Source: an uncultured Eubacteriales bacterium
Lineage (GTDB): Bacteria; Bacillota; Clostridia; Lachnospirales; Lachnospiraceae
Reading direction: 5' to 3'
DNA: 32,951 bases
Assembly: GCA_900315665.1 (NCBI GenBank)
Contig: OMZX01000028.1
Span: 1-32,951 of the forward strand
Below the pieces are notes generated by a model. That model ran no database searches. It was not told the origin of the DNA and saw nothing but the letters and a program-made list of their open reading frames with translations. This document shows positions 1 to 32,951 of this stretch, one piece after another. A program made the position numbers and the translations under genes. How positions within the stretch are numbered: the first letter of the stretch is position 1; each line of letters starts with the position of its first letter.

Positions 1-626
1 GTGATTACATAAGAACTGTGCATCTGAAGAAGATTCGGCTTCAGAAAGAACCGTGTCTTACCGGAGCCGGAGCTTCCGAGAACAAGCACATTATTATTTC
101 TTGCGTATTTGGGAATCTTCGGACGATTGCTGATCGTGATCTGCTCCGTCGCCGTCAGGATAATGTTTCTTTCAGGCACCGGATCCACAAATGGAGCGAT
201 ATCTCTTTTCCTTCCCCACCTCGCCGATCCAAACTCCTTCTTTGACCTCGTCACCTTTCTTGTATCCCGATAGACGATCATGAAAAGAAGCAGTGAACCT
301 GATACCATACATCCTTTTAACAAGTCTCCTTTGCTATAAGGCGGCCATGGATTACTGAAGGTCTCATTGACGATATCCATGAGATAGATCACATCTTGAA
401 TCCCGTAATTCCTTACCCGCCAGATACGAAAGAATGCCGAAGAAAGCATTGTCGTACCGATAAAGAACAAAAGCTGAATGATCTGGTACTTACCAAATCC
501 AGCTCTGAAATCGCTCCACTTTTTCAAAATGAAGCTTTTTAACTTTTCCGGCAGCTCTTTGACAAATTCCCGGGCACCCTCTATTACCGATATGGTTTTA
601 TCGATAAGCCAGTTTACTATGTTCAT
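1..626 (-). CDS. VirD4/TraG-type coupling protein, N-terminal part
   Basis: This gene runs off the left edge; 208 N-terminal codons are visible. Type IV coupling proteins are hexameric membrane ATPases that pass relaxase-bound DNA to the conjugation channel. Two hydrophobic segments lie near residues 48-68 and 104-119. They are followed by the FGSARWG stretch (132-138) usual in the Firmicute VirD4 branch and by a Walker A motif GSSGSGKT at 184-191. The start is ATG at 626; an adjacent in-frame ATG at 629 is equally possible. It lies 6-9 bases after the stop of the PcfB-like gene, which indicates one operon and fits the known pairing of PcfB with the coupling protein. No strong Shine-Dalgarno is seen, so translation may be coupled. 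Family assignment is firm; completeness cannot be judged. Confidence 0.9.
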   Translation of the reverse strand, partial: MNIVNWLIDKTISVIEGAREFVKELPEKLKSFILKKWSDFRAGFGKYQIIQLLFFIGTTMLSSAFFRIWRVRNYGIQDVIYLMDIVNETFSNPWPPYSKGDLLKGCMVSGSLLLFMIVYRDTRKVTRSKKEFGSARWGRKRDIAPFVDPVPERNIILTATEQITISNRPKIPKYARNNNVLVLGSSGSGKTRFFLKPNLLQMHSSYVI

Positions 627-635
627 CATATATTT

Positions 636-1160
636 TTACCGTACGATTTCCCGTCTGATCACCTTCTTTACCTTTCCGGCAATCTTGCCAAGCTCCTTGC
701 CTTTCTTGCTTCTCTGAAGCTGCTTGTTTTTCTGAAGTTCAGTTTGTTTCACCTTCTTCCGATCCTTTTGCAGCTTCTCCCTTACCTTCGGTCTGTCCTT
801 CTCATGAAGCATTTCTGCAGTATATTCCCGCACGATTGCTTCAATGGCATCCTTGTCCTTCGCCTTAAAAAACACGATGTACCGCGGTCCTTCCGGATCC
901 GACAGATACCGTGCTGCATAGTCTACGCCATACTTCTCAGCAATATTTGCAAAATCAAGGATCTTTTCCTTTGCTACATCGATCGTCGAGACGCCCTGGT
1001 CCTTCTTGATCAGCTCGTCCACCGTCATGTAGCCATGCTTGATTTTTCCTTTCCTCCGCATCTCAAGGTATGCCTGACAGCCTTTCAGAAGTGCGAATCC
1101 TGACAGTGAAGCCGTCGTCACTGCAAACCTTATAGTCCCCTGTTCTACTGCTTCCTGCAT
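636..1160 (-). CDS. pcfB: PcfB-like (DUF3801) conjugation protein
   Basis: A 174-residue protein of the PcfB/DUF3801 kind. In the enterococcal pCF10 system PcfB is a relaxosome accessory factor that docks with the coupling protein PcfC. The N-terminal half is folded-looking: one hydrophobic stretch near residues 12-25, then a domain rich in acidic and aromatic residues. The last 55 residues are very rich in Lys, Arg and Gln, suiting nucleic acid or protein contacts. A GAGGAAATG ribosome site precedes ATG at 1160. It sits directly upstream of the coupling protein gene, the expected partner. A terminator-like hairpin separates it from the surface-protein gene before it, so it may start a new transcription unit or depend on read-through. 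The family name comes from recognition of length, composition and context, not from a search. Confidence 0.75.
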   Translation of the reverse strand: MQEAVEQGTIRFAVTTASLSGFALLKGCQAYLEMRRKGKIKHGYMTVDELIKKDQGVSTIDVAKEKILDFANIAEKYGVDYAARYLSDPEGPRYIVFFKAKDKDAIEAIVREYTAEMLHEKDRPKVREKLQKDRKKVKQTELQKNKQLQRSKKGKELGKIAGKVKKVIRREIVR

Positions 1161-1177
1161 GTCTCATTTCCTCAATT

Positions 1178-1213
1178 AAAACAGGCAGAAGAATTAAATC
1201 TTCCGCCTGTTTT
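1178..1213 (-). terminator. Terminator-like hairpin between surface gene and pcfB-like gene
   Basis: The arms AAAACAGGCAGAAGA (1178-1192) and TCTTCCGCCTGTTTT (1199-1213) pair over 15 positions with one mismatch and a 6-base loop. Each arm ends in four T on its own strand, so it could work both ways. It ends the surface-protein gene 7 bases after its stop. Confidence 0.65.
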
Positions 1214-1219
1214 CTTCAT

Positions 1220-2695
1220 TTATTCCTTTGGTCTTTGTGCCGCAGGCGGTATCGTATACCAGGAGGGCAGTTTATTATGTTCGCTTTCCGTGAATGCGTC
1301 CGTCATGTCTACATTATCCTGCAGCTGCCAGTCATTTAATGCAGTCGCACCGTCAAGATATGTTCGCCCCTTAAATGCATTCCGCATGGTCGTGACCTTG
1401 GAAACATCCCATCCTGCTAATGCAGATGCATTTACATACCCGGCATGATCCTCTGTAGAAGAATTGAAGTCGTCAAGATTTGTAAGACTTGTCGTCTTCC
1501 AGGCTGCAAGGGACTTGAAGTTTTTAAACCATGTATCCATTCCTGCCATATTCTCTACATTTGAAACATTCCACGGTATAAACCCTGATACAAAAGAATC
1601 AGAAAATGTGTTAATGTCCGTATCCGCAAACATATAGGACATATCCTTCACATTCGAAACATCCCATGCCGCAAGATCCTCAACGATGCCGATGTCTGTT
1701 CCATAAAACATATGAGACATGTTGGTCACATGTGATACATCCCAATTTTTAAGACCACTTAGACTGCCAAAGCTTTTACTTCCGCTGAACATTTCAGATG
1801 TATCCTGTATGCTGGAAGTATCCCATTCCGCGATACCACCTGCGCTGCCCAATTTTTCGCAGCCCATAAACATCTGTGAAACCGTCTTCACGTTCGACAT
1901 ATTGAATTTATTAAGACCGGTAAGCGTGCTAATCTCGGCACAATCTTTAAACATTGCCGTCATATCTTCTGTATAATCCGTCTTGAAAAATTCTGTCACA
2001 TTACTTGCCCAGCCAAGTTCAGAAAATCCCTCATACATGTGCGAGCAGTTTCTGTTGGCGTAAATTTCTTCAGCCTCTGAATAATATCTGAAAATGTTGT
2101 TGAAGTCCTGGTCTCTGAAGAAGTACACCGGATGCATGCTGTCCTCCGTAGAAATCGTGATGTATTCAATACCCGGTCCCATAGAGTTAGCCTCAGATAT
2201 CAGCCCTACATTCTTGATATCCTCTCCCAGGAATTCTTTCAGACGTTTGTTATACTCTGGTCCCGGAAGGAGATAAGCTGTTCCACTCTTACCTTTGATT
2301 TCTTCCGGGATTTTTTCATCTTCGGGAATATCTGAATTTCCGCCATCATCCTTTGTTTCTCCGGAATCTTCCTTGCTTTCTCCCGGATTATCCGAGTCAG
2401 TCTCTGACGGGCTCTTGGACTCGTCAGTGCTTTTTGATTCCTCAGAACTCTTAGTTTCTTCAGGGTTCTTTGATTCTTCCGGATTCTCAGGATTCTCACC
2501 GGTTTCTTCAGGTGATTCCTGCGTCGGATCTGTTTCCGTCGGTGACGGCACTGGAAACTGCGATAATGAGAATGGATTGGACAGTACATTGCTGTTTCCC
2601 GAATAGAGTGCCTTCGCCGACCCTGTTCCATATAAAAAGGCCGACGTAATGCCAGCCGCTATCATAACCTTCAAAATAATTCCTGTTTTTTTCAC
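1220..2695 (-). CDS. BspA-like (DUF285) secreted surface protein with SipW-type signal
   Basis: A 491-residue exported protein. Residues 1-29 form a signal peptide, followed by ALYSGNSN and PFSL. The TasA-like protein upstream has a similar ALYGGRSN...FSI stretch, suggesting processing by the same SipW-type peptidase. Residues 50-133 are a Pro/Ser/Glu/Thr-rich linker. Residues 200-460 carry repeats of about 25 residues built on W(D/N)VSxVxxMxxMF, typical of the DUF285 family of BspA-like adhesins. No LPXTG or C-terminal membrane segment is visible. The start is GTG at 2695 behind AAAAGGGG; the reading frame has no better choice. It follows the frameshifted chimera and precedes the terminator at 1178. 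Adhesion is the usual role of the family; here it is inferred. Confidence 0.82.
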   Translation of the reverse strand: MKKTGIILKVMIAAGITSAFLYGTGSAKALYSGNSNVLSNPFSLSQFPVPSPTETDPTQESPEETGENPENPEESKNPEETKSSEESKSTDESKSPSETDSDNPGESKEDSGETKDDGGNSDIPEDEKIPEEIKGKSGTAYLLPGPEYNKRLKEFLGEDIKNVGLISEANSMGPGIEYITISTEDSMHPVYFFRDQDFNNIFRYYSEAEEIYANRNCSHMYEGFSELGWASNVTEFFKTDYTEDMTAMFKDCAEISTLTGLNKFNMSNVKTVSQMFMGCEKLGSAGGIAEWDTSSIQDTSEMFSGSKSFGSLSGLKNWDVSHVTNMSHMFYGTDIGIVEDLAAWDVSNVKDMSYMFADTDINTFSDSFVSGFIPWNVSNVENMAGMDTWFKNFKSLAAWKTTSLTNLDDFNSSTEDHAGYVNASALAGWDVSKVTTMRNAFKGRTYLDGATALNDWQLQDNVDMTDAFTESEHNKLPSWYTIPPAAQRPKE

Positions 2696-2730
2696 GGGTG
2701 ATTACCCCTTTTCATCAATGCCTCCATTCT

Positions 2731-2766
2731 GTCTCCTCTTCCGGATCGGTACCAAAAAGAGGAGAC
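2731..2766 (-). other. Inverted repeat before the BspA-like gene
   Basis: GTCTCCTCTT (2731-2740) and AAGAGGAGAC (2757-2766) are perfect 10-bp arms around a 16-base loop, located in the 124-base gap between two surface genes. There is no T tract on the minus strand. An mRNA processing or stabilising hairpin, or an operator, would fit; neither is shown. Confidence 0.45.
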
Positions 2767-2819
2767 TTACTGCTTTCTGTTTATATTTTGTTAATGCTTG
2801 CCCTTCGTATAATGGATAC

Positions 2820-4305
2820 TCATCCCGGAATGTAAGCTCCTTCAGCATCAACGAGACGGCCATCCGGTGTCCGTTCATTCTGATACATTGAACCGTAGCT
2901 TCGGAAGCCGATGGCATCGTAAAGCCATTTCCCAACATTCGTCTGGAAGAACCAGGTCTGTTTGGGAATATCATCCGCAGTGGCAAAATAATAATATTTC
3001 TCGCCGATCTTCTGCCACCCGGTCAGCATATGACCTGTGTTAGGATGCAGGTAATACTTTTTATTATCCTGACTGTTTGTATGCCATCCCTTTGAGAGAA
3101 CGCCGAGATTTCCATCAGAAATATCATGTGCAAAATACCAGTTGCCGTCATCCGAAAGAATCCAGCCGGTTTCCATCCGACCGTTATCATTAAACTTAAA
3201 CCAACTTGCCTTGCCATGATCATCCTTTCCGTATGGATTCTTGAGATACAGCCAACCGTCCTTTGCAGCCGATCCGTCCGTTAACGTAAAAGACCAGTGG
3301 TTCTGATCCTTATCAATCAGCTGCCACTGGCCGTCTGTAAATGTGTTAACTCCAACACCATATGGGTTCTTGTACATGCTGCTATTGCCTGAAACTAAAG
3401 CAAAGCCCGGTCCGATACCGGCTTTGTCACTGCTGACAGATACACCTTTCCGAACGGTACCGGATCCTCCTCCGCCTGAAGAACTGCTCTTTTTCGAACT
3501 GCCGCTCGAAGAACCACTACCAGATGAAGTTTTTCCAGAAGTACTATCGTTGGCGGAAGCTTTTCCAGATGTACTGCCACTGGATGAACCGCTTCCATTC
3601 GAACTATGGTCCGACGAATTACTGCCCGATGAATTACTGCCTGACGAAGTATTTCCATCTGATGAACCCTTAGCAGAGCTCTCATTACCACCATCTGCAT
3701 TATTTTTCTTATCGGTAGATTCTGCATCGGATATTCCATTATCTTTATCAGGTTTCTGTTCCTTCGAATCATCATCCGAATCGCTTTTATTTCCCTGGTC
3801 GTCCTTTGAATCTCCCCTTTCAGGTACCTTCTCTGTGAAATCCAGCTCTTTCTCATCTCCCCAGGGTTTATCACTTGCAAAATCAGGCAGAAAGCCTTCT
3901 GCCTGCACAGCCTGCGCTTCCGAAGAAATGGAGAACTTTTCTCCATCCGAACGCTTCAGATCCGGCACATGGACGCCTTTACTAAAGATTATTTCTTCAT
4001 TCTTCTGCACCGGCTTCACATAGTAAAAATAGCCGCTTTTCTTCTGCCAGTCATCCGAGATACCGGTCAAAATCGTATCATCAAAATCTCTTTCCGATTT
4101 GATGTCCACTTTCACACGGACATAAACCGGATCAGATTCATTATAGACAGTAAGAACATAAGGTACTTCTTCTGATCGATGTCTTTCCTGCAGCTTCTGT
4201 CATGCTTCCTGTTTCTGAAGCATAGACCGAAATCACAGGACTACCCACTATAAGCCCTAGAATCAAAGGAAAGATGCCTGCCTTCAATCTAATTCTTTTC
4301 ATCAT
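2820..4305 (-). pseudogene. TasA-like / cell-wall-binding-repeat chimera, frameshifted
   Basis: Two frames together make one plausible secreted protein. Frame A starts with ATG ATG at 4305/4302, overlapping the previous stop, and encodes a signal peptide ending near VYASETG. It then stops at 4141-4143. Frame B is open from 4199 and continues with the TasA/camelysin-like core PVYVRVKVDI, a Ser/Gly-rich linker, and about 200 C-terminal residues of aromatic-glycine repeats (GWYF-like, for example TGWQKIGEKYYYF) of the choline/cell-wall-binding type. The frames overlap between 4199 and 4141; skipping one base near 4165-4175 (AGAAGAAG) would join them as ...TSIREVPYV. The only start inside frame B is an internal GTG at 4115. 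It may be a broken gene, a programmed +1 shift, or a sequencing error. Confidence 0.75.
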
Positions 4306-4970
4306 GGTTCTTCCGTATCTGGCAGCCATGTATCAATCTTATATTCCCGACCGTCTCCTTCAATAACATTCTGCATCAGTTCATGATCCTTCAATGAATT
4401 GTCAGTGTGCTGTCTCATATAAGCAGTGATTTGGATATCTCCTGAGAATTTTGACTCAAGCTTGTCAAAATTCTCAACTTCAATCCTGTCGAAAATGTTA
4501 CTGATTTTTTCACCCGGCTTGATCGGTTCATTTCCTTCATAATAGATCACAGATGTTTCTCCAGCTGCTTTGCCGGGATAATTGCTATAATAATCCCATC
4601 TGTCATGGCTCCAGTACGTACTTAAAGGATCATGATATCCATCCTGTCCGTACCAAATGCCCTTAACGACAGGCTGCTCAACCTTGATCACATAATCCGC
4701 ATCATAATCCACGTTAGATGTCAGTGACGGCTGGCTTGTGATCACAGCACCTGGAAGAAGATCCACTGTCTTCGTCGGATCAAATGCCTTATCTTCGAGC
4801 GTTCCAGCATCCTTCTTGTCCGACTCGCCCGGACGGATTGAAAATTCATGGATCACTGTATTCGATCTGCCACCGTACAATGCATACGCTGCACCTGTAA
4901 TAGAAACAAGCAGCATCGCAGCTGCTCCGATCACTAATGTTCTTCTCTTCATATTTTTGAATAAATTCAT
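4302..4970 (-). CDS. TasA/camelysin-like SipW-dependent secreted protein
   Basis: A 222-residue exported protein. Residues 1-30 are a signal peptide (MKRRT, a hydrophobic core, then AAYALYGG). The mature part keeps the short beta-rich layout of TasA/camelysin-type proteins, here with DYVIKVEQPVVKGIWYG. In Bacillus, TasA is cut by the ER-type peptidase SipW and forms biofilm fibres; a SipW-type gene lies 331 bases upstream, so processing by it is a fair inference. The C terminus shows no sorting signal. The ribosome site is a modest AAAGGAAA. Its stop overlaps the start of the chimera gene as ATGA, implying coupled translation. Fibre formation is unproven; it could also be a conjugation-specific surface factor. 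Confidence 0.72.
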   Translation of the reverse strand: MNLFKNMKRRTLVIGAAAMLLVSITGAAYALYGGRSNTVIHEFSIRPGESDKKDAGTLEDKAFDPTKTVDLLPGAVITSQPSLTSNVDYDADYVIKVEQPVVKGIWYGQDGYHDPLSTYWSHDRWDYYSNYPGKAAGETSVIYYEGNEPIKPGEKISNIFDRIEVENFDKLESKFSGDIQITAYMRQHTDNSLKDHELMQNVIEGDGREYKIDTWLPDTEEP

Positions 4971-5301
4971 TTGCTTTTTTCCTTTATAAAAATCTACGTT
5001 GTCGTTGCCGTAATAATGTAGTTCTATCTGTCATGTAATTCTTTTACATGCAGTCCTGCTTTGGTCTGTCGGTTCTCTGATTCTTCGCATCGTTGCTCCT
5101 TTTCTATACCCTTCATTGCTATATCTTTAATGCCTACATCTGCCGCCGGCACCTGCTCTTCTGTAAATACTGTGACTAAGGTTTCAGTCCGCAGACAGAT
5201 GAAGCATTATTGAACTTTGCCGTTCCTCCTTCTAATAATCTCTAGAATGACTTCGAGAACTTACAGAGTTCTCACATTCCAGATTATTAAAGAGGAACCT
5301 C
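4971..5301 (-). other. 331-base gap: long bulged hairpin and an orphan reading frame
   Basis: No convincing gene lies here. Positions 5233-5289 form a bulged hairpin of about 20 pairs (arms TAATAATCT, GAATG, GAGAAC against GTTCTC, CATTC, AGATTATTA), directly after sipW. A minus-strand frame is open from 5206 to the stop at 5024-5026 (60 codons). It reads like protein (for example TEEQVPAADVGIKDIAMKG) but has no ATG, GTG or TTG near its beginning, only an internal ATG. An unused GGAGGAAC ribosome-like site precedes it at about 5221-5230. It may be a truncated gene or a leader. Confidence 0.4.
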
Positions 5302-5664
5302 CTATTCCTGTAGATTTCGAGCCTTCCGGACCAATGGAGCAGGAAGATTACTATAGAAGATAACCTTCCCTTGAATCTGCTCCTTTGCTACCGGATTGAA
5401 ATCTGCGATCTGATTGTTGTCTCCCTTAAAGATGTACTGACCACCCTGTTCATCGATGATACGATGAATCACCTCATTACCCTGGATCTCATACATCGCG
5501 ATGTCTCCAATTTCAGGCTCTGATATAGGATCGATCACCGCAAGAGCACCAATCTCGAGCACCGGCTTCATACTACCGGTCAGGATGTATCGAAACTGAA
5601 AGTTCAACAACATAAAACAAATGGCTGCTGCTAAAATCCAAAACAAGAGATCAGAAAACGTCAT
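5302..5664 (-). CDS. sipW: SipW-type (ER-type) signal peptidase I
   Basis: Signal peptidase I of the S26B branch, which cleaves signal peptides at the outer membrane face. An N-terminal hydrophobic segment spans residues 5-24. The catalytic serine is Ser31 in TGSMKP, and the general base is a histidine, His67 in EVIHRI, as in SipW and ER peptidases, instead of the usual bacterial lysine. GDNN follows at 81-84. At 120 residues from this ATG it is short and lacks the C-terminal membrane segment of SipW. The ATG at 5664 has no ribosome site. The frame is open upstream to 5772 behind a strong AGGAGGTG (5778-5785) but offers only ATC or ATA there. Either translation is coupled to the overlapping leader ORF or a rare start is used. 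The three secreted proteins downstream are its likely substrates. Confidence 0.85.
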   Translation of the reverse strand: MTFSDLLFWILAAAICFMLLNFQFRYILTGSMKPVLEIGALAVIDPISEPEIGDIAMYEIQGNEVIHRIIDEQGGQYIFKGDNNQIADFNPVAKEQIQGKVIFYSNLPAPLVRKARNLQE

Positions 5665-5780
5665 GACTGCTGTCCGCCTGTCTGCGTTGCTCTTTCTATT
5701 CTTTTGAGCCCTTCGATTCGTTTGATCTGTATCTCTGATCCTTGCCTTGATTTTCTTCTTATATATGATGGTTCAATCAC
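5661..5780 (-). CDS. Possible 39-residue leader ORF overlapping sipW start
   Basis: GTG at 5778-5780 opens a 39-codon basic ORF that ends with TGA overlapping the sipW ATG as ATGA, the classic geometry of translational coupling. The GTG lies inside the strongest ribosome site of the region, and only GGAG precedes it, so spacing is poor. The peptide (PSYIRRKSRQG...) resembles nothing recognised. It competes with the idea that sipW itself begins upstream at ATC or ATA. Confidence 0.3.
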   Translation of the reverse strand: MIEPSYIRRKSRQGSEIQIKRIEGLKRIERATQTGGQQS

Positions 5781-5785
5781 CTCCT
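5778..5785 (-). promoter_or_regulatory. Strong ribosome binding site upstream of sipW
   Basis: AGGAGGTG is the best Shine-Dalgarno in the surface-protein operon, yet no ATG, GTG or TTG in the sipW frame follows at normal spacing. ATC at 5767-5769 and ATA at 5764-5766 are the in-frame codons at the right distance. Confidence 0.6.
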
Positions 5786-5800
5786 CTTAAATGCAGGCAT

Positions 5801-5840
5801 AAAAATACGCCTGCCGACCTTTCTTCCAGTCGACAGGCGT
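5801..5840 (-). terminator. Intrinsic terminator / attenuator in front of sipW
   Basis: On the minus strand, ACGCCTGTCGAC (5840-5829) pairs with GTCGGCAGGCGT (5818-5807) over 12 positions with one G-U, and is followed by ATTTTT. It ends only 15 bases before the sipW ribosome site, leaving no room for a promoter between. It therefore acts either as a plain stop for the rep operon with sipW read-through, or as a regulated attenuator. Confidence 0.75.
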
Positions 5841-5869
5841 TTCGCCTCATGTATATTAAGTTGTTTGGA

Positions 5870-5897
5870 TTTCGGAAAAGCAGGGATTTTTCCGAAA
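5870..5897 (-). other. Leader hairpin upstream of the sipW attenuator
   Basis: TTTCGGAAAA (5870-5879) and TTTTCCGAAA (5888-5897) are perfect 10-bp arms with an 8-base loop. It lies in the proposed sipW leader, 30 bases before the terminator hairpin, and is not followed by T residues. Confidence 0.5.
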
Positions 5898-5950
5898 AGA
5901 AAGAAGCTGGATGAGTGCTTTGTTTGCCTCTCTCCAACTTCTTCGAGTAT

Positions 5951-5979
5951 AAGATATCATACCCTCAAAATCGATGCAA
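5951..5979 (-). promoter_or_regulatory. Candidate promoter for the sipW surface-protein operon
   Basis: TTGCAT (5979-5974), a 17-base spacer and TATCTT (5956-5951) on the minus strand match sigma-A spacing. The -35 box touches the end of the decamer array, which would then cover about -36 to -95, the place for an activator. A leader of about 160 bases would hold both hairpins. Confidence 0.45.
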
Positions 5980-6039
5980 GGACAAGAATAGACAATTTTG
6001 GACATATTACGACAATAATGGACAAGAATAGACAATTTT
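5980..6039. repeat. Six decamers with exact 10-bp period
   Basis: The 60 bases divide exactly into six decamers of form NGACAANNNN: GGACAAGAAT, AGACAATTTT, GGACATATTA, CGACAATAAT, GGACAAGAAT, AGACAATTTT. The first and last 20-mers are identical. One helical turn per unit puts all the GACAA cores on the same DNA face. An activator or operator array for the adjacent promoter, or replication iterons beside repA, are the two readings. Confidence 0.8.
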
Positions 6040-6083
6040 CGGTAATTTTCGTTAGCATAGTCTAACTTTTTTGTGCCTTACTG

Positions 6084-6120
6084 TATCACCCTGATCAACA
6101 ATACTTCTGGCAGGGTAATA
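6084..6120. other. Inverted repeat downstream of repA
   Basis: TATCACCCTG (6084-6093) and CAGGGTAATA (6111-6120) pair at 9 of 10 positions around a 17-base loop. T-rich sequence follows on the plus strand only, so it is a poor terminator for repA, which is read on the minus strand. Confidence 0.35.
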
Positions 6121-6148
6121 TCTTTTGTCTTTTTTCTTTGCAACTACG

Positions 6149-6161
6149 GCCACTAAATGGC
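6149..6161. promoter_or_regulatory. Isolated copy of the parB palindrome (parS-like)
   Basis: GCCACTAAATGGC, extended by G and C to 15 bases at 6148-6162, is the same 13-mer as the commonest copy inside parB, read in the other orientation. It is outside coding sequence, 15 bases beyond the repA stop, so protein coding cannot explain it. Confidence 0.65.
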
Positions 6162-6176
6162 CATAGTGAAATTAAT

Positions 6177-7268
6177 TCAGACACTGTATGCATTTGCGAT
6201 ATCATAATTTGCCTCCGCGCGATAATAGAGGTTTATCGTTGCCGGTGCATTGTAAAGCGCTGCCAGTATATATTTCTTGATGTTCCAGATCTTGGTTGTA
6301 TTTGTCTTCATGCATGAAAGAACGTATTCCAGATGATCTGATGTGAGCGTCTGAAATTTCTCCTTCACCAATGCTGCAGGGTGATCTTCACCAGCAATAT
6401 ACAGTTTCTTCGCGGTACTATGCTCCGTCTCGAAGATCAACTCTGCCATTTCCCTGATAATCCCCTGATCCAGTGGATACTGCTTAACAAGCATGGCTAT
6501 TCCCAGTCTTTTCCAGAGCTTCTGCTTCTCAGCACTAATGCTATCCATCCCATCCATCAATCCTGTTTCATTTGCTATGGCTTCTCTGTCATGATTGATA
6601 GGATAGGATATATTAATATTATTATTAATATCTTCAGTATTATTTGGGTTTGATTTCGGGACTTCTAGAAGTTTATTTTTTAAACCTCTAGAAGTTTGAT
6701 TTTTAAACTTCAAGAAGTTTGAAATCGGGACTTCTGAAACTTTTTCATCTTTGAAGTTTAAATTTGGTACTTCTGAAACCTTGCCATCCTTGAAGTTTGG
6801 AATTGAAGTTTCTGAAGCTTTCTCTTCCTTGAAGTTTGATTTCGAGACTTCTGAAATCTCCTCTTGAGAACACTGATCCTTTGCTGCAGCATCATCAAGA
6901 GCGCTCGAAAAGTTCTTCACATAGATCCTGGTTTCCCTTCCCTGACCCTGACGCTTTTTCTCAATCAAGCCTACGCCACTTTCAGAATCCAGTTCCTTCA
7001 TCGAAGCAATCGCCTTATTCCGTCCACAATGAAGCATTTCACAGATATCTTCTACTGAATAATAGATAAATACACGGTTTTCTTCGTCCATCCACTGATT
7101 TTTTGTAGACAGAGACATCCGGTCGAGCATCAGACCATAAAGAAGCTTCGCATCCGTAGACAGCTTCTCGAAATAAGCATGGGTAAATAACACTTTCGGA
7201 ATCCGATAGAAGGTGTACCGGTCTGCTTCACTTCCGTAAAAATATTTGAATACAGGCTTACTTTCCAT
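6177..7268 (-). CDS. repA: RepA_N family replication initiator with DUF6017-like C terminus
   Basis: Replication initiator of the RepA_N class of Firmicute plasmids and conjugative elements (363 residues). Residues 6-85 are the RepA_N winged-helix domain (YRIPKVLF, LSTDAKLLYGLMLDR, CGRNKAIASM). Residues 138-190 are four 13-residue repeats of the form SExxxxNFKxxKx, encoded by DNA iterons. An Asn-rich, AT-rich segment follows at about 208-225. The C-terminal 115 residues match the DUF6017-like end of such proteins. The start is ATG at 7268 behind GGAAAGGAGA; an in-frame ATG at 7310 lacks a site and would overlap the upstream hairpin. In known RepA_N replicons the origin lies inside the rep gene, which fits the iterons here. 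It is the last gene of the parA-parB-rep set. Confidence 0.85.
   Translation of the reverse strand: MESKPVFKYFYGSEADRYTFYRIPKVLFTHAYFEKLSTDAKLLYGLMLDRMSLSTKNQWMDEENRVFIYYSVEDICEMLHCGRNKAIASMKELDSESGVGLIEKKRQGQGRETRIYVKNFSSALDDAAAKDQCSQEEISEVSKSNFKEEKASETSIPNFKDGKVSEVPNLNFKDEKVSEVPISNFLKFKNQTSRGLKNKLLEVPKSNPNNTEDINNNINISYPINHDREAIANETGLMDGMDSISAEKQKLWKRLGIAMLVKQYPLDQGIIREMAELIFETEHSTAKKLYIAGEDHPAALVKEKFQTLTSDHLEYVLSCMKTNTTKIWNIKKYILAALYNAPATINLYYRAEANYDIANAYSV
6609..6869. repeat. Iteron arrays and AT-rich tract inside repA (candidate oriV)
   Basis: GAAGTTT recurs at 6668, 6691 and 6714 (period 23), then at 6753, 6792 and 6831 (period 39). The 39-bp units also share an ACTTCTGAA-like half about 15 bases on, giving a dyad. 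Positions 6609-6652 are an A/T tract that could melt. An origin inside the initiator gene is known for RepA_N replicons; the placement here is inferred. Confidence 0.65.
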
Positions 7269-7285
7269 TCGGATGTCTCCTTTCC

Positions 7286-7310
7286 TTGAGGTGCATATTT
7301 TGCACCTCAA
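7286..7310. promoter_or_regulatory. Perfect inverted repeat between the two rep genes
   Basis: TTGAGGTGCA (7286-7295) and TGCACCTCAA (7301-7310) are perfect 10-bp arms with a 5-base loop, in the 57-base gap before repA. On the minus strand it precedes the repA ribosome site, so it may limit repA expression as an operator or RNA hairpin. Confidence 0.6.
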
Positions 7311-7325
7311 AAGATTTTTTCTTCA

Positions 7326-7682
7326 TCATGCTGTCTCCCTCTCGAGGCTCTTAACATAGAGAAGACTCGGCATTCCGCCACCCCGGCATTTCTTCTCGAC
7401 AAGTCCGGCTCTTTCAAGCTCAGACAGACAATCTACCGCCTTTCGCTTCGAAATATTGAGATCCTCCTCAATATCTATCAGCGGATAAATAATAAAAACC
7501 TTTCCATCCTCATCAATCCATCGATTCTTCTCCACCATGCTCAGTCGATCCAGAAACAGCCCATACAAAAGCTTCGCCTGCAATGAAAGCTCAGAGAACC
7601 CATTCTCAGTAAGCATTTTCTTCGGAATACGAATAAACGCAAATTCCTCCGCGTCCTCCTGATAAAAGTACTGAAATATCAT
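7326..7682 (-). CDS. Stand-alone RepA_N domain protein
   Basis: A 118-residue paralogue of the N-terminal domain of the downstream initiator. It shares (F/Y)xRIPKxxxT, LxxxAKLLYGLxLDR, (K/N)xW(M/I)DExxxVFIxY and a helix-turn-helix with LIEKK/LVEKK. It has neither the repeat region nor the C-terminal domain. Its ATG overlaps the parB stop as ATGA, with GGAGG 6 bases upstream, so it is translated in step with parB. A DNA-binding regulator of replication, or a helper initiator that binds the same iterons, are reasonable inferences. It is not a fragment: both ends are clean and its own ribosome site is good. Confidence 0.7.
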   Translation of the reverse strand: MIFQYFYQEDAEEFAFIRIPKKMLTENGFSELSLQAKLLYGLFLDRLSMVEKNRWIDEDGKVFIIYPLIDIEEDLNISKRKAVDCLSELERAGLVEKKCRGGGMPSLLYVKSLERETA

Positions 7683-8872
7683 TCCAATGCCTCCTTCATA
7701 TTGCTATCCTTTTCCTCTTTTTCATGCCACTGTTGAAGAAGCTTGAGCACAATCTGTTCCCTTTCAGTGATGCTGTAATCAGCTGGGAAATACTGGTCGA
7801 GTGTCTTCTTAGAAAGCTGAAGAGAACCAGTCGGCTTTGGTTTCCGATACGCATCATTGAGAAGCGCAATCATTGTATACTGCGTCATGTTGTCAAGATT
7901 CGGGTGCTCCTTCAGTACCGCAACCTGCTGTTGCTTGATTGCACCATTTTCCTTAATGTATTCGTAAAGCCATTTCTGAATGTCCTGATTGAAATAAGAA
8001 ATATCGACAGCCAGTGCAATAGCCAGCTTTTTCTCATCCACTAGATGGAGGAGACCTTCATAAAGATACGTTAAACGTATATATTTCCGGACCTGAACCC
8101 GCTTCATGCCGAAACCTTCGCCCACACGATCTGCTGTCGTTATCCTCGGCCACTTTGTGGCGGATGTTTCATGATCCTCACTGTGAGTCTTCAGCCATTT
8201 AGTGGCGGAAGTGTCTTCTTCAGATTCCTTCAAATTCTTCGGCCATTTAGTGGCCGTTGTTTCTTCCAGAGATTCCTGGTCCTTCGGCCACTTAGTGGCT
8301 GATGTATTTTCTCCGTCATCATTTCCTTGAGTCTTCGGCCATTCAGTGGCCATTGTCTCCCGTGTATTCTCAGAAAACCTTGGCCATTTAGTGGCTAATG
8401 TCTCTTTCTCTAGAAGATCTGTCCGTCTTCCCTGATGCCGCAGCGCATCCATTTTCATCTTTAAGGCAAATGCCCGTTCGCTCGGAAGAATCTCCTCCCG
8501 CTGAATATTCGAATCCACCATCGCTATCGTCGCCTCATCATTTGTCATTCCTTTGATAATTGCAGGAATCGTCGTAAGTCCGGCAAGCTTCGCTGCATGC
8601 GTCCTTCTATGTCCGGATATCATCTCATAGGTTCCTTCATCATCCGGACGCACCAGTACCGGTACCAAAACACCGTTTTCCTTGATGCTCTCAACAAGAT
8701 CAAACATCCGGTCATCATCGATAACCTTGAAAGGGTGATTCTCGAAAGCATGGATCTGATCGATCCGAATTTCGGTTGCATCCTCCTTTGTCACTGGTGC
8801 ACCGAGGATTTCCTCGACAGATGCAAAATGAATTCTGTCTCTTTTCTTTTGTCCGCCTGCTTTATTCTGCAT
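7679..8872 (-). CDS. parB: ParB/Spo0J-family partition protein with embedded palindrome repeats
   Basis: Partition protein of 397 residues that would bind centromere sites and work with ParA. Residues 33-150 are the ParB N-terminal domain, with GHRR at 88-91 and the NIQREEILPSERAFA segment. Residues 160-250 are an unusual insert: six repeats of 15-17 residues, each opening with ATKWP (variants ATEWP and ATKWL). A helix-turn-helix region follows at about 250-300. Each ATKWP codon block is a near-perfect DNA palindrome, so the insert may be kept for its DNA. The start is ATG at 8872, with AAGGAGGTG 7 bases upstream, overlapping the parA stop; a longer frame to 8938 has no site. Typical relatives lack this insert as far as can be recalled. 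Confidence 0.88.
   Translation of the reverse strand: MQNKAGGQKKRDRIHFASVEEILGAPVTKEDATEIRIDQIHAFENHPFKVIDDDRMFDLVESIKENGVLVPVLVRPDDEGTYEMISGHRRTHAAKLAGLTTIPAIIKGMTNDEATIAMVDSNIQREEILPSERAFALKMKMDALRHQGRRTDLLEKETLATKWPRFSENTRETMATEWPKTQGNDDGENTSATKWPKDQESLEETTATKWPKNLKESEEDTSATKWLKTHSEDHETSATKWPRITTADRVGEGFGMKRVQVRKYIRLTYLYEGLLHLVDEKKLAIALAVDISYFNQDIQKWLYEYIKENGAIKQQQVAVLKEHPNLDNMTQYTMIALLNDAYRKPKPTGSLQLSKKTLDQYFPADYSITEREQIVLKLLQQWHEKEEKDSNMKEALE
8149..8395. promoter_or_regulatory. Six palindromic 13-mers inside parB (candidate parS array)
   Basis: Copies begin at 8149, 8194, 8242, 8287, 8338 and 8383 and fit GCC-A-(C/T)-T-N-(A/T)-G-TGGC. The copy at 8287, GCCACTTAGTGGC, is a perfect palindrome about its central base. 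Spacing is 45, 48, 45, 51 and 45 bp, all multiples of three because the region is coding. Copies at 8242 and 8338 extend to 15 bp. Bases between copies vary far more than the 13-mers. Confidence 0.7.
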
Positions 8873-9647
8873 GCTGTAACACCTCCTTCGTGAGCGTCGA
8901 ATACGCCGCTGCAGCCTTTCCCTTCGGATCGTAATCATAAATACTCTTAGCCATCGCCGTCGTTTCTGATGCCTTGACAGAGAGTGGAATGCTTACATCA
9001 AATACATGTATCGTCTCGCCGTAGACCTCCTTTACCTCCGCAATAATATCTCTTGCATAGTTTGTTCTTGCATCCACGATGGTAAGAAGAATTCCCTCAA
9101 AACGAAGCTTCTGATTTAATCTTCTCTGAATCGTCGCAATCGTCTTGATCAACTGCTGGAGTCCCTTGACAGGAAGATACGCTGCCTGCACCGGAATCAG
9201 CACGCTGTCAGCACAAGCGAGAGCATTGATTGTCATAAGACTTAAGGACGGCATACAGTCAATCAGAATATAGTCATATTTTTCCCGCAGTGGCTCTACG
9301 AAGCTCCGGTATATCAGTTCCCGGCTCATCACATTCGTAAGTGATATCTCTGCGCCGGATAATTCAATGTTTGCTGGAATCAGATCCACACCTGCATCCG
9401 TAGACATGATTCCGTAAGACTCCGGGAATTCCTCTTCATTCACGACCTTTTCAATGACATCTACGATCGTTGCACTCAGCTGGTCCGGTTCACGAATGCC
9501 GAGACACATCGTGAGCGAAGCCTGCGGATCAGAATCAATCAGGAGAACTCGCTTACCTTCCTTGGCAAGTCCAACACCGAGGTTCATCGCCGTTGTCGTT
9601 TTACCCACACCACCCTTTTGGTTTGCTATTGCTATTACCTTTCCCAT
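8862..9647 (-). CDS. parA: ParA/Soj-type partition ATPase
   Basis: A 261-residue Walker-type ParA ATPase that moves or positions the replicon over the nucleoid together with ParB. The deviant Walker A motif KGGVGKTT is at 11-18, the D-rich switch LLIDSDPQAS at 35-44, and the Walker B-like LIDCMPSLSLM near 128-138. There is no N-terminal HTH, so it is of the short Soj-like type. The start is ATG at 9647 behind GGGAGAATG, 4 bases after the previous stop. It overlaps parB by 11 bases. Chromosomal soj is unlikely because the neighbours are RepA_N proteins and conjugation genes. Confidence 0.93.
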   Translation of the reverse strand: MGKVIAIANQKGGVGKTTTAMNLGVGLAKEGKRVLLIDSDPQASLTMCLGIREPDQLSATIVDVIEKVVNEEEFPESYGIMSTDAGVDLIPANIELSGAEISLTNVMSRELIYRSFVEPLREKYDYILIDCMPSLSLMTINALACADSVLIPVQAAYLPVKGLQQLIKTIATIQRRLNQKLRFEGILLTIVDARTNYARDIIAEVKEVYGETIHVFDVSIPLSVKASETTAMAKSIYDYDPKGKAAAAYSTLTKEVLQHAE

Positions 9648-9651
9648 ACGC

Positions 9652-9873
9652 TCATTCTCCCATCGCTTCTAGATATCGCTCAAACTTCTCCCGGTTCACA
9701 AGCACCATCTTCCCAATCTTCACACGGGCATGAGCTTCTTTCGTGAGCTCCTGAAATTTCGTCATACCCATGCTGTAAAGCTCGGCACCTTCCTTATACC
9801 GAACATATTTCTTCGCACTGGTTTCAATCGTCCTGTCGGTTCGTCTTGCTTCTTTTGTAATAAATTGGGCCAT
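9652..9873 (-). CDS. DUF6462-like excisionase-type HTH protein
   Basis: A 73-residue basic protein with the compact HTH and wing layout of excisionases and MerR N termini. YVRYKEGAELYSMGMTKFQEL is the helix-turn-helix, then KIGKMVLVNREKFERYLE is the wing and last helix. It resembles the DUF6462 family often found beside parA in Lachnospiraceae elements. A GGAAAGAGG site precedes ATG at 9873, which lies 50 bases inside the previous gene. It is the third of three related small proteins. A DNA-binding regulator of excision or of the par-rep operon is likely; which one is not shown. Confidence 0.65.
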   Translation of the reverse strand: MAQFITKEARRTDRTIETSAKKYVRYKEGAELYSMGMTKFQELTKEAHARVKIGKMVLVNREKFERYLEAMGE

Positions 9874-10120
9874 AGCCTCTTTCCATCCTTTCTCTTACGC
9901 TGGAATTCTCCCTCATATATGCTTCCAGTATTGACCGCTTGATTCGGATTGATTTACCGATCTTATATGCGGCACCGGCTTCTTCTACAACATTTCGTAT
10001 GACCTTCTCCCCAAGTCCGTAATACTGGATTGCATGCAGAAATGTCACATACTCATGTCGTGCAAACTCTATGTCATCCTCGTCAAGGTCACCTGAATAC
10101 TTCCAGATCATGCCGGTCAT
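9824..10120 (-). CDS. DUF6462-like HTH protein, second paralogue
   Basis: A 98-residue protein with the same fold plan as its neighbours: EYVTFLHAIQYYGLGEKVIR as the HTH, then AYKIGKSIRIKRSILEAYM as the wing, at residues 25-75. The tails are its own: an acidic N terminus and a basic C terminus. GAGAGG lies 9 bases before ATG at 10120. It overlaps the next gene by 50 bases in another frame. The C-terminal tail encoded by the overlap may exist mainly to hold the next ribosome site. Confidence 0.6.
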   Translation of the reverse strand: MTGMIWKYSGDLDEDDIEFARHEYVTFLHAIQYYGLGEKVIRNVVEEAGAAYKIGKSIRIKRSILEAYMRENSSVRERMERGYGPIYYKRSKTNRQDD

Positions 10121-10163
10121 AGTTTTTTACCTCTCTCGCCACACCCCTTATCTAGCATGCTCA

Positions 10164-10424
10164 TCATGAATCCTCCTTTCCCTTACGAAGCTCATTCATA
10201 TGAACATGAAATCGTTCCAGATACACATCCAGAACATCCTTCTTGATGAGAACCAGATTCTGTGACACCCGATAAAGTGCTCCGGCAGCATCTGCCAGCT
10301 CAATAACTCTGTGTCGCTCCATGTCATAGACAATTGCGGCATCTCTTGTCGTGATAAATTCCCTACGGAGAGCACGGACACTATCGACCTGCTCCCGTCT
10401 CCGTTCTGACGGATCCTTTTCCAT
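10164..10424 (-). CDS. DUF6462-like HTH protein, first paralogue
   Basis: An 86-residue protein with REFITTRDAAIVYDMERHRV as its HTH and ALYRVSQNLVLIKKDVLDVYLE as wing and last helix. AAGGAAGG lies 7 bases before ATG at 10424. It is the first recognisable gene of the element next to lysS, hence the likely first gene of the par-rep operon. Position beside the presumed attachment end suits an excisionase or a master regulator, but that is inference from place, not proof. Confidence 0.6.
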   Translation of the reverse strand: MEKDPSERRREQVDSVRALRREFITTRDAAIVYDMERHRVIELADAAGALYRVSQNLVLIKKDVLDVYLERFHVHMNELRKGKEDS

Positions 10425-10496
10425 CGCTTTTACCTTCCTTCTAAAATGAAATTTTTGTTCATCGATCCTTTAGCCATGGAAAAATGTGCAAAAGAA

Positions 10497-10535
10497 AAAG
10501 CACTTCTTAAAATTTGATCTTTTAAGAAGTGCTTT
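10497..10535 (-). terminator. Terminator downstream of lysS / element boundary
   Basis: AAAGCACTTCTTAAAA (10497-10512) and TTTTAAGAAGTGCTTT (10520-10535) are perfect 16-bp arms with a 7-base loop; the minus strand continues into a T-rich run. It stops lysS transcription before the element's first gene. The 262 bases between lysS and that gene hold only this and the 11-bp repeats. Confidence 0.75.
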
Positions 10536-10621
10536 GTAGTAGGCTTTACCCTATTCCAAAATTTATTCAATTCGGTCTGACAAACTATTATTCCCTGTTA
10601 TTACCCGCCATTAGATGACGA

Positions 10622-10643
10622 TTTGTTGTCAATTTGTTGTCAA
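10622..10643. repeat. Tandem 11-bp repeats at the lysS end (candidate attachment-site arm)
   Basis: TTTGTTGTCAA occurs twice in direct tandem, 44 bases beyond the lysS stop. On the minus strand this is TTGACAACAAA twice. Tandem 11-bp repeats near the ends of Tn916-like elements are integrase arm-binding sites. The crossover point would lie between here and the lysS stop; its partner copy is beyond the left edge of the window. Confidence 0.45.
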
Positions 10644-10686
10644 CTTTCATTTTCGAGCTCTGAAACCCGCGTAACTACGTGCTTTT

Positions 10687-12243
10687 TCAGTCGATCCTTT
10701 TCATTGTCGGGAACAAAAGTACATCTCTGATTGCAGGGCTGTCAGTAAGTAGCATCACAAGACGATCGATGCCGTAGCCAATGCCTCCCGTAGGCGGCAT
10801 GCCGATTTCCATAGCATGCAGGAAATCTTCATCTGTGTGGTTAGCTTCCTCATCACCTGCTGCCGCAAGCTTATCCTGCTCTGCAAAGCGAGCGCGCTGA
10901 TCGATCGGATCATTGAGCTCGGAGTAAGCATTGCACATCTCCCGGCCGTAGATATAGAGCTCGAAACGTTCTACCTTCGACGGATCCGACGGCTTCTTCT
11001 TCGTAAGCGGAGAAATCTCTACCGGGTGATCCATGATGAAGGTCGGCTGAATCATCTTCTCCTCACAGAAGGTCTCGAAAAACGCGTTCTCGATGTCGCC
11101 CACCTTATGACGCTCTTCGAACTCGACGTTATGCTCCTTCGCAAGCTTCCGCGCGGTCTCAAGGTCCTTCACCTCATCGAAATCAACGCCACAGGCCTCC
11201 TTGATCGCCTCTGTCATCGTGAGACGACGGAACGGCTTCCCGAGGTCAATTTCTGTGCCCTGATAAGTAATCGTCGTCGTACCGCAGACCTTCTCTGCAA
11301 GATACCGGAACATGGACTCTGTGAGCTCCATCATACCGTTATAATCCGTATACGCCTGGTACAGCTCCATCAGCGTAAACTCAGGATTGTGGCGCGTGTC
11401 GACACCCTCATTACGGAAGACACGGCCGATCTCGAACACACGCTCCATGCCGCCGACGATCAGCCTCTTCAGATAAAGCTCAAGAGAAATACGAAGCTTC
11501 ACATCCTCATCGAGTGCATTGTAATGCGTCACGAAGGGTCTCGCCGCTGCGCCGCCGGCATTGTCCACGAGCATCGGCGTCTCAACCTCCATGAAGTCAC
11601 GACCCGCAAGGAAATTACGGATCTCATGAATGATCTGCGAACGCTTGATGAAAACAGACTTCGACTCCTCGTTCATGATGAGATCGACATAACGCTGACG
11701 ATAGCGGGTATCGGTATCCGTAAGCCCATGGAACTTCTCCGGCAGCGGATACAGAGACTTTGAAAGAAGTGTCAGAGACTCTGCATGAACGGAAATCTCA
11801 CCCATCTTCGTCTTAAATACATAGCCAGTGATACCGACGATGTCGCCGATATCCAGCTTCTTAAACTTCTTATACGCATCATCACCGAGCGCATCGCGTG
11901 TGATATAAGCCTGGATGCGACCCTGCTTGTCCTCGATGTGCACGAAGGATGCCTTGCCCATGACACGCTTCTGCATGAGCCTTCCGGCAATGCTTACATG
12001 CTGGTTCTCAAGCGTATCAAAGTTTGCCCGGATCTCCTCAGAATGATGCGTCTGATCGAACTTCGTGATCTTATACGGATCCTCGCCTGCTGCCTGCAGC
12101 TCTGCAAGCTTATCAAGACGAGCCTGTACGATATGGTTGACGTCCTGTTCCGGTGCCTGCGTCCCCTGTGCAGCCCTGGCAGTTCCCTCAGACTGAGCGC
12201 CTGCTGCCTCAATATCCGCTGCCTTCTTCTGTTCCTCTGCCAT
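10687..12243 (-). CDS. lysS: Lysyl-tRNA synthetase, class II
   Basis: Charges tRNA-Lys with lysine in the cytoplasm. It has 518 residues from ATG at 12243, 1 base after the greA stop and behind AGCGAGG; longer in-frame starts at 12261 and 12273 lie inside greA and have no site. The first 40 residues are an Ala/Glu/Gln-rich extension. Then comes the OB-fold anticodon domain (VSIAGRLMQKRVMGKASFVHI) and the class II core, with motif 2 (FEIGRVFRNEGVDTRHNPEFT) and motif 3 (GIGYGIDRLVML). It forms an operon with greA from the promoter at 12852. Its 3' end borders the mobile element but the frame is intact through the usual FPTMK ending. Confidence 0.97.
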   Translation of the reverse strand: MAEEQKKAADIEAAGAQSEGTARAAQGTQAPEQDVNHIVQARLDKLAELQAAGEDPYKITKFDQTHHSEEIRANFDTLENQHVSIAGRLMQKRVMGKASFVHIEDKQGRIQAYITRDALGDDAYKKFKKLDIGDIVGITGYVFKTKMGEISVHAESLTLLSKSLYPLPEKFHGLTDTDTRYRQRYVDLIMNEESKSVFIKRSQIIHEIRNFLAGRDFMEVETPMLVDNAGGAAARPFVTHYNALDEDVKLRISLELYLKRLIVGGMERVFEIGRVFRNEGVDTRHNPEFTLMELYQAYTDYNGMMELTESMFRYLAEKVCGTTTITYQGTEIDLGKPFRRLTMTEAIKEACGVDFDEVKDLETARKLAKEHNVEFEERHKVGDIENAFFETFCEEKMIQPTFIMDHPVEISPLTKKKPSDPSKVERFELYIYGREMCNAYSELNDPIDQRARFAEQDKLAAAGDEEANHTDEDFLHAMEIGMPPTGGIGYGIDRLVMLLTDSPAIRDVLLFPTMKRID

Positions 12244-12244
12244 C

Positions 12245-12757
12245 TCAGGCCTCGCTTTCATTGTTAGATACACGTTCTACCTCAAGCACCTTGTACTTCG
12301 AGGTTTCACCATTCAGGAGTTCTACTGTCACTTCATCTCCGACCATATGATGGATCAGTGCCTTGCCAACCGGAGATTCATTTGAAATCTTCCCCTGCAG
12401 ACTGTTTGCTTCGGAGGAACCCACGATATAATACGTTACCTCCTCATCAAACTCCTCATCATAGAGCTTTACACGGCAGCCAATATTGATCTCGCCTTCA
12501 TTACTCTCATCTACCACTTCAACGTTTTTGAGAAGAGCCTCCAGTTCGACGATTCTTGCTTCGATGTCTCTCTGCTCGTCCTTCGCTGCATCATACTCGG
12601 CGTTCTCGGAAAGGTCACCCTGCTCTCTGGCCTCCTTGATCTTCGCTGCGATCTCCTGTCTTCTGTTGACCTTCAGATCGTGAAGCTCCGCTTCATACTT
12701 GTTGAGACCTGCTCTTGTGAGTAAGTTCTTCTTTCCCTCTGTCTGCTGTTCTGCCAT
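12245..12757 (-). CDS. greA: Transcription elongation factor GreA
   Basis: GreA enters the RNA polymerase secondary channel and stimulates cleavage of backtracked RNA. It has 170 residues. The N-terminal coiled coil runs to about residue 85 and includes the acidic tip region REQGDLSENAEYDAAKDEQ. The C-terminal FKBP-like domain follows, with SPVGKALIHHMVGDEV. ATG at 12757 follows AAGGAG with 9 bases between; the frame to 12781 lacks a site. The stop falls 1 base before the lysS start, so the two are co-translated. The promoter lies at 12852-12880. Confidence 0.95.
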   Translation of the reverse strand: MAEQQTEGKKNLLTRAGLNKYEAELHDLKVNRRQEIAAKIKEAREQGDLSENAEYDAAKDEQRDIEARIVELEALLKNVEVVDESNEGEINIGCRVKLYDEEFDEEVTYYIVGSSEANSLQGKISNESPVGKALIHHMVGDEVTVELLNGETSKYKVLEVERVSNNESEA

Positions 12758-12851
12758 GACCGAATAGCTCCTTTCATGCACGAAATATATGTTTTAATGC
12801 CTACTTCTGGTGGCCTGTACGGCCAGTAATTCCAGTTTTCAACATTGTGAC

Positions 12852-12880
12852 ATTTTACCCACTGCGGTTACGATTGTCAA
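12852..12880 (-). promoter_or_regulatory. Sigma-A promoter for greA-lysS
   Basis: TTGACA (12880-12875), a 17-base spacer and TAAAAT (12857-12852), which is near consensus. The -35 box overlaps the dus stop codon (12877-12879), so this promoter is partly written in coding sequence. Transcription would start near 12845. Confidence 0.75.
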
Positions 12881-13932
12881 CATGTAATAAGAAGAGAATC
12901 AACCAGTGCCAGCATCTTCTCCACGCTCTCCGCACGATTGATCTCGCCACGGAGACGGGCACTGTTCGGAAGTCCCTCCGTATACCAGGATACATGCTTC
13001 CGCATCTCTCGAACTGTCGTAAACTCACCCTTATACTGCAGCATCAGATCGGTATGATGATGGATCATCCTGACGATTTCTTCGACAGTTGGCCTTTCAG
13101 AGGATAGAGATCTTACTGAACCATCATCCGTCCCTCTGGTATCTTCTTGAGACCAAGAAATATGCTGCGATGATGATGTTCCAGTCGTCAGGCTTGTAAT
13201 ACAATTGCGAATCAGCCATGGATTTCCCTTTGCACCACGGGCAAGCGCTACGCCATCGCAGCCGGTCTCGTCCATCATTCGCTTTGCATCCTCTGCAGTA
13301 AAGATATCCCCGTTTCCAAAAACAGGAATCTTCACCGACTCCTTTACCTCCCGAATCACATTCCAGTCGGCCTTGCCACTGTAGAACTGTTCACGCGTCC
13401 GTCCGTGCACCGTGACAGCAGCTACGCCTGCTGCCTCGACGACCTGAGCGAACTCTGCTGCAGTGTTTTCATTCTGACGAAAACCTTTCCGAAACTTGAC
13501 CGTCACAGGCTTATGGCAAGACTTTACCATTTCAGACAGAATTCGATACGCAAGCTCCGGATGGTTCATAAGATCCGACCCTTCATGGTTACGAACGATC
13601 TTCGGCACCGGACAGCCCATATTTACATCGATAATATCAAACCGGTCTTCAATCTGTGCCGCAATCTCCGCCATGATACCCGGCTCCGAACCAAACAGCT
13701 GTACTGCGACCGGGTGATGCTTTTTCTTGCTTACCACCTCATCCTGTGCAGTTCTGAGAAGCTCCTCCGTGTTTCTGTTCTTATAGAGAATCGCCTTCGC
13801 CGAAACCATCTCCGTCGTTGTCAAAGCGACACCCATCTCCTCACAGATAACCCGATATGGCAGATCTGTGACCCCGGCCATCGGTGCAAGAATCACAGGA
13901 TTTTCAAGTTGTACATTTCCAATTGAAACCAT
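12877..13932 (-). CDS. dusB: tRNA-dihydrouridine synthase, DusB/NifR3 type
   Basis: FMN enzyme that reduces uridine in the tRNA D-loop. It has 351 residues in a TIM barrel. Visible signatures are LAPMAGVTDLPYR, the catalytic Cys in NMGCPVPK, the FMN-phosphate and substrate-contact VKFRKG, VHGRTREQFYSG and FGNGDI, and ARGAKGNPWL. An insert of about 35 residues rich in Ser, Thr and Gly follows NPWLIRNC (around residues 247-281) before the helical domain. That is longer than usual for the family. ATG at 13932 follows AGGGAG. The gene stands between the DUF6145-like gene and greA. Confidence 0.93.
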   Translation of the reverse strand: MVSIGNVQLENPVILAPMAGVTDLPYRVICEEMGVALTTTEMVSAKAILYKNRNTEELLRTAQDEVVSKKKHHPVAVQLFGSEPGIMAEIAAQIEDRFDIIDVNMGCPVPKIVRNHEGSDLMNHPELAYRILSEMVKSCHKPVTVKFRKGFRQNENTAAEFAQVVEAAGVAAVTVHGRTREQFYSGKADWNVIREVKESVKIPVFGNGDIFTAEDAKRMMDETGCDGVALARGAKGNPWLIRNCITSLTTGTSSSQHISWSQEDTRGTDDGSVRSLSSERPTVEEIVRMIHHHTDLMLQYKGEFTTVREMRKHVSWYTEGLPNSARLRGEINRAESVEKMLALVDSLLITC

Positions 13933-13995
13933 TTAAAAGCTCCCTAAAAGAGGGTGGCATCTTCATAGATAGAAATGCTTAAACGCCAATCCCAT

Positions 13996-14562
13996 TTAAT
14001 CACCAAACAAAGTATGGTATGCTGTGCTTTCCGCATCCGGATCATCTGGCATCACCGGCATATCCCACTCTCCAGTCTTTCGGATGCCACCCTGCTCTGC
14101 TTCCTCTTCCGCTGTAGCATGCCGTATCTCAGCATGTCCCTCCGGATTATCAGAAGGAAGAAGCTCCTCCGATTCCCCGTCTGAGAGCGTCATATCCGCG
14201 ATACCTTTTTCCTTCAGCGACTGCAATGCCACATAGAACGTGCCGAGCTTTGCGAAAAGCCCTTCATATTTCTTAGAAAGTGTATCAATCTGATCCGAAG
14301 CCTCCATCGAATCAAAACCATAGTCCTGATCCTCATGCATCGACTTAAGAAGAAGCTGCCCATCCTTCCGGAACTCCATCAGAAAAATGCCTCCGACTTC
14401 CTCCGTAAACGAAACCGCGATCAGCTTCAGTTCCTTCTTCACATCCTCCGGCAGCTTAGAAAACTCCGGATTTAAAAAAAACTTCTGTGTATACCCATTC
14501 GCCGCACAAAGCACCACATTCCCGCCATCTGCATTAATATTTTTATCCATAACATTACCCAT
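13996..14562 (-). CDS. DUF6145-like hypothetical protein
   Basis: A 188-residue cytoplasmic protein of unknown function. The core, about residues 15-120, looks like the DUF6145 family of Lachnospiraceae: VVLCAANGYTQKFFLNPEF, then LPEDVKKEL and FTEEVGGIF. The last 65 residues are acidic and likely disordered. The start is uncertain: ATG at 14562 and 14550 both lack a ribosome site, and GTG near VVLC would follow GGCGGGA. It comes after a terminator behind pfkA and before dusB. The family name rests on recall of the ANxYxQKxxxNPxF pattern. No enzyme motif is visible. Confidence 0.65.
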   Translation of the reverse strand: MGNVMDKNINADGGNVVLCAANGYTQKFFLNPEFSKLPEDVKKELKLIAVSFTEEVGGIFLMEFRKDGQLLLKSMHEDQDYGFDSMEASDQIDTLSKKYEGLFAKLGTFYVALQSLKEKGIADMTLSDGESEELLPSDNPEGHAEIRHATAEEEAEQGGIRKTGEWDMPVMPDDPDAESTAYHTLFGD

Positions 14563-14572
14563 TATAAAGACA

Positions 14573-14601
14573 ACGGGCTGCCGCTTAGAGCGGCAGCCCG
14601 T
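14573..14601 (-). terminator. Terminator after pfkA
   Basis: ACGGGCTGCCGCT (14573-14585) and AGCGGCAGCCCGT (14589-14601) are perfect 13-bp, GC-rich arms with a 3-base loop. TTGTCTTTAT follows on the minus strand. It sits 17 bases beyond the pfkA stop. Confidence 0.7.
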
Positions 14602-14618
14602 CTCATCTGCAATATATA

Positions 14619-15596
14619 TTATCTTACCAAAAGCTGCGCAATCCGGAACGCATCCTCCGGAATGTCCTTCTTCATCGCAAGTGCCTCACGGATATCATAG
14701 TCCACGATCTGTCCATGATTATGTGCTACGACACGGTTCGAACCGCCATCGCGAAGAATCTCTGCCGCTCTTGCACCCATCAGAGATGCATAATACCGGT
14801 CGGTGGCCGTCGGCGAACCGCCGCGCTGCATGTGACCGAGGATCGTCGCTCTCGTCTCGATGCCTGTTGCTGCTTCGATTCTCTGTGCCATAGACTGAGA
14901 CTGTCCGACGCCCTCTGCATTAATAATAATATAATGCTTCTTACCGTGCTTTCTCGATTCAATGATACGATTGATGATTGCCTGCTCGTCGCCATCATAA
15001 CGCTCCGGAAGAAGCACTTCCTCAGCGCCATTGGCAATCGCACACCAGAGTGCGATATAACCGGCGCGGCGGCCCATAACTTCGATGATAGAGCACCGCT
15101 CATGGGAAGTCGAAGTATCACGAATCTTATCGATGGCTTCCATCGCTGTATTTACAGCGGTATCAAAGCCGATCGTATAGTCTGTGCAGGCAATATCAAG
15201 ATCGATCGTACCCGGTACGCCGACACAGTTAATGCCCAGGGCAGAAAGCTTGCCGGCGCCGCGGAAGGAGCCGTCGCCACCGATGATGACGATACCGTCG
15301 ATGCCATTTTTCCGGCAGATTTCGGCGCCACGTTTCTGGCCTTCCTCAGTCACAAATTCTGCACATCTTGCTGTATAGAGGATCGTACCGCCCCGGCTGA
15401 TGATATCTGATACAGATGTCGTATCCATATCCACGATCTCTTCCTCGAGGAGACCTGCATAGCCACGCATGATACCCTTTACCTTCATGCCCTCATGAAT
15501 CGCTGTTCTCACGACTGCACGAATCGCTGCATTCATGCCTGGTGCATCACCACCTGATGTAAGTACTCCGATCGTTTTACAACCCTTAGCAGCCAT
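14619..15596 (-). CDS. pfkA: ATP-dependent 6-phosphofructokinase
   Basis: Commits fructose 6-phosphate to glycolysis using ATP. At 325 residues it is the normal bacterial length. Motifs are GVLTSGGDAPGMNAAIR, then GGDGSFRGA at 106-114 (Gly after GGD marks ATP, not PPi, use), MGRRAGY, and GHMQRGGSPTATDR. The catalytic segment reads PGTIDLDIACTDYTIGF (128-144), where the family normally has PGTIDNDI-GTD. Asp132 and Asp134 remain, but Asn is replaced by Leu133 and Gly by Cys137. ATG at 15596 follows GGAGG. It is downstream of dnaE, as in many Clostridia, and ends in a terminator. Confidence 0.95.
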   Translation of the reverse strand: MAAKGCKTIGVLTSGGDAPGMNAAIRAVVRTAIHEGMKVKGIMRGYAGLLEEEIVDMDTTSVSDIISRGGTILYTARCAEFVTEEGQKRGAEICRKNGIDGIVIIGGDGSFRGAGKLSALGINCVGVPGTIDLDIACTDYTIGFDTAVNTAMEAIDKIRDTSTSHERCSIIEVMGRRAGYIALWCAIANGAEEVLLPERYDGDEQAIINRIIESRKHGKKHYIIINAEGVGQSQSMAQRIEAATGIETRATILGHMQRGGSPTATDRYYASLMGARAAEILRDGGSNRVVAHNHGQIVDYDIREALAMKKDIPEDAFRIAQLLVR

Positions 15597-15715
15597 ATAC
15601 TATCCTCCGAATAAAATTTTCTAAAGCGATGATTACGGACAAACTCTCCTGATCCTTGTCCTCGTCATTTGTTCTTAACCTGTTACGAATTTCACAAGTC
15701 GTAGTAGATTCTAGA

Positions 15716-19201
<3,486 letters not shown>

Positions 19202-19227
19202 GTAATCTCTCCTTTTCTAACCTGTCA

Positions 19228-19236
19228 ATTTTACCA
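19228..19236 (-). promoter_or_regulatory. Possible extended -10 promoter for dnaE
   Basis: TGGTAAAAT on the minus strand is an extended -10 element in the 50 bases between the crh terminator and dnaE. No clear -35 box is present. Confidence 0.4.
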
Positions 19237-19252
19237 TAAAAACGAAGAGCAA

Positions 19253-19294
19253 AAAAGCCCTGCAGAGCTGCTACAGCAGCTCTGCAGGGCTTTT
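19253..19294 (-). terminator. Terminator after crh
   Basis: AAAAGCCCTGCAGAGCTGCT (19253-19272) pairs perfectly with AGCAGCTCTGCAGGGCTTTT (19275-19294). T residues on both sides let it act in both directions. It closes the whiA-crh unit. Confidence 0.85.
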
Positions 19295-19305
19295 CTTTCA
19301 AGTCA

Positions 19306-19566
19306 TCAAACAGCTACACCTGTGAGATAGCCTGTAATGGCATGTAAAGCGTCTTCTTCGTCGTTGCCATCAGCGGAGACTTCAATGGTCTTACCGTCAT
19401 TTAAGCCCAGGGCCATCATGCCCATGATGGATTTTGCATTGACCTTTCTCGGGCCATCAGCCATGTAAATTCTTGATTCGTAGCGGCTGGCGATCTGTAC
19501 CAGCATGGCTACAGGATGATCATCAGACTTCTTGGGAAGCTTCACTACGACATTTGCATCTTTCAT
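19306..19566 (-). CDS. crh: Crh-like HPr paralogue lacking the PTS histidine
   Basis: An 86-residue HPr-fold protein. It aligns without gaps with Bacillus Crh through the region that matters: Ser46 in VNAKSIMGMMAL, the site phosphorylated by HPr kinase, is present. The PTS site His15 is Asp15 here (Gln in Bacillus Crh) and Arg17 is His17. It therefore should not carry phosphate from enzyme I but could act, when serine-phosphorylated, as a CcpA co-effector. The gene follows whiA directly, as crh does in Bacillus, and hprK lies in the same cluster. ATG at 19566 follows GGAGGACAAG. An ordinary ptsH must exist elsewhere if the cell has a PTS; that is an inference. Confidence 0.85.
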   Translation of the reverse strand: MKDANVVVKLPKKSDDHPVAMLVQIASRYESRIYMADGPRKVNAKSIMGMMALGLNDGKTIEVSADGNDEEDALHAITGYLTGVAV

Positions 19567-19622
19567 AATTTTTCTTGTCCTCCATGTACTACACGAAACC
19601 CCTCATTTCGTACGTATCATGT

Positions 19623-20309
19623 CTATCTAGTATTTTCTCCGTACCTTTCGCGAATGTCGGAAGCGATTTTCGTGAGTTTCCGCATGCGATGGTTCACACC
19701 ACTTTTCCCAATCGGCTCTGAAAGGGCATCTGCAAGTTCCTGCAGGGAGGCGTTAGGCTGTTCGAGTCGGAGCTCCGCAATTTCACGAAGCCCTGGATCG
19801 AGAGCATCAAATCCGATCGTATCGCGAATCAGGCTGATATCCTCTGCCTGTCTGATACCTGCTGATACGGTACGCTGCAGATTGGCGGTCTCACAGTTTA
19901 CCCTGCGATTCACCTTTTCGCTGACTTCCTTTAAAATACGAACATTTTCAAAGGTCATCAGCGCATCGACTGCGCCCATCATGTTCAGGACATCGGAGAT
20001 TTGGGATGCGTCCTTGAGATAGACAATGAGATGTCCCATACGGACAGTTTCCTTCGGATCCAGTGAAAAGCGACCAAGCGCTTCACAGATTTCCATAGCC
20101 TCCTCTTCGTCCCTGGCAATGAATTCCAGATGATAATCTTTATTTGGGTCTGTAATGGAACCGGCTTCCAGAAAACGTCTCCTAATCAGGCTCCGTGCCT
20201 TTCGCTCAGGTTCGCTGTCATCCATATTAAGTTTTTTTTCGTAAACTGTAAAGTCCCTTTTCTCGAGTTCGGCTTTAACTTTTTTAGAAAACGACGTATT
20301 TTCCTGCAT
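19623..20309 (-). CDS. whiA: WhiA, short form
   Basis: Member of the WhiA family, linked to cell division and, in Actinobacteria, to sporulation genes. It has 228 residues against the usual 300-330. The N-terminal SFSKKVKAELEK is kept, but the text then jumps to ARSLIRRRFLEAGSITDP, the second half of the LAGLIDADG-like domain; roughly 80 residues, the first half, are missing. Residues 120-228 are normal: VRILKEVSEKVNRRVNCETAN, and the HTH end ASLQELADAL...KSGVNHRMRKL. The frame is unbroken, so this is an inherited deletion, not decay. A modest ribosome site precedes ATG at 20309. It is co-transcribed with crh. Confidence 0.88.
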   Translation of the reverse strand: MQENTSFSKKVKAELEKRDFTVYEKKLNMDDSEPERKARSLIRRRFLEAGSITDPNKDYHLEFIARDEEEAMEICEALGRFSLDPKETVRMGHLIVYLKDASQISDVLNMMGAVDALMTFENVRILKEVSEKVNRRVNCETANLQRTVSAGIRQAEDISLIRDTIGFDALDPGLREIAELRLEQPNASLQELADALSEPIGKSGVNHRMRKLTKIASDIRERYGENTR

Positions 20310-20372
20310 TTATTCTTAAATATTCAGATGGTTTTTCACGTAAAAGCTCTGTATTTAATATTTTGTATACCT

Positions 20373-20401
20373 ATTATAACCCGAAATTATAAATTAATGC
20401 C
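20373..20401 (-). promoter_or_regulatory. Candidate promoter for whiA-crh
   Basis: A perfect -10 TATAAT (20378-20373) with GGCATT (20401-20396) at 17 bases as a weak -35. It lies in the 120-base gap after rapZ and gives a leader of about 57 bases. Confidence 0.4.
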
Positions 20402-20429
20402 ACTACTTTTAGCAAAACCGCCATATTTT

Positions 20430-21296
20430 TTATTTTTCAATATCCCGGTGATCAATCCGTATACCATAATCAGCGGTTTCTCTGAGTCTATGATACAGCA
20501 TTTCGGCAATTGTCACAGAACGGTGTTTGCCACCGGTACATCCGATGCCGATCACAAGCTGGTTCTTTCCTTCATCTATATAGTGCGGGATCAGAAAAGC
20601 GAGAAGGTCATATAGCTTCATGAGAAATTCATCCGCAATTCCATCCCGTCGAACATACGACTGTATGCATTCCTCAAGTCCTGTATGCTGACGAAATTCC
20701 TCTACATAGTAGGGGTTCGGCAGAAAACGGACATCGAAAAGAAGGTCCGCGTCTTCAGGGATTCCATATTTGAAGCCGAAGCTCAAAACCGTCACCTGGA
20801 GATTTTCATATTTTTGGTTCTTCTCGAAGATCTCGGCGAGCTGTGCGCGGAGCTCTCTCGTCAGCAGGTGTGATGTGTCAATGATTACATCAGCCTTCTT
20901 CCTGAGCCATCCCATCTTCTTTCGTTCCATGGCGATGCCGGTTTCGACGCGGCCATCCTTTGATAAAGGGTGTGCACGGCGCGTTTCTTTGAAGCGTTTT
21001 AGCAGAACTTCATCCGAAGCATCCAAAAAGACGACATGGTAATCAAGCTTTTTTTCCTGCTTGTCCCAGCTTTCGAAGACGGTTCTAAGGAGCGGAAGGT
21101 CCTTGCCGGACCGAATGTCGACCCCGAGTGCCGCCTTCGTGATCTGCTGGTTGCCATCCATAATGAGGTCAGCGAACTTGCCGATGAGCGGGATGGGCAT
21201 GTTGTCGACGCAGTAGTAGCCCATGTCTTCGAGCGTCTTTAGTGCGATGGTTTTGCCGGCGCCGCTCATGCCGGTCACGATCAAGAGCTTGCTCAT
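20430..21296 (-). CDS. rapZ: RapZ/YvcJ nucleotide-binding protein
   Basis: P-loop protein of the RapZ/YvcJ family; in E. coli it guides RNase E to the GlmZ RNA, while in Firmicutes its role is less clear. It has 288 residues. Walker A GMSGAGKT is at 8-15. The middle part has a Walker B-like VVFLDASDEVLLKRFKETRR and RPHPL-like AHPLSKDG. The C-terminal signature IGIGCTGGKHRSVTIAE ends the protein. ATG at 21296 is preceded by a GGGGAAAAAGG run. The gene lies between a large inverted repeat and whiA. The yvcK gene that separates rapZ and whiA in Bacillus is absent here. Confidence 0.95.
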   Translation of the reverse strand: MSKLLIVTGMSGAGKTIALKTLEDMGYYCVDNMPIPLIGKFADLIMDGNQQITKAALGVDIRSGKDLPLLRTVFESWDKQEKKLDYHVVFLDASDEVLLKRFKETRRAHPLSKDGRVETGIAMERKKMGWLRKKADVIIDTSHLLTRELRAQLAEIFEKNQKYENLQVTVLSFGFKYGIPEDADLLFDVRFLPNPYYVEEFRQHTGLEECIQSYVRRDGIADEFLMKLYDLLAFLIPHYIDEGKNQLVIGIGCTGGKHRSVTIAEMLYHRLRETADYGIRIDHRDIEK

Positions 21297-21322
21297 ACCT
21301 TTTTCCCCTTTGATTCATCCAC

Positions 21323-21582
21323 GGGAGACCACCCGAAAACTGTCTTGCACAGCATCGGAGGGCACCCTGGCTCACGCTCGAAAGTCCTAGCGCTATCCGG
21401 GTTCTCCAGTCGGGCCGGCCCAATTCAGGAAAAATCCTTGAAGGGATTTTTCCTTCAATGGGCCTAGAAAATCCGGGGTTGTAACCCGGATTTTCTACCT
21501 CGACTGCTAGCTTGGACTTTCGGCTTTATGTTCGTACGGGTGCCCTCCGATGCTGTGCAAGACAGTTTTCAGTTGGACTCCC
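21323..21582. repeat. Large multi-branched inverted repeat between murB and rapZ
   Basis: The outer arms 21336-21367 and 21538-21569 are a perfect 32-bp inverted repeat; pairing continues outward with 3 mismatches to 21323 and 21582. Inside, CGAAAGTCC near 21379 pairs with GGACTTTCG near 21514, and TAGC with GCTA. Two terminal hairpins follow: GGCCCA...TGGGCC enclosing GGAAAAATCC/GGATTTTTCC (about 21417-21464), and AGAAAATCCGGG/CCCGGATTTTCT (about 21466-21496). The right arm contains the murB stop codon. No coding frame is evident. It is either a structured RNA in the murB-rapZ transcript or a mobile palindromic repeat. Confidence 0.85.
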
Positions 21583-22471
21583 TGTTTAATAAAAAGTCCC
21601 CGAGAAAACGAACTTCTGGTTCCAGATGAACTTTTTGGCTGATCAAAACCTGCTGTTGCACTTCTTTGATCAGATTATAGACGTCAGTGGCGGTGGCTGT
21701 GCCGTCGGAGATGATGAAGCCGCAGTGTTTTTCAGAGACCTGTGCGCCACCGATTTTTAAGCCGCGAAGGCCGGTATCTTCGATGAGTTTGCCGGCGAAA
21801 TGGCCTTCGGGGCGTTTGAAGGTGGAACCGGCGGATGGTTTATCGAGGGGCTGTTTTTCCTGGCGGCGTTTTCGGAAGTCCTGCATGCGTGCTTTGATCG
21901 CTGCCGGGTCATCCTTTTTCATCTGGAATTCCACAGAAAGAACGATATACCGTTTTTCATCGATACAGGAATGGCGGTAGGAAAAATCAAGCTCGGGCTC
22001 TGTCAGTGTTCGTTTTTTCCCTTCGCGTGTCACGACGGTGACGGAATGGACCACGTTTTTCATTTCATCGCCATATGCGCCGGCGTTCATGACGACCGCG
22101 CCGCCAACTGTTCCAGGGATACCGGACAGTCCTTCCATCCCGGTGAGCCCATATTTTAGTGCATGCTGTGCCGTCTGTGAAAGAAGCGTCCCGGCTGAAG
22201 CCGTAAAATCCCAATATTCTATATTTGGAATAGGATCTGTGATGTGTGTCATCGTTTTCCCGATTTCGACGACAATCTCCGGGATGCCTTCATCGGAAAC
22301 AAGGAGGTCAGTCCCGTTTCCGATGATAACATATGGAAGTTTCTCCTCGTAAAGAAATCGAATGAGCTGCAATAGCTCATATTCATCCTCAGGCACGACA
22401 TAAGCTTTAGCCGGTCCGCCAATTCGGAAGCTCGTGTGCTTCGCCATCGGCTCATTTTTCAGTACTTTCAA
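21569..22471 (-). CDS. murB: UDP-N-acetylenolpyruvoylglucosamine reductase
   Basis: FAD enzyme that makes UDP-N-acetylmuramate for peptidoglycan. It has 300 residues. FRIGGPAKAYVVPED and VIIGNGTDLLVSDEG mark the FAD domain. GLSGIPGTVGGAVVMNAGAYGDEM and YRHSCIDEKRYIVLS give the central part, including the Tyr-Arg pair. The active-site segment SAGSTFKRPEGHFAGKLIE carries the catalytic Ser, and the C-terminal Glu is in VHLEPEVRFLG. The start is ATG at 22471; no clear AGGAGG is seen before it. The last codons and the stop are part of the large inverted repeat. hprK lies upstream and rapZ downstream. Confidence 0.96.
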   Translation of the reverse strand: MKVLKNEPMAKHTSFRIGGPAKAYVVPEDEYELLQLIRFLYEEKLPYVIIGNGTDLLVSDEGIPEIVVEIGKTMTHITDPIPNIEYWDFTASAGTLLSQTAQHALKYGLTGMEGLSGIPGTVGGAVVMNAGAYGDEMKNVVHSVTVVTREGKKRTLTEPELDFSYRHSCIDEKRYIVLSVEFQMKKDDPAAIKARMQDFRKRRQEKQPLDKPSAGSTFKRPEGHFAGKLIEDTGLRGLKIGGAQVSEKHCGFIISDGTATATDVYNLIKEVQQQVLISQKVHLEPEVRFLGDFLLNRESN

Positions 22472-22512
22472 GCAATTTCCCTCACATTAATTTTATGTAA
22501 GCTTAGGCAGGA

Positions 22513-23463
22513 TCAATTATCGACTTCACTGTTTTTCGACATATTCGCGGTCACACGCTCGTAAAGCACCTGCGCTGCGTTGTAGCCCATCTTCTTTGCA
22601 CGATTGTTGACGGCAGCGCACTCGACGATGATTGCGATGTTTCTGCCCGGACGGACTGGAATGTCATAAGCAATGACCTTATTGCCGAGGAACTCTGTGA
22701 AGTTGTCCTTCAGGCCGAGACGGTCATAATCCTTGTCTTTAGACCACTCGGAAAGCTTGATTACCATGTCGATGGTCTGCGTATCCTTCACGCATTCGAC
22801 GCCAAACATCTGCTTGATATCGATAATGCCTATGCCCCGGAGTTCGATGAAATGCCGGGTAATATCCGGCGCACTGCCGACCAGTGACTCATCGGAGACC
22901 TTGCGGAGCTCGACGACATCATCCGAAACAAGACGATGGCCACGCTTAATCAGCTCGAGTGCCGCCTCAGACTTGCCGATTCCGGAATCGCCCATGATGA
23001 GTACGCCTTCACCATACACATCGACAAGCACACCGTGCACGGAGATCATTGGTGCCATCTTGACCTTCAGCCACCGAATAACCTCAGCCTCCAGTTCTGT
23101 GGTTGGCCGCTTGGATTGAATCAGCGGAATCTGCGCTGCCCGACAGGCTTCGATCATGCAGCTGTCCGGCTCGATGGATCTTGCATAGATGATGCATGGC
23201 ATCGGATACTTCGTGAGTGCTGCATATTTTGCACGCCGTGCCGGCCGATCAAAGGTCATAAGATAAGCTGTCTCTACATTACCGATAATCTGTACTCGCT
23301 CCGCATCAAACTGGTCAAAGAAGCCCGCCAGCTGCAACGCCGGCCGGTTTACATCGGGGATTGTGATATATTTATGTACCGCATCCACCTCTGGCGTGAG
23401 ATTTATAAGATGCTCCTTCTCGATGAGGCTCTGCACACTCACCTTATCAATCGTATCGTCCAT
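22513..23463 (-). CDS. hprK: HPr kinase/phosphorylase
   Basis: Phosphorylates and dephosphorylates Ser46 of HPr and Crh in response to glycolytic state. It has 316 residues from ATG at 23463, which follows AGGAGG by 5 bases; an upstream ATG at 23526 falls in the promoter and is rejected. The conserved His143 of SVHG, Walker A GDSGIGKS at 158-165, and the signature region IELRGIGIIDIKQMFG are present. A plausible in-window substrate is the Crh-like protein with intact Ser46. Divergent from murI with facing promoters. Downstream murB is 42 bases away. Confidence 0.96.
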   Translation of the reverse strand: MDDTIDKVSVQSLIEKEHLINLTPEVDAVHKYITIPDVNRPALQLAGFFDQFDAERVQIIGNVETAYLMTFDRPARRAKYAALTKYPMPCIIYARSIEPDSCMIEACRAAQIPLIQSKRPTTELEAEVIRWLKVKMAPMISVHGVLVDVYGEGVLIMGDSGIGKSEAALELIKRGHRLVSDDVVELRKVSDESLVGSAPDITRHFIELRGIGIIDIKQMFGVECVKDTQTIDMVIKLSEWSKDKDYDRLGLKDNFTEFLGNKVIAYDIPVRPGRNIAIIVECAAVNNRAKKMGYNAAQVLYERVTANMSKNSEVDN

Positions 23464-23497
23464 TTCGTCCTCCTGTACTGACAAATAATCTGCCTTC

Positions 23498-23526
23498 AGT
23501 ATATTCATAAAACGTGAAAATTTCAA
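23498..23526 (-). promoter_or_regulatory. Promoter for hprK
   Basis: TTGAAA (23526-23521), a 17-base spacer and TATACT (23503-23498). The start near 23491 gives a 28-base leader to the hprK ATG at 23463 and supports that start choice. Confidence 0.7.
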
Positions 23527-23542
23527 TCACACGCCGAAGGCA

Positions 23543-23571
23543 TTGAAAATATGGAAAATTCCGCATAGAAT
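23543..23571 (+). promoter_or_regulatory. Promoter for murI
   Basis: TTGAAA, a 17-base spacer and TAGAAT, 39 bases upstream of the murI start. It diverges from the hprK promoter with only 16 bases between the two -35 boxes, so a single factor could touch both. Confidence 0.65.
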
Positions 23572-23609
23572 ATTCGAGTTCGAACTAATATATCGTCTGA
23601 GGTGAACGA

Positions 23610-24410
23610 ATGGAAAAATTTGACGCACCTATCGGTGTGATGGATTCAGGTGTCGGCGGGATCTCGGTCCTCCGGGTGCTCCGCCGCGACATGCCATATG
23701 AAAATTTCATATTCTACGGGGACAGCGCCCATGCGCCCTACGGTGTCAAATCAGATGATGAAGTAACCGCCCTGACCGATCAGGTTTTTGAAAAACTATA
23801 TTCATATGATGTAAAGGCAATCGTCATCGCCTGTAACACAGCAACCTCTGCTGCCGCAGATCGACTCCGTGTCAAATACCCGGATCGCATCATCGTCGGT
23901 ATGGAGCCGGCGGTAAAGCCCGCCGTAATAGAATCCACCGTTAAACATCCGAAGGTTCTCGTCATGGCGACAGCTTCAACGCTCCACGGAGATCGTCTGC
24001 ACCGTCTGACCGCCCGGTTTCAGGATAATGCCGACATCTTCACACTCGCAGGCCCGGGTATCGTCGAACTGGTGGAAGCCGGCAAAGAAGACAGCCCCGA
24101 AATGGATGCCTATCTCCGGGATATCCTTGCGCCCTATCGTTTACAAGAAAATGGTACCATCGAAAACAAAATTGATAATCTCGTGTTAGGCTGCACCCAT
24201 TTTCCTTTTGCAAAAAAAGCAATTGCCCGCACCATTGGCTACCCCGTCACCTTCTACGACGGCGCCTACGGCACCAGCCGCGAAGCAAGATCCCGCCTGG
24301 CAGAAGCAAACCTTCTAACCCACCGCACCACCACCGGCACCATCACTTTCTACAACAGTGACTCGGATCAATTAACACTGTGTGACCGTTTACTCGCTTT
24401 GCGATTTTAA
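23610..24410 (+). CDS. murI: Glutamate racemase
   Basis: Makes D-glutamate for peptidoglycan. It has 266 residues. GVMDSGVGGISVL opens the N-terminal domain. The two catalytic cysteines are Cys75 in IACNTATS and Cys195 in LGCTHFP, the expected acid-base pair; YGDSAHAPYG binds substrate. ATG at 23610 follows GAGGTG with 5 bases between. It is alone on this strand up to secG, 300 bases away. The gap holds a repeat-rich element rather than a clear terminator. Confidence 0.97.
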   Translation: MEKFDAPIGVMDSGVGGISVLRVLRRDMPYENFIFYGDSAHAPYGVKSDDEVTALTDQVFEKLYSYDVKAIVIACNTATSAAADRLRVKYPDRIIVGMEPAVKPAVIESTVKHPKVLVMATASTLHGDRLHRLTARFQDNADIFTLAGPGIVELVEAGKEDSPEMDAYLRDILAPYRLQENGTIENKIDNLVLGCTHFPFAKKAIARTIGYPVTFYDGAYGTSREARSRLAEANLLTHRTTTGTITFYNSDSDQLTLCDRLLALRF

Positions 24411-24466
24411 CTTATACGATATTGTTTCATGCTTCATAGGTTCAGTCTTTGCAAAAGAGTCTTACA

Positions 24467-24672
24467 AAACACAGGTCCTGCCGCTGCGAGTGGACTGGGG
24501 CGGGACGCCGACACAGGCCGCTCACAGCGGCAGGAGCGTCCGCACAGCCACAAGCCATGACCCGTCCGCACAGCCAATGTGAAAGTTCGGTCCGCCCAGC
24601 CAATGTGAAGTCCGGTCCGCCCAGCCACAAAATTCCCGCAGCCACCCCTTGCGTTTAGCCAAAACCTGTGTT
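24467..24672. repeat. GC-rich repeat element between murI and secG
   Basis: Nested structure in the 300-base gap. AACACAGGT (about 24467) and ACCTGTGTT (24664-24672) form outer inverted arms. CCTGCCGCTG (24477-24486) and CAGCGGCAGG (24525-24534) form an inner hairpin. GTCCGC(A/C)CAGCCA occurs at 24538, 24564, 24590 and 24615, period 25-26. GC content is well above its surroundings. Open frames across it on both strands look like repeat artefacts. Confidence 0.75.
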
Positions 24673-24677
24673 AGAGT
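24649..24677 (+). promoter_or_regulatory. Candidate promoter for secG
   Basis: TTGCGT, a 17-base spacer and TAGAGT, 34 bases before the secG start. The spacer contains the right outer arm of the repeat element, so the promoter may have arrived or evolved with it. Confidence 0.5.
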
Positions 24678-24710
24678 GTTAAGGTATTTGTGAAAGTTAA
24701 GGAGTTCGTT

Positions 24711-24947
24711 ATGCATGTTTTAAAAATCGCTCTTGTCATTATATTCGTTCTTTTAGGCGTTGCACTTTCCGCGATCATTCTGATGCAGGAGGGCAAGAGC
24801 CAGGGCCTTGGTGCTATTTCCGGTATGGCAGAGTCCTACTGGTCAAAGAACAGAGGCCGTTCCGTCGAGGGTGCGCTTGAGAAGTTTACGAAGTTCGCTG
24901 CTGTTTTGTTCTTCATCGTTGCTCTTGCACTCGATGTGATCTGGTAA
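24711..24947 (+). CDS. secG: Preprotein translocase subunit SecG
   Basis: Small membrane subunit of the SecYEG channel. It has 78 residues with two membrane segments, about 3-23 and 55-76. Between them is the typical loop with ILMQEGKSQGLGAISG and SYWSKNRGRS. ATG at 24711 follows AAGGAG with 7 bases between; a longer frame from 24690 has no site. It is followed by a terminator and then by rnr, and together with smpB this is the common Firmicute secG-rnr-smpB order. Confidence 0.94.
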   Translation: MHVLKIALVIIFVLLGVALSAIILMQEGKSQGLGAISGMAESYWSKNRGRSVEGALEKFTKFAAVLFFIVALALDVIW

Positions 24948-24966
24948 GAAGAAGATGTGATTTAAG

Positions 24967-24997
24967 AGCCCGCATACATAGGTATGTGGGCTTTTTT
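24967..24997 (+). terminator. Terminator between secG and rnr
   Basis: AGCCCGCATAC (24967-24977) pairs with GTATGTGGGCT (24982-24992) with one G-U, followed by six T. It ends only 21 bases before rnr, so rnr needs read-through or a promoter inside this region. Confidence 0.85.
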
Positions 24998-25017
24998 CAT
25001 GCTTTTAGGAAAAGAAA

Positions 25018-27186
25018 ATGGATAATATACAAAAAGAAAAGCTCAGTAAATTAATCATAGAACTCATGCATGACAAGCTCTACGTCCCGATGAAGCTGAA
25101 GGAACTTGCAATCTTCTTAGAAATTCCTAAAGCGGAACGCGCCTCTCTTCAAGAGGTTTTGGATGAGCTCGTTTCAGATGGTAAGATTGGCATCTCTAAA
25201 AGCGGAAAGTACGGAAAAAAAGAGAACTTCACGCATGTCGGTATTTATCAGGCAAACGCGCGGGGCTTCGGCTTCGTGACGATTGATGGCCGTGAAGATG
25301 ACATCTTCATCCCGGCGGACTACACAGGAGATGCCATGGATGGCGACAAGGTCAGAATCATCATCACAAAGGATGATGTGATAAATGGCAAACGCGCTGA
25401 AGGACATGTCACACAGATCCTTGAGCACGCAAATGTAGACATTGTCGGCTTCTACCGTAAAAATAAAACAAGCGGCTTCGTGGAGCCGGATAATCAGAAG
25501 CTCCTCCAGGATATCTATATTCCTGAAGGAAAGGACATGCATGCGATGACAGGGCACAAGGTCGTCGTGCATATCACGAAGTATGCAGAGGGACATCATA
25601 AGCCGGAGGGCGAAATCAGAGAGATTCTTGGCCATGTCAATGATCCTGGCGTCGACATCCTCTCGATCGTGCGGGCTTATGGTCTCCCGGAAGCCTTCAC
25701 ACGGGACATCATGAAGGCTGCCGAATCCGTACCGGATACCGTCCCCGCCGAAAAAATCGAGGCAAGGCATGCGCATGATTTTCGGAAGCTTCTGACGGTC
25801 ACGATTGACGGTGAAGACGCGAAGGATCTCGATGACGCGGTATCACTTGAATATGATGAAGCGAAGCAACAGTACCGCCTCTATGTTCATATCGCAGATG
25901 TTTCCGAGTATGTGAAGGAGCATTCTCTCATCGATCAGGAAGCACTGAACCGCTGTACGAGTGTCTACCTCACGGACCGGGTCATTCCAATGCTTCCACG
26001 TGTGCTCTGTAACGGAATCTGTTCTCTCAATGAAGGGGAGGATCGTCTCACGCTCTCCTGCATCATGGATATCGATAAGGAGGGCCGGATCCTCGGGCAC
26101 GAAATCTGTGAGTCTGTCATCCGTTCCGATAAACGGATGACCTACAATGGTGTGCATGCAATTTTGACTGGCCAAGAGCTCACAAATGGTGAGGATATCA
26201 ACAGCTATCTCCCGTTTAAGCCGATGCTTGATCGGATGTATACCCTGTCAAAAATTCTCCGTGAAAAGCGCTATGCCCGCGGCGGCATCGACTTTGATTT
26301 TCCTGAGACTAAGATTCTTCTCGATGAGAAGGGCCAGGTTACGAAGGTCATGCCGTATATTCGAAATGAATCAAACATGTTGATTGAGGACTTCATGCTG
26401 GCAGCCAATGAGACGGTCGCAGAAGATTTCTTCTGGCAGCAGATTCCCTTCGTGTATCGTGTTCATGAAAAGCCGGCTCCGGAAAAGTTCCTTGCGCTCC
26501 AGAACATGGTCGCAAACTTCGGGCATTTTCTCCGCATCCGTGATGAGGAAACGATTCATCCGAAGGAGATCCAGAAACTTCTCAGCTCCATCGAAGGAAC
26601 ACCTGAGGAGCCGGTCATCCGCACGATGACGCTCCGTTCCATGAAGCAGGCAAGATATTCCACAGACAACACAGGGCATTTTGGTCTCGCAGCGAAATAC
26701 TACTGTCACTTCACCTCTCCGATCCGCCGCTATCCGGATCTCCAGATTCACCGGATCATCAAGGAGGATCTCCGCGGCGAGCTAAGCAAAAAGCGGATTG
26801 AGCATTATCATGCGCTGCTGCCTGGTGTCGCCGACAGGGCATCGACGCTTGAACGCCGTGCTGATGAAGCCGAGCGGGAAACTGACAAGCTCAAGATGTG
26901 TGAATATATGCAGCACCATATCGGAGAGGAATATGATGGCGTCATTTCCGGCATCACGAATTATGGTATCTATGTGGCACTGCCGAGCACCATCGAAGGC
27001 ATGATCCCGCTCCGGACGCTGGATTCGGATTACTATGTCTTCCATGAAGACAAGTACGAGCTTGTCGGAGAACGCACCGGCAAGGCCTTCCATCTCGGCG
27101 ATCCGATCCATATCGCTGTCGTCAATACCGACAAGCTGACACGGACGATTGATTTCATGCTGATGAAGCCGGAGAAAAAGGATTAA
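25018..27186 (+). CDS. rnr: Ribonuclease R
   Basis: Processive 3'-5' exoribonuclease that degrades structured RNA and, with SmpB and tmRNA, defective messages. It has 722 residues. A winged-helix start is followed by cold-shock OB folds (RGFGFVTIDGREDDIFIPA), the RNB catalytic core with TIDGEDAKDLDDAVSLE from about residue 262 and its metal-binding aspartates, and a C-terminal S1 domain (GVISGITNYGIYVALP). The start is ATG at 25018 behind AGGAAAAG. smpB follows 156 bases later, with its own candidate promoter. Confidence 0.96.
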   Translation: MDNIQKEKLSKLIIELMHDKLYVPMKLKELAIFLEIPKAERASLQEVLDELVSDGKIGISKSGKYGKKENFTHVGIYQANARGFGFVTIDGREDDIFIPADYTGDAMDGDKVRIIITKDDVINGKRAEGHVTQILEHANVDIVGFYRKNKTSGFVEPDNQKLLQDIYIPEGKDMHAMTGHKVVVHITKYAEGHHKPEGEIREILGHVNDPGVDILSIVRAYGLPEAFTRDIMKAAESVPDTVPAEKIEARHAHDFRKLLTVTIDGEDAKDLDDAVSLEYDEAKQQYRLYVHIADVSEYVKEHSLIDQEALNRCTSVYLTDRVIPMLPRVLCNGICSLNEGEDRLTLSCIMDIDKEGRILGHEICESVIRSDKRMTYNGVHAILTGQELTNGEDINSYLPFKPMLDRMYTLSKILREKRYARGGIDFDFPETKILLDEKGQVTKVMPYIRNESNMLIEDFMLAANETVAEDFFWQQIPFVYRVHEKPAPEKFLALQNMVANFGHFLRIRDEETIHPKEIQKLLSSIEGTPEEPVIRTMTLRSMKQARYSTDNTGHFGLAAKYYCHFTSPIRRYPDLQIHRIIKEDLRGELSKKRIEHYHALLPGVADRASTLERRADEAERETDKLKMCEYMQHHIGEEYDGVISGITNYGIYVALPSTIEGMIPLRTLDSDYYVFHEDKYELVGERTGKAFHLGDPIHIAVVNTDKLTRTIDFMLMKPEKKD

Positions 27187-27198
27187 ACGTTACGTTTA

Positions 27199-27227
27199 TT
27201 GCCAGTCAGCTGTAAAATCAGTAAAAT
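27199..27227 (+). promoter_or_regulatory. Candidate promoter for smpB
   Basis: TTGCCA, a 17-base spacer and TAAAAT in the 155-base gap after rnr. It gives a leader of about 110 bases. Confidence 0.45.
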
Positions 27228-27341
27228 ATGTATTAACTACGTTTGGTTATAAGCTGTAGAAAGCAAAAACTCTTTCGGAGAGATTTTCCTGTAAAAGCAG
27301 TGTTGATTCTCCGCAATGATATAGAGAAGGAATGAACAATC

Positions 27342-27824
27342 ATGGCGAATTATGGAAAAGAAGAAGGCACAAAGCTCATCGCCAACAATAAAAAGGCATA
27401 TCACGACTATTTCGTCGATGTGACCTATGAATGCGGCATCGAGCTTGCCGGCACGGAGGTAAAGTCGCTCCGTCTCGGGCAGTGCTCAATCAAGGAAGCC
27501 TATTGCAATATAAAAAATGGTGAAGTCTGGATCTACGGGATGCATATCAACCCGTACGAAAAGGGCAACATCTTTAACCGGGATGCACTTCGTGACCGGA
27601 AACTGCTCCTACATAAAACAGAAATCCGAAAGCTCAGTGAAAAGCTGAAAGAACAGGGCTATGCTCTCATCCCGCTTCGCGTGTATTTCCGGAAATCTCT
27701 CGTCAAGGTCGAAATCGGTCTCTGTCGCGGCAAAAAGCTCTATGACAAGCGTGCGGACCTGCAAAAAAAGCAGCAGAAACGCGACCTCGAGAGGGATTTC
27801 AAGGGTGCAAATCTTCGGGTTTGA
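27342..27824 (+). CDS. smpB: tmRNA-binding protein SmpB
   Basis: Binds tmRNA and brings it to stalled ribosomes. At 160 residues it is the standard length. NNKKAYHDYFVDVTYECGIEL and GTEVKSLRLGQCSIKEAY form the beta-barrel start; MHINPYEKGN and the LLLHKTEI motif follow. The basic C-terminal tail (KKLYDKRADLQKKQQKRDLERD) is the part that reads the empty mRNA channel. ATG at 27342 follows GAAGGAATG. A long terminator comes next. The ssrA gene is not seen downstream. Confidence 0.97.
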   Translation: MANYGKEEGTKLIANNKKAYHDYFVDVTYECGIELAGTEVKSLRLGQCSIKEAYCNIKNGEVWIYGMHINPYEKGNIFNRDALRDRKLLLHKTEIRKLSEKLKEQGYALIPLRVYFRKSLVKVEIGLCRGKKLYDKRADLQKKQQKRDLERDFKGANLRV

Positions 27825-27866
27825 TTTTGACGTTCATCAAAGTCCCGACGGATATTTCAGGTTTTT

Positions 27867-27940
27867 TCTGGCTTAAGAGAATGCCGGCAGACAGCTACGA
27901 ATATCGTCTGTCGGCATCCCTCTCGAGCCAGATTTTTTTT
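27867..27940 (+). terminator. Long terminator after smpB
   Basis: The stem pairs TCTGGCT...GAG and ATGCCGGCAGAC (27867-27892) with GTCTGTCGGCAT...CTC...AGCCAGA (27906-27932), with small internal loops, followed by eight T. It closes the secG-rnr-smpB strand. Confidence 0.8.
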
Positions 27941-27973
27941 ATTTATCAGAGCTTTTCTATGAGGAACGGAAAA

Positions 27974-28168
27974 TCAGTCTAGGCCATACGACAGTTCTTC
28001 CTTGATTACGGAGAAATCGATTTCGCATTTGCCATCACTGATGATAACCGGTACCTTTTGATCAAATGTGTACAGATCCTTAATTTATTCTTTTGTCAAC
28101 AATGTGTTCCTTTTATATTCCATTATTTTCTTTTGCGAAGAATATCCGCTTGAATTTTTTATCCTCAT
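27974..28168 (-). pseudogene. Small ORF interrupted by a nonsense codon
   Basis: From ATG at 28168 the minus strand encodes 27 codons, then TAA at 28085-28087. It continues in the same frame for 36 protein-like codons (including TFDQKVPVIISDG and FSVIKEELSYGLD) to TGA at 27974-27976. CAA to TAA would restore one 64-residue ORF. The product is not recognised. It may be the tail of a larger lost gene. It occupies part of a 633-base gap whose remainder holds the smpB terminator, a palindromic repeat, another terminator and about 100 A/T-rich bases without visible features. Confidence 0.4.
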
Positions 28169-28191
28169 CTCTTTACGTGGGCCGCTAAGGC

Positions 28192-28281
28192 ATCCCGAAG
28201 CCTTCTCCACTCCGCTTCGGTCGGCGCAAAGCAGATGTCCACTGGACATCTTGCGCCCGCGCAAGCGCGGTACTCCGGGAT
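28192..28281. repeat. Palindromic intergenic element
   Basis: ATCCCG (28192) and CGGGAT (28276) bound it. Inside are CCGAAG/CTTCGG (28195, 28215), the strong hairpin GGCGCA...AGATGTCC-act-GGACATCT-TGCGCC (28223-28257), and CCGCG/CGCGG. It is GC-rich in an AT-rich gap. It resembles dispersed intergenic repeats that are often mis-annotated as short ORFs. Confidence 0.65.
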
Positions 28282-28288
28282 AACAATA

Positions 28289-28330
28289 AAAGGCATAGTA
28301 TCAAGCAAAAAGCATGAATACTATGCCTTT
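28289..28330 (-). terminator. Terminator of the pheST-mutT operon
   Basis: AAAGGCATAGTAT (28289-28301) and ATACTATGCCTTT (28318-28330) are perfect 13-bp arms with a 16-base loop. T-rich sequence follows on the minus strand. It lies 128 bases past mutT, the only gene that would use it. Confidence 0.65.
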
Positions 28331-28457
28331 CATACTGAAAATTCCACTCATGAATTCAATTCTTTATCATGATGTGAAAATAATATGTGTAAACTACTTC
28401 ATGCCAAAGCAAAATATAAATGCTCAGCAATTAAACTATAGATGCCTTAAAGCTACC

Positions 28458-28844
28458 TTATAACAGTCTGGCGATCTTATCAACGAGGGTTACATCCGCC
28501 GGAAGCCAGTTGACAGAATGAATCGTGGTTTTATCAAGCCATCTTGCGTCCTCATGCTCAAGGAGAGAAAGCTTGCCGGATACGACAGTTGCCCAGAACA
28601 CCTGCATGGACAGATGAAATTTCGGATAATCAAACTCCAGCGTGTCAATGAGATCGCCGACCGCAATCTCCGTATCAAGCTCCTCACGGATTTCTCGTTT
28701 TAAGGCTTCCTCCGGCGTCTCACCCGGTTCGATCTTGCCACCGGGAAATTCCCAACCGTCCTTAAACTCGCCATAACCCCGTTCTGTTGCAAATATTTTG
28801 TCTCCGCGGCGGATCACCGCCGCCACCACGTGTTTTGTTTCCAT
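28458..28844 (-). CDS. mutT: MutT-like NUDIX hydrolase
   Basis: A 128-residue NUDIX protein, probably an 8-oxo-dGTP diphosphatase that cleans the nucleotide pool. The NUDIX box is intact: GGKIEPGETPEEALKREI followed by REELD. The start HVVAAVIRRGDKIFATERG and the end HEDARWLDKTTI...LPAD are typical of the MutT/YjhB-type group with WLP. It follows the pheT stop by 2 bases and must be co-transcribed. Substrate is inferred from similarity only; CTP-type specificity cannot be excluded. Confidence 0.9.
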   Translation of the reverse strand: METKHVVAAVIRRGDKIFATERGYGEFKDGWEFPGGKIEPGETPEEALKREIREELDTEIAVGDLIDTLEFDYPKFHLSMQVFWATVVSGKLSLLEHEDARWLDKTTIHSVNWLPADVTLVDKIARLL

Positions 28845-28846
28845 GT

Positions 28847-31279
28847 CTACGACCTCAGCTTGATGCCAAGGCCATCCAGTCCGTTTAGGATCTTCTTCAC
28901 AGTGCCGTTGATCTCGTCATCAGTCAGCGTGTGATCCTGTGCGCGGAGTGTCACCTTATAGGCCATGGACTTGTAGCCGGACAGTACCTGTGCGCCCTCA
29001 TAGATATCGAAAAGCTCGACGTTTTCGCAGAGCTTGCCGGTCCGCTGACGAAGTACGTCCTCGATCTTCCCGGCTGTGATATCCTTCGGTACGAGCATCG
29101 AGAAGTCACGCGCTACCGCCGGGAACTTCGCAAGCGGGGTGTACTTGATGTCATCATTGACGAAAGGATAAATCTCCGGCATATCCAGCACGGCGACATA
29201 AGCCTTTTCACCGATCGAATAGTTCTCAAGCACAGTCGGATGCACCTCGCCGAGGAAGCCGATGGCTTTCCCGTCATAGTAGATCGTCGCTCTTCTGCCC
29301 GGATGGAGATATGGAACTGTACAGCTTTCCGCATCATACTTGAAGCGATCTGTCATGCCGAGCTCCTCCAGGATATCCTCGACATCACCCTTCATCGTGA
29401 AGAAATCGCCCTCGCCGATCTCACCAAGCGTCAGCGTCATCCGTTCATCCGGAAGCTCTGTAAGAGGGAGAGCCTTCGGGATGTAGACATTGGCGAGCTC
29501 ATAGAGACGGGCTACCTTATTTTTACGGTTATAGTTCGTCGAAAGAGAGGAAAGCATGCCGTTCATGGAAGAGGTCCGCATCACGGAGAAATCTTCGCCG
29601 AGCGGGTTCGAAATCTTCACCTGCTGCCGTTCCTTCGCATCCTCCGGGAACAGGAGCTTGTCATATACCTTCGGGGATTCGAAGCTGTACATGAAGGCCT
29701 GGCTGTAACCGAGCGCCTGTGCATAGTGACGGACACGCTCATTGACCGCGAGATCCGGCATGAGGCCGCCGGCAACCGCAGAGCTGTCCGGAAGCGTCAT
29801 CGGAACCTTCGCATAGCCGTAGAACCGTGTTACCTCCTCCGCAATATCGCACATTCTATGGATATCCTGACGGAAGGTCGGTGCAGTGACAGTCAGTTCA
29901 TCGCCATTGATCTCGGTATGAAGCTCAATCTTCTCAAGGTACTCCTTCATCTGCTCCGGTGTCAGGTCGATACCGATCAGATGATTGATTTCAGAAGCCG
30001 TGCACTTCACCACGGACGGCTCACGCTTTACCGGGTAGACATCGATCATGCCGCCGACCACTTCACCGGCGTTAAGCTCCTCGATGAGTGCGCAGGCACG
30101 ATTGATGGCTGCCTCTGCGAGGTTCGGGTCAAGCCCCTTCTCGAAGTAGGCGGACGCATCGGTTCTGTCGCCGACCTTACGGGCGCTGAGACGAATGTTC
30201 GTACCGTCAAAGGTTGCTGCTTCGAAGACCATCGTCTTCACATCGTCTGTGATTTTTGAGTTCTGGCCGCCCATGATACCGGCAAGACCGATCGCACCGT
30301 CCTCATCACAGATCGTGAGTACCGTGTGATCAAGCTTCCGTTCCTGCTGATCGAGGGTCTCAAAAATGTCTCCATCCTGTGCACGCTTCACGATGATATG
30401 ATGACCTTTGATCTTATCATAGTCATAGGAATGCATCGGCTGTCCATACTCGAGCATCACATAATTCGTGATATCAACAATGTTGTTGATCGGACGGATG
30501 CCGGCGCTTGCGAGACGGATCTGCATCCACTTCGGGGATGGTGCAAGATGAATGTTCTTGACCATTCTTGCAGTATAACGCGGGCAGAGATCAGTATCCT
30601 CGACCGTAACCTTCAGGAAGTCATGAACGTCTTCACTGTTGCCGGACTTCTCCTCCTTCGGCATCACGAAGGTCTTGCCGAAGGTTGCAGCAGCTTCACG
30701 TGCGATACCAAGGACACTGTAGCAGTCTACTCGATTTGATGTGATCTCATACTCGTGGATCGCATCATGGAGACCAAGTAAGGTCGGCGCATCCTCTCCT
30801 ACCGGTGTTCCCTCCGGGAAGATATAGAGGCCGGAAACCGGCGCCTCCGGATAGAATTCACGGGAGGAACCGAGCTCCTCGATGGAGCACATCATACCAT
30901 AGGATTCGACGCCGCGGAGCTTACCGGCATGGATCGGCACACCGTCCTCCGGAAGCGGACCGCCGTCATGACCGCCGGCTACCTTGCCGCCATCCTGTAC
31001 GACAGGGACGACATCGCCGACACGCATATTGCTTGCGCCGGTCACGATCTGAAGCGGCTGATCCGCACCGATATCTACCTGACAAATGACAAGCTTGTCG
31101 GCATTCGGGTGCTTATCGATGGAGAGGATTTTTCCGGTTACAATCTTTTCAAGATTTTTATCAAGGATGGTGCAGGTCTCGACCTTTGTACCAGTCAAGG
31201 TCATCGCATCCGTCCATTCCTTCGGTGTACAGTCAAGATCCGGCACATACGCGCGGATCCAGTTCATGGATGTATTCAT
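28847..31279 (-). CDS. pheT: Phenylalanyl-tRNA synthetase beta subunit
   Basis: Large subunit of the alpha2-beta2 enzyme. It has 810 residues. The N-terminal tRNA-binding OB domain has IDKHPNADKLVICQVDIG. The B3/B4 editing domain, B5 (EINHLIGIDLTPEQM) and the catalytic-like core follow. The C-terminal ferredoxin-like anticodon domain closes with VTLRAQDHTLTDDEINGTV. ATG at 31279 follows GAGGGGGAT; a second ATG lies four codons on. It is 18 bases behind pheS and 2 bases before mutT, under the T-box. Confidence 0.97.
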   Translation of the reverse strand: MNTSMNWIRAYVPDLDCTPKEWTDAMTLTGTKVETCTILDKNLEKIVTGKILSIDKHPNADKLVICQVDIGADQPLQIVTGASNMRVGDVVPVVQDGGKVAGGHDGGPLPEDGVPIHAGKLRGVESYGMMCSIEELGSSREFYPEAPVSGLYIFPEGTPVGEDAPTLLGLHDAIHEYEITSNRVDCYSVLGIAREAAATFGKTFVMPKEEKSGNSEDVHDFLKVTVEDTDLCPRYTARMVKNIHLAPSPKWMQIRLASAGIRPINNIVDITNYVMLEYGQPMHSYDYDKIKGHHIIVKRAQDGDIFETLDQQERKLDHTVLTICDEDGAIGLAGIMGGQNSKITDDVKTMVFEAATFDGTNIRLSARKVGDRTDASAYFEKGLDPNLAEAAINRACALIEELNAGEVVGGMIDVYPVKREPSVVKCTASEINHLIGIDLTPEQMKEYLEKIELHTEINGDELTVTAPTFRQDIHRMCDIAEEVTRFYGYAKVPMTLPDSSAVAGGLMPDLAVNERVRHYAQALGYSQAFMYSFESPKVYDKLLFPEDAKERQQVKISNPLGEDFSVMRTSSMNGMLSSLSTNYNRKNKVARLYELANVYIPKALPLTELPDERMTLTLGEIGEGDFFTMKGDVEDILEELGMTDRFKYDAESCTVPYLHPGRRATIYYDGKAIGFLGEVHPTVLENYSIGEKAYVAVLDMPEIYPFVNDDIKYTPLAKFPAVARDFSMLVPKDITAGKIEDVLRQRTGKLCENVELFDIYEGAQVLSGYKSMAYKVTLRAQDHTLTDDEINGTVKKILNGLDGLGIKLRS

Positions 31280-31297
31280 TGTAATATCCCCCTCTAT

Positions 31298-32320
31298 TTA
31301 AAACTGGTTAAGGAACCGAACGTCATTCTCATAGAGAAGGCGCATATCATCGATCTCATACTTAAGAAGTGCGATTCTTTCGAGGCCGACGCCGAAAGCG
31401 AAGCCCTGGTATTCATTCGGGTCAATGCCGCACATCTCAAGCACATGCGGATGAACCATACCACAGCCGAGGATCTCGATCCAGCCCTCGCCCTTACAGA
31501 AGCGGCAGCCCTTGCCGTGGCACTTGAAGCAGGTCACATCGACCTCGGCGGACGGCTCTGTGAACGGGAAATGATGCGGACGAAGCTTCGTCTTCGTATC
31601 CGGTCCGAACAGCTCCTTTGCGAAGGTATCCAGCGTACCCTTGAGATCTGCAAAGGTCACATGCTTGTCGATGACGAGGCCCTCGATCTGATGGAAGGAC
31701 GGGGAATGTGTGGCATCCACGGCATCGGAACGGAAAACACGGCCAGGGCAGATCATACGAATCGGGAGCTTACCCTGCTCCATGACTCTTGCCTGTACTG
31801 AAGACGTCTGGGTACGAAGCAGGATGGAGTCATTGATATAGAAGGTGTCCTGCTCGTCTCTTGCCGGATGGCCCTTAGGGATATTGAGCTTTCCGAAATT
31901 ATAATCGTCGTACTCAACCTCCGGACCCTCTACAACCTCATAACCCATACCGATGAAGATACGTTCAACCTCTTCAAGCGCACGGGTATTCGGATGTGCA
32001 TGACCATACTGCATCTTCTTCGCCGGCAGCGTCACATCGAGGGTCTCCGCCTGCATCTTAGCTTCCTTCGCGGCGTCAGCAAGTTCTGTCATGTGGTGAT
32101 CGAGCGCACCTTCCACCTCAGCGCGAAGGCTATTGACCATCTGGCCAAACGCCGGCCGCTCCTCCGGGGAAAGATCCTTCATGGATTTAAGGAGGGCTGT
32201 AATCTCACCCTTCTTTCCAAGGAACCGGACACGGAGGTCATTCAGGGCCTTATTGTCCTTTGCTTCGTCGATGCTCTCGGAAGCGAGCTTTCTCAGCTCT
32301 TCAATCTTTGTGTTTTCCAT
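31298..32320 (-). CDS. pheS: Phenylalanyl-tRNA synthetase alpha subunit
   Basis: Catalytic subunit that activates phenylalanine. It has 340 residues. A coiled-coil N terminus (to about residue 90) binds tRNA. The class II core includes [25 protein letters not shown], a Cys cluster [16 protein letters not shown], and the motif 3 [12 protein letters not shown]. The Cys-rich insert with four Cys is a zinc-site-like loop found in some PheS proteins. ATG at 32320 follows AAGGAGAG. First gene of the operon, controlled by the T-box leader. Confidence 0.97.
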
Positions 32321-32456
32321 CTTCTCTCCTTCTTTTTCCGCCAGGGTCGCGGGGTTAAATTTTTGTCGTCTTCAGCCAATGCCTACACTTGCGGCTTACA
32401 TTTTGTTGTCCTTTACGAAAACGGCGCGCTGCAGGTTTATACAGACTGGCTTCAGT

Positions 32457-32806
32457 ACGAAAAAAATCCCTGTGTCTATAAAGACACAGGGACGAATCAT
32501 CGCGGTACCACCCTTGTTCCCGGTCACCCGGGCACTCAATATGCTTAACGCGCATTCACGGCCTCAGCTACTGCTATAAGTTCATCCTCAATACGATCAC
32601 GATCGAAATCGACGTCATCACCAGCTAAGAATCTCTTATCTTCACCAAAGCAGCTCCGGTGGGAAAATTCGAAACAGCTTCTTCCTGGCCCGCTTTCAGC
32701 GCATCACGATGCCTCTCTACAAGGAAATAAAACCGCCCTACTGAACACCTTCACAGCTTTTAACCATATGTTGGCCTGGAACTCCTCTTTAGAACGTTTC
32801 AAACCG
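32457..32806 (-). promoter_or_regulatory. T-box leader of the pheST operon
   Basis: The T-box bulge sequence AGGGTGGTACCGCG lies at 32501-32514. It is followed by the terminator stem TCCCTGTGTCT/AGACACAGGGA (32467-32492) and seven T. Upstream, AGAGAG with a CTGAAAG loop (32664-32720 region) begins stem I, and GAATTTTCCCACCGGAGC (about 32652-32669) contains a Phe codon, TTC, as the likely specifier. Uncharged tRNA-Phe would bind and prevent termination. The exact specifier register is not certain. Confidence 0.92.
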
Positions 32807-32812
32807 TGTTTA

Positions 32813-32841
32813 AGTCTAGAGCCACAAGAGAAAATTGTCAA
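32813..32841 (-). promoter_or_regulatory. Promoter for the pheST T-box transcript
   Basis: TTGACA (32841-32836), a 17-base spacer and TAGACT (32818-32813). The start near 32806 gives the T-box leader plus about 485 bases to pheS. Confidence 0.75.
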
Positions 32842-32951
32842 GTTCTCGTGTTGATAACTTAAACTTCCCACATAAAAAGTGGGCTTAGAACCTTGAAAAC
32901 TCTATATTTCGGGGCAACAAAAAAGGCATAAACCTCTAAAAGTTGTATAAT

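Follow-up and report, generated by a model that had tools for sequence, protein, structure and literature searches.

We found DNA palindromes written inside the parB genes of mobile elements and propose, from sequence comparison, that they are the elements' own parS centromeres, bound by the ParB protein that the same gene encodes; we put the probability of this reading at about 0.87. The palindromes are conserved as DNA and hold a fixed position within parB, their sequence covaries with the DNA-contacting residues of ParB, and in one pair of related genes the palindrome and the helix have been exchanged together. The most elaborate examples come from the window, by which we mean the whole stretch of 32,951 nucleotides that was analysed (contig 31 of the genome of an uncultured Eubacteriales bacterium), and from a second contig of the same genome.

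Palindrome arrays in two parB genes of one genome

In the window, parA, parB, a short RepA_N gene and a RepA_N/DUF6017 rep gene are read in one common direction (Table 1), and these par-rep genes adjoin likely conjugative-element genes as well as chromosomal genes. The start of parB was chosen by inspection as the ATG at 8872 (MQNKAGG...). Its product matches Pfam ParB_N (PF02195, 9.2e-21), an AlphaFold2 model (35 sequences, mean pLDDT 71) matches the fold of ParB/Noc/KorB structures, and the helix-turn-helix (HTH), of Spo0J/Noc-like type, aligns without gaps with two Spo0J structures. Across 28 aligned proteins, G87, H88, R89, R90, A93, N122, Q124 and R125 are invariant and E126 nearly so. 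We take these residues to be the CTP-pocket motifs (GxRRxxA-like and NxQRE-like), and CTP binding is only predicted from them.

Table 1. Positions of par-rep genes and palindromes in the window.
Feature	Position	Strand	Remarks
parA, ParA/Soj-type ATPase	8862..9647	-	Pfam AAA_31, 1.9e-59; overlaps the parB start
parB	7679..8872	-	ORF; ParB_N, disordered array-bearing linker, Spo0J-like HTH, C-terminal part
Six-palindrome array, proposed parS	8149..8395	-	13 bp each, at 8149, 8194, 8242, 8287, 8338, 8383
Coding DNA of recognition helix KRVQVRKY (HMM columns 178-185)	8081..8104	-	Codons counted from 8872
Short RepA_N-domain protein gene	7326..7682	-	Between parB and rep
rep, RepA_N + DUF6017 replication initiator	6177..7268	-	
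Seventh palindrome	6149..6161	.	Non-coding; 15 bp beyond the rep stop codon

A preliminary description of this DNA had listed six 13-mers in parB, recurring every 45-51 bp, and a seventh at 6149. All seven are found at those coordinates, and the measured spacing within the gene is 45, 48, 45, 51 and 45 bp. The consensus given there fits only one of the seven copies exactly, with one mismatch in each of the other six; the best consensus, GCCAYTNARTGGC, is exact in six of the seven, the copy at 8149 having one mismatch. Each copy in the gene had also been said to be read as ATKWP, which is true of four of the six, the remaining two being read as ATEWP and ATKWL. The array was correctly placed as an insert between the ParB N-domain and the HTH: AlphaFold2 pLDDT is below 50 at residues 153-243, with a confident domain on either side.

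The exact GCCAYTNARTGGC pattern occurs at six places in its own genome (2.45 Mb in 121 contigs, 97.6% complete), all of them on this contig. With up to three mismatches allowed, the window has 9 matches where 8.8 are expected by chance, so that the evidence lies in the clustering of near-exact copies. RPE-like in-frame palindromic insertion elements place one palindrome in many unrelated genes. A dispersed element of this kind was considered and rejected, as the exact pattern is absent from the rest of this genome sequence.

Codon choice within the array is distinctive. The Ala codon is GCC in all six copies, compared with 2 of the 24 Ala codons in the rest of parB, and the Thr codon is ACT in five of six, compared with 5 of 27. 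When the window parB was synonymously recoded, all six copies (at most one mismatch each) were kept in 2 of 10,000 trials.

A second ParB of the same genome, encoded on contig 34 and 57% identical to the window ParB, carries an array of four copies at the same place. Its palindrome is a different one, CGACACTNAGTGTCG, and is read as SDTQCRK-type repeats. Among 184 linkers that we scanned, only the window and contig 34 have true arrays; in two further linkers a second, weak match has three mismatches. Of 397 family genomes, one contains the doubled window pattern, its own.

These arrays bear on the idea that selection acts on the peptide repeat, for instance because it binds ParA or DNA, and that the DNA palindromes are incidental. 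The six copies in the window parB do share a reading frame and yield similar peptides. The contig 34 paralogue has a different repeat, of SDTQCRK type, at the same place, codon choice exceeds what recoding would give, the insert is predicted to be disordered and one copy is non-coding; we regard selection on the peptide as very improbable, and rejected it on the recoding result and the different peptide in the paralogue. The earlier argument that it is the DNA, and not the peptide, that is conserved is supported, since relatives swap the peptide and keep the palindrome in place, codons beat recoding and non-coding copies exist. The pattern that would have spoken for the peptide, relatives keeping ATKWP with scrambled codons, was not seen among the 397 family genomes, where the ATKWP array is confined to its own genome.

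Two viral contigs match the doubled pattern with three spaced GGCCAYTNARTGGCC-type palindromes each, at 3744-3814 of L214 and 137-206 of L215. The stretch of about 150 bp around them was not identified as parB; it is open in one of six frames in L214 and in none of six in L215.

A single palindrome at a fixed place in the linkers of relatives

To describe the wider family, we drew ParB relatives from 200 family genomes (184 with a match, part of the places being taken), named genomes, viral contigs and 60 held-out loci. Palindromic ParBs served as seeds for the profile searches, from which we used the best 80 of 590 named-genome loci and the best 80 of 149 viral loci, making this a non-random sample. 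We defined the linker as the stretch between the ParB N-domain and the HTH and called a palindrome at a score of at least 6. The first set comprised 207 ORFs, of which 22 without a measurable linker were dropped to leave 185 distinct ORFs; the held-out loci gave 59 ORFs, reduced to 52 by removing 7 duplicates of the first set.

A linker palindrome is present in 153 of the 185 first-set ORFs, a sample that includes the best 80 of 590 and best 80 of 149 loci, and in 31 of the 52 held-out ORFs. With the window and those same best-scoring loci included, this amounts to 184 of 237 distinct ParB ORFs. Its centre falls on codon position 1 in every case (153/153 in the first set and 31/31 in the held-out set, 184/184 in all). 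The usual form is one palindrome per parB of about 25-29 bp, typically built as AACTTC-inner arm-N-inner arm-GAAGTT, with outer arms that vary little and inner arms that vary much. Synonymous recoding of the 237 linkers would be expected to bring 14.5 of them to the threshold, versus the 184 observed, and 160 of the 237 score higher than all 100 of their recodes. Removing genes with 95% identity or more from the 153 left 135 non-redundant ones, all selected for having a palindrome; their best scores average 10.9, compared with 3.9 for recoded linkers and 3.9 for 1410 other windows of the same genes.

As any DNA palindrome is able to fold as RNA, we also considered whether these are RNA hairpins in the parB mRNA. 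Mismatches between the arms in the 135 genes are A-C in 36 cases and G-T in 23, which indicates no preference for G-U wobble pairs; there are non-coding copies, and the palindrome sequence tracks the HTH of ParB. On the mismatch types and the covariation with the protein we rejected the hairpin, and give it next to no credence.

The presence of the palindrome goes with linker length. It was found in 173 of the 196 ORFs whose linkers are 35-60 residues long and in 4 of the 33 whose linkers have at most 33 residues; 29 of the 53 ORFs without a palindrome have linkers of this short kind. A subgroup comprising L221, L223, L231, L232, L239 and similar loci has 28-residue linkers and helices such as GRTVQRY or AKTVQRY and is without the palindrome. 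The parS of these short-linker ParBs would have to lie elsewhere.

Eight extra ParB loci were picked from among the matches in phage and plasmid collections. Seven have a linker palindrome, the weakest at the threshold score of 6; they represent five plasmid records, one Streptococcus suis phage and one gut phage clone, and two of them share one linker. The eighth, from Acinetobacter, has a linker that could not be measured. A second ParB of the gut phage clone also has a linker palindrome. Second parB-like genes occur near the first at the ends of L009, L010, L011, L012, L014, L015, L016, L019 and L020, and also in L287; the second genes of the former set have linker scores below 6 in 8 of 9 cases, and that of L287 has a strong palindrome.

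Site sequence covaries with the DNA-contacting residues of ParB

The inner arms are diverse. Each half-site position from -4 to -8 shows all four Watson-Crick pair types, and the 135 genes hold 52 distinct half-site cores (-3 to -8). This variation goes with the DNA-contacting residues of each gene's own ParB, in agreement with the earlier suggestion, likewise made from sequence, that the palindromes are probably parS sites bound by ParB or a partner.

We scanned ParB with a sliding window of seven columns, with a correction for similarity elsewhere in the protein. The best window outside the palindrome-coding columns is 178-184, which is the recognition helix (partial r 0.43). Windows between the palindrome and the helix reach at most 0.26, with 0.12 at 170-176. 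A partial Mantel test on columns 178-185 gave r 0.431, a value reached by 0 of 999 permutations. The control block 168-175 gave r 0.246 as well, a signal that we attributed afterwards to column 168, a contact position.

By mutual information, computed for 65 columns only, the leading columns are 180, 168, 179, 183, 207 and 184. In Caulobacter ParB numbering these are residues 174, 162, 173, 177, 201 and 178; this offset derives from the ungapped HTH alignment to Spo0J structures and the residue numbers in PMC7383237 and not from the Caulobacter chain itself. In the accessible part of that study, residues 162, 173, 178 and 201 are named as parS contacts, R201 reads C6 of the NBS, and residues 173 and 201 set specificity (PMC7383237). 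Individual residues pair closely with individual bases in our set, on counts that take two half-sites per gene and are independent neither of each other nor phylogenetically: K or R at column 180 goes with G at -5 (105/106 half-sites), D180 with G at -4 (26/26), N180 with CC (98/104), K183 with GG (30/30), S183 with CG (20/20), F183 with TT (28/34) and R207 with C at -2 (50/50). Where helices are identical and backgrounds distant (32 pairs), 0.87 of the half-site is held in common.

The helix columns had been noticed before the first statistics; the held-out genes had no part in choosing them, although many come from the genomes of training genes. For 31 of these genes, positions -4 to -7 were predicted only from neighbours in which at least 40% of the remaining ParB positions are different. 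Columns 168, 179, 180 and 183 predict the held-out sites at 0.851, versus 0.413 for random neighbours, 0.434 for control columns 169-176 and 0.487 for the rest of the protein. Columns 178-185 predict them at 0.737, and none of 300 shuffles did as well.

These results weigh on a reading in which the correlation is linkage only and another protein binds the palindrome. The palindrome and the HTH, within about 150-180 bp of each other, are exchanged jointly; the control block has its r of 0.246, and columns 169-176 predict the site at 0.604, compared with 0.412 by chance, when no distance limit is set and close relatives are allowed, as linkage would give. With distant relatives only, however, columns 169-176 fall to 0.434-0.488 (random 0.40-0.41) and the four contact columns hold at 0.81-0.89. 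Windows nearer to the palindrome than the helix show the weaker signal, column 168 in the control block is itself a parS contact, column 207, which lies farther away, fits the R201-C6 contact, and identical helices keep most of the half-site across distant backgrounds. The dip between palindrome and helix, together with the held-out test, makes linkage alone unlikely, and we would give it only a very small chance.

One pair of loci shows palindrome and helix changing together. L028 and L029 encode ParBs with 93% identity, and 49 of the 86 nucleotide differences between their genes fall in nt 391-570 of 927, the segment holding the linker palindrome and the HTH. The inner site is GTCCCA in one and GGCCCA in the other, with the helices SRNQIQRY and SKSQIKRF, respectively. 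The two genes thus differ mainly by one cassette with palindrome and helix. Because lock (the palindrome) and key (the HTH) sit within the same short segment, they could be exchanged together as one specificity cassette.

A proposed self-addressed partition gene

From these patterns we infer that ParB physically binds the palindromes and that they serve in partition. A ParB dimer would bind each palindrome through its HTH, one half-site per monomer; loaded ParB would then spread by the usual CTP-clamp route, and ParA would move ParB. Binding of ParB within its own operon would probably also repress that operon. The coding cost would be absorbed by the disordered linker that joins the CTP-binding domain to the HTH, which would make the ATKWP peptide a by-product. 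In this genome, a single palindrome of about 27 bp would have been amplified locally, to six copies (plus one outside) in the window and four on contig 34, and the many copies may bring some benefit of their own. More broadly, we think it probable that a large ParB family of mobile elements, mostly from Bacillota in our sample, is self-addressed in this way, its members carrying their own centromere in the linker, immediately ahead of the helix that reads the DNA, with a residue-to-base code and an exchangeable cassette, and the arrays being in-frame multiplications.

ParB might instead bind the palindromes mainly as an operator, repressing the par-rep operon or regulating transfer. The sites do lie inside the parA-parB-rep cluster, most of 134 loci (the 135 non-redundant set minus the window's own locus) have no second copy within the sequence stretches examined, and the chromosomal genes on the contig suggest that the element may be integrated much of the time. 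An operator would, however, be expected at a promoter and not in the middle of parB. ParB relatives are found on plasmid records (Cohnella, Pusillibacter, Monoglobus, Subdoligranulum and Enterococcus faecalis), and parA lies upstream of parB in 92 of 119 relatives, with none found just upstream in the other 27. We consider a mainly regulatory role unlikely, and the operator and centromere roles are in any case compatible.

Copies of the site outside parB were counted within the sequence stretch of each of the 134 loci. Exact copies of a gene's own site number 4 (0.030 per locus); when the sites of other elements are used for comparison, the figure is 0.002 per locus. They are rare, so that a multi-site centromere is not general. 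In L187 the whole 25-bp site occurs twice in non-coding DNA, +303 and +336 bp downstream of parB. L035, L036 and L037 have long N-terminal extensions on ParB and an imperfect internal site. Near-perfect copies lie close to their parB genes, 12 bp downstream of it in L035 and L036 and 89 bp upstream of it in L037, as though the site were on its way out of parB. We also asked whether co-resident elements avoid a common site and found no support for this, as 3 of 39 within-genome pairs share a site versus 95 of 2446 pairs between genomes.

The chromosomal site parS-359 of Bacillus subtilis has the general chromosomal parS sequence. It lies inside parB (spo0J) according to the available parts of two reports, and is in that respect a ParB binding site within parB like those of the window (PMC4442127; PMC4333373). 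It is a single site, whereas the sites described here are fixed in the linker, variable between members, covarying with the HTH and, in the window, amplified. The nearest precedent is the Lactococcus lactis plasmid pLP712, where a plasmid parB is likewise reported to hold its own parS, a single site that has been used as a one-gene DNA label; the part of that report available describes one site on one plasmid and no family-wide pattern or covariation, and we compared it by description only (PMC6156202). When the E. faecalis parB was used as a DNA query, no Lactococcus record matched. A single parS inside parB is already known from pLP712 and B. subtilis.

Other systems share single aspects of the design. 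In the RepA_N plasmid pSK41, the accessible text places Rep boxes, or the ori, inside rep in the interdomain linker, so that a replicon protein's DNA sites are written in its own linker as in the window (PMC5703833); there the matter is replication and Rep, here partition and ParB. The ParB-parS/Noc-NBS study concerns proteins with the same fold and HTH as the window ParB; two site types were compared there, against the 52 half-site cores among 135 genes here, each site in its own gene (PMC7383237). In the dual ParABS systems of the Streptomyces plasmid SCP1, each plasmid ParB likewise has inverted-repeat parS sites of its own; the parAB1 operon has three identical parS1 sites around it, and the available portion of the report describes no linker-embedded array (PMC13245405). 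A further record, in its accessible part, concerns a cloned parB and not a parS (PMC12207404). In the openly licensed PMC literature we found no report of a linker-embedded, covarying parS.

If the palindromes are parS, centromere sites could be read directly from the sequence of 184 partition genes and others like them, and the HTH recognition code of ParB, detailed for parS and NBS, could be tested with 52 natural site variants. It would also suggest that mobile elements could gain a new partition specificity by a single recombination, and partition would then have its counterpart to an origin placed inside rep.

Both designs seem to be present next to each other in the window, with sites internal to rep as well as to parB. 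At about 6648-6860, within rep, AACTTC/GAAGTT repeats recur at spacings of 23 and 39 bp and are, by analogy, likely to be Rep boxes or the ori. The parB palindromes have a similar motif in their outer arms. The ACTTC outer arms may mirror Rep boxes more generally, although such boxes were enriched in only 9 of 36 RepA_N genes. The non-coding region that holds the seventh palindrome also has an exact 20-bp direct repeat, GGACAAGAATAGACAATTTT, at 5980-5999 and 6020-6039. Two likely surface-protein genes (DUF285 repeats; choline-binding repeat) lie at 1220-4115 as cargo, near a DUF3801 gene. At 10424-10687 the small DUF6462 genes, one of them Xis-like, come to an end, and a class II aminoacyl-tRNA synthetase gene (probably lysS), greA and dus follow; this is the probable end of the mobile element.
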